Assembly (NCBI GenBank): GCA_017620335.1
Contig: JAFZQO010000023.1
Coordinates: 62,001 to 126,000 of the forward strand
Direction of reading: 5' to 3'
Source of the DNA: Bacteroidales bacterium
GTDB taxonomy: Bacteria; Bacteroidota; Bacteroidia; Bacteroidales; UBA932
Length of the DNA stretch: 64,000 bases
The notes beneath the pieces were generated by a model that saw nothing but the letters and a program-made list of their open reading frames with translations, was not told the origin of the DNA and did no database searches. Below, piece by piece: positions 1 to 64,000 of this stretch (within the stretch, counting starts at the first letter, position 1; each line of letters starts with the position of its first letter). Both the position numbers and the translations under genes were made by a program.

Positions 1-1
1 A

Positions 2-676
2 ATACAGAAGAACCGGATATCCATTCAAGTCTCCTTGAGTGGATATTCTTTTAAATGTCTGCGGGACGGCGCCATGCAGCCGTCCGGCTGGCTGGAGCCC
101 GGCAGCATCTTCACGACGCCGGAGTTGCAGAAGCGCTACGACGAGGTGGAGATATCGCTCTTCACGCCCAAGTGCACGCTGGTGCCGGAAGCGTTCTTCG
201 ATCCGGCCTCCGTCCGTGACACCCTCGCCGCCGTCGTGCCGCTACGGTCAACTGACGCCGTTGCCTCGGTATCCGTTCCCGAGGCCGGAGCAGTCCTTCT
301 GTATTCCAACTCCATGGACGAGTCCCTGTCCCGCGTCATCTCGCAGACCGTCCTGACTACCGCCGGCGAATCCGTCCCCGTTTATCCTGAGCTGTACTAT
401 ATCCTGAAGGAGCTCCCTCTCTGTCCGGAGTACAACAAGATACTGGCGTCGTACCGTGACGGCACCTTGCACCTTGCCGTGGCGCAGGGAAGGACGCTGC
501 AGCTCGCCAACGTGTACAGGGCGGTCGATTTCACCACGGCGGAGTATTTCATTTTCCTGGCTCTCAAGACGCTGCAGGTAAACCCCGAGATTTCCACCAT
601 CTGCTGGAGGACTCCGCTGGAACCTTCCGAGGAGATGTCGCTTTACCGCTATTTCAAGGCCGTGGAGGTGCTATGA
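2..676 (+). CDS. DUF3822 family protein, 5'-truncated by window edge
   Basis: The frame is open from base 2 to the stop at 674-676, and the first visible residues (IQKNRISIQVSL) already read like the conserved start of the family, so the true start lies upstream of the window. A TTG at 35 is in frame but is probably internal. About 224 residues are visible. The sequence resembles the Bacteroidota-specific DUF3822 family, which is thought to have an actin/Hsp70-like ATPase fold and usually sits just upstream of rsmD. That is the case here, with a 4-nt overlap (ATGA at 673-676). No function is established. The family call rests on recalled similarity and on context. Confidence 0.7.
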   Translation: MQKNRISIQVSLSGYSFKCLRDGAMQPSGWLEPGSIFTTPELQKRYDEVEISLFTPKCTLVPEAFFDPASVRDTLAAVVPLRSTDAVASVSVPEAGAVLLYSNSMDESLSRVISQTVLTTAGESVPVYPELYYILKELPLCPEYNKILASYRDGTLHLAVAQGRTLQLANVYRAVDFTTAEYFIFLALKTLQVNPEISTICWRTPLEPSEEMSLYRYFKAVEVL

Positions 677-1209
677 GGATCATAGGCGGACGTCTGAAGG
701 GGAAGGTCATCAATCCTCCCATGGGCTACAGGGCGCGTCCCACGACGGACTTCGCCAAGGAAGGCCTCTTCAACATCCTGAACAACGAATACGAGTTCGA
801 GGACCTGAAGGTACTGGACCTATTCGGCGGCACCGGGGCCATTGCCTTCGAGTTCGCCTCGCGCGGTGCGGCCCGCGTCTATTGCGTGGAGATGGAGCGT
901 GCCAACGCCTCGTTCATAAAGACCGAAGCGGCGCGCCTGGGCCTTGGCAACGTCACCATGGTCAGGGACAACGTATTCGATTTCCTACCCATCTGCAGGG
1001 AGAAGTTCGACATTATCTTCGCCGACCCCCCGTATGCGCTGGAGGGCCTTGAGACGCTTCCTGACAAGGTTTTCGCCCAGGATATCCTTCATCCGGGATG
1101 CTATTTCATCCTGGAGCACGGCGACGAGCACTCCTTTACCGCGCACCCCTTTTTCAAGAAGGAGCGCACGTACGGGCGCGTTCATTTTTCTTTCTTCGAG
1201 AAAGCCTGA
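673..1209 (+). CDS. rsmD: 16S rRNA (guanine(966)-N2)-methyltransferase RsmD
   Basis: A 178-residue class I SAM-dependent methyltransferase. It starts MRIIGGRLKGKVI, typical of RsmD. The SAM-binding loop is DLFGGTGAIAFEF (about residues 49-61) and the catalytic N-methylase motif is ADPPYAL (about 116-122). RsmD methylates G966 of 16S rRNA on the assembling 30S subunit. Length and motif order are normal for the family. The start codon overlaps the stop of the DUF3822 gene by 4 nt, so the two are translationally coupled. Transcription appears to end at the hairpin at 1228-1278. Confidence 0.93.
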   Translation: MRIIGGRLKGKVINPPMGYRARPTTDFAKEGLFNILNNEYEFEDLKVLDLFGGTGAIAFEFASRGAARVYCVEMERANASFIKTEAARLGLGNVTMVRDNVFDFLPICREKFDIIFADPPYALEGLETLPDKVFAQDILHPGCYFILEHGDEHSFTAHPFFKKERTYGRVHFSFFEKA

Positions 1210-1227
1210 ATCTGTACTTGAATAAGA

Positions 1228-1278
1228 GAGGCAATGCCGTCGGCGGAGCATTTCCCGCGGAGACGATGGCATTGCCTC
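1228..1278. terminator. Hairpin between convergent rsmD and cstA
   Basis: An 11-bp perfect inverted repeat, GAGGCAATGCC at 1228-1238 and GGCATTGCCTC at 1268-1278, extends inward with a few more pairs. It lies between the stop codons of rsmD (1209) and cstA (1285), with A/T-rich sequence outside both arms. It could terminate both genes. There is no long T-tract, so efficiency is uncertain. Confidence 0.55.
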
Positions 1279-1284
1279 CCTTAA

Positions 1285-2742
1285 TTATTTGCGGCGGACC
1301 TTGGTAAAGAAGACGAGGTCGAGAGAGAGCGCCACGACTGCGGCTATGCCGGTTCCTGCCCACATCGGGAGGCCGAAGCCTATCTTCTGTGTCAATATGT
1401 AAGTCAGGCAGACCACTGTCATGAACAGGGCCGGTATCTCGGTGATGAGATGCCAGTGCCCGCCCTTGGTCTTTGCCAGATACACCGTGATCGCCCAGAG
1501 GGTGAAGATGGAGAGCGTCTGGTTCGCCCAGCCGAAATACCTCCAGATGGTGTTGAATCCATTTTCGTCGGTAATGTTGTACCAGATGAGAAGGGCTACT
1601 ATGGCGAAGAGGGGGATGCAGATCCTGAGACGGTTTCCGACGGGTTTCTGGTCAAGTTTCAGCGCCTCGGCGAGGGTGAGGCGGGCGCTGCGCAGCGCCG
1701 TGTCGCCCGTGGTGATAGGCGCCGCCACGACACCGAGGATGGCGAGGATGCCGCCGATGGTTCCGAGCCATGCCGTAGAGACCTTGGTCACGACCGTCGG
1801 GGCCGCGGCGCCGAGGTCGGACCCGACCTCGGCCGCGCCGCCGTCGAAGAAGAAGTACGATGCTACTGCTGCCCAGACCAGGGCGACCAGTCCTTCAGTG
1901 ATCATGGCGCCGTAGAAAATGGGCCTTCCGAGCTTCTCGTTCTTCATGCAGCGCGCCATCATAGGGCTCTGGGTGGCGTGGAAGCCGCTTATGGCGCCGC
2001 AGGCGATGGTAATGAAGAGGCAGGGGAATAACGACTGCCCTTCCATGCCGATCGAGGGGCCGCGGTTCTGCAGGCCGTCCCAGAACTCAGGGATAGAGGG
2101 CCACTTGACGATCAGTCCTCCCAGCAGGCCTATGGCCATGAATATGAGCGCGAATGCGAAGACGGGATAGATCTTTCCAATGATTTTGTCGATGGGGAGA
2201 AGGGTGGCTATGAGGTAATAGGCAACGATGATGACAACCCAGATCATCATGGAGGTTGTGGTGCCGCTGCCGGCCATACCCGCGATGTCGCCCAGGATGA
2301 TGGCCGGGCTGTATACGAATACCGCCCCGACCAGCACCAGGAGCAGGACGATGAAGCACAGCATAACCTTCCTTACACCCTTTCCCAGGAACATGCCTCC
2401 GATCTCCGGCAGGTTGGAACCTCCGTTGCGGAGGGAAAGCATGCCCGAGAGGTAGTCGTGCACGGCTCCCGCGAAAATGCAGCCAAGGACGATCCAGAGG
2501 AATGCGGACGGGCCGAACTTCGCTCCCATGATGGCGCCGAAGATGGGGCCTGTTCCGGCTATGTTAAGGAACTGGATCATATAGACTTTCCAGGCCGGCA
2601 TTGGGATGTAGTCCACGCCGTCCGCCCTGGAGACTGCCGGGGTCGTCCGGGCGGGATCCGGACCGAATACCTTTTCGACGAACTTGCCGTAGATGAGGTA
2701 GCCCAATACAAGGGCGCAGAGGCTGATGAGGAAGGAAATCAT
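1285..2742 (-). CDS. cstA: CstA family carbon-starvation transporter
   Basis: A very hydrophobic protein of 485 residues from the chosen start (MISFLISLCALVLGY). It has more than ten predicted membrane segments and the family motif FLNIAGTGPIFGAIMGAKFG near residues 58-77, followed by FAGAVHDYLSGML. CstA-family proteins are inner-membrane importers of peptides or pyruvate induced when preferred carbon runs out. An in-frame ATG 27 nt upstream (2769) would add MQVLNRPSA. I prefer 2742 because it begins directly with the first membrane helix and leaves a short leader after the -7 box at 2767-2774. The gene stands alone, divergent from carB and convergent with rsmD. The transported substrate cannot be read from sequence. 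Confidence 0.88.
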   Translation of the reverse strand: MISFLISLCALVLGYLIYGKFVEKVFGPDPARTTPAVSRADGVDYIPMPAWKVYMIQFLNIAGTGPIFGAIMGAKFGPSAFLWIVLGCIFAGAVHDYLSGMLSLRNGGSNLPEIGGMFLGKGVRKVMLCFIVLLLVLVGAVFVYSPAIILGDIAGMAGSGTTTSMMIWVVIIVAYYLIATLLPIDKIIGKIYPVFAFALIFMAIGLLGGLIVKWPSIPEFWDGLQNRGPSIGMEGQSLFPCLFITIACGAISGFHATQSPMMARCMKNEKLGRPIFYGAMITEGLVALVWAAVASYFFFDGGAAEVGSDLGAAAPTVVTKVSTAWLGTIGGILAILGVVAAPITTGDTALRSARLTLAEALKLDQKPVGNRLRICIPLFAIVALLIWYNITDENGFNTIWRYFGWANQTLSIFTLWAITVYLAKTKGGHWHLITEIPALFMTVVCLTYILTQKIGFGLPMWAGTGIAAVVALSLDLVFFTKVRRK

Positions 2743-2766
2743 GGCTGATGGTCTGTTTAGTACCTG

Positions 2767-2774
2767 CAAATTTA
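2767..2774 (-). promoter_or_regulatory. Putative -7 box of cstA promoter
   Basis: The minus strand reads TAAATTTG here, matching the Bacteroidota -7 consensus TAnnTTTG, 24 nt before the chosen cstA start. I see no TTTG at the expected -33 spacing, so this is a half-match. Confidence 0.4.
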
Positions 2775-2804
2775 ATTAATATGAGAAAAAAGTGAATAAG
2801 TATT

Positions 2805-2835
2805 TTTGTTTTTCTCATAATTGTGAATATATTTG
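2805..2835 (+). promoter_or_regulatory. Bacteroidota-type promoter of carB
   Basis: TTTG at 2805-2808 and TATATTTG at 2828-2835 are separated by 19 nt, a full match to the Bacteroidota primary-sigma consensus (TTTG, 19-20 nt, TAnnTTTG). It sits 30 nt before the carB start at 2866, so transcription would begin near 2842. This favours 2866 over the in-frame ATG at 2833, which lies inside the -7 box. Confidence 0.75.
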
Positions 2836-2865
2836 CAAAAGTTGTGTATAAAAATTCATAGATTT

Positions 2866-5800
2866 ATGAAGAACTTAGCAATCCATAAGGTCCTCCTGCT
2901 CGGTTCCGGAGCCTTGAAGATCGGACAGGCGGGAGAGTTCGACTACTCCGGGGCGCAGGCGCTCAAGGCCTTGCGCGAGGACGGGGTGGAGACGGTCCTG
3001 ATCAACCCCAACATCGCGACCGTACAGACCTCGGAAGGCATAGCCGACAGGATATACTTCCTGCCCGTCACCCCATATTTCGTTGAGAAGGTCATCGCGA
3101 AGGAAAAGCCCCAGGGCATACTCCTGTCCTTCGGCGGGCAGACCGCCCTGAACTGCGGCGTCGAACTGTACCGCAGCGGAGTGCTGGATAAATATGGCGT
3201 GCAGGTGCTCGGCACCCCGGTCCAGACCATCATGGATACGGAGGACCGTGAACTTTTCGTCGAGAGGCTCGACGAGATAGGCGTCCTGACCATAAAGTCC
3301 CACCCCGCTGAGAACCTGGAGGAGGCGAGGGCCGCCGCGCGCGACCTCGGCTATCCCCTCATCCTGCGCGCGGCCTACGCCCTCGGCGGTCTCGGCTCCG
3401 GATTCGTGGACAACGACGCCGAGCTCGAGGAGCTATGCGCCAAGGCGTTTTCATTCTCGCCGCAGGTGCTCGTCGAGAAGTCCCTGAAGGGATGGAAGGA
3501 GATTGAGTTCGAGGTGGTCCGTGATGCGGCCGACCGCTGCATCACCGTCTGCAACATGGAGAATTTCGACCCCCTGGGCATCCACACGGGCGAAAGCATA
3601 GTCCTGGCCCCCTGCCAGAGCCTCCCGTCCAAGGACGTGGAGTACCTGACGGAACTGGCCGAGAAGATAGTGCGCCACCTGGGCATAGTGGGGGAGTGCA
3701 ACATCCAGTTCGCCTACGACGAGACCACGATGGACTACCGCGTCATCGAGGTCAACGCCCGCCTCAGCCGTTCCTCGGCCCTCGCCTCCAAGGCCACGGG
3801 CTATCCTCTCGCCTTCGTCGCCACCAAGATCGGCCTCGGCTACGAACTGCCTGAGATCAAGAACGGCCCCGACGGCGTGAAGACGGCTTTTTATGAGCCC
3901 GACGTGCAGTACGTCGTGTGCAAGATCCCGCGCTGGGACCTTGGAAAGTTCCACGGCGTCTCACGCAGGATCGGAACGAGCATGAAGTCCGTCGGCGAGG
4001 TCATGGCCATAGGCCTGACCTTCGAGGAAACCATCCAGAAAGGCCTGCGCATGATAGGCCAGGGCTCCAATGGCTTCGTGGGCAACAAGCCTTACGAGGT
4101 GGACGACCTTGCCGATGCGCTCGCCAACCCCACTGACACCCGCATCTTCGACATCGCCAAGGCGATGCAGCTGGGCTGGTCTGAGGACAGGATCCAGGAC
4201 CTCACCAAGATAGACAAATGGTTCCTCGGGAAATTCTCCAACATCGTTCAGACCTGGGGCGTGCTTGGCACGTACAAGGACGTCGCAGATCTTCCGGAGG
4301 AGCTGTTGCGCCTTGCCAAGCGGCAGGGATTCTCCGACCGCCAGATAGCCCTCGCATTGTATAAAGATGCGGCTTCGCAGGCGGCGGAGGATGCCGTTCG
4401 CGCGAAGCGTCTCGCGCTCGGCATCGTCCCCGCAGTAAAGCGCATCGAGACCCTCGCCGCAGAGAGGCCGGAGGATTCCAATTATCTCTATTTCACCTAC
4501 AACGCCTCGGAGAACGAGGTGGAATACGAAGGCGACGGCCGCTCGGTAGTCGTGCTCGGTTCCGGCGAATACCATATCGGAAGCTCCGTGGAGTTCGACT
4601 GGTGCTCGGTTTCCTGCATGCAGGAGATACGCCGTCAGGGGGGGCGGGGCATCATGGTCAACTACAATCCCGAGACCGTGTCGACAGACTACGACATGTG
4701 CGACCGCCTGTACTTCGACGAACTCTCGCTTGAGAGGGTCCTGGACATCATTTCGCTCGAGACTCCGATGGGCGTGGTGGTGTCGGTCGGAGGCCAGATT
4801 CCCAACAACCTGGCGGTCAAGCTCGCGCAGAGGGGAGTGAACATACTCGGAACCTCCGCCACCGACATCGACCGCGCGGAGGACAGGCACAAGTTCTCAT
4901 CCATCGTGGATGCGCTCGGCATAGACCAGCCGCGGTGGAAGGAACTCACCACCCTGGAAGAGGTGGACGGTTTCATCGCCGAGGTCGGTTTCCCCGTCCT
5001 GGTACGCCCGTCCTACGTGCTTTCCGGTTCGGCCATGAGCGTCTGCCACGACCGCGACAGGCTCCTGAAGGTGCTGTCGCGTGCCGTGGAGGTTTCCGCG
5101 GAGCATCCGGTCATCATCAGCAAGTTCATGACGCGCAGCAAGGAGATAGAGTTCGACGCCGTAGCGGACGGAGGCCGGATACTCGTGTCCGCCGTAGGCG
5201 AGCACATCGAGTACGCCGGCGTCCATTCCGGCGACGCCACCATCGAGTTCCCCGCGCAGAAACTCTACGTCGAGACCGTACGCAAGGTTCATGACATCGC
5301 AGCGCGCATAGCCGCGGAGCTGCACATCTCCGGCCCCTTTAACATCCAGTTCCTGGCCAACGACAACCACGTCCGCGTCATAGAATGCAACCTGCGTGCT
5401 TCGAGAAGCTTCCCGTTCGTGTCCAAGGTCCTGAAGGTCAATTTCATTGAAATGGCGACCAAGGTCATGCTCGGGCAGCACCCCGCACCGGTGGATACGG
5501 AGGCCCTCAGACCCGGCTACGTGGGTGTCAAGTCCGCCCAGTTCTCGTTTTCGAGGCTCCAGGAGGCGGATCCCCTCCTCGGCGTGGACATGTCGTCCAC
5601 CGGCGAGGTGGGCTGCCTCGGCGACGACGTGTACGAGGCCCTGCTCAAGTCCGTCATCGCCGTGGGGTACGAGATCCCGAAGAAGCGCATACTCATCTCC
5701 TCCGGCAACGCCCTCCAGAAAGCGGACCTGCTTTCCGCCTGCGACATGCTCGTGCGCCATGGCTACGAGATCCTTGCGACGGGCGGCTCCTGCGAGTACC

Positions 5801-6105
5801 TGCACGCCAACGGCATACCGGCCGGCCGCGTCCTGTTCCCGGACGAGAGCGGGAACCCGGTCATGATGAGTCTCTGCCCTTCCGCCACGGACCTCATCCG
5901 TGCGCATGAGGTGGACATGGTCATCAACATCCCGAAGAACTACACCGACACCGAGCTGGACAACGGCTACCGCATCAGGCGCGCCGCGATTGACGCCAAC
6001 GTACCCCTCTTCACCAACGCCCGCCTCTCCACAGCCTTCATCAAGGCCTTCTGCACCCTCACGCCCGAGGACCTGGCCATCAAGGCCTGGGACGAATACA
6101 AATAA
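2866..6105 (+). CDS. carB: Carbamoyl-phosphate synthase large subunit
   Basis: A protein of 1079 residues, the normal size for CarB. It has two homologous ATP-grasp halves (starting near HKVLLLGSGALKIGQAGEFD and near VVVLGSGEYHIGSSVEFD) and a C-terminal MGS-like allosteric domain (about residues 930-1075, KKRILISSGNALQKADL). CarB makes carbamoyl phosphate from bicarbonate, ATP and ammonia released by CarA, for arginine and pyrimidine synthesis. The start at 2866 is chosen because the promoter at 2805-2835 ends just before it. No carA lies in the window, so CarA must be encoded elsewhere. CarB sits directly upstream of the arginine operon and supplies the substrate of ArgF'. Confidence 0.96.
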   Translation: MKNLAIHKVLLLGSGALKIGQAGEFDYSGAQALKALREDGVETVLINPNIATVQTSEGIADRIYFLPVTPYFVEKVIAKEKPQGILLSFGGQTALNCGVELYRSGVLDKYGVQVLGTPVQTIMDTEDRELFVERLDEIGVLTIKSHPAENLEEARAAARDLGYPLILRAAYALGGLGSGFVDNDAELEELCAKAFSFSPQVLVEKSLKGWKEIEFEVVRDAADRCITVCNMENFDPLGIHTGESIVLAPCQSLPSKDVEYLTELAEKIVRHLGIVGECNIQFAYDETTMDYRVIEVNARLSRSSALASKATGYPLAFVATKIGLGYELPEIKNGPDGVKTAFYEPDVQYVVCKIPRWDLGKFHGVSRRIGTSMKSVGEVMAIGLTFEETIQKGLRMIGQGSNGFVGNKPYEVDDLADALANPTDTRIFDIAKAMQLGWSEDRIQDLTKIDKWFLGKFSNIVQTWGVLGTYKDVADLPEELLRLAKRQGFSDRQIALALYKDAASQAAEDAVRAKRLALGIVPAVKRIETLAAERPEDSNYLYFTYNASENEVEYEGDGRSVVVLGSGEYHIGSSVEFDWCSVSCMQEIRRQGGRGIMVNYNPETVSTDYDMCDRLYFDELSLERVLDIISLETPMGVVVSVGGQIPNNLAVKLAQRGVNILGTSATDIDRAEDRHKFSSIVDALGIDQPRWKELTTLEEVDGFIAEVGFPVLVRPSYVLSGSAMSVCHDRDRLLKVLSRAVEVSAEHPVIISKFMTRSKEIEFDAVADGGRILVSAVGEHIEYAGVHSGDATIEFPAQKLYVETVRKVHDIAARIAAELHISGPFNIQFLANDNHVRVIECNLRASRSFPFVSKVLKVNFIEMATKVMLGQHPAPVDTEALRPGYVGVKSAQFSFSRLQEADPLLGVDMSSTGEVGCLGDDVYEALLKSVIAVGYEIPKKRILISSGNALQKADLLSACDMLVRHGYEILATGGSCEYLHANGIPAGRVLFPDESGNPVMMSLCPSATDLIRAHEVDMVINIPKNYTDTELDNGYRIRRAAIDANVPLFTNARLSTAFIKAFCTLTPEDLAIKAWDEYK

Positions 6106-6175
6106 TTTAAAAATTTTTAAGAAGTTTAAATAAAATGCGTATATTCGCAGTTGTAAAAGAATAAATATTCACACG

Positions 6176-6655
6176 ATGTACGACAAGAACAGCAGGCAGG
6201 CCACAATCAGGGAACTCGTCAAGGCGGGGATGGTCCACAGCCAGGAAGAGTTGCAGGCACTTCTCAACGAGAGGGGGTTCGCCGCCACCCAGGCGACGCT
6301 CTCCAGGGACATGAAAGCCATGGGCATAGTGAAGATGCATGATGCCGAATTCGGCTACAGCTACCGCTTGCCCTATGAGACCGAGTCCGGAAAATCCCCC
6401 ATACCCAAATCCCTTTCCTCGGAGGGTATCCTGAGCATAGAGTTCTCCACGTCCCTGGCCGTCATCAGGACGCGTCCCGGCTACGCCAACATGGTCGGCG
6501 CCATCATAGACGCCTCGCATCCCGACCCGGTCATGGGCACCATCGCCGGAGACGACACCGTCCTGCTTGTACTCCGGGAGGCCTATCCCCGCATTGAGGT
6601 GATATCTTCCCTCTCCGCGGTCCTTCCCGGCATCGAATTCATGGTAAAGCAATAA
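6176..6655 (+). CDS. argR: Arginine repressor ArgR
   Basis: A 159-residue protein. It has an N-terminal winged-helix DNA-binding domain (SQEELQALLNERGF and QATLSRDMK, about residues 22-48) and a C-terminal hexamerisation and arginine-binding domain carrying the signature GTIAGDDTVLLV (about 121-132). ArgR uses arginine as corepressor for arginine biosynthesis genes. It is the first gene of the tight arg run, 14 nt before the GNAT-argG fusion, and so probably regulates its own operon. The 70-nt gap upstream is AT-rich (6106-6175) and holds TATATTCG at 6140-6147, a degenerate -7 box. Operator sites are likely there, but I cannot define an ARG box confidently. Confidence 0.92.
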   Translation: MYDKNSRQATIRELVKAGMVHSQEELQALLNERGFAATQATLSRDMKAMGIVKMHDAEFGYSYRLPYETESGKSPIPKSLSSEGILSIEFSTSLAVIRTRPGYANMVGAIIDASHPDPVMGTIAGDDTVLLVLREAYPRIEVISSLSAVLPGIEFMVKQ

Positions 6656-6669
6656 AAAGTATATAAAAG

Positions 6670-8424
6670 ATGAACCCTGTCACTGTCGAAGTTGCTTCCA
6701 GTAAGCACATCAAGTACGTAAGCGAGATCCTCAAGACCATAGAGGACGCCACCAAGGTACGCGGTACCGGTATCGCCAAGCGCAAGCCCGAATACATCGA
6801 GCAGAAGATCAACGAGGGCAAGGCCATCATCGCGATGGACGGCGACAAGTTCGTGGGTTTCTGCTACATAGAGAGCTGGGACCACGAGAAGTTCGTGGCC
6901 AATTCCGGACTCATCGTCAAGGAGGAGTACCGCGGCCAGGGCGTCGCGAAGCGCATCAAGAGGATGGCTTTCGAGCTTTCGCGCGAGAAATTCCCCGACG
7001 CCAAGATCTTCGGCCTCACCACCGGTGCGGCCGTCATGAAGATCAACACCGAGCTCGGATACGTCCCCGTAACCTTCTCCGACCTCACCACCGACCCGAC
7101 TTTCTGGAAAGGTTGCGAGAGTTGCATCAACTACGACATCCTCTGCCGCAACGACTGCACGCGCTGCCTCTGCACCGGCATGCTCTACGACCCGGCCAAG
7201 CATCCCGAGGACAAGCGCAAGAAGGTCGTCGTCGCCTACAGCGGCGGCCTAGACACTTCCTTCACCATCATGTACCTCACCAGGGAGATGGGCTATGACG
7301 TTTACGCCGCCTGCGCCAACACCGGAGGATTCTCGGAGGAGCAACTCAGGGAGAACGAGGCGCGCGCCTACAAGCTCGGCGCCAAAAAGTACGTAACGCT
7401 GGACGTCACGTCCGAGTACTATGAGAAGAGCATCAAGTACATGGTGTACGGCAATGTCCTCCGCAACGGCACCTATCCCATCTCGGTGTCTTCGGAGCGC
7501 ATCTTCCAGGCGCTCGCGGTGGCGCGCTACGCCAAGGAGATAGGCGCCCAGGCCATAGCCCACGGCTCCACCGGCGCCGGCAACGACCAGGTCCGCTTCG
7601 ACATGACCTTCCTCGTGGCGGCCCCCGACATGGAGATCATCACCCTCACCCGCGACATGAACCTTTCGCGCAAGCAGGAGGTCGATTACCTCAACGAGCA
7701 CGGCTTCAACGCCGATTTCACCAAGCTCAAGTATTCCTACAACGTCGGCCTCTGGGGCACGTCCATCTGCGGAGGAGAGATCCTCGATTCGAAGCAGGGA
7801 CTTCCTGAGAGCGCATATCTCAAGCAGGTGACGAAGGAGGGGAGCGAGCAGATAAGCCTCGAGTTCAAGGCCGGCATGCTCGTCGGAGTCAACGGCGAGA
7901 AGTTTGACGACGGCGTGAAGGCCGTGCAGAAGGTCGAGGAAATAGCGGCCCCTTACGGGGTCGGCCGCGACATGCATGTCGGCGACACTATCGTCGGCAT
8001 CAAGGGCCGCGTGGGCTTCGAGGCCGCGGCCCCGATGCTCATCATCGCCGCCCACAAATTCCTGGAGAAGTTCACCCTCAGCAAGTGGCAGCAGTACTGG
8101 AAGGACCAGGTGGCCAACTGGTACGGCATGTTCCTGCACGAGAGCCAGTACCTCGAGCCCGTGATGCGCGACATCGAGGCCATGCTCGAGAGCAGCCAGC
8201 GCAACGTCAACGGCACCGTAACGATGGAGCTCCGCCCTTACGGCTTCTCCACCGTAGGCGTGGATTCTCCGGACGACCTGGTGAAGAACAAGCTGGGCGA
8301 GTACGGCGAGGGCGCCAAGGGCTGGACCAGCGAGGATGCCAAGGGCTTCATCAAGGTCAGCTCCACTCCGCTCAGGGCTTATTACCTCACCCATCCCGAC
8401 GAGGGCGAAGAACTCGAGAAATGA
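6670..8424 (+). CDS. argG: Fused GNAT acyltransferase and argininosuccinate synthase
   Basis: One uninterrupted reading frame of 584 residues. Residues 1 to about 145 form a GNAT acyltransferase whose acyl-CoA loop is EYRGQGVAKRIKRM (86-99). Residues 149-168 are a cysteine-rich joint with six Cys (C149, C152, C159, C163, C166, C168). Residues 186-584 are a complete argininosuccinate synthase with the PP-loop AYSGGLDTS (189-197) and motifs such as GSTGAGNDQVRFD and WGTSICGGEILDS. ArgG condenses citrulline and aspartate using ATP. The operon encodes every other arginine step but has no ArgA or ArgJ, so the GNAT half is the natural candidate for acylglutamate synthase. As I recall, the two parts are separate neighbours in Bacteroides. 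Internal initiation at Met171 could still release free ArgG. Confidence 0.9.
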   Translation: MNPVTVEVASSKHIKYVSEILKTIEDATKVRGTGIAKRKPEYIEQKINEGKAIIAMDGDKFVGFCYIESWDHEKFVANSGLIVKEEYRGQGVAKRIKRMAFELSREKFPDAKIFGLTTGAAVMKINTELGYVPVTFSDLTTDPTFWKGCESCINYDILCRNDCTRCLCTGMLYDPAKHPEDKRKKVVVAYSGGLDTSFTIMYLTREMGYDVYAACANTGGFSEEQLRENEARAYKLGAKKYVTLDVTSEYYEKSIKYMVYGNVLRNGTYPISVSSERIFQALAVARYAKEIGAQAIAHGSTGAGNDQVRFDMTFLVAAPDMEIITLTRDMNLSRKQEVDYLNEHGFNADFTKLKYSYNVGLWGTSICGGEILDSKQGLPESAYLKQVTKEGSEQISLEFKAGMLVGVNGEKFDDGVKAVQKVEEIAAPYGVGRDMHVGDTIVGIKGRVGFEAAAPMLIIAAHKFLEKFTLSKWQQYWKDQVANWYGMFLHESQYLEPVMRDIEAMLESSQRNVNGTVTMELRPYGFSTVGVDSPDDLVKNKLGEYGEGAKGWTSEDAKGFIKVSSTPLRAYYLTHPDEGEELEK

Positions 8425-9383
8425 TCAGGGCGGGTATCATAGGAGGAGCCGGCTATACCGCCGGCGAACTCATCCGGATACTGCTGAACCATCCGGAGAC
8501 GGAGCTTGCGTTCGTCCATTCGACGAGCAATGCGGGCAACCGCCTCTGTGAGGTGCATTCGGGCCTTTATGGCGATACGGACATGAGTTTCAGCTCCGGT
8601 TACGACCTGGAAGCGGCGGATGTGGTATTCCTCTGCTCCGGTCACGGGAAGAGCACCGCATTCTGGGCGGAGAACCCCCGTCCCGCCGGGCTGAAGGTCA
8701 TAGACCTGGCCCAGGATTTCCGCGACGAGAGCTGCGGCTACGTGTACGGCCTGCCGGAGATCAACCGCGACAGGACCGCAGGGGCGGAGCTTGTCGCCAA
8801 TCCCGGCTGCTTCGCCACGGCGATACAGCTGGCCGTGCTGCCCCTGGCGGCCGCGGGCCTGCTGAGCTCCGACGTGGAGGTAACGGCCATCACCGGCTCC
8901 ACGGGAGCCGGAGTGAAGCCCGGCGCCACCACGCATTTCAGCTGGCGCAACAACAACGTTTCCGTATACAAGGCCTTCGAGCACCAGCACCTCATAGAGA
9001 TAGGCATGAACATCCGCCGGCTGCAGCCTGATTACGGGGGAGCGGTCAACTTCGTCCCGGTGCGCGGCGACTTTGCACGCGGCATCCTGGCGTCGGTGCA
9101 TACGCCTTGCGGCCTTTCACAGGAGGAGGCCGTGGCGTTATACAGCGACTTCTACAAGGATGCGGCATTCACGCACGTCTTCCCCGGCAACGTGGACCTA
9201 AAGCAGGTGGTGAACACCAACAAGTGCCTGCTCTCCGTGGAGAAGCACGGTGGCAGCCTGCTGGTGAACTCTGTGATAGACAATTTGTTGAAGGGAGCTT
9301 CCGGACAGGCCGTGCAGAACATGAACATCATGTTCGGACTGCCGGAGGACACCGGACTCAGACTCAAGGCCTCGGCCTTCTAA
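8421..9383 (+). CDS. argC: N-acyl-gamma-glutamyl-phosphate reductase
   Basis: A 320-residue protein. It begins MIRAGIIGGAGYTAGELIR, the dinucleotide-binding loop of ArgC, and carries the catalytic cysteine in VANPGCFATAIQ (about residues 129-140). ArgC reduces N-acylglutamyl phosphate to the semialdehyde with NADPH. The reading frame is open further upstream, but the start at 8421 overlaps the argG stop as ATGA and begins directly with the Rossmann motif, so it is the real start. It is the second step after acylation (GNAT half of the fusion) and phosphorylation (ArgB), both encoded in this operon. Confidence 0.95.
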   Translation: MIRAGIIGGAGYTAGELIRILLNHPETELAFVHSTSNAGNRLCEVHSGLYGDTDMSFSSGYDLEAADVVFLCSGHGKSTAFWAENPRPAGLKVIDLAQDFRDESCGYVYGLPEINRDRTAGAELVANPGCFATAIQLAVLPLAAAGLLSSDVEVTAITGSTGAGVKPGATTHFSWRNNNVSVYKAFEHQHLIEIGMNIRRLQPDYGGAVNFVPVRGDFARGILASVHTPCGLSQEEAVALYSDFYKDAAFTHVFPGNVDLKQVVNTNKCLLSVEKHGGSLLVNSVIDNLLKGASGQAVQNMNIMFGLPEDTGLRLKASAF

Positions 9384-9394
9384 CCTAATCTATA

Positions 9395-10516
9395 ATGGAA
9401 CTTTTCGATGTTTATTCGCTCTTCGATGTCACGCCCGTGCGTGCGAAGGGCTGCCGTATATGGGACGACAAGGGGCAGGAATACCTCGACCTCTACGGAG
9501 GGCATGCCGTCATCTCGGTGGGGCACAGCCATCCCCGCTACATTGCCGCCCTCAAGGACCAACTCGACCTGATAGGATTCTACTCCAACAGCGTGAAGAA
9601 TCCCCTCCAGGTGCAGCTGGCGCATGAGCTCGGCGAAGCCTCAGGCTATCCCGACTACAGCCTCTTCCTGGACAATTCCGGGGCGGAGTCCAACGAGAAC
9701 GCCCTTAAGCTGGCGTCCTTCCACACGGGAAAGGACCGTATCATCGCTTTCCACAGGAGTTTCCACGGCCGCACCTCAGGCGCCGTGGCCGTGACGGACA
9801 ATCCTAAGATAGTCTCGCCCTTCAACGCCAACCACAAGGTCACATTCTGCGACCTGGACGACGCCGGCGGCGTGGAGAAGGAGCTCGCGAAGGGTGACGT
9901 GGCCGGAGTTATCATAGAAGGCATCCAGGGCTGCGGAGGCATCCATGTGCCGTCCGACGCGTTCATGCGCGAGCTTGAGACGCTCTGCCACAGGTATGGC
10001 GCGCTCCTGCTCCTCGACGAGGTCCAGAGCGGCTACGGCCGTACCGGCCGCTTCTTCGCCCACCAGTGGGCCGGCATCCGTCCGGACGTCATCTCGATGG
10101 GCAAGGGCATCGCCAACGGATTCCCCTGCGGAGGCATTCTCGTCGCCCCGCACATCAAGGCCGCTAAGGGCATGCTCGGAACCACCTTCGGAGGCAACTA
10201 CCTCGCCATGGCCGCGGCCCTGGCGGTCCTCGCGATCATACGCGACGAGGACCTCGTGGGCAATGCCCTGAGGGTGGGGGATTTCCTCAAGGAGAACATC
10301 CCCGCGAGCCCGCTTATCCGCGAGGTGCGCGGCCGCGGCCTCATGCTGGGCATGGAGTTCAACTGCCCCGTAGCGGATTTACGGCGCAAGCTCCTCTTCG
10401 AAAAGCACATATTCACCGGCGTGGCCGGCTCCGACATGGTCCGCCTGCTCGCCCCGCTCTGCCTCTCGATGGACGAGGCAGCGTCATTCATCACCGCACT
10501 GAAAGAAGTATTATGA
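9395..10516 (+). CDS. argD: N-acylornithine aminotransferase ArgD
   Basis: A 373-residue class III PLP aminotransferase. It shows the substrate-loop motif NSGAESNENALKLA (about 94-107), LLLDEVQSGYGRTG (205-218) and the PLP lysine in SMGKGIANGFP (Lys237). ArgD transaminates N-acylglutamate semialdehyde to N-acylornithine using glutamate. It begins 11 nt after argC and its stop overlaps argF' by 4 nt. Since ArgF' here is of the N-acylornithine type, the acyl group must stay on, so ArgD should accept the same (probably succinylated) substrate. Succinyl specificity is inferred from ArgF' and is not visible in ArgD itself. Confidence 0.93.
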   Translation: MELFDVYSLFDVTPVRAKGCRIWDDKGQEYLDLYGGHAVISVGHSHPRYIAALKDQLDLIGFYSNSVKNPLQVQLAHELGEASGYPDYSLFLDNSGAESNENALKLASFHTGKDRIIAFHRSFHGRTSGAVAVTDNPKIVSPFNANHKVTFCDLDDAGGVEKELAKGDVAGVIIEGIQGCGGIHVPSDAFMRELETLCHRYGALLLLDEVQSGYGRTGRFFAHQWAGIRPDVISMGKGIANGFPCGGILVAPHIKAAKGMLGTTFGGNYLAMAAALAVLAIIRDEDLVGNALRVGDFLKENIPASPLIREVRGRGLMLGMEFNCPVADLRRKLLFEKHIFTGVAGSDMVRLLAPLCLSMDEAASFITALKEVL

Positions 10517-11475
10517 AATCGTTCTTCCACGTACAGGACATAGGAAACCTCGACGCCGCCTTGAAGGAGGCCCTCGAGGTCAAGGCCAACCCTTTCGCCT
10601 GGAAGCATCTGGGCATCGACAAGACCATCATCCTTGTCTTCTTCAACAATTCCTTACGTACGCGCCTGAGCAGCCAGAAAGCGGCCCTGAACCTGGGCAT
10701 GAACCCCATCGTGCTCAACGTCAACGGTGACAGCTGGAAACTCGAGACCGAAATGGGCGTGGTGATGGACGGCGACAAGTCCGAGCATCTCCGCGAGGCC
10801 ATCCCGGTGATCGGCAGCTTCTGCGACATCATCGGCGTGCGTTCCTTCGCGGGCCTGACGGACAGGGAGAAGGATTACGGCGAGGAGATCCTGCGGCAGT
10901 TCATCGAGTATTCCGGCCGTCCTGTCATCAGCCTGGAATCGGCCACCGTGCATCCCTGCCAGGCCTTCGCGGACCTGATCACCATCGAGGAGCACAAGGA
11001 GAAAAAACGCCCGAAGGTAGTCATGACATGGGCGCCGCACCCGAGGGCCCTGCCGCAGGCTGTCCCCAACTCCTTCGCGGAGTGGATGAACGCCGCGGAC
11101 GTGGACTTCGTCATCACCCATCCGGAGGGCTACGAGCTCGACCCGCGTTTCGTGGGAGACGCCAGGGTCGAATACGACCAGATGAAGGCGTTCGAGGGAG
11201 CCGATTTCATTTATGCCAAGAACTGGAGCTGCCCCGGAGTGACCAACCCCGCGGATTACGGAAAGATACTCAGCAAGGACATGGGCTGGACCGTGGACGC
11301 CGCGCACATGGCGGTCACCAATAATGCACAATTCCTTCACTGCCTGCCCGTCAGGCGCAACATGATAGTGTCCGACGAGGTCATCGACTCGCCCCGGAGC
11401 CTGGTCATCCCGGAGGCCGCCAACCGTGTGGTCTCGGCCCAGGTGGTTATGAAACGCATGCTGGAAAGCCTCTGA
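10513..11475 (+). CDS. argF': N-acylornithine carbamoyltransferase (SOTC/AOTC type)
   Basis: A 320-residue protein of the acylornithine transcarbamylase branch, closely matching the Bacteroides fragilis enzyme as I remember it. It has the carbamoyl-phosphate motif SLRTR (47-51) and HCLPVRRNM near residue 275. It transfers carbamoyl phosphate to the delta-amino group of N-acylornithine, giving N-acylcitrulline. The residue that sets acyl specificity is position 90. From memory it is Pro in the B. fragilis succinyl enzyme and Glu (92) in the Xanthomonas acetyl enzyme. Here it is Ser (MDGDKSEH). Loss of the Glu predicts N-succinylornithine as substrate. The gene overlaps argD by 4 nt (ATGA at 10513) and lies 1 nt before argB. 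Confidence 0.93.
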   Translation: MKSFFHVQDIGNLDAALKEALEVKANPFAWKHLGIDKTIILVFFNNSLRTRLSSQKAALNLGMNPIVLNVNGDSWKLETEMGVVMDGDKSEHLREAIPVIGSFCDIIGVRSFAGLTDREKDYGEEILRQFIEYSGRPVISLESATVHPCQAFADLITIEEHKEKKRPKVVMTWAPHPRALPQAVPNSFAEWMNAADVDFVITHPEGYELDPRFVGDARVEYDQMKAFEGADFIYAKNWSCPGVTNPADYGKILSKDMGWTVDAAHMAVTNNAQFLHCLPVRRNMIVSDEVIDSPRSLVIPEAANRVVSAQVVMKRMLESL

Positions 11476-11476
11476 C

Positions 11477-12241
11477 ATGGAGAAACTCACTGTACTTAAG
11501 GTCGGAGGTGCGGTCGTCGAGGATCCGCAGGCGCTGGATGAGTTCCTGGCGGGCTTCGCCGCCATGCCGGGACTGAAGGTGCTGGTGCATGGAGGCGGGC
11601 GCGAGGCGACGAAGGTCGCCGCGCAGCTCGGCGTCCCCACCCGCATGGTGGACGGACGCCGCATCACCGACGCGGACATGCTCCGTGTGGTCACCATGGT
11701 CTATGGCGGCCTCGTGAACAAGGGAGTGGTGGCGGCGCTCCAGGCCCGCGGCGTGAACGCCCTCGGCCTGACCGGCGCCGACCTCGGCTGCATGCTCGCC
11801 GTCAAGCGTCCCGTGAAGGAGATCGACTACGGCTTCGTCGGTGACATGGAGAGGGTTGATACCTCAATACTCGCCGACCTGATAGCCCGCGGAGTGGTGC
11901 CGGTAATGGCGCCGCTCTCCTTTGACGGGAAAGGTTCCCTCCTGAACACCAATGCCGACACAATAGCCTCAAGCGTGGCCAGGGCCCTGGCCGAGCGCTT
12001 TGAGGTGACTCTCGTCTATTGCTTCGAAAAGGCCGGAGTCCTCCGCGATCCGGACGACGAAGGCAGCGTCATCCCCTTGATTACCAGGGAGTCGTTCGCA
12101 TCGTTGATCGCCGACGGCACCGTGGCGGGAGGCATGATCCCGAAACTCCAGAATGCCATCGACGCCCTCGAAGGGGGAGTGAGCGAAGTGCGCATCACCC
12201 GCTCCGACGCGCCTGAAGGCGGAACCACGATAGTCCTATGA
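11477..12241 (+). CDS. argB: N-acylglutamate kinase ArgB
   Basis: A 254-residue amino-acid kinase. It begins MEKLTVLKVGGAVVED with the phosphate-binding Lys8 and Gly-Gly, then VLVHGGGREATKVA (about 35-48), and ends with the ATP-site region GTVAGGMIPKLQNAIDAL. ArgB phosphorylates the gamma-carboxylate of N-acylglutamate, usually the committed and sometimes arginine-sensitive step. The N-terminus is short and lacks the extra helix seen in arginine-inhibited hexameric kinases, so direct feedback inhibition is doubtful and control may fall on ArgR or the acyltransferase. Acyl specificity is inferred from ArgF'. It overlaps argE by 4 nt. Confidence 0.93.
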   Translation: MEKLTVLKVGGAVVEDPQALDEFLAGFAAMPGLKVLVHGGGREATKVAAQLGVPTRMVDGRRITDADMLRVVTMVYGGLVNKGVVAALQARGVNALGLTGADLGCMLAVKRPVKEIDYGFVGDMERVDTSILADLIARGVVPVMAPLSFDGKGSLLNTNADTIASSVARALAERFEVTLVYCFEKAGVLRDPDDEGSVIPLITRESFASLIADGTVAGGMIPKLQNAIDALEGGVSEVRITRSDAPEGGTTIVL

Positions 12242-13284
12242 CGAACAGAGAACTAATAGAATTGCTGAAGGGCATGGTCACCATCCCTTCCTTCAGCCGG
12301 GAGGAAGGTCCGGTCGCGGACTATCTCGAGACCTGGCTCCGTTCGCACGGGCTTGCGCCGCGGCGCATCGGGAACAACATCTGGCTGGATTCGGATCCGG
12401 ACTCAGACAAGCCCCTGCTCCTGCTCAACGGCCATATCGATACGGTGAAGCCCGCATCCAGCTATACCCGCGACCCTTTCACTCCTACCGAGGAGGACGG
12501 ACGCATCTGGGGTCTCGGCACCAATGACGACGGGGCTTCGGTTGTATCCCTGCTGGGCGCATATCTCAGGCTTTGCGAAAAGCCGCAGCCTTACCGCCTC
12601 GTCTGGTCTGCTACCGCCATGGAGGAGGTATGCGACAGGGACGGCATAGAACTTATGGTCCCGGAACTGGGTCCCGTGGCCCTTGGCATCATCGGCGAAC
12701 CCACCGGGATGCAGATGGCCGTGGCCGAAAGGGGACTGATGGTGCTTGACTGCACTGCCAGGGGGAAAAGCGGGCATGCCGCCCGGGAGGAAGGCGTGAA
12801 CGCCATCTATGAAGCCCTGAAGGACATCGACTGGTTCAGGAATCACCGTTTCCCGAAGGTGTCACCTTATCTGGGACCGGTCAAGATGTCCGTGACGATG
12901 ATACAGGCCGGCACGCAGCACAACGTCGTGCCGGATGCATGCTCCTTCGTCGTGGACGTGCGCCCAAACGGCATGTACACAAACCCTGAGCTGCTGGCTC
13001 TCATAAAGGGGTCGGTTTCGTGCGAGGTAAAGGAACGCTCCACGCGCCTCGGCAGCTCGCACATCGACATGTCGCACCCGGTGGTGCAGCGCGGCCTCGC
13101 GCTCGGACTGGAAGCCTTCGGCTCGCCGACCACCTCCAACCAGGCCGTAGTGCATTTCACGACACTGAAGATCGGCCCCGGCCAGTCCTCGCGCTCGCAC
13201 GCCGCCGACGAATACATAGAGATACAGGAAATCACCTCCGCCGTGGAGACGTATGTTTCCCTGCTGGACGGACTTGAATTATAA
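12238..13284 (+). CDS. argE: M20 family deacylase, N-acylcitrulline deacylase
   Basis: A 348-residue M20 metallopeptidase-like deacylase. The metal and catalytic motifs are present: LLLNGHIDTVKP (His near 65), LGTNDDGAS (bridging Asp near 97) and ATAMEEVCDRD (Glu-Glu near 130), followed by GEPTG. In a pathway with an acylornithine transcarbamylase, this enzyme removes the acyl group from N-acylcitrulline to give citrulline, rather than acting on N-acetylornithine. It overlaps argB (ATGA) and is followed 6 nt later by argH. ArgE and DapE belong to the same family, but the operon position decides for ArgE. Confidence 0.88.
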   Translation: MTNRELIELLKGMVTIPSFSREEGPVADYLETWLRSHGLAPRRIGNNIWLDSDPDSDKPLLLLNGHIDTVKPASSYTRDPFTPTEEDGRIWGLGTNDDGASVVSLLGAYLRLCEKPQPYRLVWSATAMEEVCDRDGIELMVPELGPVALGIIGEPTGMQMAVAERGLMVLDCTARGKSGHAAREEGVNAIYEALKDIDWFRNHRFPKVSPYLGPVKMSVTMIQAGTQHNVVPDACSFVVDVRPNGMYTNPELLALIKGSVSCEVKERSTRLGSSHIDMSHPVVQRGLALGLEAFGSPTTSNQAVVHFTTLKIGPGQSSRSHAADEYIEIQEITSAVETYVSLLDGLEL

Positions 13285-13290
13285 TGGCTT

Positions 13291-14622
13291 ATGAAACTTT
13301 GGGACAAAGGGTTCTCCGTTGATGCGAAGATAGACCGCTTCACCGTGGGCAAGGACCGCGAACTCGACCTCTACCTAGCGCCTTACGACGTGCTCGGCAC
13401 CATGGCGCACATCACGATGCTGGAAAGCGTCGGCCTGCTTGAAAAGGAGGAGCTGGACGCCCTGCTTCCTGAGCTCAAGGCCATATACAGGCAGGCCTGC
13501 GAGGGCTCCTTCGTCATCGAGGACGACATCGAGGACGTGCATTCGCAGGTGGAGCTGATGCTCACCCGCAGGCTCGGCGACCTTGGGAAGAAGGTTCACA
13601 CCGGCCGTTCCCGCAACGACCAGGTCATGGTGGACCTCAAGCTTTACGCCCGCGCTGAGATCGAGAAGACCGTCGGCAAGGTCAAGGCCCTCTTCGACGT
13701 CCTTCAGAGGCGCAGCGAGGAATGCAAGGACATCCTGATGCCTGGCTATACGCATCTGCAGGTGGCCATGCCCTCGTCCTTCGGCATGTGGTTCGGAGCC
13801 TACGCCGAGAGTTTCGCCGAGGACATGGAGATGCTCCTGGCGGCCTGGAAGGTCACGAACCGCAACCCGTTGGGCGCTGCGGCCGGCTACGGTTCCTCCG
13901 CCCCGCTCGACCGGAGTTACACGACGGCCCTGCTGGGTTTTGACGACCTTGATTTCAATTCGATATACGCCCAGATGGGGCGCGGCAAGACCGAGCGCAT
14001 CATCGCCTTCGCCTTCGCCTCCGTCGCCGAGACGCTCGGCCGCTTTGCCATGGACTGCTGCCTGTTCAACAGCCAGAATTTCGCATTCGTGAAGCTGCCG
14101 GACGCACTTACCACCGGTTCCAGCATCATGCCCCACAAGAAGAATCCCGACGTGTTCGAGCTCATCCGGGCGCACTGCAACCGCATCAACGGCATCCCGG
14201 GTACGATCCGCCTCATCAGCACCAACCTCCCGTCTGGCTATTTCAGGGACATGCAGCTCATCAAGGAAGTGTTCGTCCCGATGTTCGAGGAGATGGACGA
14301 CTGCCTGGACATAGCGAAGTTCGCCATAGAGAACATGACCGTGGCGAAGGACCTCATGTCCGACCCGCGCTACCAGCTCGCGTTCAGCGTGGAGGAAGTC
14401 AACCGGCGCGTCGCCGAAGGCGTGCCTTTCCGCAACGCCTACCGTCAGGTCGGCATGGAGATACAGGCAGGGGAGTTCACCTGGAATGGGGAGCTCCACC
14501 ATACCCACGAGGGTTCCGTGGGGAACCTGTGCAACGCCCAGATAGCCGCCAAGATGGACCACGTCCTCGAGGGCTTCACCTTCAAGAGCGTAGCGGCGGC
14601 CGTTTCCGCCCTTCTGGCCTGA
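13291..14622 (+). CDS. argH: Argininosuccinate lyase
   Basis: A 443-residue member of the fumarase/aspartase superfamily. It shows the family signature GSSIMPHKKNPD (about residues 276-287) and the motif HTGRSRNDQVMVDLKLYARA (about 102-121). ArgH splits argininosuccinate into arginine and fumarate and is the last step of the operon. The start at 13291 is 6 nt after argE. An upstream ATG at 13284 is in another frame. No strong terminator is visible after the stop. The next 144 nt hold the susC promoter. Confidence 0.96.
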   Translation: MKLWDKGFSVDAKIDRFTVGKDRELDLYLAPYDVLGTMAHITMLESVGLLEKEELDALLPELKAIYRQACEGSFVIEDDIEDVHSQVELMLTRRLGDLGKKVHTGRSRNDQVMVDLKLYARAEIEKTVGKVKALFDVLQRRSEECKDILMPGYTHLQVAMPSSFGMWFGAYAESFAEDMEMLLAAWKVTNRNPLGAAAGYGSSAPLDRSYTTALLGFDDLDFNSIYAQMGRGKTERIIAFAFASVAETLGRFAMDCCLFNSQNFAFVKLPDALTTGSSIMPHKKNPDVFELIRAHCNRINGIPGTIRLISTNLPSGYFRDMQLIKEVFVPMFEEMDDCLDIAKFAIENMTVAKDLMSDPRYQLAFSVEEVNRRVAEGVPFRNAYRQVGMEIQAGEFTWNGELHHTHEGSVGNLCNAQIAAKMDHVLEGFTFKSVAAAVSALLA

Positions 14623-14696
14623 ACCGGCTGTTTTTCATCTTATAGTGAACGGGTCAATACTTTCTTAAAATAGTTCAAGAAAACAAAAGAGGTTCG

Positions 14697-14735
14697 TTAA
14701 TACTTTGTATTAATGGATCTCTTTATTTATATTTG
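14697..14735 (+). promoter_or_regulatory. Promoter of first susC, with a palindrome over the -33 box
   Basis: TTTG at 14704-14707 and TATATTTG at 14728-14735 are 20 nt apart, a full Bacteroidota promoter. The start of transcription would be near 14742 and the ATG is at 14767. The -33 box lies inside a 17-nt palindrome, TTAATAC TTT GTATTAA (14697-14713), which would make a natural operator. Confidence 0.72.
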
Positions 14736-14766
14736 CTCCAACAACTAACTTTAACCAATACTAACG

Positions 14767-17700
14767 ATGCTTAATCAGCTTTCTAAAGCGATAGGTATCA
14801 TAGTGATGCTTTTCGCTTTTCTGGGTAGCTTCAATGCCAATGCCCAGTCCCGCGCCATTTCCGGCAAGGTTCTAGACGCCGGAGGCCAGGGAGTCGTCGG
14901 AGCATCTGTCGTAGTGCCCGGCACCACCAATGGCGCCATTACTGACCTCGACGGTAATTTCTCCCTCCGAGTCGCTCCCGGTACCACTTTGGAAGTCTCA
15001 TGCATCGGCTACGTAACCCAAAGGGTGGCGGCGGCCGACAACATGAGAATTACGCTCGCAGAGGACAACGAGATGCTTGAAGAGACGGTCGTCATCGGTT
15101 ACGGTGTGCAGCGCAAGAGCGACCTGACCGGTTCCGTGGCTTCCGTCCGCGAAGCCGAGCTCCAGAACCGCTCTACTTCCGACGCAGCCGCCGCCCTCCA
15201 GGGCAAGGCCGCCGGTGTGCAGGTGTTCAACGACTCCGGCGCCCCGGGCGAAGGATCCTCCATCCGCGTCCGCGGTATTTCCTCCAACAGTGGCTCCGGC
15301 CTCGGCCCGCTCCTCATCGTGGACGGCCTGAAAGTGGACAATATCAACTACCTCGATCCTTCTATGATCGAGTCCATGGAGGTCTTGAAGGACGCTGCAT
15401 CCGCCGCCATCTACGGTGCGCAGGCCGGTAACGGCGTCGTGCTCATCACCACCAAGAGCGGTGCCAAGAGCAAGGACAAGGACGGCACTATCTTCTATAA
15501 CTATAAGCTTACCCTCACCCAGCTGGGACATCATGCCCAGGTGATGAACGCCGAGCAGTATATTGACTGGCAGCAGCAGGCCGGCCAGCTTCCCTCCGTC
15601 GACGAGATCATCAAGACCGGCGTGTGGGACGGAGTGACCGACACCAACTGGGCCGACGTCCTTTATGGAACCGGCGTAACGCACAGCCACACCATAGGCG
15701 CCCAGGGCGGCAATGACCGTGGCTCTTATTTCCTCTCGCTCAACTACCTGGACGAAGACGGTATGGCCCGTGGAAGCGCCGACACCTACAAGCGTTTCAC
15801 CGCCCAGATCAACGCCGACTACAAGATCAAGTCCTGGTTCACCGTCGGCACCAATACCTCCATCGAGCGCCGCGAGCAGCAGAAGATCGGCGAGCACTCC
15901 GAGTATGCGGGCAGCAGCGCCGGCCTCCTCGGCACCCTCATCATCGACCCGCTCACCCCGGTGTACTTCACTTCATATGACGATCTTCCCCTTGGTATGA
16001 AGGACGCCCTGGCCAATGGTGTGAAGGTTTACGGACCGGAAGACCACCCCGATTGGTACTATGCCGTTTCCAAGATACTGGAAGGCGACGGTGTCAACCC
16101 TCTCATCTACCGCGACCGCAACCAGAAGAAGGAAGAAGGCTGGCAGATCCGCGGCACCGTGTACGCCAACCTCACTCCGCTCAAGGGCCTGGTTTTCACC
16201 TCCCGCCTGGGCTACCGCATCAAGCAGAGTTATTCCAGCGATTACTCGGAGCCCTACCACGCGAATGCGAAGAACTATGCGACGACTTACAGCATCAGCG
16301 CCTCCACTTCGCAGAGTTACTACTACCAGTGGGAGAACTTCGCCAACTACAACGTCAACCTCGGCAAGCATGCCCTCGGCGTCATGGCCGGTATGTCCTA
16401 TACCTTCAATGACAGCCGCGGCGTAGGCGCCAGCCTGACCGGAGACGATCCCCTCAAGGGTTATGCCGAGAACTTCCGCTACCTCAGCCAGGACAACGGT
16501 TCCGGCACCAAGGGCATCAGCGGCGGTACGCCGAGCCAGAGCGCGCAGATATCCTACTTCTCCCGTCTGACTTACAGCTACGACAACCGCTACAGCCTCC
16601 AGACGAACTTCCGCGCCGACGCCTTCGACTCCTCGAAACTCTCGCCGAAGAACCGCTGGGGCTACTTCCCTTCCGTGTCTGCCGGCTGGACCGTCAGCAA
16701 CGAGCCTTTCTTCAAGGACAACATCAGCCGCGACTTCATCAACTTCCTGAAGTTCCGTGGATCCTGGGGTATAAACGGTAACATCTCCGTGCTCTCCGGA
16801 TATCCTTATTCCACCTCTATCTCCTACAACAGCAAGAGCTATCAGTTCGGTGAGGATGAAACCCTCACCCTGGGTTCCCAGCCTGACGGACTTTCAAATC
16901 CGGACCTGACCTGGGAGACTTCGGTGCAGACGGACTTCGGTATGGACCTGCGTATGTTCAACAACCGCCTGACCTTCGGGGTGGACTGGTTCAACAAGAA
17001 CACCGAAGGCCTGCTGGTGAGCATCTCTCCCGTGGCTGAGGTGGGTATCTCCTCCGTCACCGTGAACGCCGGTTCCGTGAACAACACCGGCTGGGAATTC
17101 GAACTCGGCTGGCAGGACACTGTCGGTGATTTCCATTACAGCATCAACGGCAATCTCTCCACCCTCAAGAACAAGGTGACATATCTGGAGCCTTCGGTGG
17201 GACACCAGAAAGGTTCCAGCTTCGGAAACATGAAGTTCTCCACCTGGTTTGAGGAAGGTTACCCGGTATGGTACTTCCGCGGTTACCAGTATGCCGGCAT
17301 CAATCCTGAGAATGGCAAGGCTGACTTCTATGCTGCTGACGGCTCACTCACCCAGTCGCCGGTGGACGCCGATATGGGCTATATGGGCAGTGCCCTTCCG
17401 CCCCTTTCCTTCGGTGCCACCCTCCGTCTGGATTGGAAGGGAATTGATTTCACGGTGTTCGGCTCCGGCGCCGCCGGGCATCAGCTGATGCCTTGCGTGT
17501 ACCGTGTGGACCATATGAACATCAACTCCCTGACCTATTTCTACGAGGAGTCCGGCAAGTCCATCCCCAAGATCGAGAATATGTGGAACAGCAAGGAATT
17601 CTGGAGTTCCTCCGCCGTAGTGTTCAAGGGCGACTACTTCAAGATCAAACAAATCCAGCTCGGCTATACGTTGCCGAAGAAGTTCCTCAGGCGGATATCC

Positions 17701-17871
17701 ATCGACGACCTGCGCGTTTACGCCTCGATGGACGACTGGTTCGTCTTTACGAAGTATCCGGGATTCGACCCGGAAACCGCTTCCACCGGCTCGACTTCCG
17801 GTATGGGTTTGGACAAGGGTTCCTACCCGAATGCCAAGAAATTGATGTTTGGCGTCAATATCTCCTTCTAA
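14767..17871 (+). CDS. SusC/RagA family TonB-dependent outer-membrane transporter, pair 1
   Basis: A 1034-residue protein, typical for SusC. A signal peptide (MLNQLSKAIGIIVMLFAFLG, cleaved after NANA near residue 26) is followed by a carboxypeptidase-regulatory-like domain (about 29-105), the TonB-box region LEETVVIGYG (about 104-113), a plug domain (about 115-230) and a long beta-barrel ending in the aromatic F at the C-terminus (GVNISF). There is no STN domain, so signalling through an anti-sigma factor is not expected. With its SusD partner it would import oligosaccharides. It has its own promoter and shares a transcript with the susD 12 nt downstream. Confidence 0.95.
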   Translation: MLNQLSKAIGIIVMLFAFLGSFNANAQSRAISGKVLDAGGQGVVGASVVVPGTTNGAITDLDGNFSLRVAPGTTLEVSCIGYVTQRVAAADNMRITLAEDNEMLEETVVIGYGVQRKSDLTGSVASVREAELQNRSTSDAAAALQGKAAGVQVFNDSGAPGEGSSIRVRGISSNSGSGLGPLLIVDGLKVDNINYLDPSMIESMEVLKDAASAAIYGAQAGNGVVLITTKSGAKSKDKDGTIFYNYKLTLTQLGHHAQVMNAEQYIDWQQQAGQLPSVDEIIKTGVWDGVTDTNWADVLYGTGVTHSHTIGAQGGNDRGSYFLSLNYLDEDGMARGSADTYKRFTAQINADYKIKSWFTVGTNTSIERREQQKIGEHSEYAGSSAGLLGTLIIDPLTPVYFTSYDDLPLGMKDALANGVKVYGPEDHPDWYYAVSKILEGDGVNPLIYRDRNQKKEEGWQIRGTVYANLTPLKGLVFTSRLGYRIKQSYSSDYSEPYHANAKNYATTYSISASTSQSYYYQWENFANYNVNLGKHALGVMAGMSYTFNDSRGVGASLTGDDPLKGYAENFRYLSQDNGSGTKGISGGTPSQSAQISYFSRLTYSYDNRYSLQTNFRADAFDSSKLSPKNRWGYFPSVSAGWTVSNEPFFKDNISRDFINFLKFRGSWGINGNISVLSGYPYSTSISYNSKSYQFGEDETLTLGSQPDGLSNPDLTWETSVQTDFGMDLRMFNNRLTFGVDWFNKNTEGLLVSISPVAEVGISSVTVNAGSVNNTGWEFELGWQDTVGDFHYSINGNLSTLKNKVTYLEPSVGHQKGSSFGNMKFSTWFEEGYPVWYFRGYQYAGINPENGKADFYAADGSLTQSPVDADMGYMGSALPPLSFGATLRLDWKGIDFTVFGSGAAGHQLMPCVYRVDHMNINSLTYFYEESGKSIPKIENMWNSKEFWSSSAVVFKGDYFKIKQIQLGYTLPKKFLRRISIDDLRVYASMDDWFVFTKYPGFDPETASTGSTSGMGLDKGSYPNAKKLMFGVNISF

Positions 17872-17883
17872 TCTGACAGCATT

Positions 17884-19695
17884 ATGAAAAAGTATATCAT
17901 TTTAGGATTATCCGTTGCACTGGTGGTGTTCTCAACCACTTCGTGCGACCAAGAGCTTCTGAACATCCCGCAGAAAGGCGTCATAGCCTACGAGGATTTC
18001 TACGAGACTGACGAGGATGCCCAGTCGGCCCTTACGGCTGTTTATGCACAGTTCATCAACCTGATCAACGCGCAAGGCAGCAACAATCCGGCTTGGAACG
18101 TGGTTGTGAACGCGATGGGCGACGAGCTTTACTGGGGCGGCGGCAAGAAAGACGGCTCCAGCTCCGGTGCCCAGGACATGAATGAATTCCGCAGCACCTA
18201 TGACAGCACCATCCCCCATATCCGTGTTGTCTACAAGGGCTTGTATTCCCTTATTTATAAATGCAACCTGGTCCTTGACAATTTCTACGGCGAGAGTGGC
18301 GAACTGTGCGACTCACCCGTCAAGAAGCGCTGTGTGGCCGAGGCCCGCGTAATCCGTGCCTGGGCGCATTTCACCCTGGCCACCTTCTGGGGAACCCCGC
18401 CGCTGGTGGAGCACGTGCTCGCCGGTGACGCCCGTCCCACCAACTGCGACCATCAGGTCCTGATGGACTGGTGCATCGCCGAGTTCAAGGCCGCCATACC
18501 CGACCTTGAACCCCGCAAGGGCAAGAATGACAAACCGGGTGCATACAAGGTCACGACAGGTGTCGGTTATGCATTCCTGGGCAAGGCCCAGGTCTTCAAC
18601 AAGGATTGGAGCGGCGCCAAGGAGAGTCTCAAGAAGGTGATTGATTCGGGCAATTACGCCCTGGTTCCCACCGAGGACCTGTGGAACCTCTTCCATATGG
18701 TCGGCGACGGCGATGAGGAGAAGATCCTTGAGATGAACTATATGTACAATTCAGGAATCAGCATGGGCGATTGGAAATACCATTTCCAGCGCAACCAGGC
18801 CCTGTTCCTCCGTAATATCAAGAAATATCCCGAGGTGCTTATCCAGGCCGGAGACGGCTGGGGCAACAACGTCTCTCCCACCAAGCAGTTCATGGATGCC
18901 ATCAATGCGCACGAACCCAACTCCGCCCGTCGCAAGGCATGGTTCGTTTCTTATGAGGAATTCATCACCGATTTCCCCTATCCGCTTGCTGCATCCGAGG
19001 AGAAGGTTCCCGACAAGGATGGCAACAAGGTCAAGGTCTCATACAAGGCCGACGCCGATATGACCAGGGAAGAGAAACTGATGGACTATCGACGGGGTCT
19101 GAACTGCGAGAAGTACGACGAGACCTATGCCAACTACGGTTATTACTTCTTTAAACTCCTTCCCTGGCAGTCGGATCTTATCCCGAACAGCGCGACCGTC
19201 ACGCAGGAAAACCGTATCATCATGCGTTACGCAGAGGTCCTGCTTCTCTACGCCGAGGCCTGTGCGATGACCAACGACAATGACGGACTGAAGTATCTTA
19301 ACATGGTAGCGGAACGCGCAGGCGCGCCCACTTACGACAAACTCACCATGGACAACGTCAAGCAGGAGAAGTGGTTCGAGCTGGCTTGGGAAGGCACCCG
19401 CTTCTGGGATCTGGTCCGCTGGGGCGACGCTCCCACGGTGCTGGCATTCAAGAGCCGCGACGAGACGCCTTACCTCGGCGACGACTTCTATGTACACGGA
19501 TCCAAGGGCAAGAAGACGACCGGCCAGCCGCACAAGGCTCACGTCTATTTCCACGATGACGGATGGGCGGCCAAAGGCGGCGGCTACAAACCCGGCAAGC
19601 ACGAACTCCTTCCGTTCCCGTTCGATGTGATCAGCATCAATCCCTGGAACGAGGAGACGGGCGAAGGCCTCAAGCAGAATCCTGGCTGGGAGTAA
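17884..19695 (+). CDS. SusD/RagB family surface lipoprotein, pair 1
   Basis: A 603-residue lipoprotein with lipobox FSTTSC (Cys near residue 21) followed by the SusD-typical DQELLNIPQKG. The middle has the TPR-like helices of the SusD N-terminal domain (RVIRAWAHFTLATFWGTPPL). The C-terminal part ends with the family pattern RYAEVLLLYAEACA, EKWFELAWEGTRFWDLVRW and KQNPGW. SusD proteins cap the SusC channel and bind the glycan. It starts 12 nt after the susC stop and is followed by a terminator at 19719-19750, which closes the first unit. Confidence 0.94.
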   Translation: MKKYIILGLSVALVVFSTTSCDQELLNIPQKGVIAYEDFYETDEDAQSALTAVYAQFINLINAQGSNNPAWNVVVNAMGDELYWGGGKKDGSSSGAQDMNEFRSTYDSTIPHIRVVYKGLYSLIYKCNLVLDNFYGESGELCDSPVKKRCVAEARVIRAWAHFTLATFWGTPPLVEHVLAGDARPTNCDHQVLMDWCIAEFKAAIPDLEPRKGKNDKPGAYKVTTGVGYAFLGKAQVFNKDWSGAKESLKKVIDSGNYALVPTEDLWNLFHMVGDGDEEKILEMNYMYNSGISMGDWKYHFQRNQALFLRNIKKYPEVLIQAGDGWGNNVSPTKQFMDAINAHEPNSARRKAWFVSYEEFITDFPYPLAASEEKVPDKDGNKVKVSYKADADMTREEKLMDYRRGLNCEKYDETYANYGYYFFKLLPWQSDLIPNSATVTQENRIIMRYAEVLLLYAEACAMTNDNDGLKYLNMVAERAGAPTYDKLTMDNVKQEKWFELAWEGTRFWDLVRWGDAPTVLAFKSRDETPYLGDDFYVHGSKGKKTTGQPHKAHVYFHDDGWAAKGGGYKPGKHELLPFPFDVISINPWNEETGEGLKQNPGWE

Positions 19696-19718
19696 TCCTC
19701 CGGATGTATCTTTAGAAT

Positions 19719-19750
19719 CAGGTCGTGCAGATGCACGGCCTGTTTTTTTG
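19719..19750 (+). terminator. Rho-independent terminator after susD pair 1
   Basis: The stem CAGGTCGTGC (19719-19728) pairs with GCACGGCCTG (19733-19742) with G-U wobble and a 4-nt loop. It is followed by a run of seven T and, after one G, another seven T. It lies 23 nt past the susD stop. Confidence 0.8.
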
Positions 19751-19777
19751 TTTTTTTATGGAAATAGACTAATTTTG
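19747..19777 (+). promoter_or_regulatory. Promoter of second susC
   Basis: TTTG at 19747-19750 and TAATTTTG at 19770-19777, 19 nt apart, match the Bacteroidota consensus. The -33 box is the end of the upstream terminator's T-tract, so terminator and promoter share bases. Transcription from about 19784 would give a leader of about 124 nt before the ATG at 19908. No structure in the leader stands out. Confidence 0.7.
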
Positions 19778-19907
19778 GACAATGAAAACCGACCATTAAC
19801 ACTACTAACCATGTTTAACCGTTAAACCATTATTGGCGATGCCCTGAAACTATCGCTTATCAAGCTATTTCTACCACCAATTCAATAACTGATTAATAAT
19901 CGATTTT

Positions 19908-22900
19908 ATGAAGAAACTACTTCTACAGCGGTTTCTGCCGCTTCTCTTTGGTATGCTCATCTGCATACCGGTAGTTTTCGGTCAAAATCAAGTTGCCGTC
20001 AAGGGTAAGGTCCTGGATGCCGACGGACAGCCTGTCATAGGCGCCGGCATCATCCAGAAAGGCACCACCAATGGCGTGACAACCGATCTTGACGGTAATT
20101 TCTCATTCGTCGTGCCCGCGGGTTCGGTCCTGGAGATATCCTCAATCGGATATGCCACCCAGGAGGTGACCGCGGCGCCGACTGTCAACGTAACCCTCCT
20201 GGAGGAGGCCACGGCCCTTGAGGAGACCATCGTAGTCGGTTACGGCACCCAGAAGAAGGCCTCGTTGACAAGCGCCATCTCCAACATCCGAAGCGAGGAG
20301 CTCACGGCCACCAAGCAGAGCGACGTCCTCGCCTCGCTGCAGGGCAAGGTCCCGGGACTCCAGATCCGCCAGAGGACCGGCGACGCCGGTGACTTCAACA
20401 CCGACCTCAAGCTCCGCGGTTATGACGAGCCCCTCGTCATCGTGGACGGCCTGGTCAGGACAGCACCCCGCAGAAGCCAGGAAACCAATACCTCCTACTC
20501 CAACAGTAGCTCCGCCGTCCTGGCCCAGCTGAATCCGGAGGACATCGAAAGCATCTCCGTGCTGAAGGACGCTTCCGCGGCTATCTACGGCATGGGTTCC
20601 GAGAACGGAGTCATCCTCGTGACCACCAAGCAGGGTACCATCGGAGCCCCGACTGTGAAGTATTCCAACAGGTTCTCTTTCGGCGTGCCTACCGCACTCC
20701 CCGACGAGGTCGACATCCTCACATGGTTCAAGGAGGCGAACGAGATGTACGCCAACGTGGGTAAGGGAGCAGTGTATTCGCAGGAACTCATCGACCATTA
20801 CCTCAACGGCGACGAGGGCTGGACGGACAACAAGTGGTACTCGCAGTTCTACAGGAAGTTCTCCTTCCAGCAGAACCACCAGGTTTCCGTGAACGGAGGT
20901 ACCAACCAGACCCAGTATTACATGAGTCTCTCCCTCAATACAGATAACGGTATCCTTAACGGTCCACAGCTCGGATACAAGAGCATCTCCTGGCAGGGCA
21001 ACGTCACCACCAACGTCACCAAGAACCTCAAGGTCGTCTATCAGTCGTCCCTGAACTGGAACTACAAGGTGGGTACTCCCGCCAACGCCAACCAGAACTT
21101 CTACACCAGAGGTCTGTATTCCGAGCGCTGGGTTCCCTGGAACGTTCCCAGCAACCCTTCCCACTGGTCCTACAACCCCGGCAACGAGAGCCGCAACGCC
21201 ATCGGCGCCCTGAACGGGGCCAACGGATACGACAAGACCAAGAACAACAGCTTCACCAACAACCTTAACGCCACGTACACCGTGCCGTTCATCAAGGGAC
21301 TCAAGATCCAGGGACAGGCCTCCTATGACCTCCAGGCCCGCGAGACCCGCCAGCTCACCATCGCGTTCCCGCTGTACGACTGGCAGACCGACGAGCAGGT
21401 TTCCAAGAACAAGGACGACAACGCCCTCATGGAGAGATGGTACAAGCGTTCGACCCTTTACGGAAAGATCCAGGCCAACTATTCCGGTACCTTCGGCAAG
21501 CACAATGTCGGCGCCATGGTGGCCGCCGAGGCCAACCTTCAGTGGACGAGCGAGCTCCGCGGCGAACGCAAATACGGCGAGTTCTACACCCACGACATCC
21601 TGAACCAGGCAGTCGAATCCACCGCCGAAAACTACGGAACCAGGTCGAGCAACGCGAAGGCCGGCTACATCGGCCGCATCAACTACGAGTACGCCGGCAA
21701 GTATCTGGTCGAGGTAATGGCCCGTTACGACGGCTCGTACTTCTATGCCCCAGGATTCCGCTGGGCTTTCCTCCCTTCATATTCCCTTGGCTGGAGAGTC
21801 TCTGAAGAGCCTTTCTTCAAGGCCATCTTCCCTTGGATGACCAACCTCAAGCTCCGCTGGTCCGACGGTATCTCCGGAGGTAACCAGGGTTCCGCATACC
21901 AGTATCTGCTCGGTTACACCCAGTCCGGCACGAACTTCATGTTCGCGGACAACTCCCCGGTCATGGGTTACCGCAGCACCCAGGTGGCTGAAACCCTCCT
22001 TTCCTGGACCAGGACGTACATGAGGGACTTCGGTTTCGACTGGGAGATCAACAGGGGTATCATCGGAGGTTCCGTCGACTGGTTCTGGAGGGAACAGACC
22101 GGCAAGGCCGCCAAGGTGGCTTCGTCTCTTCCTGATATGTACGGTATCAACGTCCCGCAGATGAACCTCGACTCGACGGAGAACGTCGGTATCGACATGG
22201 AGCTCTCGCACAGGATGCGCTTCAAGGACTTCAACTACCGCGTCACCGCGACCGCGACCTTCGCCCGCGAGCGTGATACCTACCAGCAGGCTGAGCGTTC
22301 GGCCATCTACCACTCTTCACAGGAGTACTATGACAGCCATACCGAAGGCCGCTGGGACAACGCCATGGATGGCAAGTATTACGAGTGGAATGGAAAGGGC
22401 CAGTTCAAGGACTGGAACGAGATCTTCGACTATCCCGTCCTGTACAGCACCTCAAGTAGCAAGAAGAGCAACATGGCCGAGATGCTCCCGGGTATGTACA
22501 AGATCGACGACTACAACGGTGACGGCGTCATCACGAAGCAGGATAGGCATTATTCCTGGAAGGAAGGCAACCCGCCCCTCCAGTTCGGTCTGATGATCTT
22601 CTTGGAATACAAGCACTTCGACCTCAGCGCCACCTTCAACGGCGCGGCCCTGAGCCACAAAAAGATGCAGATGTCTGGAGGTATGGGCTACGGTTGGAGC
22701 AAGACATTGTTCGTCAACCATCTTGACCACTACCGTCTCGCCGAAGGCTACGACGACCCGCGCGACCCGAATTCCGTCTGGGTGCCCGGTTACTGGCCGG
22801 CCCTCGCCCCTGCTACCGGAGCGGAGGATGAAAGCTCGAACGCAACCTACCGCTATACCCAGCCTTACTCCTGGGTCAACAACGCCTTCTTCCGCCTGAA

Positions 22901-23114
22901 GAGTCTGGAGATTGGATATACCGTTCCCAAGTCCGTCGTCAGCAAGCTTGGCCTCAAGAGCGTACGCGTACATGCCAGCGGCACCAACCTCCTCACCATC
23001 TGTAATCCCATCGTAAAGGTCTGGGACCCCGAGACCTACCAGTCTTCGAGGCGAGGAGCCTCGGGCGCGCCTCTGCTCAAGACTTTCGTTATCGGAACAA
23101 GCATCAGCTTCTAA
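19908..23114 (+). CDS. SusC/RagA family TonB-dependent transporter, pair 2
   Basis: A 1068-residue SusC homologue. It has a signal peptide (MKKLLLQRFLPLLFGMLICI, cleaved before QNQVAV), a carboxypeptidase-regulatory-like domain (about 27-105), the TonB-box region LEETIVVGYG, a plug with VIVDGLVRT, and a beta-barrel ending in GTSISF. No STN domain is present. It differs clearly from the first SusC through the barrel, so this is not a recent duplication. It starts the second unit (susC-susD-DUF3823) under its own promoter and ends 12 nt before susD, the same spacing as in pair 1. Confidence 0.95.
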   Translation: MKKLLLQRFLPLLFGMLICIPVVFGQNQVAVKGKVLDADGQPVIGAGIIQKGTTNGVTTDLDGNFSFVVPAGSVLEISSIGYATQEVTAAPTVNVTLLEEATALEETIVVGYGTQKKASLTSAISNIRSEELTATKQSDVLASLQGKVPGLQIRQRTGDAGDFNTDLKLRGYDEPLVIVDGLVRTAPRRSQETNTSYSNSSSAVLAQLNPEDIESISVLKDASAAIYGMGSENGVILVTTKQGTIGAPTVKYSNRFSFGVPTALPDEVDILTWFKEANEMYANVGKGAVYSQELIDHYLNGDEGWTDNKWYSQFYRKFSFQQNHQVSVNGGTNQTQYYMSLSLNTDNGILNGPQLGYKSISWQGNVTTNVTKNLKVVYQSSLNWNYKVGTPANANQNFYTRGLYSERWVPWNVPSNPSHWSYNPGNESRNAIGALNGANGYDKTKNNSFTNNLNATYTVPFIKGLKIQGQASYDLQARETRQLTIAFPLYDWQTDEQVSKNKDDNALMERWYKRSTLYGKIQANYSGTFGKHNVGAMVAAEANLQWTSELRGERKYGEFYTHDILNQAVESTAENYGTRSSNAKAGYIGRINYEYAGKYLVEVMARYDGSYFYAPGFRWAFLPSYSLGWRVSEEPFFKAIFPWMTNLKLRWSDGISGGNQGSAYQYLLGYTQSGTNFMFADNSPVMGYRSTQVAETLLSWTRTYMRDFGFDWEINRGIIGGSVDWFWREQTGKAAKVASSLPDMYGINVPQMNLDSTENVGIDMELSHRMRFKDFNYRVTATATFARERDTYQQAERSAIYHSSQEYYDSHTEGRWDNAMDGKYYEWNGKGQFKDWNEIFDYPVLYSTSSSKKSNMAEMLPGMYKIDDYNGDGVITKQDRHYSWKEGNPPLQFGLMIFLEYKHFDLSATFNGAALSHKKMQMSGGMGYGWSKTLFVNHLDHYRLAEGYDDPRDPNSVWVPGYWPALAPATGAEDESSNATYRYTQPYSWVNNAFFRLKSLEIGYTVPKSVVSKLGLKSVRVHASGTNLLTICNPIVKVWDPETYQSSRRGASGAPLLKTFVIGTSISF

Positions 23115-23126
23115 TACCATTGAGAG

Positions 23127-25058
23127 ATGAAAAAGATTTTCAGATATACATTTGCCATCGTCCTCGGCCTCTCGCTCCTTTCCTGCGACAAGCTGTTCGA
23201 CAGCCTGGAGGGCGACCTCACCAGGATGTCCGAGGATGACATCACATCGAGCCAGGGTGGTATGGAGAGGCTTCTCTCGGATGTGTACAACACCATCCCC
23301 ATTAACGCCTTCAACTCACTGGACCAGTACACGATGCTGGCCACGTATTCGAAGAGCAACGACTACTCCATCAACGTGACCGGCTATTGGAACTACACCA
23401 ACATGCGCTCGATCAACAGTTTCATCCAGAAGGTCGACGTGGCCCTGGAGAAGAAGGCCATCAACCAGGCGACCCGCGACCAGATGCTCGGCGAGGCCAT
23501 TTTCGCCCGCGCATACTGCTATTTCGCCTCCGTGAGGAAATACGGCGGAGTCCCCATCGTCACCGAGCCGTTGGATGACCAGTATGACGGTGACGAGAAC
23601 CTGGGCCTCTATGTCCCGAGAAGCACCGAAAAGGAAACTTGGGATTTCGTGATTTCCGAGCTGGACAAGGCGGCAGAATTGCTCCCGGATGAGCCGAAAG
23701 GCGGGAACTACCGCGCCACCAAGTGGGCGGCCCTCGCCCTCCAGTCCCGCGTGGCCCTGTATGCGGCTTCCGTAAGCAAGTACTGGAACAGGGAGACCAT
23801 CCCCTCCAGCTACAAGGCAGTTTCGGAAAAACTTACCTACATGGAGGCTTCTTACGCCGACGCCTATTATGCCAAGTGCATCGAGGCCTGCGAGAAGATC
23901 ATCAACTCCGGCAAGTTCTCCCTCTACGGCGGAGCCACCACCTCCGTCTCCAAGGCTAAGGACAACCTGACCGCCCTCTTCGTTGAGCGCCAGGACTGCG
24001 AGTTCATCTTCGGCAAGTCCTTCAAGGACGGCACGGCGGATGCGGACAACGGCTTCGACCGCTCCAATTCCCCGAACCAGTCGCACGGTACCGGCACCAA
24101 CGCCGGCTGGGGCAACTACTCCATCACTTCGGACATGGTCGACCTCTTCGATGACTACACTGCCTCCGGCGCCCGCGCCGACGGTACCATCAAGACCCGC
24201 AACGACGGACAGGAGGACATCTATTTCGCCCAGGTAGTCAACGCTGCGTCCTCATTCGACAAGAACGCCGACTTCATCAAGTACGACAATCCCCAGGATC
24301 CGTTCCTGAACAAAGATGCCCGTTTCCAGGCCTGGGTGCTCTATCCGGGATGCGAGTTCCGCGGCAAGACCATCGTGGCGCAGGGCGGTATCTGGCTCCC
24401 CGACGGAAAGGTTGAGTTCTACCAGGAGAAGTCCTATAAAGTGAACGGTACGACCTATTACGAGCTCGGAGCCGAGACCCAGGGAGGCATGTCCGCCTTC
24501 ATCGACATCGGAAACAAGGGAACGAGCAACCACTCCTATTTCTGGAGCACCTGCTTCGGTATCAGGAAGTTCCTGGATCCTACCGGTCCCCTTGACAAGT
24601 CCACCAATCCCTGGTGCGACATACGCTATGCGGAGGTCCTGCTGAACTACGCCGAGGCTTATGCCGAGAGCGGCCACGGCAATGCCGCCACCGCGAAGAA
24701 GGTCCTCAACGACATCCGCCACAGGGCTGCCTTCACCGACGACATCGAGCCTACGCTGGAGAACGTTCTCCACGAGCGCAGGGTCGAATTCGCCTTCGAG
24801 GGCCACGAGACCTATACGCTCTGGCGCCGCCGCGAGTATCTCAGCACCCGTTCGGGCGGTCCTTACCGCAAGCACGCCGTGATACCGGTCCTCGACCTCC
24901 GCGACGGTACTCCAAAGTATATCTTCCCGCGTGTGAACGCCTATTGGAGCGATGTACAGAACTCCACCACCGGTGTCAACACCGACCTGCTGGATTACTA
25001 CGCCGCTATCCCGAACTTCTCCGAAAACCGCCTGACCGTCAATCCTTCCCAGGAATAA
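23127..25058 (+). CDS. SusD/RagB family surface lipoprotein, pair 2
   Basis: A 643-residue lipoprotein with lipobox LSLLSC (Cys near residue 15), followed by SusD N-terminal TPR helices (EAIFARAYCYFASVRKYGG) and the C-terminal pattern RYAEVLLNYAEAYAES, LNDIRHRAAF and ERRVEFAFEGHETYTLWRR. It pairs with the SusC 12 nt upstream and would bind glycan at the surface. A DUF3823 lipoprotein gene follows 16 nt later and belongs to the same unit. Confidence 0.94.
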   Translation: MKKIFRYTFAIVLGLSLLSCDKLFDSLEGDLTRMSEDDITSSQGGMERLLSDVYNTIPINAFNSLDQYTMLATYSKSNDYSINVTGYWNYTNMRSINSFIQKVDVALEKKAINQATRDQMLGEAIFARAYCYFASVRKYGGVPIVTEPLDDQYDGDENLGLYVPRSTEKETWDFVISELDKAAELLPDEPKGGNYRATKWAALALQSRVALYAASVSKYWNRETIPSSYKAVSEKLTYMEASYADAYYAKCIEACEKIINSGKFSLYGGATTSVSKAKDNLTALFVERQDCEFIFGKSFKDGTADADNGFDRSNSPNQSHGTGTNAGWGNYSITSDMVDLFDDYTASGARADGTIKTRNDGQEDIYFAQVVNAASSFDKNADFIKYDNPQDPFLNKDARFQAWVLYPGCEFRGKTIVAQGGIWLPDGKVEFYQEKSYKVNGTTYYELGAETQGGMSAFIDIGNKGTSNHSYFWSTCFGIRKFLDPTGPLDKSTNPWCDIRYAEVLLNYAEAYAESGHGNAATAKKVLNDIRHRAAFTDDIEPTLENVLHERRVEFAFEGHETYTLWRRREYLSTRSGGPYRKHAVIPVLDLRDGTPKYIFPRVNAYWSDVQNSTTGVNTDLLDYYAAIPNFSENRLTVNPSQE

Positions 25059-25074
25059 TAAAAGAAACAGCATT

Positions 25075-25869
25075 ATGAAAAAGATATTCGTATTACTTTC
25101 ACTGATCGTCCTGGCCACCTCCTGCGACTGGTTCGTCTTCGACAACCAGGAGTACTATAACGCCCAGGTCGAAGGAAGGATCCTCGATAGCAAGACCGGA
25201 CAGCCGATGCAGTTCGCCTTCCCGAACACGAGCAAGATATCCATTATCGAGGAGGGCTGGAAGGATCTGGCCGGCGACCCGGCCGAGAAAGCCCAGGACT
25301 GGTACGTCAAGTGCAACGGCACATACGTGAACAAACTCGTATGGGCGGCCAAGTACCGCATGGAGACCAAGAAGCAGAACTTCTACCCGGTCAGCATACC
25401 GTTCGAGCTGAAGAAAGGCGCGAACACCGTGGATTTCACGGTGACGCCGTACTGCCGCATCCTGGATCCCGTCATCACCTATGAGGACGGCAAGATCGTC
25501 GCCCGCTTCAAGGTAGAGATCGAGGATAAGTCCCTGACTCCCAACGTCGACGTCGCCCTCTTCGGCTTCACCGACAGGTGGGTCAGCGACGGCAACAACA
25601 ACTTCGACTTCGACAAGGTCCAGAAGGAAGGCAAGCTGAAGAAGATTAAGAACGCCGACGGCCAGAGCGTCATCGAGCTCAAGATCGACCCCACCAAGGA
25701 GAGCGGCATGCAGTTCGTCTACAAGAGGAACCACTATCTCCGTATCGGCGCCGTGGCTACGGGCAGCGAGAACTCCGGCAAGTGCTACAACTTCTCCCCG
25801 GTGTTCAAGATGTCCAGCGACTTCCTGACAGTCGAGGAAGTGACCAGCTGGGATGAGGACGATTATTAG
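25075..25869 (+). CDS. DUF3823-type surface lipoprotein of the second Sus unit
   Basis: A 264-residue lipoprotein with lipobox LATSC (Cys near residue 18), then a beta-rich domain beginning EYYNAQVEGRILDSKTGQPM, which is the DUF3823 pattern, followed by a second beta domain. Such proteins occur after susD in many PULs, in the position of SusE/SusF, and are assumed to bind glycan outside the cell. It starts 16 nt after susD and is followed by the strong terminator at 25893-25927. Its ligand cannot be told from sequence. Confidence 0.8.
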   Translation: MKKIFVLLSLIVLATSCDWFVFDNQEYYNAQVEGRILDSKTGQPMQFAFPNTSKISIIEEGWKDLAGDPAEKAQDWYVKCNGTYVNKLVWAAKYRMETKKQNFYPVSIPFELKKGANTVDFTVTPYCRILDPVITYEDGKIVARFKVEIEDKSLTPNVDVALFGFTDRWVSDGNNNFDFDKVQKEGKLKKIKNADGQSVIELKIDPTKESGMQFVYKRNHYLRIGAVATGSENSGKCYNFSPVFKMSSDFLTVEEVTSWDEDDY

Positions 25870-25892
25870 ACGACCTTACTCTCCATGAACAG

Positions 25893-25927
25893 ACAGGCCG
25901 GGATTGGATTCCCGGCCTGTTTTTTTG
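25893..25927. terminator. Strong terminator at the end of the second Sus unit
   Basis: A perfect 11-bp stem, ACAGGCCGGGA (25893-25903) and TCCCGGCCTGT (25910-25920), has a 6-nt loop and then a T-run of about seven. It stands between the convergent DUF3823 gene and the lipoprotein gene ending at 25929, whose stop codon is just downstream, so it may serve both strands. Confidence 0.88.
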
Positions 25928-25928
25928 C

Positions 25929-26675
25929 TTATTGCCTTGCTCCGAAGACGGCCCGGACGTTCATGCCGTGGGCCCTGACCCATGTGTGCAGGTGCATGCT
26001 CGTGAAATGGGCGGTCTTGACCTCGGGGGAGACCAGCATGAATATGGCGGTGGACGGGTTGTGATACTCGAGCATCAGGGGATTGTCGGTGTAATCGATC
26101 TCATCCGACCAGTAATACCCCGCATAGTTCCTGCCCTTGGGAGACATTGTGTCCTCACACAGGCCTCCGGCGGGGAACAGAATGCTCTTTCCAGTCTTGG
26201 TGCTTGTCAGTTTCAGGCAGTCGATGCCGTCTATGGTTTCCACTGACTGGGTAATGAACGGACAATCAATCAATTCCTGCATCTCCTCAGGAGTAGGGGT
26301 GCGCCATTGTCCGCCGTACAGGACATGTGCGATATCGTCCTCCTGCTTCAGACGGATCCGGTAGTCAGGACTGGTTCCGTAGGCCGGGTTGTTGTTGTAT
26401 TTGGTCAGCGTATTGTAGGAGTGTCCCCATGCGTATGTCCCCCACTTGTAATAAGTGTCCTTGGGTGCGGCCTCGCCCCAGGCGACATAGTATCCCGTCC
26501 CTCCGGGTTTCGAGGCTCCCACGTCAAAGGATGCCCATTTGACTGAAAGCCCGAGGTCCACGGCCTCGGGGACGACGACCTTTTCCGGAGTCTCCTCTTC
26601 CGCCTTCCCGCAGGAGAAGGCAAGGAGCGAAAGGAGGACGCCTGCAAGGAGGGGGAGTATATGCTTAGTGCCCAT
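25929..26675 (-). CDS. FISUMP-domain lipoprotein
   Basis: A 248-residue lipoprotein with a signal peptide and lipobox LLAFSC (Cys near residue 22). A linker rich in Glu and Pro is followed by VDLGLSVKWASFDVGASKPG and YYVAWGEA. This is the hallmark of the domain first described as the Fibrobacter succinogenes major paralogous domain and widespread in Bacteroidales surface lipoproteins. GQWRTPTPEEMQEL is a second conserved block. The function is unknown. A role in surface binding is only suggested by the neighbouring glycan genes. It is divergent from the next lipoprotein gene, with promoter boxes 2 nt apart. Confidence 0.78.
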   Translation of the reverse strand: MGTKHILPLLAGVLLSLLAFSCGKAEEETPEKVVVPEAVDLGLSVKWASFDVGASKPGGTGYYVAWGEAAPKDTYYKWGTYAWGHSYNTLTKYNNNPAYGTSPDYRIRLKQEDDIAHVLYGGQWRTPTPEEMQELIDCPFITQSVETIDGIDCLKLTSTKTGKSILFPAGGLCEDTMSPKGRNYAGYYWSDEIDYTDNPLMLEYHNPSTAIFMLVSPEVKTAHFTSMHLHTWVRAHGMNVRAVFGARQ

Positions 26676-26694
26676 GATCCGTTATGATTCTTCG

Positions 26695-26712
26695 CAAAAA
26701 TAACTATTTTTG
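26695..26712. promoter_or_regulatory. Back-to-back -7 boxes of two divergent lipoprotein genes
   Basis: CAAAAATA (26695-26702, minus strand TATTTTTG) and TATTTTTG (26705-26712) both match TAnnTTTG and are separated by only AC, giving a near-perfect 18-nt palindrome. Both lie 19 nt from their start codons (26675 and 26732). No TTTG is found at the -33 positions. Confidence 0.6.
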
Positions 26713-26731
26713 TAATAATGAACCCTATCGC

Positions 26732-28309
26732 ATGAAACCTTATTACTTTTTGTCCGTACTGCTGTTCCTCGCGGCCGCCTGCCACAAGGAGCCGGCGGAG
26801 GTGCCGGATGTGGAACCGCCCGCCGAGGCCGGGCCGATAGAGTTCGCGGTCTATGTCAAGTACGAGCCACTCATGCAGTATTATTCCGAGACCGATGTGT
26901 ATCCGGTGGATGTCCCCTTCGTCGAGAGCGACAGGATGATGGTCACGGGCGAGGGTATAAGCGGCATCCTGACACTCGACCGCAGCTATTCGTATACCAG
27001 GGGGTACGTGTTCTCCGGCTATCTGGATTATGAAGGGCCGGGGGAGCCTCCGAAGGACCTTGTCCTCGAAGTCAGGCGCGTGAATGAATCATATTCGAAT
27101 GACGGCAGGGACCTTGCTGAGCCGGCCGTGGCCGGCACCATTGAGGAGGCGGTGTACAAATACGGCTGTTACAAAGGTGAATGCACATTCGGCAACCCTT
27201 TCGTGGAGCTTTCGCTTTCCTCGTCTTTCTTCCAGCTGTTCATCTATTGCACGACATCCTTCCCCGACAGCTGGGACAGGAAATACCACCTCATAAATGA
27301 CGACAAGTCGTACGGTCCCTTCGTGCTGGAGGGAGACGGAGGCTACATCAATCCCGTGCTGGTTTTCCCTGAAGGGACGGTGCTTTCAGGCCCGATGCTT
27401 GACTTCGACGGCGTCGCCAGGTTCCCGGTCATGCCTCCACCGGCCACCGTCGCCGGGGAATCGGTCGCCCTTGAGGGCGGCAGGTATTATCTGGATGAGA
27501 TATGGATGCATGACTTGTCGAAGGAAGCGGCTTATGTCACCGGGCGCAAGGTCGTCATCTATCAGTCCGACCATCAGAAACCTGCCGGCAGTCAGATATA
27601 CGTCTGGGACACCATCTACCCTCCGCTTGCGCCCCGCACCGTCTGCCTCAGTAACGTCAATGTCGAGTGCGACCAGGTTCCGATGACCTTGAGGGTGGAC
27701 ACCACTCTCTGGGTTGACGGGGACTGCAGGATCGTTTCCACCGACGGCGGCAACCCTGCCATAAGTGTCGAGGCTCCTTACTCTCTGCACATCCTGGGCG
27801 ACGGAAAGCTTGCCGCCGAGGTCATAGGTGACGGGGAAGGTGGAGCAGGCATCAGCTTCGGCGGGTATGGATACATGGACTCTTGCGGAGACCTGACCAT
27901 AGAGGGTTCCGTCAGCGTGCAGGCGAAAGGGGCTTCCGGTGCTGCCGGCATAGGGACCGGCATCATTGACGCATATCACAATCCCGCCCCTTATTGCGGC
28001 GATATCATCGTCAACACCAAGGGAACAGTTAAGGCTGAAGGAGGCGCAAGGGCCCCGGGTATTGGTCTCGGACGTATCAGGAAGTGTGAGGACCCCTTCA
28101 TCGTCAGCATCGGCGGCATCCTGGTTTCCGGAGGGATCGTCGACGCCACGGGGGGAGGCGAGGATGCCTGTGACATAGGAATACCCGAAGGCGTGGAAAC
28201 CTCCGGGGGTGTAACCGTATCGGAAAATGTCACCTGCGACGGGGTGCACGGCTACCACGTCGCGAAAAGGAAGGGGGACGTCCCCGTCGGATACGACAAG
28301 TCCCTGTAA
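26732..28309 (+). CDS. Surface lipoprotein with beta-helix-like C-terminal repeats
   Basis: A 525-residue protein from the start at 26732, chosen because it opens with a clean lipoprotein signal (MKPYYFLSVLLFLAAAC, Cys17). The open frame begins 48 nt earlier. The N-terminal 280 residues are beta-rich without a motif I recognise. The C-terminal 220 residues look like a parallel beta-helix of the kind seen in Bacteroidales carbohydrate-binding proteins. Loosely repeating segments carry Ala/Pro-Gly-Ile-Gly turns (GAGISFGGYG, AAGIGTGI, APGIGLGR) and alternating valines. No catalytic residues are evident. Surface adhesion or glycan binding is a guess. Confidence 0.65.
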   Translation: MKPYYFLSVLLFLAAACHKEPAEVPDVEPPAEAGPIEFAVYVKYEPLMQYYSETDVYPVDVPFVESDRMMVTGEGISGILTLDRSYSYTRGYVFSGYLDYEGPGEPPKDLVLEVRRVNESYSNDGRDLAEPAVAGTIEEAVYKYGCYKGECTFGNPFVELSLSSSFFQLFIYCTTSFPDSWDRKYHLINDDKSYGPFVLEGDGGYINPVLVFPEGTVLSGPMLDFDGVARFPVMPPPATVAGESVALEGGRYYLDEIWMHDLSKEAAYVTGRKVVIYQSDHQKPAGSQIYVWDTIYPPLAPRTVCLSNVNVECDQVPMTLRVDTTLWVDGDCRIVSTDGGNPAISVEAPYSLHILGDGKLAAEVIGDGEGGAGISFGGYGYMDSCGDLTIEGSVSVQAKGASGAAGIGTGIIDAYHNPAPYCGDIIVNTKGTVKAEGGARAPGIGLGRIRKCEDPFIVSIGGILVSGGIVDATGGGEDACDIGIPEGVETSGGVTVSENVTCDGVHGYHVAKRKGDVPVGYDKSL

Positions 28310-28327
28310 GTCCGTCTCCCTGTCTGT

Positions 28328-29515
28328 CTAGTTGAACAGTCCGGTGTCTATACCTTGGCCCATGACCTCGTAGCCTGAGGCGTTGAGGTGGAGCCAGTCG
28401 TTCTCGAAGAGGAACGCCGGGTTCAGCCTGTCCGGATCTTCCGTGTCGCGCACCATCGCGTCGAAGTCTATCACTCCGTCGAACTCTCCGCCATTGCGGA
28501 TCCACTCGTTCAGGGTTTTGCGGCCTTCCTCGTGGTTGCCCCTGTCATAGCCGTTGCCCTTGAAGGGCGTAACCGTGGCGCCGAAGACCTTGATGCCGCG
28601 CTCATGCGCTTCGCGGATGATGTCCTGCCAGACTTTCTTTACGCCTTCGGCGGTCTCGAGGGCGTCCCATGAGCCGCCTATGTCGTTAACACCTTCAAAG
28701 AGAATGATATATCTCACGCCTTCGTGACCGAAGAGGTCGCGCGCGTAGCGGCTCTGCCCGGTAGGGCCGAGGCCGCCGCGCAGCACGCAGTTGCCGCCCA
28801 GGCCGAAGTTCAGCACCGCTATGTTCTTCCCGTGGGCGAGGAGGCTGCGGGAGAGCTGGTCGGTCCAGCGGTCCTGGCCGTTGGTGGTGGTGCCGCGGCC
28901 GTCGGTGATGGAGTCGCCGAGCACGGCGACGGCCGAGGCCTTCTTTGTCGGAACCACGTCGATGGCGCTGATGGTGTACCAATGGTCGGTCTTTGCGACA
29001 GGGTTGGAGAAGTCGGTGGTGTTGCCTGCGGCTATGTAGGACGTGGTCCTGGAGCCGGGGTGGCTGGTGAGCCTGGTGGAGGATATCTTGCCGTAATGGA
29101 TGGTGACGGCGAGGTTCATCCTCTCCTCAACCTTGAACTTCACCGGGTCGGAAACGACTTCCTCTCCGGGCTTCATATTCACGCCCTTCTTTCCGTTGAA
29201 AGTAAGTGATACAGAACCTTTTTCGTCAATTTCCGGAGAGGCTCCCATGGTCTTGGCGGGGGCTATCTCGATACCGAGGATCTCGGTGTCGTCCTCGTTG
29301 AATATGTTCGACAGGTGTAGGCGCAGCTGCTTTCCGGCTATCGAGACTTGTAGCGTCTGGCGGAAGGAATTGCCAGCCAGGTAGGGCTCCGGTGGATTGT
29401 TGTGGGGTTCGGCGACCTGCAGGGCGGTGGCCCAGGTCGTGACCCAGTCTTTCTTGCATGAACTGAGGCTCAGTGCCGCAGTCAGGACGATTATCGCGTA
29501 AAGTATCTTTCTCAT
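28328..29515 (-). CDS. SGNH/GDSL-type esterase lipoprotein
   Basis: A 395-residue lipoprotein with lipobox SLSSC (Cys20). It has an N-terminal beta domain (WVTTWATALQVAEPHNNPPE) and an SGNH hydrolase with all four blocks: GDSITDG (Ser202 nucleophile), GLGGN (Gly block), GVNDIGG (Asn block) and DWLHLN (catalytic Asp and His near residues 375-380). Enzymes of this build often remove acetyl groups from plant polysaccharides. It starts 6 nt after the GH67 gene, so deacetylation of a glucuronoxylan product is plausible. Exact substrate is inference. It converges with the beta-helix lipoprotein, 18 nt apart. Confidence 0.85.
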   Translation of the reverse strand: MRKILYAIIVLTAALSLSSCKKDWVTTWATALQVAEPHNNPPEPYLAGNSFRQTLQVSIAGKQLRLHLSNIFNEDDTEILGIEIAPAKTMGASPEIDEKGSVSLTFNGKKGVNMKPGEEVVSDPVKFKVEERMNLAVTIHYGKISSTRLTSHPGSRTTSYIAAGNTTDFSNPVAKTDHWYTISAIDVVPTKKASAVAVLGDSITDGRGTTTNGQDRWTDQLSRSLLAHGKNIAVLNFGLGGNCVLRGGLGPTGQSRYARDLFGHEGVRYIILFEGVNDIGGSWDALETAEGVKKVWQDIIREAHERGIKVFGATVTPFKGNGYDRGNHEEGRKTLNEWIRNGGEFDGVIDFDAMVRDTEDPDRLNPAFLFENDWLHLNASGYEVMGQGIDTGLFN

Positions 29516-29521
29516 GGCTCG

Positions 29522-31579
29522 TTATCTTCCGGGTGCTACTGGTCCGCCGCTTGACATGGCTCCTCCGGGGATGAAGCGGCGGTTGGGGACGAGGACGGGA
29601 CGGAGGTTCTCATCGTGCACCGGCATGCCGGCTCGGTCCGAGCGGACTGACTTGGTCATGACCGAGTCGATGGGCATGTTGAGCGGGCGCACCTCCGGGG
29701 GAAGGTCCCTCTTGGAGAACAGCTGGAAATAGCCCACGACGGCGTCGCGCCACCATTCCGCGTCATTGCGCTCGATGGTGAGCTTGCGGGTGACCTCGTC
29801 GAAAATGCTCTGGCTGACATAAGGCTTCAGGCCTGCCCAGGTCTTGCGGAAGGCTTCCACCTCGGAGATTCCGGTGTCGTAGTGCAGGCATATTTCGTCC
29901 CAGATGTCCCTGCCGGAGGAGAGTTTATAATCCCAGGGCACGTGGTGGAACCATAGGAGAAGGTTCTCGGGACAGGTCGCGAGGTCGTTGAACATCGATG
30001 CGAGGGGCTCGTGGTACTGGTCGACGTTGTCGGTGCCCTGGCGGGTGCGGTCGAAGCCGATACCGTCGGGCCCTGCATTGTGGTAGAACGCCGGGGTCCA
30101 GTCACGGCGTGAGCTGGTCTCCCAGGGGCCGGGCCCGTAGTGGGAGCCGGCGAAGATGTGATGGATGCCGAGAGGCATGGTATAGTTGACCGTGGCCTCG
30201 CGAGACTCCATCATGATGTCCCTGACAGGTCCTATGAACTTCCTGTCGAAGGCCTTGGCTGACATGCCCTCAGGCCTGATGAAGGTCTGGCGTATCCACT
30301 CGTCGGCGATTTCCTCTGCGCCGAGGGTCGGATCCCAGGCGAGGCGGCCGAAGAGGTACCAGTTGGACTGGGCGAAGATGTAGCCGGAGAAATTCCTGTC
30401 CTGGCCGGTGTTGGCCACTCCTGCCATTCCCCTGACCATCTTCGCCACCGTCGAGCCTTCGCCGTCGCGGTAGGTGTCGCTGTCCAAGACCTCCTCGTAG
30501 GTTGTTCCGTGATAGACGAGGTGGTTGGAGAATCCGAGGTACTCCTGGGTCAGCTGGAACTCGACCATCATGTTGGTGTTGTACATCCGTCCGAACAGGG
30601 GATTGAAGGGCTCCCGGGCCTGGAAATCGACGGGGCCGTTCTTGATCTGGACTATGACATTGTCCGCGAACTTCCCGTCGAGGGGCTCGAACTCATCCAC
30701 CGCCTGGCTGGCACGGTCGGGGCTGGTCGGGCTGTAGACGAAGGCGCGCCACATCACGATGCCTCCGTACGGGGCAAGCGCCTCAGCGAGCATGTTGGCT
30801 CCGTCGGCGTGCGTGCGGCCGTAGTCCTGCGGGCCGGCCTGGCCCTCGGAATTGGCCTTCACGAGGAAACCTCCGAAGTCGGGGATGGCGGCGTAGATCT
30901 CGGCCGCTTTGTCCTTCCACCACTGGCGGACCTGCGGGTCGAACGGGTCGCCGCTCTTGAGGCCGCTGAGCGTGATGGGACTGGTCCATTTGATTGAAAT
31001 GTAGGTCTTTATGCTGTATTCGCGGAGGATGTCAGCTATCTTTGCCACGCGGGCTATATGTTCCGCGTCGAGCATCAGGGGATTGGAGTTGACGTTGTTG
31101 AGGACCGAGCCGTTGATGCCGACCGAGGCGCAGAGCTGGCCGTAAAGGCGGATGCGCGCCTCCGGGATGTCCGGTGAGGTCCACTCCCACATGGAGGGGC
31201 CGGCGTAACCGCGCTCCACGGAGTCGTCGAGGTTGTCCCAGTGGTTGAGGATGCGGTACTCGTAGTATGGCTCGGAGGAGATGTCGATGCCGGGGCCGGC
31301 CTGGCCTAGGACCTCGGCGCGCTGCAAGGCGTAAATGCCGTAGCGCACGCCGGCCTCGGAACCGCCGGCCACGACGCGCTTGCCGGCCTCGTCGAAGATG
31401 CGGTATCCTTCCTTCGCCAGGTTGCCGTCCACCCGCGTCTCCACAGACGAGAGGATCTCTTCATACGGCCTGGAATTGGCGAGCCAGAGGATGCTGCCGT
31501 CCTGGTCGGAGGGCTTTGGCGCGCTGCAGGACGCCAGGGCCGTCAGGAGGCAGCAGGTGATGATGTGGTAGTTTTTCAT
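29522..31579 (-). CDS. GH67 alpha-glucuronidase
   Basis: A 685-residue lipoprotein (MKNYHIITCCLLTALASC) from the start at 31579. An in-frame ATG 54 nt upstream lies inside mazG and gives no signal peptide. Family GH67 is clear from RILNHWDNLDDSVERGYAG (about 109-127), VKANSEGQAGPQDYGRTHAD (240-259, acid Glu245), NGPVDFQARE (candidate Asp318) and EFQLTQEYLG (candidate Glu346). GH67 enzymes cut terminal (4-O-methyl)glucuronic acid from the non-reducing end of xylo-oligosaccharides by inversion. It lies 23 nt after mazG and 6 nt before the esterase. It is the best clue that the Sus region handles glucuronoxylan. Confidence 0.93.
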   Translation of the reverse strand: MKNYHIITCCLLTALASCSAPKPSDQDGSILWLANSRPYEEILSSVETRVDGNLAKEGYRIFDEAGKRVVAGGSEAGVRYGIYALQRAEVLGQAGPGIDISSEPYYEYRILNHWDNLDDSVERGYAGPSMWEWTSPDIPEARIRLYGQLCASVGINGSVLNNVNSNPLMLDAEHIARVAKIADILREYSIKTYISIKWTSPITLSGLKSGDPFDPQVRQWWKDKAAEIYAAIPDFGGFLVKANSEGQAGPQDYGRTHADGANMLAEALAPYGGIVMWRAFVYSPTSPDRASQAVDEFEPLDGKFADNVIVQIKNGPVDFQAREPFNPLFGRMYNTNMMVEFQLTQEYLGFSNHLVYHGTTYEEVLDSDTYRDGEGSTVAKMVRGMAGVANTGQDRNFSGYIFAQSNWYLFGRLAWDPTLGAEEIADEWIRQTFIRPEGMSAKAFDRKFIGPVRDIMMESREATVNYTMPLGIHHIFAGSHYGPGPWETSSRRDWTPAFYHNAGPDGIGFDRTRQGTDNVDQYHEPLASMFNDLATCPENLLLWFHHVPWDYKLSSGRDIWDEICLHYDTGISEVEAFRKTWAGLKPYVSQSIFDEVTRKLTIERNDAEWWRDAVVGYFQLFSKRDLPPEVRPLNMPIDSVMTKSVRSDRAGMPVHDENLRPVLVPNRRFIPGGAMSSGGPVAPGR

Positions 31580-31602
31580 GATATCATGCTGGTAAGTTAT
31601 TG

Positions 31603-32400
31603 TCAGAGTCCTTTGGACTTGGCTTCGTCCCAAAAGGCGTCCATCTCCTCCATGGTCATGCCGTCGAAACCCCGCCCGTCCTCGCGGACCTTTTTCTCGA
31701 GGTAGTCGAAGCGGCGGCGGAACTTGCTGCAGGTGCGGCTAAGGGCCGCCTCGGGATCGACACCGTAGAGCCTCGCGGCGTTGATGACGGTGAAAAGAAG
31801 GTCGCCGAACTCCAGTTCGAGATCCTTCTCGGTGGGGGCTTCGTCTATCTCGCGGCACTCCTCCTTTACCTTGTCCCAGATCCCCTCCCTGTCCTTCCAG
31901 TCGAAACCGCATCCGCGGGCCTTCTCCTGCATGGACAGGGCCCTGAGCAGGGCTGGCATTGTATCGGGGATGCCGCTCATGACGGTCTTGTTGCCGCCCT
32001 TCTCCTTAGCCTTGACTATCTCCCAGGTGTCGGCGATCTCCCTGGCGGACGGAGCCTCTCCCTCGGGGACGAGGCTGCCGTCCGCACGGAACACGTGCGG
32101 ATGGCGGAAGACCATCTTGTAGCAGACCTTTTCGATGCAGTCGGCTATGTCGAAGTCACCTTTTTCCTGGGCTATCCTGGCGTAGAAGACCATGTGGTAG
32201 AGCAGGTCGCCTATTTCCTTTGCTATGCCCTGGCTGTTGCCTTTCACAATCTCGTCGCTGAGCTCGTAGACCTCCTCCTCGGTCATCGGACGGATGGTCT
32301 CCATCGTCTGTTCTGCATTCCAGGGGCAACGCTCGCGGAGGCTGTCCATTATGTCGAGAAGCCTGCCGAAAGCCTGTATCTTTTCTTCTCTCGTGTGCAT
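31603..32400 (-). CDS. mazG: Nucleoside triphosphate pyrophosphohydrolase MazG
   Basis: A 265-residue protein with two MazG-type helical repeats. The first holds CPWNAEQTMETIRPMTEEEV and the EExxE/ExxD-type metal motifs EEEVYELSD and KEIGDLLYH. The second repeats them as EECREIDE and LEFGDLLFTVINAARL. MazG hydrolyses NTPs to NMP and pyrophosphate, cleaning the pool and lowering ppGpp. It is the first gene of a minus-strand run with GH67 and the esterase (23 and 6 nt gaps), so a housekeeping promoter may drive glycan enzymes. Confidence 0.93.
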   Translation of the reverse strand: MHTREEKIQAFGRLLDIMDSLRERCPWNAEQTMETIRPMTEEEVYELSDEIVKGNSQGIAKEIGDLLYHMVFYARIAQEKGDFDIADCIEKVCYKMVFRHPHVFRADGSLVPEGEAPSAREIADTWEIVKAKEKGGNKTVMSGIPDTMPALLRALSMQEKARGCGFDWKDREGIWDKVKEECREIDEAPTEKDLELEFGDLLFTVINAARLYGVDPEAALSRTCSKFRRRFDYLEKKVREDGRGFDGMTMEEMDAFWDEAKSKGL

Positions 32401-32415
32401 ATCGGATGATTTCTA

Positions 32416-32443
32416 CAAAATTACAAAAAAGATAGTATCTTTG
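32416..32443. promoter_or_regulatory. Divergent promoter boxes of mazG and the CoA-transferase gene
   Basis: CAAAATTA at 32416-32423 reads TAATTTTG on the minus strand, 16 nt before the mazG start at 32400. TATCTTTG at 32436-32443 faces the CoA-transferase start at 32469. Both match TAnnTTTG. Neither has a clear -33 TTTG. Confidence 0.5.
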
Positions 32444-32468
32444 CACTCCCGCTATAACTAATACTGTA

Positions 32469-33770
32469 ATGAAAGGAATCAGATTCGTATCCGCCGACGA
32501 GGCAGTCAGCCACATCAAGTCCCACAGCCACATACATCTCAGCAGCGTGGCCAGCGTCCCGCATATCCTTATCCAGGCCCTGTGCCGCAGGGCTGACGCC
32601 GGCGATGTCGAGGACCTGCATTTCCATCATTTCCATACGGAGGGCCCGGCTCCCTATTCCGAGCCGCGCTATGAAGGCATATTCTTCGAGCAGGGATTCT
32701 TCGTCGGTCCCAACGTCCGCGCCAACGTCAACGCCGGCTATGCCGACTATCTCCCGGTGCATCTCGGCGAGAGCCAGAAGCTCTACCGCGACGGCTTCAT
32801 CAAGCTCGGAGCGGCATTGGTCAATGTCTCCAGGCCGGATGCCAACGGGATGGTGTCCCTGGGCACTTCCGTCGACTGCTCCGTCGCGGCCGTCGAGACC
32901 GCCGAACTCGTAATCGGTGTGATCAACCCCAACGTCCCTTACGCCCACGGCGATCTTGTGTCCCTCGACCGCTTCGACTACCTGGTCGAGGACGACACGC
33001 TGCTCGTCACCGCCAATTTCGCGGAGCCGACCCCGACCGAGGTCCTGATCGGAAAGAACTGCGCCGCCCTCGTGGATGACGGCGATTGCATCCAGATGGG
33101 CATCGGAGCCCTGCCGAACGCCCTTGCGGCCCAGCTCGGAGGACACAAGAACCTCGGCCTGCATACCGAGATGTTCGCCGACGGCCTGCTGCGCCTGATC
33201 AAGTCGGGAGTCATCAACGGCGCCTGCAAGAAGATCGACACCGGCAAGGTCGTGGCCTCGTTCCTGCTTGGCAGCCAGGATGTATACTCGTTCATCGACG
33301 ACAATCCCGACGTCCTAATGAAGGACATCGCTTATACCAACGACCCGTGGGTCATCGCTCAGAACCCTCACATGAAGGCCATCAACTCCGCCACGGAGGT
33401 GGACTTCACCGGCCAGATCAGCGCGGACTCCATCGGCACGCGCATCTTCTCCGGCACCGGAGGACAGCTTGAGTTCGTCAAGGGCGCTACCATGTCCAAG
33501 GGTGGAAAATCCATCACGGCCTTCGCCTCCCGTACCAACAAGGGGAAGAACAAGATCGTGTCGTTCCTCAATCCCGGTGCCGGAGTGGTTACTCCGCGCG
33601 CCGACGCGCACTGGATCGTCACCGAGTACGGCGCCGTCGACCTCTACGGCAAGTCCCTTCAGGAGAGGGCGAAGCTCATGATCAGCATCGCCCACCCGGA
33701 CGACCGCGAGATGCTCGACCGCCAGGCATTCGAACGCTTCGGCCCTCACTGGCACAACTTCAGCATCTGA
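32469..33770 (+). CDS. Acetyl-CoA hydrolase/transferase family CoA-transferase
   Basis: A 433-residue protein of the Cat1/AbfT (4-hydroxybutyrate or butyryl CoA:acetate CoA-transferase) family. It carries the catalytic glutamate in LGLHTEMFADG (about 235-245), the glycine-rich block MGIGALPNALAA and the C-terminal FSGTGGQLEFVKGA and FLNPGAGVVTPR. Such enzymes move CoA between acyl-CoA and acetate in fermentation. Substrate (acetate with butyrate, succinate or 4-hydroxybutyrate) cannot be fixed from motifs. No butyrate or 4-hydroxybutyrate genes are adjacent. It is followed 11 nt later by tcdA. Confidence 0.87.
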   Translation: MKGIRFVSADEAVSHIKSHSHIHLSSVASVPHILIQALCRRADAGDVEDLHFHHFHTEGPAPYSEPRYEGIFFEQGFFVGPNVRANVNAGYADYLPVHLGESQKLYRDGFIKLGAALVNVSRPDANGMVSLGTSVDCSVAAVETAELVIGVINPNVPYAHGDLVSLDRFDYLVEDDTLLVTANFAEPTPTEVLIGKNCAALVDDGDCIQMGIGALPNALAAQLGGHKNLGLHTEMFADGLLRLIKSGVINGACKKIDTGKVVASFLLGSQDVYSFIDDNPDVLMKDIAYTNDPWVIAQNPHMKAINSATEVDFTGQISADSIGTRIFSGTGGQLEFVKGATMSKGGKSITAFASRTNKGKNKIVSFLNPGAGVVTPRADAHWIVTEYGAVDLYGKSLQERAKLMISIAHPDDREMLDRQAFERFGPHWHNFSI

Positions 33771-33781
33771 CGGTTCCGACT

Positions 33782-34498
33782 ATGGAAAACTGGCAGGAAA
33801 GGACGGCAATGCTCCTCGGGGAGGAGGGGGCGGCGAAGCTGCGCGACGCGCACGTCTCCGTGATCGGCGTCGGAGGCGTCGGGGGCTTCGCGGCCGAGAC
33901 GCTTGCCCGCGCCGGCGTCGGCCACCTGCTGGCGCTTGACTCCGACATTATTTCCGAAACCAACCGCAACCGCCAGATCCTGGCCCTGTCTTCCACGGTA
34001 GGCCGTTCCAAATGCGACGTCTTGCGTGAGCGCCTGCTCGACATAAATCCTGAGATCGAGCTGGTTACGGTCCCGGAATACATCACGGAGGAGAATATCG
34101 CCACGCTCCTTGACCCTTACAGGATAGACTTCCTGGTCGATGCCATCGACACCCTGAGTCCCAAGATCTGCCTCATCCAGTACTGCCTGAAGAGGGGAGT
34201 GCCTATGGTCTCGTCGATGGGCGCCGGCGCCAAACTCGACGCCACGGCCGTGCGCGTCGCGGACATAGCGCAGACGCGCATGTGTCCGCTGGCGCACATG
34301 CTCCGTAAGCGCCTCCACAAACTCGGAATCTTCACCGGTTTCGACGCGGTGTTCTCCGTGGAGGAACCCCGGCGCTCTTCCGTCGTGCTGGAGGAGAGCC
34401 GGAACAAGAAGTCACAGGTGGGTACCATATCCTATCTCCCGTCCGTTTTCGGCGCAGTCTGCGCCCAGGTCGCCATCCGCCGGATAGTGGGAATCTAG
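33782..34498 (+). CDS. tcdA: tRNA threonylcarbamoyladenosine dehydratase
   Basis: A 238-residue E1-like adenylating enzyme of the ThiF/MoeB group. It has the nucleotide-binding loop VIGVGGVGGFAAETLARAG, the ETNRNRQ motif, the DAIDTLSPK block and MVSSMGAGAKLD typical of TcdA (CsdL). TcdA cyclises t6A37 in tRNAs to the hydantoin form using ATP. The length (E. coli enzyme about 268) and motif order fit. It is probably cotranscribed with the CoA-transferase gene 11 nt upstream, with no obvious functional link. Confidence 0.9.
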   Translation: MENWQERTAMLLGEEGAAKLRDAHVSVIGVGGVGGFAAETLARAGVGHLLALDSDIISETNRNRQILALSSTVGRSKCDVLRERLLDINPEIELVTVPEYITEENIATLLDPYRIDFLVDAIDTLSPKICLIQYCLKRGVPMVSSMGAGAKLDATAVRVADIAQTRMCPLAHMLRKRLHKLGIFTGFDAVFSVEEPRRSSVVLEESRNKKSQVGTISYLPSVFGAVCAQVAIRRIVGI

Positions 34499-34509
34499 AA
34501 GATTTTTAC

Positions 34510-34517
34510 TATCTTTG
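34510..34517 (+). promoter_or_regulatory. -7 box of the GNAT-like gene
   Basis: TATCTTTG, 20 nt before the ATG at 34538 and 12 nt past the tcdA stop, matches TAnnTTTG. The -33 box is not recognisable. Confidence 0.45.
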
Positions 34518-34537
34518 CAGACTTTTTGTATTGAACC

Positions 34538-35659
34538 ATGTCCAGTTACCATATAGTTGAAGTCACATCCCGCCGGGACCTGATGCGTTTCATCAAGTTC
34601 CCGGACCGCCTGTACAAGGACTGCCCGCAGTATGTCCCTGCGCTGCATTCCGACCAGGTCAACTCGCTTACGAAAGTATCGACGCTGAAGTACTGTAAGC
34701 GCCGGATGTGGATGGTCCTGGACGGGGAGAAGGTCGTCGGCCGCATCTGCGGCATGATCAATCCCCGCTACAACGAACTGTACGGCAAGAAACGCGCTCG
34801 TTTCGGCTGGTTCGACACCATCAACGACATCGAGGTGGCGCGCCTGCTCCTCGGCACCGCCGAGGCCTGGGCGAAGGGGGAGGGGATGACCGAGATCCAC
34901 GGCCCTCTCTACTACAACACCCTTGGAAAGCAGGGGATGCTGGTGGAGGGCTTCCAGAACATTCCGCCCTTCAACTGCATCTACAACTTCCCTTACTACA
35001 ACGACCTGGTGACCGCCCTCGGCTTCACCAAGGAGTGCGACTGGGTACAGTACGACGTCGCCGCCAACCATGACATCCCTGAGAAGACCGAGAGGGTGGC
35101 GAACATTGTCATGCAGCGCTACAACCTGCATACGGGCAGCATGAACAAGCTGAAGAAGGATCCTGAGAAGGTCCGCTACTTCTTCAAGGTCTACAACGAG
35201 AGCTTCTCGTCCGCTGTTTACAACTTCATTCCTTTCACCGACGAGGAGATAGAGGAGGAGGCGAAAGTGTCCCTGAGGTTCGTCTCGGACAAGACCAGCA
35301 CCCTGCTGCTGGACGAGAACGACAACGTCGTGGCCTTCGGCATCTCGTTCCCGTCCATCTCCAAGGCCCTCCAGAAGGCTAAGGGGCACCTTTTCCCCTT
35401 CGGATGGATCCATCTCCTTCGAGCCCTGCACGACTACGAGACCTGCGACCTGATGATCAACGGCGCTGTGCCGGAGTGGCAGAACAAGGGCGTGTCGGCC
35501 GTTTACTACAAGGACATGTCGGTGAAGGCGAAGAAGATAGGTAACATACACGCCATCACCAATCCCCAGATCGAGACCAACAGCGCGGTCAACATCTGGA
35601 GCAGCTATGACAACGAGCCTTTCATGCGCCGCCGCTGCTATTTGAAACAAATTGATTAA
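34538..35659 (+). CDS. GNAT-fold protein of unknown function
   Basis: A 373-residue soluble protein. Its N-terminal start (YHIVEVTSRRDLMRFIKFPD) and blocks such as GRICGMINPRYNE, HGPLYYNTLGKQGMLVEGF and the C-terminal GAVPEWQNKGVSAVYYKDM resemble a widespread bacterial family annotated only as N-acetyltransferase-like, with two GNAT-like halves. The last block resembles a degenerate acyl-CoA loop (Q-N-K-G-V-S-A). No substrate is known to me. It is followed 17 nt later by prfA. Confidence 0.55.
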   Translation: MSSYHIVEVTSRRDLMRFIKFPDRLYKDCPQYVPALHSDQVNSLTKVSTLKYCKRRMWMVLDGEKVVGRICGMINPRYNELYGKKRARFGWFDTINDIEVARLLLGTAEAWAKGEGMTEIHGPLYYNTLGKQGMLVEGFQNIPPFNCIYNFPYYNDLVTALGFTKECDWVQYDVAANHDIPEKTERVANIVMQRYNLHTGSMNKLKKDPEKVRYFFKVYNESFSSAVYNFIPFTDEEIEEEAKVSLRFVSDKTSTLLLDENDNVVAFGISFPSISKALQKAKGHLFPFGWIHLLRALHDYETCDLMINGAVPEWQNKGVSAVYYKDMSVKAKKIGNIHAITNPQIETNSAVNIWSSYDNEPFMRRRCYLKQID

Positions 35660-35676
35660 CAAATAACTACCATATC

Positions 35677-36765
35677 ATGGCAGAGAATACATTGCTTGAG
35701 AAGGTCCTTTCCCTGCAGGACAAGTACCAGTCCCTGCAGGACCAGCTCGCCAGTCCGGACGTGATGTCGGACATGAAGCGCTATGTCCAGCTGAACAAGG
35801 ACTACAAGCAGCTGGAACCCATCATCAAGGCCGGACTTGAATACAAGATGATGCTCGACGAGCTCGCCTCGGCGAAGGATATCCTCATGAACGAGAAGGA
35901 TGAGGACCTGCGCGAGATGGCCCGCGAGGAGATCAACGACATAGAGCCCAGGATCCCGGACATGGAGCAGAACATCAAGCTCCTGCTCATCCCGGCCGAC
36001 CCCGACGATTCCAAGAACGCGATGGTCGAGATCCGCGGCGGCACCGGCGGCGACGAGGCCGCCATCTTTGCCGGCGACCTTTTCCGCATGTACTCCAAGT
36101 TCGCCGAGACCAAGGGCTGGAAGCTCGAAGTCACCGACCAGGCCCCCGGCACCGCCGGAGGCTACAAGCAGATCGTCTTCAAGCTTTCCGGCAATGACGG
36201 CGTCTATGGCATCATGAAGTACGAGTCCGGCGTGCACCGCGTGCAGCGCGTGCCGCAGACCGAGACCCAGGGCCGCATCCAGACTTCCGCCGCTTCGGTG
36301 GCGGTGTTCCCGGAGGCGGGCGAATTCGACATCGAGCTCGATCCCAACGATATCCGCAAGGACCTCTTCTGCTCTTCCGGCCCCGGCGGCCAGGGCGTCA
36401 ACACGACCTACTCCGCCGTCCGCCTGACCCACATTCCCTCGGGTATTGTGGTCCAGTGCCAGGAGGAGCGCTCGCAGCTCAAGAACCTCGACCGCGCCAT
36501 GGAGGAGCTTCGCACGCGCCTCTACAACATGGAGCACCAGAAGTACCTCGACGGCATTGCCGCAAAGCGCAAGACCATGGTTTCCACGGGCGACCGTTCA
36601 GCCAAGATCCGCACCTACAACTATCCGCAGGGCCGCGTCACCGACCACCGCATCAACTGGAGCATGTACAACCTCCCCGTATTCATGGACGGGGACATCC
36701 AGGAGTGCATAGATGCCTTGCAGGTCGCGGAGAACGCCGAAAGACTGAAAGAAGCGGGAGATTGA
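35677..36765 (+). CDS. prfA: Peptide chain release factor 1
   Basis: A 362-residue class I release factor. It has the switch-region block VEIRGGTGGDEAAIFAGDLF, the anticodon-recognition segment HRVQRVPQTETQGRIQTSAA (PQT at the position of E. coli PAT), and the peptidyl-transferase motif GGQ in SSGPGGQGVNTTYSAVRLTH. RF1 ends translation at UAA and UAG. The PQT tripeptide and SGPGGQ context are, as I recall, usual in one Bacteroidota lineage of RF1. The stop codon lies in the loop of the terminator at 36751-36783. Confidence 0.95.
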   Translation: MAENTLLEKVLSLQDKYQSLQDQLASPDVMSDMKRYVQLNKDYKQLEPIIKAGLEYKMMLDELASAKDILMNEKDEDLREMAREEINDIEPRIPDMEQNIKLLLIPADPDDSKNAMVEIRGGTGGDEAAIFAGDLFRMYSKFAETKGWKLEVTDQAPGTAGGYKQIVFKLSGNDGVYGIMKYESGVHRVQRVPQTETQGRIQTSAASVAVFPEAGEFDIELDPNDIRKDLFCSSGPGGQGVNTTYSAVRLTHIPSGIVVQCQEERSQLKNLDRAMEELRTRLYNMEHQKYLDGIAAKRKTMVSTGDRSAKIRTYNYPQGRVTDHRINWSMYNLPVFMDGDIQECIDALQVAENAERLKEAGD

Positions 36766-36783
36766 GTCTCCCGCTTCTTTTTT
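36751..36783 (+). terminator. Terminator containing the prfA stop codon
   Basis: A perfect 11-bp stem, GAAGCGGGAGA (36751-36761) and TCTCCCGCTTC (36767-36777), has the loop TTGAG and a six-T run. The TGA stop (36763-36765) is in the loop, so the upstream arm encodes the last residues of RF1. Confidence 0.9.
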
Positions 36784-36785
36784 AA

Positions 36786-36849
36786 GATCCTTTCGGCAGC
36801 TTCGCTCCCTCAGGATGACAATGTCATTCCGAGCGTAGCGAAGGAATCC
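36786..36849. repeat. Imperfect palindromic intergenic element
   Basis: A 64-nt imperfect palindrome centred near 36821 (GGATGACA A TGTCATTCC), with outer arms GATCCTTTCG and CGAAGGAATC. The right half contains TCATTCCGAGCGTAGCGAAG, a string I associate with dispersed intergenic repeats in Bacteroidota genomes. Only one copy is in this window. It fills the gap between the prfA terminator and the next gene's stop codon, which it touches. Confidence 0.55.
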
Positions 36850-38723
36850 TATTCGTACTTGAACGCCCTGTATGAGTGGGGCAGCAGAGGCATTGAAGCC
36901 GAGGTCCTGGGAGTGGTGCCTCCGCGGCGGCCGACGGCCTGGGTGGACTCGGTCATGTTGATGACGGCGCCGGTCTTGAGGTCGGTGAGTTTCTTCATTC
37001 CGGCCTTGCCGACGAGGCTGATGTTGACGGGCTCGTCGTTGAAGTTCTCCACGATGACGGTATTGTTGTCATAGAGGAAGATGCTGACCTTGGCGGGGCC
37101 TTCGAGATAGAGGTCCATGTCGCCGCTCATCCTCCTGCGGATCTCGTTCAGCGCTCCGGTAGGATAGCTGTAGAGGTCGCCGAAGTCATCCGGGATGGTG
37201 AGGACGTACATCGTGCCCTTGGAATAGATGCAGCGGTGCAGGATGGGGAATCCTGAAACGCCGCCGGTCAGCGGACGTCCGGCGCTCACGACCTCCCAGC
37301 TGTCGTTGGTGCGGTAGCGCACCTGAGGGATGATGATGTCCTTGTCACTCTGTCCGTAGCGGCCGAAATCGTTGACGATGGCCTTGAGGTCGTCGCAGTC
37401 GAGCTCGCAGATGGGGGCGATCTTCTCCGGCGCGGCCTTCAGGAGCCCCGTGGTGATGAATACGTCACCGCCGCTCCTCAGCTGCTTGTCGATCTTCTCG
37501 GTGAGGTTGGGGTCGGTGGCTGCCTGCTGGGTCAGCAGGACGGTCTTGCGGCCCTCGGGGAAGTTGGGATACATATCCATCGGAAGGCCGATCATGCCCA
37601 GGTAATTCTGGAGGAATTCCTCGCCCGTGGCGTGATACACCTTGTAGGACTGGATGCCGACGGGGTTGCCCAGCTTGCCGCACAGTTCATCGGCGTCGCG
37701 CAGGACGACGTCGGCGATACGGGCCATTGTGGAGGGCGTCACGGTCTCCTTGCCGTTCTGGAAGGGAGCGGTCATCTCGTCATAGCTCCAGCTGGTTCCG
37801 AGACCCTGCCAGGGGCCGCGGTAGTTGGGGCTGAGGGCGACGCTGAGCAGCTGGTTGTATGCGAAGAGCATCACGTCGCGGCCCTTCGCGATGGCGGTGA
37901 GAAAGAGCTGCTCGGCATAGCGGTCCATGCTCATGCCGATGCCGCCGGAATCCACCCAGCCACCGCCGTTACGTCCTCCGGAAATGTTTTCGAAGTAACG
38001 CATGATGTTGTAACTGAGGTAATTCTGGAGATGCTGGTTGCCAGCAGGGTCGCGGGTCTCGGTGCCCGTCCAGACTCCGTCGAAGATCTGCGGACCGTCC
38101 TCGAGGTTGAATCCAAGGCCCTGGAAGTCGTCATACCAGTTGGGGTACTTGATGATGACCTTGACCTTGGGGTTGACGGCCTTGGCGGGACCGACGACAA
38201 GGTTGCGTCCGGCATCGTTCATGATCTGGAGCCTGTACTCGGTCCAGCTCCTGTCACCCTTGGCGTCGATCTCGACGTCCTTCTTGCTGCTGGTGAAGAA
38301 GAAGTCGTCGAGCAGGAACTCGTCGAAATGCCTTGCGGTGTGCTCCGCTATCTTCTTGACCATCGCCCTGTCCTCAGGGTCGGAGTAGCTGAAGGTCTCG
38401 AAGTCGTTGGGCTCGCTGATGGTATAGGTGATGCCTCCGGCAACCTCTATACCCTGCTTCTCGAAGAATTTCTTCGCCTTCTCGAGCGTGGCGTCGTCGA
38501 CGATGAGCAGGTCGCGGTGGGTCTCAAGGTAGATCTTGTCCACGTCGAGCTGGCTGGAAATGATCTTCCATGTCGACTCCAGCCATTCGGTGTCCTTCAT
38601 CTTGTCCACCTCGAATGCGCGGACATAGACGGAGACCTTGAAATTCTTGTGCTTGGCAGCGGCCGGAACGGCCACGAGCATTGCCAGTAAGGCAAAGAGC
38701 AGGAAGTTTTTGAATTTTTTCAT
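36849..38723 (-). CDS. Large secreted protein of unknown function, possibly glycoside-hydrolase-like
   Basis: A 624-residue protein with a cleavable signal peptide (MKKFKNFLLFALLAMLVAVP, cleaved before KHKNF). The first 370 residues show alternating strands and helices like a TIM barrel, including KVSVYVRAFEV, a barrel-type acidic motif FDEFLLDDFFFTSS (about 132-145) and VIIKYPNWYDDFQGLG. A middle region (KTVLLTQQAATDPN and GGDVFITTGLL) looks like a GATase-type domain, and the end is a small beta domain. This order resembles GH42-like enzymes, but I cannot name a family. Candidate acids are in the LLDDFFF block. It is a single gene after fabF. Confidence 0.5.
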   Translation of the reverse strand: MKKFKNFLLFALLAMLVAVPAAAKHKNFKVSVYVRAFEVDKMKDTEWLESTWKIISSQLDVDKIYLETHRDLLIVDDATLEKAKKFFEKQGIEVAGGITYTISEPNDFETFSYSDPEDRAMVKKIAEHTARHFDEFLLDDFFFTSSKKDVEIDAKGDRSWTEYRLQIMNDAGRNLVVGPAKAVNPKVKVIIKYPNWYDDFQGLGFNLEDGPQIFDGVWTGTETRDPAGNQHLQNYLSYNIMRYFENISGGRNGGGWVDSGGIGMSMDRYAEQLFLTAIAKGRDVMLFAYNQLLSVALSPNYRGPWQGLGTSWSYDEMTAPFQNGKETVTPSTMARIADVVLRDADELCGKLGNPVGIQSYKVYHATGEEFLQNYLGMIGLPMDMYPNFPEGRKTVLLTQQAATDPNLTEKIDKQLRSGGDVFITTGLLKAAPEKIAPICELDCDDLKAIVNDFGRYGQSDKDIIIPQVRYRTNDSWEVVSAGRPLTGGVSGFPILHRCIYSKGTMYVLTIPDDFGDLYSYPTGALNEIRRRMSGDMDLYLEGPAKVSIFLYDNNTVIVENFNDEPVNISLVGKAGMKKLTDLKTGAVINMTESTQAVGRRGGTTPRTSASMPLLPHSYRAFKYE

Positions 38724-38786
38724 AGATGTGATTGATAAAAGGGAAATGGTATTAAGTGATAAGTGTTATGCGGACAAATGAGAAAT

Positions 38787-38825
38787 TACGGTTATTCCTT
38801 CGAAATATAGGAAGAAATAACCGTA
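38787..38825 (-). terminator. Hairpin downstream of fabF
   Basis: TACGGTTATTCCTTC (38787-38801) pairs with GAAGAAATAACCGTA (38811-38825), 14 of 15 positions, with a 9-nt loop. It lies 28 nt past the fabF stop on the minus strand. The tract after it is T-rich but interrupted, so it is a weak terminator or an RNA-stabilising hairpin. Confidence 0.5.
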
Positions 38826-38853
38826 TAACCAAGAAAACTTGTCCCCAGGACTG

Positions 38854-40110
38854 TTATTCAGCCTTGCGGAAGGCTATGCAGGCGTTGTGCCCGCCGAAGC
38901 CGAAGGAGTTGGATATGCCCAGCGTGAGATCCGACCTGACGGCCTTGTTGGGCGTATAGTCTAGGTCGCACTCGGGATCGGGGCAGTCCAGGTTGATGGT
39001 CGGAGGGATAACGCCGTCCTTGAGGGCCAGGATGGTGGCGATGGCCTCGGCAGCTCCGGTAGCTCCGAACATGTGGCCGTGCATCGACTTGGTCGAACTG
39101 ACATGGCACTTGTACGCGAAGTCGCCGAAGGCTATCTTGATGGCCTTGGTCTCGGCGATGTCATTCAACTTGGTGCCGGTGCCATGGGCGTTAATGTAAA
39201 CGTTGTCCTTGTCCTTGTCGAAACCCGACTCGCGGATTGCGATCGAGATGCTCTCGGCCTGGGTGCTTCCGTCCGGGCGCGGGGCGGTCATGTGGTATGC
39301 GTCGCAAGTGCTGCCGTAGCCGACCATCTCGGCGTAGATCCTGGCCCCGCGCGCTTTGGCGTGGCCATACTCTTCAAGGATGAGCACACCGGCGCCGTCC
39401 GCGCTTACGAAACCCGCCCTGTTGGCGTTGAAAGGGAGGGAGGCGTACTTCGGATCCTCCGAATGGGTCAGGGCCTTTGCATTGGCGAAGGCGGCCAGGC
39501 CGATGGGGATGGTGCACTGGTCGGTGCCGCCGGCGATGATGGCGTCGGCATAGCCGTGCTTCACGGCGCGGAACGCCTCTCCGATGACATTTGTGGATGT
39601 GGCGCAAGCCGTAGACACGTCAATGCAGGGGCCGGTGGCATTATGCCTGATGGCGATGTTGCCCGCGGCGATGTTAGGAATCATCGTGGGGACGAACAGG
39701 GGGGAGATCCACTGCCCTGAGGGGTCTTCAAGGAACTTGCCGATCTCGCGTATCTGAACGTTGAACCCTCCGATGCCGGAACCTACGTAAACTCCCAGGC
39801 GGAAAGGGTCGATGTTGCGCTCCTCACCGGAGGATAGCAGGCCGGAGTCGGCCATGGCCTGGTATGCGGCGGCCACTCCGTAGATGGTGAACCAGTCCTG
39901 CTTGCGCATGAAAGGCTTGTCGATGCCGTATAGGTCCGGATCGAAGTCCTTGATGCGGCCGCCGATCTTGACCGGCAGCTGGTCTGTGGGGAAGTCGGTG
40001 ATGCTCTCGATGCCGCAAACGCCGTTCCTGAGACTGTCCCAGAAGGTCGCGACGTCGTTTCCGACGGGGGATATGATGCCTAGTCCGGTAATAACTACAC
40101 GTCTTTCCAT
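38854..40110 (-). CDS. fabF: Beta-ketoacyl-ACP synthase II
   Basis: A 418-residue thiolase-fold condensing enzyme. The catalytic Cys is in DVSTACATSTN (about 169), the first His in NAHGTGTKLND (about 309), and the second His in KSMHGHMFGATGAAEA (about 346). The C-terminus has NSFGFGGHNA. FabF elongates acyl-ACP with malonyl-ACP. There is no acpP next to it, which is unusual since acpP-fabF is a common pair. The -7 box at 40135-40142 gives it its own promoter. FabB can be hard to separate from FabF by motif, but the length favours FabF. Confidence 0.93.
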   Translation of the reverse strand: MERRVVITGLGIISPVGNDVATFWDSLRNGVCGIESITDFPTDQLPVKIGGRIKDFDPDLYGIDKPFMRKQDWFTIYGVAAAYQAMADSGLLSSGEERNIDPFRLGVYVGSGIGGFNVQIREIGKFLEDPSGQWISPLFVPTMIPNIAAGNIAIRHNATGPCIDVSTACATSTNVIGEAFRAVKHGYADAIIAGGTDQCTIPIGLAAFANAKALTHSEDPKYASLPFNANRAGFVSADGAGVLILEEYGHAKARGARIYAEMVGYGSTCDAYHMTAPRPDGSTQAESISIAIRESGFDKDKDNVYINAHGTGTKLNDIAETKAIKIAFGDFAYKCHVSSTKSMHGHMFGATGAAEAIATILALKDGVIPPTINLDCPDPECDLDYTPNKAVRSDLTLGISNSFGFGGHNACIAFRKAE

Positions 40111-40134
40111 AATTCGCTTAGCTCAAACAGGCTG

Positions 40135-40142
40135 CAAATATA
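40135..40142 (-). promoter_or_regulatory. -7 box of fabF
   Basis: The minus strand reads TATATTTG, 24 nt before the fabF ATG at 40110, matching TAnnTTTG. No matching -33 box was found. Confidence 0.5.
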
Positions 40143-40156
40143 GTCATTTTTTTATT

Positions 40157-40164
40157 TATCTTTG
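40157..40164 (+). promoter_or_regulatory. -7 box immediately before the LytTR gene
   Basis: TATCTTTG ends 5 nt before the ATG at 40170. At the usual distance the transcript would begin at or next to the start codon. No -33 TTTG is visible. Confidence 0.45.
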
Positions 40165-40169
40165 CAGTC

Positions 40170-41069
40170 ATGTTCGCGTTGAATGAAAGGATACCGGGCT
40201 ATCTTCTCGGAAAGTACCAGCTTACGGCGACGGTGACGTTCACCGCCTTCTTCTCGCTTGTTTTCCTTCTGTTCAGCATCCCTTTCTCCCATAATGCCTG
40301 GTTCGAACTCAGCGCCACCGACGCCTTCGGCATCACCGTGGTCTTCTATCTTTTCTCGCTCCTTATCATAATCGTCAGCAAGAGGATACTGTACGTTTCC
40401 TTCAGGAACAGGGCGCGGAAGCCCACGTTCTTACTGTATATCCTCTGGAACATGGTCGAGATGCTGCTGATCAGCGCCTTGTACATGGCCTTCACGATAA
40501 AGGGCGACGAGATGGGCATTATCGACAACGGGGGGCAGGCATGGCCTCTGCTGTTCTTCAACGCATTCATCTACTGCCTGATGACGCTGGGCGTGTCCTA
40601 TGTCATCTGCGGCATGTACTTCGCCATCATCGACAAGAACAACACCATCCGCGTGCTGAATTACAGCACCGTCGTGACGGACGAGGTGTACGCCCCGCAG
40701 GAAGAAAGGAAGATCACCCTTTTCGACAGCGGCGGCGCACTTCGGTTCTCGGTCGCCCCTTCCAACCTATATTACATCGAGTCCGACGACAACTACGTCA
40801 AGGTCTGGTATACCGACAGTCGCGGGGAGATGAAGCAGTACATGCTGCGCTGCCGCCTGAAGACCATCGAGGAGAGCTTCTCCGACAGCGAGTTGCTGCG
40901 CTGCAACCGCAAGTACGTCGTGAACATGGACCACGTACGCGTCCTGCGCAAGGGCCGTGACAATTATATCCTGGAGCTCGACAACGACGCCATTCCGCCC
41001 CTCCCTGTAACAAAAACGTACGAGGAGAATGTCCTCGCACGTTTCAATTCAGTCTATAGGGGGGAATAG
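40170..41069 (+). CDS. Membrane-anchored LytTR-family transcription regulator
   Basis: A 299-residue protein with four predicted membrane helices in the first 155 residues (LTATVTFTAFFSLVFLLF, ITVVFYLFSLLIIIVS, LLYILWNMVEMLLISAL, LLFFNAFIYCLMTLGVSYVI). A cytoplasmic LytTR DNA-binding domain follows (about 190-295) with NLYYIESDDNYVKVWY, LRCRLKTIEESF and LLRCNRKYVVNMDHV. LytTR domains bind imperfect direct repeats. The membrane part has no known sensor motif. It has a promoter box 5 nt from its ATG and ends with its stop codon directly abutting that of the convergent DUF4293 gene. Confidence 0.87.
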   Translation: MFALNERIPGYLLGKYQLTATVTFTAFFSLVFLLFSIPFSHNAWFELSATDAFGITVVFYLFSLLIIIVSKRILYVSFRNRARKPTFLLYILWNMVEMLLISALYMAFTIKGDEMGIIDNGGQAWPLLFFNAFIYCLMTLGVSYVICGMYFAIIDKNNTIRVLNYSTVVTDEVYAPQEERKITLFDSGGALRFSVAPSNLYYIESDDNYVKVWYTDSRGEMKQYMLRCRLKTIEESFSDSELLRCNRKYVVNMDHVRVLRKGRDNYILELDNDAIPPLPVTKTYEENVLARFNSVYRGE

Positions 41070-41504
41070 CTATTTCCTGTTCTTCTTCCTGGTGCGGAGA
41101 TGGTTGACGCTCTCCGCCACCATGATGTCCGAGGCTATCCCGCGCGCCGCGAGGAGGTCGAAGATAACCGCGACTATTGGGAACACCGCTGTCAGGCGGA
41201 ATACCAGGGAACTGTCTGCCGTGAAGTAATCCACCGCTATCCAGGCCTGGAGGGCCAAGGTGATGAGGGCGGCCAGCACGGCCGTCCGCATCTGGAACAC
41301 GCGGAACCTGAAGGTGGTCAGCGCCAGTAAATCCAGCAGCACGATGACTATCAGGAGGATGAGGTAGGGAAGGTACGCCGTGTACCTGACCTCCTGCAGG
41401 AAAGCGCCGTCAGGACCGGGTACCACTGCCTTGAGACTGAACAGCATGGCGGCGATGAGGCCGGTGGCCAGCGCCAGATACAGGGTTTGGATTCTCTGCC
41501 ACAT
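41070..41504 (-). CDS. DUF4293 family membrane protein
   Basis: A 144-residue protein from MWQRIQTLYLALATGL, with four membrane helices and a basic C-terminal tail (RTRKKNRK). The start at 41504 is chosen over the frame's earlier ATG (41531), which lies in the promoter region and would add MQGIFKYFI. The family is Bacteroidota-specific and of unknown function. Its TAG stop touches the TAG stop of the LytTR gene. Confidence 0.75.
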   Translation of the reverse strand: MWQRIQTLYLALATGLIAAMLFSLKAVVPGPDGAFLQEVRYTAYLPYLILLIVIVLLDLLALTTFRFRVFQMRTAVLAALITLALQAWIAVDYFTADSSLVFRLTAVFPIVAVIFDLLAARGIASDIMVAESVNHLRTRKKNRK

Positions 41505-41528
41505 GATAAAATATTTAAAAATTCCTTG

Positions 41529-41565
41529 CAAAAATAGGAAAATCGCCGGTAAAAACCTATTTTTG
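41529..41565. promoter_or_regulatory. Divergent promoter boxes forming an inverted repeat
   Basis: CAAAAATAGG (41529-41538) and CCTATTTTTG (41556-41565) are exact inverted repeats 17 nt apart. Each contains TATTTTTG, one directed at DUF4293 and one at the LeuA-like gene, whose leader would be about 65 nt. Confidence 0.6.
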
Positions 41566-41601
41566 TAAGAAATGCCCTTATCTGTATCAGTCCGGGCGTT
41601 T

Positions 41602-41634
41602 CGGTTAGTGTAATACGGTTAGTGTCAGTAGTGT
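41602..41634 (+). repeat. Short direct repeats in the leader of the LeuA-like gene
   Basis: CGGTTAGTGT occurs at 41602-41611 and 41616-41625, with a 4-nt spacer (period 14). A third partial copy, TAGTGT, is at 41629-41634, directly before the ATG at 41636. Confidence 0.7.
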
Positions 41635-41635
41635 T

Positions 41636-43054
41636 ATGGAACGCAAGATCTATGTCAGCGACGTTACCATGAAGCAGGCCCATGGCCTGTCCGGGGAGTC
41701 GTTGTCCTTCCGCCAGAAAATAGAACTCGCCAAACTCCTGGACAGGCTCGGAGTGTCTGTCATCGAGTCCGCGCCCATCCTTAACGGCAGGTCCGACAGC
41801 CTTCTGGTGAAATCTCTCGCTTCCGCCGTCAGGGACAGCGTCCTGGCGGTCCCGGTGGATATAATGGACGAGGCCAGCGTAGCGCTGGCGTGGAGCGCTC
41901 TCTGCGGTGCCGCGCATCCGCGCCTCCAGGTCTGCGTCCCCGTCAGCACGGTGCAGATGGAGTATCTTTGCCACCGCAAGCCCGCCGACATCCTGAAACT
42001 GATCGCCTCGCAGGTGGCTGCGTGCGCCGCCCTCTGCCCTGAGGTGGAGTTCGTCGCCGAGGACTTCGGCCGCAGCGACCAGGCCTTCCTTTCCGAGGCC
42101 GTCGCCACCGCCGCCGCCGCCGGCGCCGGCTTAGTAACCGTTTGCGACGCCGCCGGCAACCTCCTTCCCGACGAGTTCCACGCCTCCGTCTCCGAGGCGC
42201 GCAAGGCCCTTCCTGAGGGCGTCCGCCTGGGCGTCTATTGCTCCAACCTCATGTTCCAGGCCGACTCCTGCGCCATCGCCGCCGTCCGTGCCGGCGCCGA
42301 CGAGATCAAGACCATGCCCTATGGCAATACCACGGTGTCCCTCAAGCGTTTCGTCAAGATACTGGACGCCAAGTCCGACCTGTGCAATGCGAGAAGCGGT
42401 GTCCGTGTCATCGACCTGGAGCGCACCGTGGGCCGCATCAAGGTCCTGTGCGAGGCCCGCAGCTCCAAGTCCTCCAAGCCCCTCGAGGGGCTGGACATAG
42501 ACCGCGACGCCCTGACGCTCACCATCCACGACGACCGCGAGGCGGTCCTCAAGGTAGTTTCCAAGCTGGGTTACGACCTCGGTGAGGAAGATGCAGCCCG
42601 CGTGTATGACACTTTCGTGCGCATCGCTTCCAAGAGCGATACGGTGGAGGCCAAGGAACTCGACGCCATTGTGGCGTCCGTGGCTTACCAGGTGCCTCCG
42701 ACCTACCGTCTGGAGAGTTACGTCATTAATTCAGGCAACATCATCTCCGCCACCTGCCACCTGCGCCTGCGCAAGGGTGACGGCGTACTCGAGAGCGTTT
42801 GCGTGGGCGACGGCCCCGTGGACGCCGCGTTCCAGGCCGTGGACAAGGTCGTCGGCCGCCAGTATGAACTGGACGATTTCCAGATCCGCTCCGTCGCCGA
42901 GGGCCGCGAGGCCGTGGGCGAGGCCGTGGTCCGTCTCCGCTTCGGCGGAAAGGTCTATTCCGGCCGCGGCGTGTCCCGCGACATCGTGGGCTCCAGCCTG
43001 ATGGCCTATCTCAACGCCGTCAACAAGATGGCATACGAGGAGGGTGAGGCATGA
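41636..43054 (+). CDS. LeuA/HMGL-like TIM-barrel protein lacking metal ligands
   Basis: A 472-residue protein with the two-domain layout of 2-isopropylmalate synthase: an HMGL-like barrel (about 1-260), a linker, and a LeuA regulatory dimer domain (about 355-465, RLESYVINSGN and VYSGRGVSRDIVGSSLMAYL). The family's key motifs are altered. The RDGEQ block reads KQAHG (13-17), replacing the catalytic Arg and the first metal Asp, and the HxHND metal motif reads YCSNL (201-205). AEDFGRSD (141-148) still matches LeuA. It is probably not a classical Claisen condensing enzyme. It overlaps the next gene as ATGA and leads a likely operon with the fused acyl-CoA synthetase and PFOR. Confidence 0.75.
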   Translation: MERKIYVSDVTMKQAHGLSGESLSFRQKIELAKLLDRLGVSVIESAPILNGRSDSLLVKSLASAVRDSVLAVPVDIMDEASVALAWSALCGAAHPRLQVCVPVSTVQMEYLCHRKPADILKLIASQVAACAALCPEVEFVAEDFGRSDQAFLSEAVATAAAAGAGLVTVCDAAGNLLPDEFHASVSEARKALPEGVRLGVYCSNLMFQADSCAIAAVRAGADEIKTMPYGNTTVSLKRFVKILDAKSDLCNARSGVRVIDLERTVGRIKVLCEARSSKSSKPLEGLDIDRDALTLTIHDDREAVLKVVSKLGYDLGEEDAARVYDTFVRIASKSDTVEAKELDAIVASVAYQVPPTYRLESYVINSGNIISATCHLRLRKGDGVLESVCVGDGPVDAAFQAVDKVVGRQYELDDFQIRSVAEGREAVGEAVVRLRFGGKVYSGRGVSRDIVGSSLMAYLNAVNKMAYEEGEA

Positions 43055-45537
43055 GACTGTCGTTTTCCACACGCGGATGGATGGACCTCGCATGGGAGGA
43101 CATCCTCGAGAGCGCCTGCGAGATGCGTTTCACGGGCGTCGAGTTCTACAATGTGCTCAAGTATCCCGGATTCACCGGCAAAGGAGGCCCTTTCCACAAA
43201 TATTCCGTCGCCGCGTCCTACAGGGACCTGCGCGAGCGTGACCTGCTGATACCCTGCTTCGACTCCTCCAATGACCTTTCCGAGGAGAACGAAGCCATGC
43301 TGGGGGAGATGGAGGCGCTCATCCGCCTCGCCGCCGACATGCGTTCGCCTTATGTGTGCGCCTATGCGCACTCGGACGCCCCTGAAATCATACGCCGCAA
43401 CCTGTCGCGCCTTGTGCCCGTCGCCGAGGCTTGCGGCATCACCATCCTCATCAAGACCAGCGGCATCTATGCCGACACCGCGCTCCTGCGCGACCTGATG
43501 AACGATTTCGCCTGCGACCAGCTGGCGGCTTTGTGGGACGTCCACCATCCCTACAGGGACAAGGGCGAGAGTCCCGCACAGTCCATAAACAACCTCGGAG
43601 CCTATGTCAAGCACGTCCACCTGCGCGACAGCGACGAGGCGGGTGCCTACACCGTCATCGGCGAAGGCAACTTCCCGGTGGGGGAGGTCATGAACGCCCT
43701 CGCGTCCATCGACTACGACGGTTTCGTGTCGCTCGAATGGAAGCCCGAGTGGATGGAGGACCTCACCGACAGGGAGGTCATCTTCCCGCATTTCGTCAAT
43801 TACATGGAGCGTTTCGAACGCTCCCGCGACAAGAAGACCAAGCTTTATCCCAACCACGACGGGACAGGCTTCTATATCTGGAAGAAGGACGAACTCATCG
43901 ACCTCACCTTCCCCCAGGTCCTGGACCGCGTCACGGACGAATTCCCCGACCAGTACTGTTTCAAGTACACGACCCTGGACTATACCCGCACCTACGAGGA
44001 GTTCCGCAGGGACGTGGACGACTTCGCGCGCGCGCTCGTGTCCCTGGGCGTGAAGGCAGGCTCGAAGGTCACGATTTGGGCCACCAACGTTCCCGCCTGG
44101 TATATCACCTTCTGGGCGGCCACCAGGATAGGCGCGGTATTGGTGACAATGAACACCGCCTACAAGATCCATGAGGCGGAGTACCTCCTGCGCCAGTCCG
44201 ACACGCATACGCTGGTCATGATAGAGAACGCCCTCGACTCCAATTACCGCAAGATCATCAACGAACTCTGTCCGGAGATCGCGGAGAGCGAGGCGGGCAA
44301 GCCGCTGCATTGCTCCAGGCTGCCTTTCCTGCGCAACGTCATCACCGTGGGATTCCGCCAGAAGGGCTGCCTGACCTTCGAGGAGGCGATGGCCCGGGCG
44401 GACATGGTCCCGCGCGAGACGACCGCGGCCATGGCCGCCGCCGTGCGCCCGGACGACGTCTGCAACATGCAGTACACATCCGGAACGACAGGATTCCCTA
44501 AGGGAGTCATGCTGACCCACTTCAACGTCGTGAACAACGGCAAGTGCATCGGCGACCGCATGGGACTCTCCACGGCCGACCGCATGATGATACAGGTGCC
44601 GATGTTCCACTGCTTCGGCATGGTCCTTTCGATGACTTCTTCCATGACGCACGGCGCCACGATGTGCCCGATGCCCTATTTCTCGGCCAAGTCGTCGCTT
44701 GCGTGCATCAACCAGGAGCGCATCACCTGCTTCAACGGCGTGCCTACGATGTTCATCGCCATGTTCAACCATCCCGACTACCGCAGGACGGACTTCTCGC
44801 ACATGCGCACGGGCATCATGGCCGGTTCCGGCTGCCCGCCCGAGCTGATGAAGAGGGCCGCGCGTGAGGACGAGATGCACATGGTGGGCATAGTCAGCGT
44901 GTACGGCCAGACCGAGACCGCCCCGGGCAATACCATGTCCGCCTGGACCGATCCGCTGGACGTCCGTACGGAAACGGTGGGATATGCATTCCCGCACGTA
45001 AGGTGCAAGGTCGTCGACCCCGAGACGGGGCTCGAGGTGCCTCCGGGAGTGAACGGGGAGTTCTGCGCGAAGGGGTACAATACCATGAAGGGATACTACA
45101 AGATGCCAGAGGCTACGGTCCAGACCATCGACAAGGACGGCTGGCTGCACTCCGGCGATCTCGCCTGCGCCGACGAGAGGGGCAACTACCGCATCACCGG
45201 CCGCCTGAAGGACATGATCATCCGCGGCGGCGAGAACCTTTATCCCAAGGAGATAGAGGAGTTCATCTATACGCATCCCAAGGTGAAGGACGTCCAGGTC
45301 ATAGGCGTCCCCGACAAGAAGTATGGCGAGGAGGCCATGGCATGCATCGTCCTGAAGGAGGGTGAATCCGTCACGGAGGACGAGATGCGCGCCTTCATCA
45401 CGGCCAGCCTCGCGCGGCACAAGGTGCCCAAATACATTGACTTCGTCGAAGGCTTCCCGATGAATGCCGCCGGCAAGATCCTCAAGTACAAGATGCGCGA
45501 GGAGGCCGTGGCGAAGTATGGTCTTGACAAACAGTAG
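43051..45537 (+). CDS. Fusion of sugar-isomerase-type TIM barrel and acyl-CoA synthetase
   Basis: An 828-residue fusion. Residues 1-260 are a xylose-isomerase-like barrel with metal-ligand candidates Asp163 (LWDVHHPY), His190 (HVHLRD) and Glu229 (SLEWKPEW). The first ligand Glu of this fold is replaced (LIKTSG, Lys135). Residues 285-828 are a full AMP-forming acyl-CoA synthetase with YTSGTTGFPKG (475-485), VYGQTE, the hinge GRLKDMIIRGGENLYPKEIE and the C-terminal catalytic lysine in AAGKILKYK. Such ligases activate carboxylic acids to CoA thioesters. The fatty-acid type is closest by the motif MFHCFGMV. It overlaps the LeuA-like gene by 4 nt and ends 5 nt before nifJ. The substrate is unknown. 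Confidence 0.82.
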   Translation: MRLSFSTRGWMDLAWEDILESACEMRFTGVEFYNVLKYPGFTGKGGPFHKYSVAASYRDLRERDLLIPCFDSSNDLSEENEAMLGEMEALIRLAADMRSPYVCAYAHSDAPEIIRRNLSRLVPVAEACGITILIKTSGIYADTALLRDLMNDFACDQLAALWDVHHPYRDKGESPAQSINNLGAYVKHVHLRDSDEAGAYTVIGEGNFPVGEVMNALASIDYDGFVSLEWKPEWMEDLTDREVIFPHFVNYMERFERSRDKKTKLYPNHDGTGFYIWKKDELIDLTFPQVLDRVTDEFPDQYCFKYTTLDYTRTYEEFRRDVDDFARALVSLGVKAGSKVTIWATNVPAWYITFWAATRIGAVLVTMNTAYKIHEAEYLLRQSDTHTLVMIENALDSNYRKIINELCPEIAESEAGKPLHCSRLPFLRNVITVGFRQKGCLTFEEAMARADMVPRETTAAMAAAVRPDDVCNMQYTSGTTGFPKGVMLTHFNVVNNGKCIGDRMGLSTADRMMIQVPMFHCFGMVLSMTSSMTHGATMCPMPYFSAKSSLACINQERITCFNGVPTMFIAMFNHPDYRRTDFSHMRTGIMAGSGCPPELMKRAAREDEMHMVGIVSVYGQTETAPGNTMSAWTDPLDVRTETVGYAFPHVRCKVVDPETGLEVPPGVNGEFCAKGYNTMKGYYKMPEATVQTIDKDGWLHSGDLACADERGNYRITGRLKDMIIRGGENLYPKEIEEFIYTHPKVKDVQVIGVPDKKYGEEAMACIVLKEGESVTEDEMRAFITASLARHKVPKYIDFVEGFPMNAAGKILKYKMREEAVAKYGLDKQ

Positions 45538-45542
45538 GTTGA

Positions 45543-48500
45543 ATGAGAAAGACAGTGACGATGGACGGCAATGAAGCCGCCGCGAACATAGCTTATGAGT
45601 TTACCGAGATAGCCGCGATCTATCCCATCACGCCCTCTTCCCCGATGGCGGAGCACACCGACTTCTGGTCCGCCAAGGGGCGGAAGAACGTCTTCGGACA
45701 GCCCGTCACCGTGGTGGAGATGCAGTCCGAGGCAGGCGCCATTGCGGCCGTGCACGGCGCGGCCCAGACCGGCACGCTGGCCACGAGCTTCACTTCCAGC
45801 CAGGGTCTCATGCTCATGATACCGGTGCTTCACCGCATCGCGGGCGAACGCCTTCCTGTCGTCCTTCACGTGGCGGCCCGCACCGTCGGCACTCACGCCA
45901 TGAGCATCTTCGGCGACCATTCCGACGTCATGTGCTGCCGCAACACCGGCTTCGCGATGCTCTGTACGGGCAGCGTGCAGGAGGTTATGGACCTCTCGGC
46001 GGTGGCCCACCTCGCGGCCGTGAAGGGCCGCACGCCTTTCATGCATTTCTTCGACGGTTTCCGCACCTCTCACGAGATCAGCACCGTAGAGCAGATCGAT
46101 GCCGAGGCGCTGCGAGGCCTCCTTGACAGGGAGGCGCTGGCTGCGTTCCGCGCCCGCGCTCTGAGCCCCGAGCATCCGCTGATGCGCAGCACCGTTCAGA
46201 ATTCCGACATTTTCTTCCAGGCCCGCGAGGCCTGCAATCCCTACTACGACGCCCTTCCGGGTATCGTGGAGGAATATTTCGGGCAGGTCAACGCCCTGAC
46301 GGGCAGGGACTACCGCCTGTTCAATTACTACGGCGCCCAGGACGCTACGGACGTCGTCGTCGCCATGGGCAGTGTGTCCGGTGCGGTGCGCGAGGCCGTG
46401 GACGCCCTGAACCGTGCGGGGAAGAAGACAGGCTTCGTACAGGTTCACCTGTACAGACCTTTCAGCGCTGAGCACCTTCTCGCCGCGCTTCCGGAGAGCG
46501 TGCGCCGCATCGCGGTGCTCGACCGCTGCAAGGAGCCCGGCAGCGCAGGCGAACCCCTCTACGAGGATGTCTGCACCGTTCTCTCGCAGGCCGGCCGCGA
46601 CGTGGCTGTCGTCGGAGGACGTTACGGCCTTTCCTCAAAGGACACGGATCCGGGACAGATCCTCTCCGTTTTCGCGAACCTCTCCTCGGAAGCCCCGAAA
46701 AACGGCTTCACAATCGGCATAACCGACGACGTGACTGGACTCTCCCTCCCTTCGCTCCCTTACGGGGACGACGCTTCCGGAGTGTACTCCTGCAAGTTCT
46801 GGGGCCTGGGCGGCGACGGCACCGTGGGAGCAAACAAGAATACCGTCCACATCGTCAGCGACCTGTCCGGCATGTACGGCCAGGCCTATTTCGAGTATGA
46901 CGCCAAGAAGTCGTTCGGCGTCACCAAGTCCCACCTGCGCTTCGGAAAGAAGCCCGTGGAGAGCTCCTATTATGTGAAGAAGGCGGATTTCATCGCCTGC
47001 CACAACCAGACATACATCGGGCAGTACGACATAGTTTCCGAACTCAAGGACGGAGGCGTTTTCCTGCTGAACTGCAGCCGTACCGGGGCAGACCTGGAGG
47101 CCTGGCTGCCGGATGACGTCAAGCGCACGCTGGCCCTCAGGCACGCGCGCTTCCATGTCATCGACGCCACGGCCATAGCCCTGCGCCTCGGTCTCGGCAG
47201 CCACACCAATACCGTGCTTCAGGCGGCATTCTTCGCCGCCACAGGCATTATCGGCACCGAAGAGGCGCTGGAGGCCATGAAGGCGGCCGCGCGGAAGACC
47301 TACTTCGCCAAGGGCGACGAGGTCGTGGCGCGCAATGTCGCCGCCGTAGAGGCCGGCGCCGCGGAGGTGACGGAGGTCACCGTCCCGGCGGCATGGGCCT
47401 CGCTGCCCGCAGGCCCCGAAGAGGACCTCTCCGGCCTGCCTGCCGCGGTGCGCGGACTCCTTCTGCCCATCAACCGCCAGAAAGGGGACGACCTGCCTGT
47501 CAGCAGTTTCGTCGACTACGTGGACGGCTGTGCGCCTTACGGGCTTACCGCCTACGAGAAGAGGGGTATCGCCGTCAAGGTACCTCACTGGCATTCAGAC
47601 AAGTGCATACAGTGCAACCGCTGCTCCTTCGTCTGCCCTCACGCCGTCATCAGGCCGTATCTGCTGGATGACGCCGAGAAGGCGGCCGCGCCGGAGGGCT
47701 TCGCCACCATCCCGGCCAACGGCCGCGCCAAGGGCCTCCATTTCGCTCTGGCGGTATCGGAGCTCGACTGCACCGGCTGCGGGAGCTGCGCCCAGAGCTG
47801 CCCTTCGGGCGCGCTGGAGATGGTCCCCGCCGCCCCTGACGCCTCCAATCGCGCCTGCTTCGACTATGCCCTCGGCCTGAAGGACAAGGGCGACGTCTTT
47901 GACCCTTATACCGTCAAGGGAAGCCAGTTCCGCCGTCCCCTGCTGGAGTTCTCGGCGGCCTGCGCCGGCTGCGGCGAGACGCCGTACGCCAAGCTCCTGA
48001 CCCAGCTCTTCGGAGACAGGGTTTACTGGGCCAACGCCACGGGCTGCTCTCAGGCCTGGGGCGCCGCCATGCCCGGCATCCCTTATACAGTCAACGGCCG
48101 CGGCTTCGGCCCTGCATGGACCAACAGCCTCTTCGAAAACAACGCCGAGCTCTGCCTGGGCATGTGCCTGTCCGTGAAGCAGCGGCGGGCCGTGCTGCGG
48201 GAGAAGGCCGAAGCCTTCGCCACCGCAGCCGCCGGCCCGCTCAAGGAGGCTCTCGACGCCTTCCTGGCCGCCTTCGACGACCTGTCGGCCTCGCGCACCG
48301 CGGCCGACGCGCTCATCCCTCTCCTTGAGGAGGATGGGAGCGCCGCCGCCCTCGAGCTCCTTTCCATGCGTGACCAGTTCTCCCGCAAGACCTTCTGGAT
48401 GTACGGCGGCGACGGCTGGGCTTATGACATCGGTTTCGGAGGCCTGGACCACGTCATAGCCAGCGGCGAGAACGTCAACGTCTTCATCGTCGACACCGAA

Positions 48501-49028
48501 GTTTACTCCAATACCGGAGGCCAGAGCAGCAAGGCAACCCCTCTCGGTGCGGTGGCGAAGTTCGCATCTTCCGGAAAGAAGAACCGCAAGAAGGACCTCG
48601 GTGCCATCCTCATGACCTATGGCTACGTCTATGTCGCCCAGGTTGCCATGGGAGCCGACCCTGCCCAGCTCGTCAAGGCCGTGAAGGAGGCCGAGGAGTA
48701 CGACGGTCCTTCCGTCATCATCGCTTACACCCCCTGCTCGTCCCACGGCATCTGCATTGGCATGCACAGGGTTCAGGAGGAGATGAAAAGGGCCGTGGAC
48801 AGCGGCTACTGGCTGCTTTACCGCTATGATCCCCGCAAGGAGCATCCTTTCCATCTCGACTCCAAGGCTCCTACCATGCCTTACACCGAGTTCCTCGACG
48901 GCGAGGTGAGATACGCCTCCCTGCGCCGCAGCTTCCCCGAGAACGCCGAGAGGCTTTTCGCCCGTGGCAGCGAGGATGCAGAGCAGCGCTACAAAAAATA
49001 TAGCGACAGGGAAAAGGAAAATCGCTGA
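45543..49028 (+). CDS. nifJ: Pyruvate:ferredoxin (flavodoxin) oxidoreductase
   Basis: An 1161-residue single-chain PFOR with all domains. The N-terminal alpha domain starts MDGNEAAANIAYEFTEIAAI with YPITPSSPMAEH. Then come the gamma domain (KFWGLGGDGTVGANKN, about 418-433) and a two-cluster ferredoxin domain (CIQCNRCSFVCP at about 688, CTGCGSCAQSCP at about 743). Last is the thiamine-diphosphate domain with CAGCGETPY (about 807, third cluster) and GGDGWAYDIGFGG. PFOR converts pyruvate and CoA to acetyl-CoA, CO2 and reduced ferredoxin, reversibly. It starts 5 nt after the fused ligase, so it is probably cotranscribed. A keto acid other than pyruvate is possible given the neighbours. Confidence 0.93.
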   Translation: MRKTVTMDGNEAAANIAYEFTEIAAIYPITPSSPMAEHTDFWSAKGRKNVFGQPVTVVEMQSEAGAIAAVHGAAQTGTLATSFTSSQGLMLMIPVLHRIAGERLPVVLHVAARTVGTHAMSIFGDHSDVMCCRNTGFAMLCTGSVQEVMDLSAVAHLAAVKGRTPFMHFFDGFRTSHEISTVEQIDAEALRGLLDREALAAFRARALSPEHPLMRSTVQNSDIFFQAREACNPYYDALPGIVEEYFGQVNALTGRDYRLFNYYGAQDATDVVVAMGSVSGAVREAVDALNRAGKKTGFVQVHLYRPFSAEHLLAALPESVRRIAVLDRCKEPGSAGEPLYEDVCTVLSQAGRDVAVVGGRYGLSSKDTDPGQILSVFANLSSEAPKNGFTIGITDDVTGLSLPSLPYGDDASGVYSCKFWGLGGDGTVGANKNTVHIVSDLSGMYGQAYFEYDAKKSFGVTKSHLRFGKKPVESSYYVKKADFIACHNQTYIGQYDIVSELKDGGVFLLNCSRTGADLEAWLPDDVKRTLALRHARFHVIDATAIALRLGLGSHTNTVLQAAFFAATGIIGTEEALEAMKAAARKTYFAKGDEVVARNVAAVEAGAAEVTEVTVPAAWASLPAGPEEDLSGLPAAVRGLLLPINRQKGDDLPVSSFVDYVDGCAPYGLTAYEKRGIAVKVPHWHSDKCIQCNRCSFVCPHAVIRPYLLDDAEKAAAPEGFATIPANGRAKGLHFALAVSELDCTGCGSCAQSCPSGALEMVPAAPDASNRACFDYALGLKDKGDVFDPYTVKGSQFRRPLLEFSAACAGCGETPYAKLLTQLFGDRVYWANATGCSQAWGAAMPGIPYTVNGRGFGPAWTNSLFENNAELCLGMCLSVKQRRAVLREKAEAFATAAAGPLKEALDAFLAAFDDLSASRTAADALIPLLEEDGSAAALELLSMRDQFSRKTFWMYGGDGWAYDIGFGGLDHVIASGENVNVFIVDTEVYSNTGGQSSKATPLGAVAKFASSGKKNRKKDLGAILMTYGYVYVAQVAMGADPAQLVKAVKEAEEYDGPSVIIAYTPCSSHGICIGMHRVQEEMKRAVDSGYWLLYRYDPRKEHPFHLDSKAPTMPYTEFLDGEVRYASLRRSFPENAERLFARGSEDAEQRYKKYSDREKENR

Positions 49029-49071
49029 TTTTTCCCTATCTTTAATGTCTGACACTAAAACGGCATCAATC

Positions 49072-49944
49072 ATGAGAATACCAGAATCAGAACTTATAAT
49101 CAACGGTGACGGTTCCGCCTTCCATATCCACCTGAGGCCTGAGGAGCTAGCCGACAGGGTCATCGTCTTCGGCGACCCGGAACGCGTGGACATGGGTGCG
49201 GAGTTCCTGGAAGAGAAGGAGTTCCGCCACGCTTCGCGCGAATTCGTCTCCATCACCGGAAAGTATAACGGAAAGCGTGTCACCCTTCTTTCCACCGGCA
49301 TCGGGACCGACAACATCGACATAGTGATGACGGAGCTGGACGCCCTGGCCAACGTGGATTTCACCACCCGCGAGGTCAAGCCGGAGCCCCGCAGGCTTAC
49401 CGTTCTGCGCATCGGCACCTGCGGCGCCATCCAGCCGGACATCCCCCTCGGCTCCTTCATCTTCTCTGAGATATCCGTCGGTTGCGACGGACTCCTCAAC
49501 TGGTACGCCGACCGTGACAGGATCGCCCTCCTGGACATGGAGGAGGCTTTCAAGAAGCATGTGAAATGGGACCGGCACCTGCCCGACCCTTACTTCGTCC
49601 GGGCCGGCAAGAAGCTCGTAGACTTGTTCGCGGATTGTTCGGTCATGGGTGTAACCATCTCGGCGTCAGGCTTCTACGGCCCCCAGGGCCGTGTCGTGCG
49701 CCTGCCTTTGGCCATGCCTGACATGGTGGAGGATTTCGAGAGTTTCCGCTTCGGGGATTACCGCATCACCAACTTCGAGATGGAGGGCTCGGCGCTCGCC
49801 GGCCTGGCCGCGCAGCTTGGACATGACGCAGGCACCATCTGCTGCGCCATCGCCAACCGTTATCTGAAGGACGCCAACACCGACTACAAGCCGATGGTGC
49901 GCAAGCTCATAGAACTATCGCTGGAGAAGCTTACTCAAGTTTGA
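49072..49944 (+). CDS. udp: Uridine phosphorylase-like nucleoside phosphorylase
   Basis: A 290-residue protein of the purine/uridine phosphorylase family from MRIPESELIINGDGSAFHIH, a start I recall from Bacteroides Udp homologues. It shows VIVFGDPERVDMG (phosphate site), LLSTGIGTDNIDIVMTEL, RIGTCGAIQPD and FEMEGSALAGLA (ribose-binding Glu). It cleaves uridine to uracil and ribose-1-phosphate. In-frame ATGs lie at 49045 and earlier. TATCTTTA at 49037-49044, a near -7 box, would start transcription past 49045, so 49072 is preferred. The end overlaps the convergent hydrolase by 14 nt. Base specificity is from recalled similarity. Confidence 0.82.
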   Translation: MRIPESELIINGDGSAFHIHLRPEELADRVIVFGDPERVDMGAEFLEEKEFRHASREFVSITGKYNGKRVTLLSTGIGTDNIDIVMTELDALANVDFTTREVKPEPRRLTVLRIGTCGAIQPDIPLGSFIFSEISVGCDGLLNWYADRDRIALLDMEEAFKKHVKWDRHLPDPYFVRAGKKLVDLFADCSVMGVTISASGFYGPQGRVVRLPLAMPDMVEDFESFRFGDYRITNFEMEGSALAGLAAQLGHDAGTICCAIANRYLKDANTDYKPMVRKLIELSLEKLTQV

Positions 49945-50902
49945 CCCTTCCGCTGTAGAGGGTCTTTAGATCGTTCACTTGGAAAACTTCGATCGAAGGG
50001 TCGTTGACGGTAGCGTCAATGGTCCTTTTTTCTTTCCGTATGATATTGTTCTCAAGCCACGCGAGCTGCTCGGGGAAGGTCTTGTACATTGCAGCCGCTA
50101 TCTCGTGGCTGTTGTCCTTGTAGCGGTAGATGCTGCAGTTGAAGCCGTTGCCCTTCATGATGCGGGCCAGGACGTTGGATCCCTGGAAGGCCAGGTTGAA
50201 GAAGTGTATCTGGCGGTATGTGACGATCTTGTCCGCCGTTCCGTGGAACAGCAGGGTGGGGGCGGGCTCGCGGGTGTAGTGCACCCTGCCGCTCCTCGAA
50301 TAGATGGCGCCGGCGAACGACATCACTCCGGCATATCGGAATTCGGCGGGCAGCATCACGGAGGTCCCGGTGCGGTTGCAGAGCTCCCACTCGGCCTGGA
50401 GCACCGTGATGGCTCCGGCCGAGGACCCGGCGATGACCAGCGAAGACGGGTCGATGTCCACATCCACGGAGTTGTCGATGATGTATTTCGTAGCGGAGAA
50501 GAGGTCCTCGACGGCCACCTGGATGGCGTCGTAGACATCCTTTATGCTTCCCATGCCTTCCTTGTCCTTGAGGCCCAGGCGGTAGTCGATGGCCGCCACG
50601 GTGAATCCCTCGTCGGTGAGCAGCCTGAACCAGCGGCGGGCGGTGGGGGTGTCCCTGCGGCCGGCCTTGAAGCCTCCTCCGAAGACATAGAGGATGGTGG
50701 GCTTGTTAACCCCGTCCACGGTCATCTCGCTGCCGTCGGCGGGATAATATACATCCATGAACAGCTGGAGGCTGTCCCTTTCCGCGAACATGAAGGTCTC
50801 GTCGGGCTTCAGGAGGTCGTCCTGGGCCCGGCATGTGCCGCAGTCAAGGCAGATCAGCGCCGTCAGGACGGCCGCTGCGGCCGCAAATTTCCGGATATCC
50901 AT
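49931..50902 (-). CDS. Secreted alpha/beta-hydrolase (carboxylesterase-like)
   Basis: A 323-residue protein from 50902 with a signal peptide (MDIRKFAAAAAVLTALICLD, cleaved near CRAQ). It is an alpha/beta hydrolase with an oxyanion motif YVFGGGFKAG, the nucleophile elbow AGSSAGA (GxSxG, Ser near 163), HGTADKIV (acid Asp) and SHEIA (catalytic His). It belongs to the esterase/lipase group that often acts on acetylated or feruloylated sugars, but no substrate can be assigned. In-frame codons upstream to 50986 add no signal sequence. It converges on udp, overlapping it by 14 nt. Confidence 0.8.
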   Translation of the reverse strand: MDIRKFAAAAAVLTALICLDCGTCRAQDDLLKPDETFMFAERDSLQLFMDVYYPADGSEMTVDGVNKPTILYVFGGGFKAGRRDTPTARRWFRLLTDEGFTVAAIDYRLGLKDKEGMGSIKDVYDAIQVAVEDLFSATKYIIDNSVDVDIDPSSLVIAGSSAGAITVLQAEWELCNRTGTSVMLPAEFRYAGVMSFAGAIYSRSGRVHYTREPAPTLLFHGTADKIVTYRQIHFFNLAFQGSNVLARIMKGNGFNCSIYRYKDNSHEIAAAMYKTFPEQLAWLENNIIRKEKRTIDATVNDPSIEVFQVNDLKTLYSGRVKLE

Positions 50903-50954
50903 ATAAATTTCGTTTTTATTTTTAAATGTGTCACGGTTTGGCACAAGCATGCGG

Positions 50955-50962
50955 TATCTTTG
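50955..50962 (+). promoter_or_regulatory. -7 box in front of the 41-codon gene
   Basis: TATCTTTG, 27 nt before the ATG at 50990, is a clean TAnnTTTG match on the plus strand. A TTTG at 50937-50940 is only 14 nt upstream, too close for the usual spacing. Confidence 0.5.
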
Positions 50963-50989
50963 TACCAGCGAAACACAAAAGCGCATGTC

Positions 50990-51101
50990 ATGAAGAACAC
51001 TGAATACGATTACAACGTCCTCGGTTCCATAATCTCCTCCGAAGATTCCCTCGCGGCCCTCCTCGAGATCATCGAGGACATGGACCTTGAGATCACCGGC
51101 G

Positions 51102-51115
<14 letters not shown>
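50990..51115 (+). CDS. Candidate small protein, 41 residues
   Basis: ATG at 50990, stop TAG at 51113-51115, encoding an acidic peptide that begins MKNTEYDYNVLGSIISSEDS and continues with a likely amphipathic helix (LAALLEIIEDMDLEI). It is not a shadow of a neighbour except for its last 14 nt, which overlap the 3' end of the convergent Clp ATPase gene. It has its own promoter box (50955-50962) at a normal distance, in an otherwise empty gap between divergently placed genes. I recognise no family. Function is unknown, and coding status needs conservation or transcript evidence. Confidence 0.55.
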
Positions 51116-53441
<2,326 letters not shown>

Positions 53442-53468
53442 AGATTCGAAAGTGCTAATAGAGTTCTA

Positions 53469-53505
53469 CAAAAGTAACAAAAATCAAATAAATTTATTAA
53501 ATTTG
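53469..53505. promoter_or_regulatory. Divergent promoter boxes of clpC and gyrA
   Basis: CAAAAGTA (53469-53476) reads TACTTTTG on the minus strand, 27 nt before the clpC start. TAAATTTG (53498-53505) faces gyrA, 46 nt before its ATG. -33 boxes are unclear for both. Confidence 0.5.
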
Positions 53506-53551
53506 CATGTTTATATACGAGTAAATCGAGAAGAATATTTTCAATCAGTTT

Positions 53552-56098
53552 ATGGATATTGAGGAAAACAACAACGAGCAGTTCCACGGAATCATCGAAC
53601 CGGTCGAGATAGACCAGGAGATGCGTACGGCCTACATCGACTATTCGATGTCCGTCATCGTCTCCCGCGCCCTCCCGGATGTCCGCGACGGTCTCAAGCC
53701 GGTGCAGAGGCGCGTTCTCTTCGGCATGGACGGTCTCGGTCTCAGCTATTCCGGGCAGACGAAGAAGTGCGCCAGGATCGTGGGAGAGGTGCTCGGTAAG
53801 TTCCACCCGCACGGCGACTCCAGCGTCTATGACGCCATGGCGCGCCTCGCCCAGAACTGGAACCAGCGTTATCCCCTCGTGTTCGGCCAGGGCAACTTCG
53901 GCTCCATGGACGGAGACCCCGTTGCGGCCATGCGATACACCGAGGCCAAGCTCGAAAAGATCACCGAGGACGTACTTGCCGACCTCGACAAGAATACGGT
54001 AGATTTCCAGCTCAACTTCGATGACACCATACCCGAGCCCACGGTGCTTCCCACCAAGGCTCCGCTCCTCCTGCTCAACGGTTCCGCCGGCATCGCAGTC
54101 GGAATGGCCACCAACATGGCCCCGCACAACCTTTCTGAGTGCTGCGACGCCATCTGTGCGTACATCGACAATCCCGACATCACCGTCGAGGAACTCATGG
54201 AATACATCAAGGGTCCTGATTTCCCGACGGGAGGCATCATCCAGGGCCGCCAGGGCATCATCGACGCCTATACCACCGGCCGCGGCAGGGTGGTGGTGCG
54301 CGCCCGCACCGAGATCGAGGAGGACGAGCGCGGCCGCGACTGCATCGTCGTGACCGAGGTCCCCTACATGGTGAACAAGAGCGAGATGATCAAGCGCATC
54401 GGCGAGATGGTCGAGGACAAGCGCATCGAAGGCATCTCCGACATTAAGGAGCTCACCAGCCGCGAGGGCATCCGCATCGTCTTCTACCTGAAGAAGGACG
54501 CCAACGCCAACGTCGTTCTTAACACACTCTTCAAATATACCGCCCTCCAGTCCAGTTTCGCGATCAACAACGTCGCGCTGGTTAAGGGCCGTCCGCGCAC
54601 CCTCTCCCTCAAGGAGATCATCGCCAATTTCGTGGATTTCCGCCACGAGGTTGTCGTGCGCCGCACGAAGTTCGACCTGGACAAGGCGCAGAAGCGCGCC
54701 CACATCCTGGAGGGACTCCTGCGCGCCATCGACGTGATCGACGAGATTATTGCCATCATCCGCCGTTCCGCCACCATCGACGAGGCCAAGGCCGAGCTCG
54801 TGGCAGCCTTCGGCTTTACCGAGACCCAGGCCACGGCCATCGTGGAGATGCGCCTGCGCCAGCTCACCGGACTCGAGAAGGCCAGGCTCCAGGCCGAGTA
54901 CGACGACCTCGAGAAGTTCATCGCCCGCTGCCAGGAGATCCTCGCCAGCGAGACCGAGCAGCTCAACATCGTCAAGCAGGAGTCGATGGAGCTCAAGCAG
55001 AAGTACGGGGATGAGCGCCGCACCGAGATCACCCTTTCCTCCGAGGAGTTCAATCCCGAGGATTTCTATGCCGACGACGACGTGGTCATCACCATCTCGC
55101 ACCTCGGCTACATCAAGCGCACCCTCCTGAGCGAGTTCCGCACCCAGAACCGCGGCGGAGTGGGCATGAAGGCCAGCGCCACGCGCGACGAGGACTTCAT
55201 CGAGCACATTTACGTGACCAACATGCACAGCACGCTGCTCCTCTTCACCGAGAAGGGCCTGTGCTATCGCCTCAAGGTCTACGAGCTGCCGGAAGGCACC
55301 CGCACCTCGAAGGGCCGCGCCATCCAGAACCTCCTTCCCATCGAGTCGGACGACCGCGTCAAGGCGTATGTCTCTGCCAAGTCCATCGAGGATCCCGAGT
55401 ACTGCCAGAACAATTTCGTGGTGCTCGTGACCAGGAGGGGTACCATCAAGAAGACCACGCTCGAGGCCTATTCCAACAAGCGCAGCCGCGCCAAGGGCAT
55501 CATAGCCATAACGGTGCGCGAGGGTGACGAGCTGGTCGAGGCGATCCTCACCAACGGCAACCACGAGATAATGATCGCCGCGAGGAACGGACGCTGCGTC
55601 CGCTTCAACGAGGAGGAGGCACGTCCTCTCGGACGCGGCGCAGCCGGTGTCCGCGGCATAAATATCGAGGATGACGACGAGGTCGTCGGAATGATCTCCG
55701 CAGACCCTTCAGACCCCGAAAGCCAGAGCCATACAGTGCTGGTAGTCAGCGAGAACGGCTTCGGCAAGCGCTCCCAGCGTGAGGACTACCGCATCACCAG
55801 CAGGGGGGCCAAGGGAGTGAAGACTTTGGACATCACCGACAAGACTGGCCCGCTTGTTGCAATGAAGACCGTTTCAGAGGACAACGACCTGATGATTATC
55901 AACCGTTCGGGCATGACCATAAGGATGTCCGTCAGTGACATAAGGGTGGCCGGCAGGGCCACGCAGGGTGTCAAGCTAATAAACCTCAGGGGCACGGATT
56001 CCATAGCCGCCGTCTCTGTTGTAGCCAAATCCGAGGAAGAAGGCGAGGCCGGACCTGCAACCGGCACCGAAACCGCAAATCCTGCAGTCGAGGAATAA
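53552..56098 (+). CDS. gyrA: DNA gyrase subunit A
   Basis: An 848-residue type IIA topoisomerase subunit. It begins with the conserved [20 protein letters not shown], has the active-site Tyr129 ([10 protein letters not shown]), and a C-terminal six-blade beta-pinwheel whose repeats include [11 protein letters not shown] (GyrA-box position) and [11 protein letters not shown]. The quinolone region reads [12 protein letters not shown] with Ser90 and Asp94 at the E. coli 83 and 87 positions, so no classical resistance changes. An acidic C-terminal tail is present. A TPR protein gene follows 29 nt later. Confidence 0.96.
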
Positions 56099-56127
56099 TT
56101 ATCAATAACTACTAACTATATTTTCTT

Positions 56128-57444
56128 ATGAAAAAAGTACTTATCGCACTGGCCCTGATCGCTTCCGTGACTTTCGCCAATGCACAGAACAACGTCAAAT
56201 CGCTGAGTGCCGCCAAGTCCGCCCTTGAGGCGGCCGAGGCTGCAGCCAACAACGCCAAGAAGGCCACCAAGGTGGCTACCTGGCTGAAACTCGCCAGCTC
56301 CTACATGGATGCTTACAACGCCCCCATGGGCAACGGTTGGATCGGCGCCCAGGCGCAGGAGCTCAACCTTGTCATGGCCAACCAGCGCCCCACCTCCGAG
56401 GAGAACGTCGAGATCAACGGCAACCAGTACGTCAAGAAGGCCTATGCCACCGCTGACTACTATTTCAACCAGGCCGGCCAGCTTGCCGTGATCAAGGTCA
56501 CCAAGCCCATCGTCGAGGATGCCCTCGGAAAGGCTCTCAACGCTTACAAGAACGCTTTCAAGAACGATCCGAAGGCCACCAAGACCGCCGATATCGTCAA
56601 GGGCATCGAGAACATCGCCGAGAAGTACACCCAGGAGGCCTATGACGCCTATACTTTCGGTGATCCCGCTGCCGCCAGCAAGTTCTTCGAGGCTGCCGCC
56701 AATGCAGTTGCCGACGCCCCCGTCAGCAAGTTCGACGGCGAGTCCGTCTACAACGCCGGCTTCACCGCCTGGTCCGCCGAGGACTACAACCGCGCCAAGA
56801 CTTTCTTCCAGAAGTGCATCGACAACAAGTACTTCGGCGAGGAGGGTGACATCTATGCCAAGCTTGCCGACATCGCTGACAAGCAGGGCGACAAGGAAGG
56901 CTCCAAGAACATACTCGAGGAGGGTGCCAAGGCATTCCCTTCCAGCCAGTCCATCCTCATCGGTCTCATCAACTACTATGTCAGCGCCGGCGAGGACACC
57001 GAGCGTGTCTTCACCCTGCTGAACGAGGCCAAGAAGAACGAGCCCAACAACGCTTCCCTCTACTATGTCGAAGGCAACATCAACAAGGAGCTCGGCAAGG
57101 TCGACGAGGCCATCGCTTCCTACCGCAAGTGCGCCGAGATCAATCCTGAGTACGAGTATGGTTACATCGGAGAGGGTCTGCTTCTCTACAACCAGGCTTA
57201 CGACATCCAGGAGGAGGCTCAGAACGAGCTTGACGACGCCAAGTACAACGCCCTCGTTGACAAGTTCGAGGCCGCCCTCAAGGGCTGCATCGCTCCCTTC
57301 GAGAAGGCCATCGAGGTCACCAAGGACGACAGCCTGAAGCCCAGCATCGCCGAGTACCTGAGGAACGCCTGCTACCGCTTCCGCGAGGAGGCCGGTTTCC
57401 AGGAGAAGTACGACAAGTACTCCAAGATGGTGAACGGCGAGTAA
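56128..57444 (+). CDS. Secreted TPR-repeat protein
   Basis: A 438-residue protein with a signal peptide (MKKVLIALALIASVTFANAQ, cleaved after NAQ). An alanine- and lysine-rich helical stretch is followed by several TPR units in the second half (YNAGFTAWSAEDYNRAKTFF, IYAKLADIADKQGDKEGSKN, YYVEGNINKELGKVDEAIAS). Codons are strongly biased to a few C-ending forms, typical of high expression. Proteins like this commonly follow gyrA in Bacteroidota. The function is unknown, and a periplasmic scaffold role is likely. It ends at the strong terminator at 57461-57494. Confidence 0.82.
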   Translation: MKKVLIALALIASVTFANAQNNVKSLSAAKSALEAAEAAANNAKKATKVATWLKLASSYMDAYNAPMGNGWIGAQAQELNLVMANQRPTSEENVEINGNQYVKKAYATADYYFNQAGQLAVIKVTKPIVEDALGKALNAYKNAFKNDPKATKTADIVKGIENIAEKYTQEAYDAYTFGDPAAASKFFEAAANAVADAPVSKFDGESVYNAGFTAWSAEDYNRAKTFFQKCIDNKYFGEEGDIYAKLADIADKQGDKEGSKNILEEGAKAFPSSQSILIGLINYYVSAGEDTERVFTLLNEAKKNEPNNASLYYVEGNINKELGKVDEAIASYRKCAEINPEYEYGYIGEGLLLYNQAYDIQEEAQNELDDAKYNALVDKFEAALKGCIAPFEKAIEVTKDDSLKPSIAEYLRNACYRFREEAGFQEKYDKYSKMVNGE

Positions 57445-57460
57445 TCTCCGTAAATATCAT

Positions 57461-57494
57461 AAAAAAGGCCTGCATGAACTTGCAGGCCTTTTTT
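57461..57494. terminator. Bidirectional terminator between the TPR gene and phoH
   Basis: A perfect 14-bp stem, AAAAAAGGCCTGCA (57461-57474) and TGCAGGCCTTTTTT (57481-57494), has loop TGAACT. A and T runs on the two sides serve both directions. It reaches the phoH stop codon. Confidence 0.93.
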
Positions 57495-58441
57495 TATTCT
57501 TCCGTCAGGCCTTTGTCGAAGGCCTTGACGATCTTCGTGACCAGGGGGTGCCGGACGATGTCCTCGTTGGAGAAGCGGATGATGCTGATACCCTTGATGC
57601 CTTCGACGAGTGAGATGCCCTTGAGGAGACCGCTGTCGGCCTTGTTGGGGAGGTCCACCTGGGTGGCGTCTCCGGTGACGATGAACTTGGCGTTGCAGCC
57701 CATGCGGGTGAGGAACATCTTGAGCTGGCCCATGTTGGTGTTCTGGGCCTCGTCGAGGATGACGCAGGCGCGGTCCAGTGTACGCCCGCGCATGTATGCG
57801 AGGGGCGCGATCTGGATGGTGCCGTCGGCCATGAACTCCGACAGCTTGCGGTGGGGGATCATGTCGCCGAGGGCGTCGTAGAGGGGCTGGAGGTAGGGGT
57901 CGAGCTTGTCCTTGAGGTCGCCGGGCAGGAAGCCCAGGCGTTCGCCGGCTTCCACGGCCGGGCGGGTGAGGATGATGCGCTTGATCTCGCGGTTCTTGAG
58001 GGCGCGGACGGCCAGGGCTATGGCGATGTAGGTCTTGCCCGTACCGGCGGGACCGACGGCGAAGACGAGGTCGTTGTCGAAATAGGCCTTGACCATCTCC
58101 TGCTGCGTGCGGTTCCTGGCGCGGATGGGCTTGCCGTCCGTGCTGTGGACTATGACCGCATCTCCGTTCAGGCGGAACCTGTCCGGGGAAGTCTCTCCGT
58201 CGAAGATGTCCTCGACGTCGTAGATGGTCAGGTTCATCTTGCGGTGACGCCTCTGTATCAGTTCATTGAACTTCGTCTCGAAATCTTCTACGCGCGCCTC
58301 GGGGCCGTCCAGGATGATCTCGTCGCCCCGGGCGACGACCTTGAGTTCGGGATAGTAGGAGCAGAACTCCTCGAGTATCTTGTTGCCTGCTCCGAAGATT
58401 TCGATGGGGTCAATGGCTTCCAGCCTGATGGTCTTCCTCAT
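57494..58441 (-). CDS. phoH: PhoH-like ATPase (YbeZ type)
   Basis: A 315-residue P-loop ATPase. It has an N-terminal KH-like domain (about 1-90), then RTQQEMVKAYFDNDLVFAVG, Walker A GPAGTGKTYIA (about 129-139), GERLGFLPGDLKDKLDPYL, PLAYMRGRTL and Walker B VILDEAQNTNMGQ. The family is linked to ribosome maturation or RNA metabolism together with YbeY, which is not seen here. Its first 32 nt overlap the end of the upstream capA-like gene, so translation is likely coupled. Confidence 0.93.
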   Translation of the reverse strand: MRKTIRLEAIDPIEIFGAGNKILEEFCSYYPELKVVARGDEIILDGPEARVEDFETKFNELIQRRHRKMNLTIYDVEDIFDGETSPDRFRLNGDAVIVHSTDGKPIRARNRTQQEMVKAYFDNDLVFAVGPAGTGKTYIAIALAVRALKNREIKRIILTRPAVEAGERLGFLPGDLKDKLDPYLQPLYDALGDMIPHRKLSEFMADGTIQIAPLAYMRGRTLDRACVILDEAQNTNMGQLKMFLTRMGCNAKFIVTGDATQVDLPNKADSGLLKGISLVEGIKGISIIRFSNEDIVRHPLVTKIVKAFDKGLTEE

Positions 58442-59528
58442 ATATTCCAGTTTCTTTCGTTACCCTTTTGTATGTCGTGGTCATGTTGTCGTAGTCGTAG
58501 GGGTCGAGCCATTCGTCGCGTCGGCCGGCGAAATCCCTGACAGGGATGGTGACGTAATTGTCACGCAGGGTGCCGGGCAGGCAGCACCACATGAAGGTGA
58601 GTTCGGGTTCCAGCATCTCCATGGAGCCGTCCGGAAAATGCACGAAACGGACGCTGGCGGCCAGCTCGAGCCGGGTGTTTTCCGCGCTCATATTGGAAAC
58701 GGCGTTGCCGAGGGAATAGATGACGGGCACGCCTTTGACATGCGAGGTGTCCTGGACCACGTGGGGATGAGCCCCGACGATGAGGTCGGCACCCTGCTCC
58801 ACGAGCCATTCCGCCCATTCCTGCTGCTCGCACGAATGGCGCAGCTTGAACTCGTCGCCCCAGTGGGGGAGTGCTACGATGAAGTCGGCCCCGCGCTCCT
58901 TCGCGCGGGCGAACATCCGCCCGACGCTTTCCCTGTCCATCATTTGTATGACCGGCCAGCCGCTGTACGGCTTGTAGTTGTTGTCATAGGTGAAATTGAC
59001 CAGGGCTATCCGTATGCCCTTGCCGACCACGATGAGCGGGTTCAGCAGAGAGTCGGCGGCGGGGTCGGCGGCGCAACCCGTGTAGCGGACGCCGAGGCTG
59101 TCACTCATGGCATCATAGACTCCGAGGGTGCGGACCAGGCCCCTGCGCCCCTTGTCAAGGATGTGGTTGTTGGCGGTCAGGAAGATATCCACCCCGCTGT
59201 CGGCGATGCTGTATGCATAACGGTCGGGTGCGGAGAAGGAGGGGTAGCCGGTATAAGGCTTCCCTGCAAGGGAGAATTCCAGGTTCGCCACGCAGATGTC
59301 GGGCTCGCGCGTTACCGCACCGAGCTCGGACAGGAAGCCTTCGCAGTCATATCCCAGCTGTTTCTCATGCATCATCAGGTCCCCGATGAAGGATACCGTG
59401 ACTGTATCGGGCCTGGGATGCAGGGCCTTGGGGAAGGGGACGTCATAATTCCACTGCGCCCGGACGGGCCCGCTGAGGGCGAGGAGGGCGAAAGCGAATA
59501 TGACATTCCAGCGATGGCTCATCGGCAC
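58410..59528 (-). CDS. CapA-family (PGA_cap) metallophosphatase-like protein
   Basis: A 372-residue exported protein with an N-terminal signal (WNVIFAFALLALSGPVRAQ). Motifs of the CapA/YwtB family are present: FIGDLMMHEKQL (metal Asp and His), ANLEFSLAGKPY, LTANNHILDKG (Asn-His), VALPHWGDEF and GAHPHVVQD. Members are calcineurin-like enzymes linked to poly-gamma-glutamate or other surface polymers. No polymer synthase is near. Either of two starts (59528 or 59522) is possible and both give the same signal. The 3' end overlaps phoH. Confidence 0.85.
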   Translation of the reverse strand: MPMSHRWNVIFAFALLALSGPVRAQWNYDVPFPKALHPRPDTVTVSFIGDLMMHEKQLGYDCEGFLSELGAVTREPDICVANLEFSLAGKPYTGYPSFSAPDRYAYSIADSGVDIFLTANNHILDKGRRGLVRTLGVYDAMSDSLGVRYTGCAADPAADSLLNPLIVVGKGIRIALVNFTYDNNYKPYSGWPVIQMMDRESVGRMFARAKERGADFIVALPHWGDEFKLRHSCEQQEWAEWLVEQGADLIVGAHPHVVQDTSHVKGVPVIYSLGNAVSNMSAENTRLELAASVRFVHFPDGSMEMLEPELTFMWCCLPGTLRDNYVTIPVRDFAGRRDEWLDPYDYDNMTTTYKRVTKETGIYEEDHQAGSH

Positions 59529-59549
59529 GATATTTTCCTGTTACGAATG

Positions 59550-59557
59550 CAAATATA
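59550..59557 (-). promoter_or_regulatory. -7 box of the capA-like gene
   Basis: The minus strand reads TATATTTG, 21-27 nt before the two candidate starts. It is divergent from the adjacent SPOR-protein promoter, whose -33 box begins 9 nt further on. Confidence 0.5.
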
Positions 59558-59565
59558 CATTATTT

Positions 59566-59596
59566 TTTGTTGTCGAAACTTAATTCACTAAATTTG
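59566..59596 (+). promoter_or_regulatory. Promoter of the SPOR lipoprotein gene
   Basis: TTTG at 59566-59569 and TAAATTTG at 59589-59596, 19 nt apart, match the Bacteroidota consensus fully. The ATG at 59619 is 22 nt downstream. An alternative ATG frame start at 59601 lies at or before the expected transcription start and is less likely. Confidence 0.75.
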
Positions 59597-59618
59597 CATT
59601 TTGTTGAAAAACGGCCTT

Positions 59619-60152
59619 ATGAAGAATAAGATTCTTGTTATCAGTGCGTTTCTGCTTACGGTCCTAGTCTCGGGCGGGTGCGACATGTTCCGCTCGCTCG
59701 CAGGGCGTCCGACCTCGGCGGACATAGAGGCCATGCGCGTGGAGCTCGCGGCCCGCGAGGCCGCGGAAGCGGCCAGGCGGGACTCGCTGGAGCGCGCTGC
59801 CCGCGAGGCCGAAGCCGAGGCCGCCCGCATCGCGGCCGCCCTCGACACCCTCGGGTCCATGAAGGGCTTCCTCAGGACGCCCGCCAGGCTCGGAGGCCTT
59901 GCCAAGGGCTCTGAGCCGTCTTCAAAATACTGCATAGTGATTGGGTCGTACCTCGACAGGGCCAATGCATTGAAATACAGCGAGAAACTGACGGCGGACG
60001 GCTTCCCTTCGGAGGCCGTGAGTTTCCGCAACGGCTTCACGACCGTGGGCGTCTGCCCCACTGACAATCCCGCCGACCTTCTCGCCTCACTGCGCCGGGT
60101 GCGGCAGCAGAAGTTCTGCCCGAAGGAAGTATGGATACTCTTGAATGAATAG
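59619..60152 (+). CDS. SPOR-domain lipoprotein
   Basis: A 177-residue lipoprotein from 59619 (MKNKILVISAFLLTVLVSGG, Cys21). A charged coiled-coil (about 38-75, rich in Ala, Glu, Arg) links to a C-terminal SPOR-like domain (about 98-175, SSKYCIVIGSYLDRANALKY and GVCPTDNPADLLASL). SPOR domains bind denuded peptidoglycan glycan strands at division sites. It is followed 3 nt later by the M28-TonB fusion, so both may act in the periplasm on the cell envelope. Confidence 0.8.
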   Translation: MKNKILVISAFLLTVLVSGGCDMFRSLAGRPTSADIEAMRVELAAREAAEAARRDSLERAAREAEAEAARIAAALDTLGSMKGFLRTPARLGGLAKGSEPSSKYCIVIGSYLDRANALKYSEKLTADGFPSEAVSFRNGFTTVGVCPTDNPADLLASLRRVRQQKFCPKEVWILLNE

Positions 60153-60155
60153 GCC

Positions 60156-61484
60156 ATGAAGAGATTCCTTTCCATCCTTTCCCTGTTGGTCTGCAGCGCG
60201 CTCGTTTGCGCCGGACAGTACCGCACGCGCGATTACAGCGACCTTACCGACAGCGAGACCGTAAGGGCCATGCGCTCCCATATCGGTTACCTGGCGTCAG
60301 CCGCCCTTGAGGGGCGGGCAGCCGGCTCCGAGGGTGAACTCGAAGCCGCCGATTATGTCCGGGAGGTTTTCGAGGCATACGGGATAGACATGCTTTCCGG
60401 CCCGGACGGAGACCTTTTCGGCATCAAGAGGGACAACGGCGACACCCTTGTGTCACGCAATGTCATCGGAGTCATCAGCGGCTACGACAAGTCCCTCAAG
60501 GACAGATATATAGTTATTGGCGCCAGGCTGGACAACATCGGCACCAGGACCATCACCGTCGACGGTGAACCCCTGACCCGCATCTACAACGGGGCGAACG
60601 GCAATGCCTCCGGCGTAGCCATGATGCTGGAGCTTGCACGCATGCTCAAGGTCAACTCGGTGATGCTGAAGCGCTCCGTCGTTTTCGTGGCCTTCGGAGC
60701 GTCGCTCGAGTCCCACATCGGCTCCTGGTATTTCCTGAACCGTTCCTTCGAGGGGGCTGACAGGATCGACGGCATGATCAACCTCGACGCCGTCGGGCGC
60801 GGACAGGGCTTCTACGCTTTCACGTCCTCCAACGCGGACATGAACCGAATTCTGAACCGTGTCAACGGCACGCTCCAGCCGGTCAAGCCGGAAATTACCA
60901 CGTCCGAACCCATTGATTCCGACCACAGGATGTTCTACGCATCGGAGATACCCTCGGTGCTTTTCACCACCGGCCTCTATCCCGAGTACGGCACGGACCG
61001 CGATACGCCCTCCATCATCCAGTATGACGACATGGAGCGCGAACTCGAATACATCTACAATTTCTCGCTGTCGCTAGTAAACGGAGAAGCGCCGGCTTTC
61101 CGTCCCGATCCCGTTTCGCCCGTCACGGATTCGCCTTCCGGCGCCATCCCTTATTACGAATGCGACATACTGCCTTCCTTCCTCGGCAGCACAGATCCCA
61201 AGGTCTTCCTTGAGAAGTGGGTCTATGCCTATCTCAAATATCCCCATGAGGCGGTTCGGAACGGCGTCCAGGGCCGCGTGCTGGTGGATTTCGTCATCGA
61301 CGAGAAGGGTAAGGTCAAGGACGTGAAGGTGCTCAAGGGCGTGGATCCGCTCCTCGACGCCGAGGCGGTAAAGGTCATAAGCGCGTCTCCGGACTGGAGG
61401 CCCGCAAGGCATGGTGGGAAGAAAGTCCGTTCGGAGATGTCCCTCTATGTTGAATTCAAACTCGAAAGGAAGAAAAACAGATAG
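60156..61484 (+). CDS. Degenerate M28 peptidase fold fused to a TonB C-terminal domain
   Basis: A 442-residue exported protein (signal [20 protein letters not shown]). Residues 35-310 follow the M28 aminopeptidase pattern ([47 protein letters not shown]), but four of five metal ligands are lost. HxD is RLD (124-126), the bridging Asp of GADDNASG is Gly149, the Glu-Glu pair is Ser183-Leu184, and the final His of the PxYHT block is Gly279. Asp211 remains. Residues 357-440 are a TonB C-terminal domain ([20 protein letters not shown]). It lies 3 nt after the SPOR lipoprotein and 4 nt before leuS. It is probably a binding module, not a protease. Confidence 0.8.
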
Positions 61485-61488
61485 TCAA

Positions 61489-64000
61489 ATGGATTACGAT
61501 TTCAAGTCAATCGAAAGCAAATGGCAGGCCCGCTGGGCCGCCGAAAAGACGTTCAAGGCTTCGCAGGATTCATCAAAACCGAAATATTATGTCCTGGACA
61601 TGTTCCCTTACCCCTCCGGGGCGGGACTCCATGTCGGACACCCGCTGGGATACATCGCCAGCGACATCTTCTCGCGCTTCAAGCGCCTTACGGGCTATAA
61701 TGTCCTTCATCCCATGGGATACGACGCCTTCGGCCTCCCGGCCGAGCAGTATGCCATCCAGACCGGACAACATCCCGAGAAGACCACCACGGACAACATC
61801 AACCGCTACCGCAGCCAGCTCGACCGCATAGGCTTCTCGTATGACTGGGACCGCGAGGTCCGCACCTGCGACCCCGCATACTACAAGTGGACCCAATGGG
61901 CTTTCCTCAAGATGTTCGGCAGCTGGTATGACAACGACCTGCAGAAAGCCCGCCCGATAGGGGAGCTTGAGGAGCACTTCGCCGCCAACGGCACTGCAGA
62001 GGTGAATGCCGCATGCTCGCAGGAGCTGGAGTTCACCGCCGCGCAGTGGAACGCCATGTCGGAGAAGGAGAAGTCCGACACCCTCATGAACTACCGCATC
62101 GCCTATCAGGGCGAGACCGCCGTCAACTGGTGCGAAGGTCTCGGCACCGTCCTCGCCAACGACGAGGTCAAGGATGGCCTTTCCGTCCGCGGGGGCTTCC
62201 CGGTGGAGCAGAAGAAGATGACCCAGTGGCAGCTCCGCGTATCGGCTTATGCCGGCAGGCTCCTCGACAGCCTTGGGAAACTCGCTTGGACGGACTCCCT
62301 CAAGGAGATGCAACGCAACTGGATAGGCAAGTCCGAGGGCACGGAGGTCGTGTTTGACACAGTCAATGGCGACAAGCACCTTCCCATCACCATATTCACC
62401 ACCCGCGTGGACACCATCTTCGGCGCCACCTTCATGGTGCTCGCCCCCGAGAGCGAGCTCGTCGATGAGCTCACTTCGCCGGAGCAGGCGGAGGCCGTGG
62501 CAGAGTACGTGAAGCAGGTCAAGAAGAAGACCGAGCGCGAGCGCATAGCCGAGACTAAGACCGTAACGGGAGTGTTCTCAGGTTCTTACGGCATCAATCC
62601 CCTTACGGGTGACAGCATCCCGATCTGGATTTCCGAGTACGTGCTCGCGGGCTACGGCACCGGCGCCATCATGGCTGTCCCGGCGCATGACAGCCGCGAC
62701 TACGTCTTCGCGAAGACCTTCGACCTTCCCATCGTCCCCATCATCGAGGGCTGCGACGTCAGCGAGCAGAGCTTCGACGCCAAGGAAGGCCGCATGTGCA
62801 ACTCCGGCTTCCTCGATGGACTGGAGGTGAAGGAGGCCATAGAGCGCGCCAAGGATTACGTGGAGGAGAAGGGCCTCGGCCGCCGCAAGACCAACTACCG
62901 CCTGCGCGACGCCATCTTCTCGCGCCAGAGGTACTGGGGCGAGCCTTTCCCGATCTACTACAAGGACGGCATCCCTACGCCCCTCCCGGAGTCCGAACTT
63001 CCGCTCGAACTTCCTGAGATAGAGTCGTTCAAGCCCGCGGCCAATGGTGAACCGCCGCTCTCCCGCGCCAAGGACTGGACATACAAGGGATATCCCCTTG
63101 AGAAGAGCACCATGCCCGGATTCGCGGGCTCCAGCGCATATTACCTGCGCTATATGGACCCCCACAACGACAAGGCCCTCGTGGACAAGGACGTCGACGC
63201 CTACTGGCGTGACGTGGACCTCTACATCGGAGGCACCGAGCATGCCACCGGCCACCTCATCTATTCCCGTTTCTGGAACAAGTTCCTCTTCGACCTGGGC
63301 TATGTCTGCGAGGACGAGCCTTTCAAGAAGCTTGTAAACCAGGGCATGATCCAGGGCCGCTCCAACTTCGTGTACCGCATCGTCGGCACCAACACCTTCG
63401 TCTCCCTCGGCCTCAAGGACAGGTACGAGACCACGGAGATCCACGTCGACGTCAACATCGTCTACAACGACAGGCTCGACCTGGAGGCCTTCAGGGCATG
63501 GCGTCCTGAGTACGCCGACGCGGAGTTCATCCTCGAGGACGGCGAATATGTCTGCGGCTGGGCCATCGAGAAGATGAGCAAGTCCATGTTCAACGTGGTC
63601 AATCCCGACCTCGTCTGCGACACCTATGGAGCCGATACGCTCCGCCTCTACGAGATGTTCCTCGGCCCCCTGGAGCAGTCCAAGCCCTGGGACACCAAGG
63701 GCATAGACGGAGTGAACCGCTTCCTTAAGAAGTTCTGGAGGCTGTTCTACGACCGCGACAACTGGCTCGTCACCGAGGAGGCTCCCACCCCCGCCGAACT
63801 CAAGGCCCTTCACAGGCTCATCGCCAAGGAGCGCGCGGACATCGAGTCGTTCTCCTTCAATACCGCCATCAGCGCGTTCATGATTGCGCTCAACGAGCTC
63901 TCCACTCTCAAGTGCAGCAAGCGTGCGGTTCTGGAGCCCCTGGTGGTCCTCCTGTCGCCCTTCGCCCCGCACATCTCGGAGGAGCTCTGGCATGCCCTCG
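61489..64000 (+). CDS. leuS: Leucyl-tRNA synthetase, 3'-truncated by window edge
   Basis: Open from ATG at 61489 to the end of the window without a stop, 837 codons. It starts [16 protein letters not shown] and has the class I signatures HVGH in [16 protein letters not shown] (about 47-50) and KMSKS at about residue 695 (63571). The inserted editing (CP1) domain contains [17 protein letters not shown] and the block [19 protein letters not shown], with the editing Asp in HDSRD. It charges tRNA-Leu and proofreads mischarged residues. The C-terminal anticodon-binding domain has begun ([20 protein letters not shown]). It follows the M28-TonB gene by 4 nt. Confidence 0.97.

Follow-up and report, generated by a model that had tools for sequence, protein, structure and literature searches.

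A gut and rumen gene cassette with a dead LeuA relative, a fusion ligase and a PFOR paralogue: a candidate leucine bypass from isovalerate

We describe a gut and rumen gene cassette, present in two bacterial phyla, in which a protein clearly descended from LeuA is encoded beside a fusion ligase and, in many loci, a PFOR paralogue. We favour, at a probability of roughly 60%, the reading that this cassette is a leucine bypass replacing 2-isopropylmalate synthase, which would lead from isovalerate through isovaleryl-CoA and 2-oxoisocaproate to leucine, with the LeuA-like protein (LEUAL) as its feedback subunit; the substrate, the direction, the protein contact and the leucine feedback of this bypass are what we infer. 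The earlier note had guessed at a reductive carboxylation (acid to acyl-CoA to 2-keto acid), and at the level of sequence this appears to be the best-supported reading.

The cassette occupies positions 41636-49028 on the plus strand of the window (the whole 64-kb stretch of DNA analysed) and consists of three full open reading frames. As previously proposed, these large genes are coupled: LEUAL and the fusion (FUS) share a 4-nt ATGA overlap, and a 5-nt gap separates the fusion from the PFOR. The suggested divergent promoter is matched by -7-like elements on both strands. Their pattern, TAnnTTTGY, which we take to be the Bacteroidales -7 element, occurs, by pattern match, 21 times in the window against 4.6 expected, and its only plus-strand occurrence inside the cassette, at 41963, falls within the LEUAL gene. 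The features are as follows.

41528..41536, minus strand: divergent -7 promoter-like element TATTTTTGC, upstream of the DUF4293 gene (pattern match)
41558..41566, plus strand: Bacteroidales-type -7 promoter-like element TATTTTTGT, upstream of the cassette (pattern match)
41636..43054, plus strand: LEUAL, a LeuA-like pseudo-synthase of 472 aa whose HMGL-like barrel lacks the LeuA metal ligands (ORF, domains, residues)
42644..43030, plus strand: LeuA_dimer allosteric domain of LEUAL, residues 337-465 (profile match, family alignment)
43051..45537, plus strand: TIM-barrel/AMP-forming acyl-CoA ligase fusion FUS, 828 aa (ORF, domains)
43051..43860, plus strand: AP_endonuc_2 (xylose-isomerase-like) barrel of FUS, putative tetrad K135-D163-H190-E229 (domain, alignment)
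43861..45534, plus strand: acyl-CoA ligase part of FUS, ANL-type, with its conserved motifs unbroken (domain, alignment)
45543..49028, plus strand: cassette-specific PFOR paralogue, 1161 aa (profile match, clade)

Rfam and tRNA scans of the 64-kb window gave no matches. A nucleoside phosphorylase gene follows the PFOR with no promoter-like element in between (pattern match); it was dropped as a cassette member because, apart from the window, just two near relatives have it in this position (a 3-locus cluster).

LEUAL is followed by the fusion in 59 of the 63 named related loci, which belong to Bacteroidales and gut Clostridia, with a gap of at most 30 nt in 53 of the 59; in the remaining four, the contig stops no more than 103 nt from the LEUAL match. 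The earlier note had proposed a search for the gene order in other genomes and would have taken conservation limited to close relatives as a refutation; the LEUAL-fusion pairing is kept beyond such relatives. Since the order is retained in two phyla, the cassette is more than a chance association. All 12 named Bacteroidales loci and 12 of the 51 Clostridial ones have a PFOR at most 1.5 kb from the ligase; among the 51, IlvE is found in 15 and VOR in five, and PFOR, IlvE and VOR are all absent from 26, some of them cut by contig ends. Neighbouring genes were predicted by a codon-usage script, and IlvE and VOR were assigned by clustering with the proteins of locus L111, whose IlvE and VorB exceed NCBIfam cut-offs. 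Two of the nine carriers in the window's genus (G108 and G126) have no PFOR adjoining the fusion; judging by length, five of these carriers are apparently the same contigs as five of the named loci (L083-L085, L088, L094). The best NCBIfam match of the ligase in the L117 cluster is MbcS (397 bits, below the cut-off of 850). Locus L079 reads cimA-leuB-aminotransferase-metY-metX-LEUAL-fusion-PFOR on a single strand, and methionine genes (MetX, MetY, MetA, MetF or MetH) flank the cassette in several loci.

LEUAL shares with LeuA (TIGR00973) an HMGL-like barrel and a LeuA_dimer domain, both detected by profile search, and differs from it by the loss of the metal ligands and the active-site segment. 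It falls below the cut-off of every LeuA model (best score 262.8 bits against 532; TIGR00973, 227.9 against 598.7). The residues that we take to be the LeuA metal ligands, namely the RDG Asp, both His of His-x-His and the GERAGN Asn, are replaced in nearly all 64 family members: the Asp position holds Q, E, K, L and others, the first His is variable, the second is mostly Ser (46) and the Asn is mostly Thr (28). The loss of metal sites claimed earlier is thus a property of the family, and a working synthase is ruled out by the residues and the model cut-offs. The LeuA_dimer domain scores 96.8 bits against a PF08502 cut-off of 24.9 and is closer, by sequence match, to LeuA-type than to CimA-type domains. 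The motifs GDGPxDAAF and GRGxSTDI are near-invariant across the family; the window protein reads GRGVSRDI, with R for the T of STDI.

Profile search of the fusion finds AP_endonuc_2, AMP-binding and AMP-binding_C domains, in agreement with the isomerase barrel joined to an AMP-forming acyl-CoA synthetase that had been described. The ligase part scores 299 bits with PF00501 and 65.8 bits with PF13193, and its YTSGTTGFPKG, GRLKDMIIRGGEN and GKILKYKMRE regions, presumably ANL ligase motifs, are conserved over 57 fusions. The TIM barrel may be decaying from an isomerase to a scaffold. At the Glu-Asp-His-Glu positions, which we assume to be the metal ligands of a xylose-isomerase-like barrel, the window protein has KDHE, i.e. 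Glu to Lys at the first putative ligand, and the full EDHE tetrad is present in 6 of 57 LEUAL-type fusions against all 16 members read of the sister family FUS-B. The latter occurs without LEUAL in 45 of 245 genomes, 20 of which have LeuA, and no context of branched-chain amino acid (BCAA) genes was seen around it in the 16 loci read (neighbours assessed visually on their first 70 residues). An invariable pairing of fusion and LEUAL is ruled out, as FUS-B exists alone; consequently, the history of LEUAL does not prove the substrate of the ligase. FUS is an AMP-forming ligase like the Staphylococcus aureus acyl-CoA synthetase for branched short acids (PMC10026030; NCBIfam MbcS), but it is nearest to PRK12583 among NCBIfam models and carries a TIM barrel.

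It is very unlikely that the barrels of LEUAL and FUS are alive and catalyse a new metal-independent reaction making the ligase's acid substrate. The VSTVQMEYLCH region, D143, R146 and D171 of the LEUAL barrel are invariant or nearly so, and W162 and D193 of the FUS barrel are invariant in 57 fusions, as such a reaction would suggest; however, LEUAL has lost the GIHQDG segment together with its metal ligands, the replacement is not fixed except for Ser at the second His, and most invariant columns of LEUAL lie within the allosteric domain.

The third gene, assigned earlier to a CoA-dependent keto-acid oxidoreductase, encodes a complete PFOR (TIGR02176, 1636 bits; cut-off 911). That it still lies far above the cut-off of the pyruvate PFOR model speaks against the leucine bypass, our main reading. 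It resembles the Desulfovibrio africanus enzyme (DaPFOR; TIGR02176) in its full domain order and in the carboxylate clamp T30 and R113 and the Asn N990 (DaPFOR Thr31, Arg114 and Asn996), kept in 24 of 24 cassette PFORs. It differs from it in belonging to a separate clade, one that unites cassette PFORs across phyla apart from housekeeping PFORs, and in the substrate pocket. The narrow pyruvate pocket consists of Leu121, Ala219 and Ile843 in the relevant part of PMC5020499, and three of four testable pocket residues are changed in the cassette PFOR (the window PFOR is shorter, and the alignment stops before the Met1202 position).

45900..45902, plus strand: PFOR Met120, DaPFOR Leu121 position (alignment, +1 offset); M in 24/24 cassette PFORs against L in 21/21 housekeeping PFORs
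46194..46196, plus strand: PFOR Val218, DaPFOR Ala219 position (alignment, column placed via the +1 offset); V in 24/24 against A in 14 and H in 7
48054..48056, plus strand: PFOR Ala838, DaPFOR Ile843 position (alignment); A in 24/24 against I in 21/21

A role of the cassette PFOR as sole housekeeping enzyme is ruled out by a second PFOR in 10 of the 11 Bacteroidales genomes that carry it, some of these second copies being cut by contig ends (in the window's genome, on C36); the carrier G620 has one PFOR only. Each of the seven non-carriers in the comparison has one.

True LeuA, defined by a TIGR00973 score over cut-off, was sought in draft genomes. In the window's genus it is present in none of 9 carriers against 86 of 241 others and, among genomes with a CimA-type gene in the matches listed (at least 59), in 0/6 carriers against 49/53 others (p=4.7e-6), where the effective sample is small because the genus carriers are related; of the four CimA-type non-carriers in which no LeuA exceeds the cut-off, one (G079) carries a fragment of LeuA. 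A further 17 ilvC-positive carriers all lack it. The window's genome encodes ilvD-ilvB-ilvN-ilvC-leuC-leuD-cimA-leuB-aminotransferase without true LeuA, the LeuA relative in this cluster matching CimA best. In the order of L111, probably Oscillospirales, LeuA is found in 1 of 53 carriers against 68 of 192 others (p=7e-8), an absence that is less specific because 48 of the 53 carriers also lack ilvC. LEUAL and LeuA are both present in G877. G788 was omitted from the carriers, since its match is a fragment scoring like true LeuA. The fusion gives a long match in 49 of the 53 and only pieces in G768, G840 and G889; in G888, where LEUAL lies at a contig start, no fusion is among the matches listed.

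An exclusion of LeuA specific to ilvC-positive genomes of this order was not significant (1/5 against 42/112, p=0.65), and given the general lack of ilvC, its carriers may simply be BCAA auxotrophs. This would suit a catabolic direction, in which IlvE and VOR or PFOR oxidise leucine or another BCAA and the ligase or LEUAL helps to dispose of the CoA ester; the VOR and IlvE reactions are reversible in principle. We nevertheless consider it quite unlikely, as AMP-forming ligases favour the activation direction, the window's genome lacks LeuA only and keeps the rest of the pathway, and a leucine-type sensor domain suits feedback on synthesis. Another product of the same route seems unlikely, whether 3-methylthiopropionate were to give methionine, propionate or 2-methylbutyrate to give isoleucine, or isobutyrate to give valine. 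The methionine genes adjoining the cassette would fit it, and carriers lacking ilvC would need valine and isoleucine as well as leucine, but ilvC is present in 13 Bacteroidales carriers, 12 of which also keep a CimA-type gene, so that valine and isoleucine are covered there; moreover, the sensor domain is LeuA-type and the missing enzyme is LeuA.

In the leucine bypass, the FUS ligase would use ATP to join CoA to a branched-chain acid that the cell scavenges, in all likelihood isovalerate. The dedicated PFOR (VOR in some Clostridia) would reductively carboxylate the resulting CoA ester with ferredoxin to 2-oxoisocaproate; an aminotransferase (IlvE in Clostridial clusters) would then yield leucine. 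LEUAL, presumably stripped of acetyl-CoA condensation with its leucine-type allosteric domain retained, would probably be a feedback subunit acting on the fusion. More tentatively, at somewhat less than even odds, a dead LeuA was recruited as leucine-sensing subunit of the fusion ligase, and the module of sensor, ligase and retuned PFOR passed between gut Clostridia and Bacteroidales as a replacement for LeuA. HisZ is a dead synthetase paralogue, and the cassette may in outline parallel the HisG_S-HisZ ATP phosphoribosyltransferase in using a dead paralogue of another enzyme as regulatory subunit, although folds and pathway differ and the LEUAL-ligase contact is a proposal.

Synthesis of leucine from isovalerate by rumen microbes has been known since the 1960s, and the relevant part of PMC7356843 cites the carboxylation of isovalerate as a rumen route to leucine. 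The cassette would share with that route the conversion of the acid to leucine by carboxylation and amination in rumen anaerobes; that part names no genes, whereas the cassette proposes them and brings in two further elements, the dead LeuA and the dedicated PFOR paralogue. Our search of literature titles and abstracts, with subscription journals and preprints outside its scope, found no description of the cassette, no dead LeuA as sensor and no genes for isovalerate to leucine, and a word search of the GapMind main text found no mention of isovalerate, isobutyrate or 2-methylbutyrate.

The cassette may thus supply candidate genes for the rumen pathway from isovalerate to leucine and make the question testable. 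In PMC9026213, 60 genomes that have ilv genes but lack leu genes are tabulated as needing leucine; if our reading is true, some predicted gut leucine auxotrophs could be leucine makers dependent on the branched fatty acids of their neighbours. The cassette would also be a clear example of how a biosynthetic enzyme can persist solely as the sensor of the pathway that took its place.

A leucine bypass from isovalerate, through isovaleryl-CoA and 2-oxoisocaproate, is the likeliest reading of the cassette, and we give it a probability of about 0.6. Conversion of the acid to the amino acid would need three steps, by a ligase, a ferredoxin-linked 2-oxoacid synthase and an aminotransferase. Carboxylation of isovalerate to leucine in the rumen is cited in a passage of PMC7356843. 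Re-reading of the sequence bore out the three ORFs of the earlier note, with their 4-nt overlap and 5-nt gap, and Pfam and NCBIfam gave their domains.

Genes of the cassette
41636..43054, + strand: LEUAL, LeuA-like pseudo-synthase (HMGL-like, LeuA_dimer)
43051..45537, + strand: fusion of a TIM barrel (AP_endonuc_2) and an acyl-CoA ligase (AMP-binding, AMP-binding_C)
45543..49028, + strand: PFOR, complete

The divergent promoter also claimed there agrees with pattern matches to -7-like elements upstream of LEUAL and of the divergent DUF4293 gene; we take this motif to be a Bacteroidales-type promoter element. The window holds 21 TAnnTTTGY sites on both strands (4.6 expected), several forming divergent pairs.

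LEUAL is present in nine of 250 genomes of the window's genus, its own included (carriers defined at E <= 1e-25), the other eight proteins being ~52-90% identical to that of the window. Named genomes were also scanned and yielded 63 loci, spread over Bacteroidales and Clostridia of the gut or rumen; many bear the label Oscillospiraceae. The search for the same gene order elsewhere, proposed in the earlier note, found the first pair kept in both groups: the fusion TIM domain follows LEUAL in 59 of the 63 loci, the remaining four reaching a contig end within 103 nt, and the gap is <=30 nt in 53 of the 59. PFOR as third gene held in part, as it lies <=1.5 kb after the ligase in 12/12 named Bacteroidales loci and in 12/51 Clostridial loci. 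Within the genus, G108 and G126 lack PFOR beside the fusion, unlike the other seven carriers. The core persists across loci; flanks are common to nearest relatives only. In the midpoint-rooted LEUAL tree the 15 Bacteroidales rows cluster together (support 100/100), surrounded by Clostridia, a pattern that points to a single transfer into Bacteroidales. One genome, G847, holds two LEUAL-fusion pairs (C34, C107), and a decayed cassette occurs at L145:10001-11805, where a LEUAL fragment runs into the TIM domain and the ligase is broken.

Among the 51 Clostridial loci, 15 have IlvE and five have VOR genes (in L102 on the opposite strand, ~6 kb off), with genes called by our own codon-usage script; 26 have neither PFOR, IlvE nor VOR, some of them because contigs end.

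Gene orders at related loci
L091, L092, L096: LEUAL-fusion-IlvE-PFOR
L111, L117, L120: LEUAL-fusion-IlvE-Ploop-VorA-VorB
L134: VorABC-IlvE-LEUAL-fusion
L097, L098: ketol-acid reductoisomerase downstream of PFOR (L097 copy tested)
L079: cimA-leuB-aminotransferase-metY-metX-LEUAL-fusion-PFOR, all same strand

IlvE and VorB of L111 exceed NCBIfam cut-offs, as do leuB and the MetY-type enzyme of L079; CimA and MetX of L079 are best matches below theirs, as is MbcS for the downstream ligase of L117, and the L079 aminotransferase was named from likeness to that of L080. The cassette is also adjoined by MetX (L089, L076), a MetA-type gene (L090), a MetF-type gene with a MetH-like protein (L077) and, in one Clostridial group, a divergent MetH-like gene.

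Other proteins recur nearby. In some Clostridia the gene immediately after the fusion encodes an Amidohydro_2 protein (L109:13915-14724, L114, L115, L123). HTH-cupin-like proteins, alone or fused to more AMP-forming ligases, lie near the cassette or VOR genes (L100:13879-18502, L102:4349-9274, L092:18695-21058 and L111:18301-18852, the cupin part tested in L111 only). A conserved P-loop-like protein of ~230-270 aa adjoins IlvE and VOR (L111:15014-15700, L117:12288-13019, L118, L120, L134); its L111 copy has no NCBIfam match and its L117 copy no Pfam match.

True LeuA (TIGR00973 over cut-off) occurs in 86 of the 250 genus genomes and in 0/9 LEUAL carriers; among 59 genomes with a CimA-type gene among the matches listed it is found in 0/6 carriers versus 49/53 others. 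The window's genome (draft, 96.6% complete) has ilvD-ilvB-ilvN-ilvC-leuC-leuD-cimA-leuB-aminotransferase. Its HMGL-like genes besides LEUAL are one on C15 (partial match only) and one CimA-type, whose CimA score of 635 bits falls below the cut-off of 950 and whose LeuA score is 250. In the Clostridial order of L111, presumably Oscillospirales (245 genomes), true LeuA is present in 1/53 carriers versus 68/192 others; however, ilvC is also missing in 48/53 carriers versus 80/192 others, which counts against LeuA specificity, and among ilvC-positive genomes the difference (1/5 versus 42/112) is not significant (p=0.65). The pattern of LeuA alone missing therefore rests on Bacteroidales and on 17 further carriers, selected for having ilvC, with true LeuA in 0/17; kinship among carriers lowers the effective number.

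The loss of LeuA metal sites proposed for the first gene was confirmed: the RDG Asp, both HxH His, the GERAGN Asn and the GIHQDG His are substituted in nearly all 64 LEUALs. Only at the second HxH His has one replacement become established, Ser (46/64). In contrast, the LeuA_dimer domain is near-invariant, the window's protein having SRDI where most have STDI. Among the relatives compared, this domain is closer to that of LeuA-type proteins (E ~1e-21 to 6e-13) than to that of the second, CimA-scoring ones (~2e-5 to 7e-4). A role for LEUAL as feedback subunit is conceivable, if somewhat short of probable. Since the barrel stays partly conserved (VSTVQMEYLCH region, D143, R146), it may hold a ligand site.

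A second PFOR is present in 10/11 Bacteroidales genomes with a cassette PFOR; seven compared non-carriers have a single one. The cassette PFORs group across the two phyla in a single clade, separate from housekeeping PFORs (three loci fetched as housekeeping proved cassette copies and were excluded from the counts). An excerpt of PMC5020499 gives the narrow pocket of Desulfovibrio africanus PFOR as Leu121, Ala219, Ile843, Asn996 and Met1202, the equivalents of Ile843 and Asn996 influencing specificity. At positions 121 (assigned through a +1 offset), 219, 843 and 996, 24 cassette PFORs have Met, Val, Ala and Asn, and 21 housekeeping PFORs Leu, Ala (14) or His (7), Ile and Asn; equivalents of Thr31 and Arg114 are retained in all. 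Judged from these alignments, Ala at 843, being smaller, would leave room for a larger side chain; at 219, however, Val is bulkier than Ala and would act the other way.

The ligase half of the fusion is strongly conserved, motifs included; the TIM half has only distant matches to solved structures. Its putative metal tetrad, in 57 LEUAL-type fusions, is EDHE in six, KDHE in 25 and other combinations in 26. A sister family, FUS-B, forms a separate clade with the tetrad intact (EDHE) in 16/16 read (L235-L250, e.g. L236:7121-9781), and is found without a LEUAL match in 45/245 genomes of the L111 order, 20 of them with true LeuA. These 16 loci share no common neighbourhood and, judged by eye, have no BCAA context; thus the ligase family extends past its association with LEUAL. 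An Amidohydro_2 protein also follows one FUS-B gene (L250:2961-3758).

The chemistry of the proposed bypass is already known. Our literature search found no description of the gene set or of the sensor arrangement, and as far as it reached these are what is new. The product would be leucine, for which Bacteroidales carriers seem to have no other route of synthesis, and a leucine-type sensor domain accompanies the enzymes.
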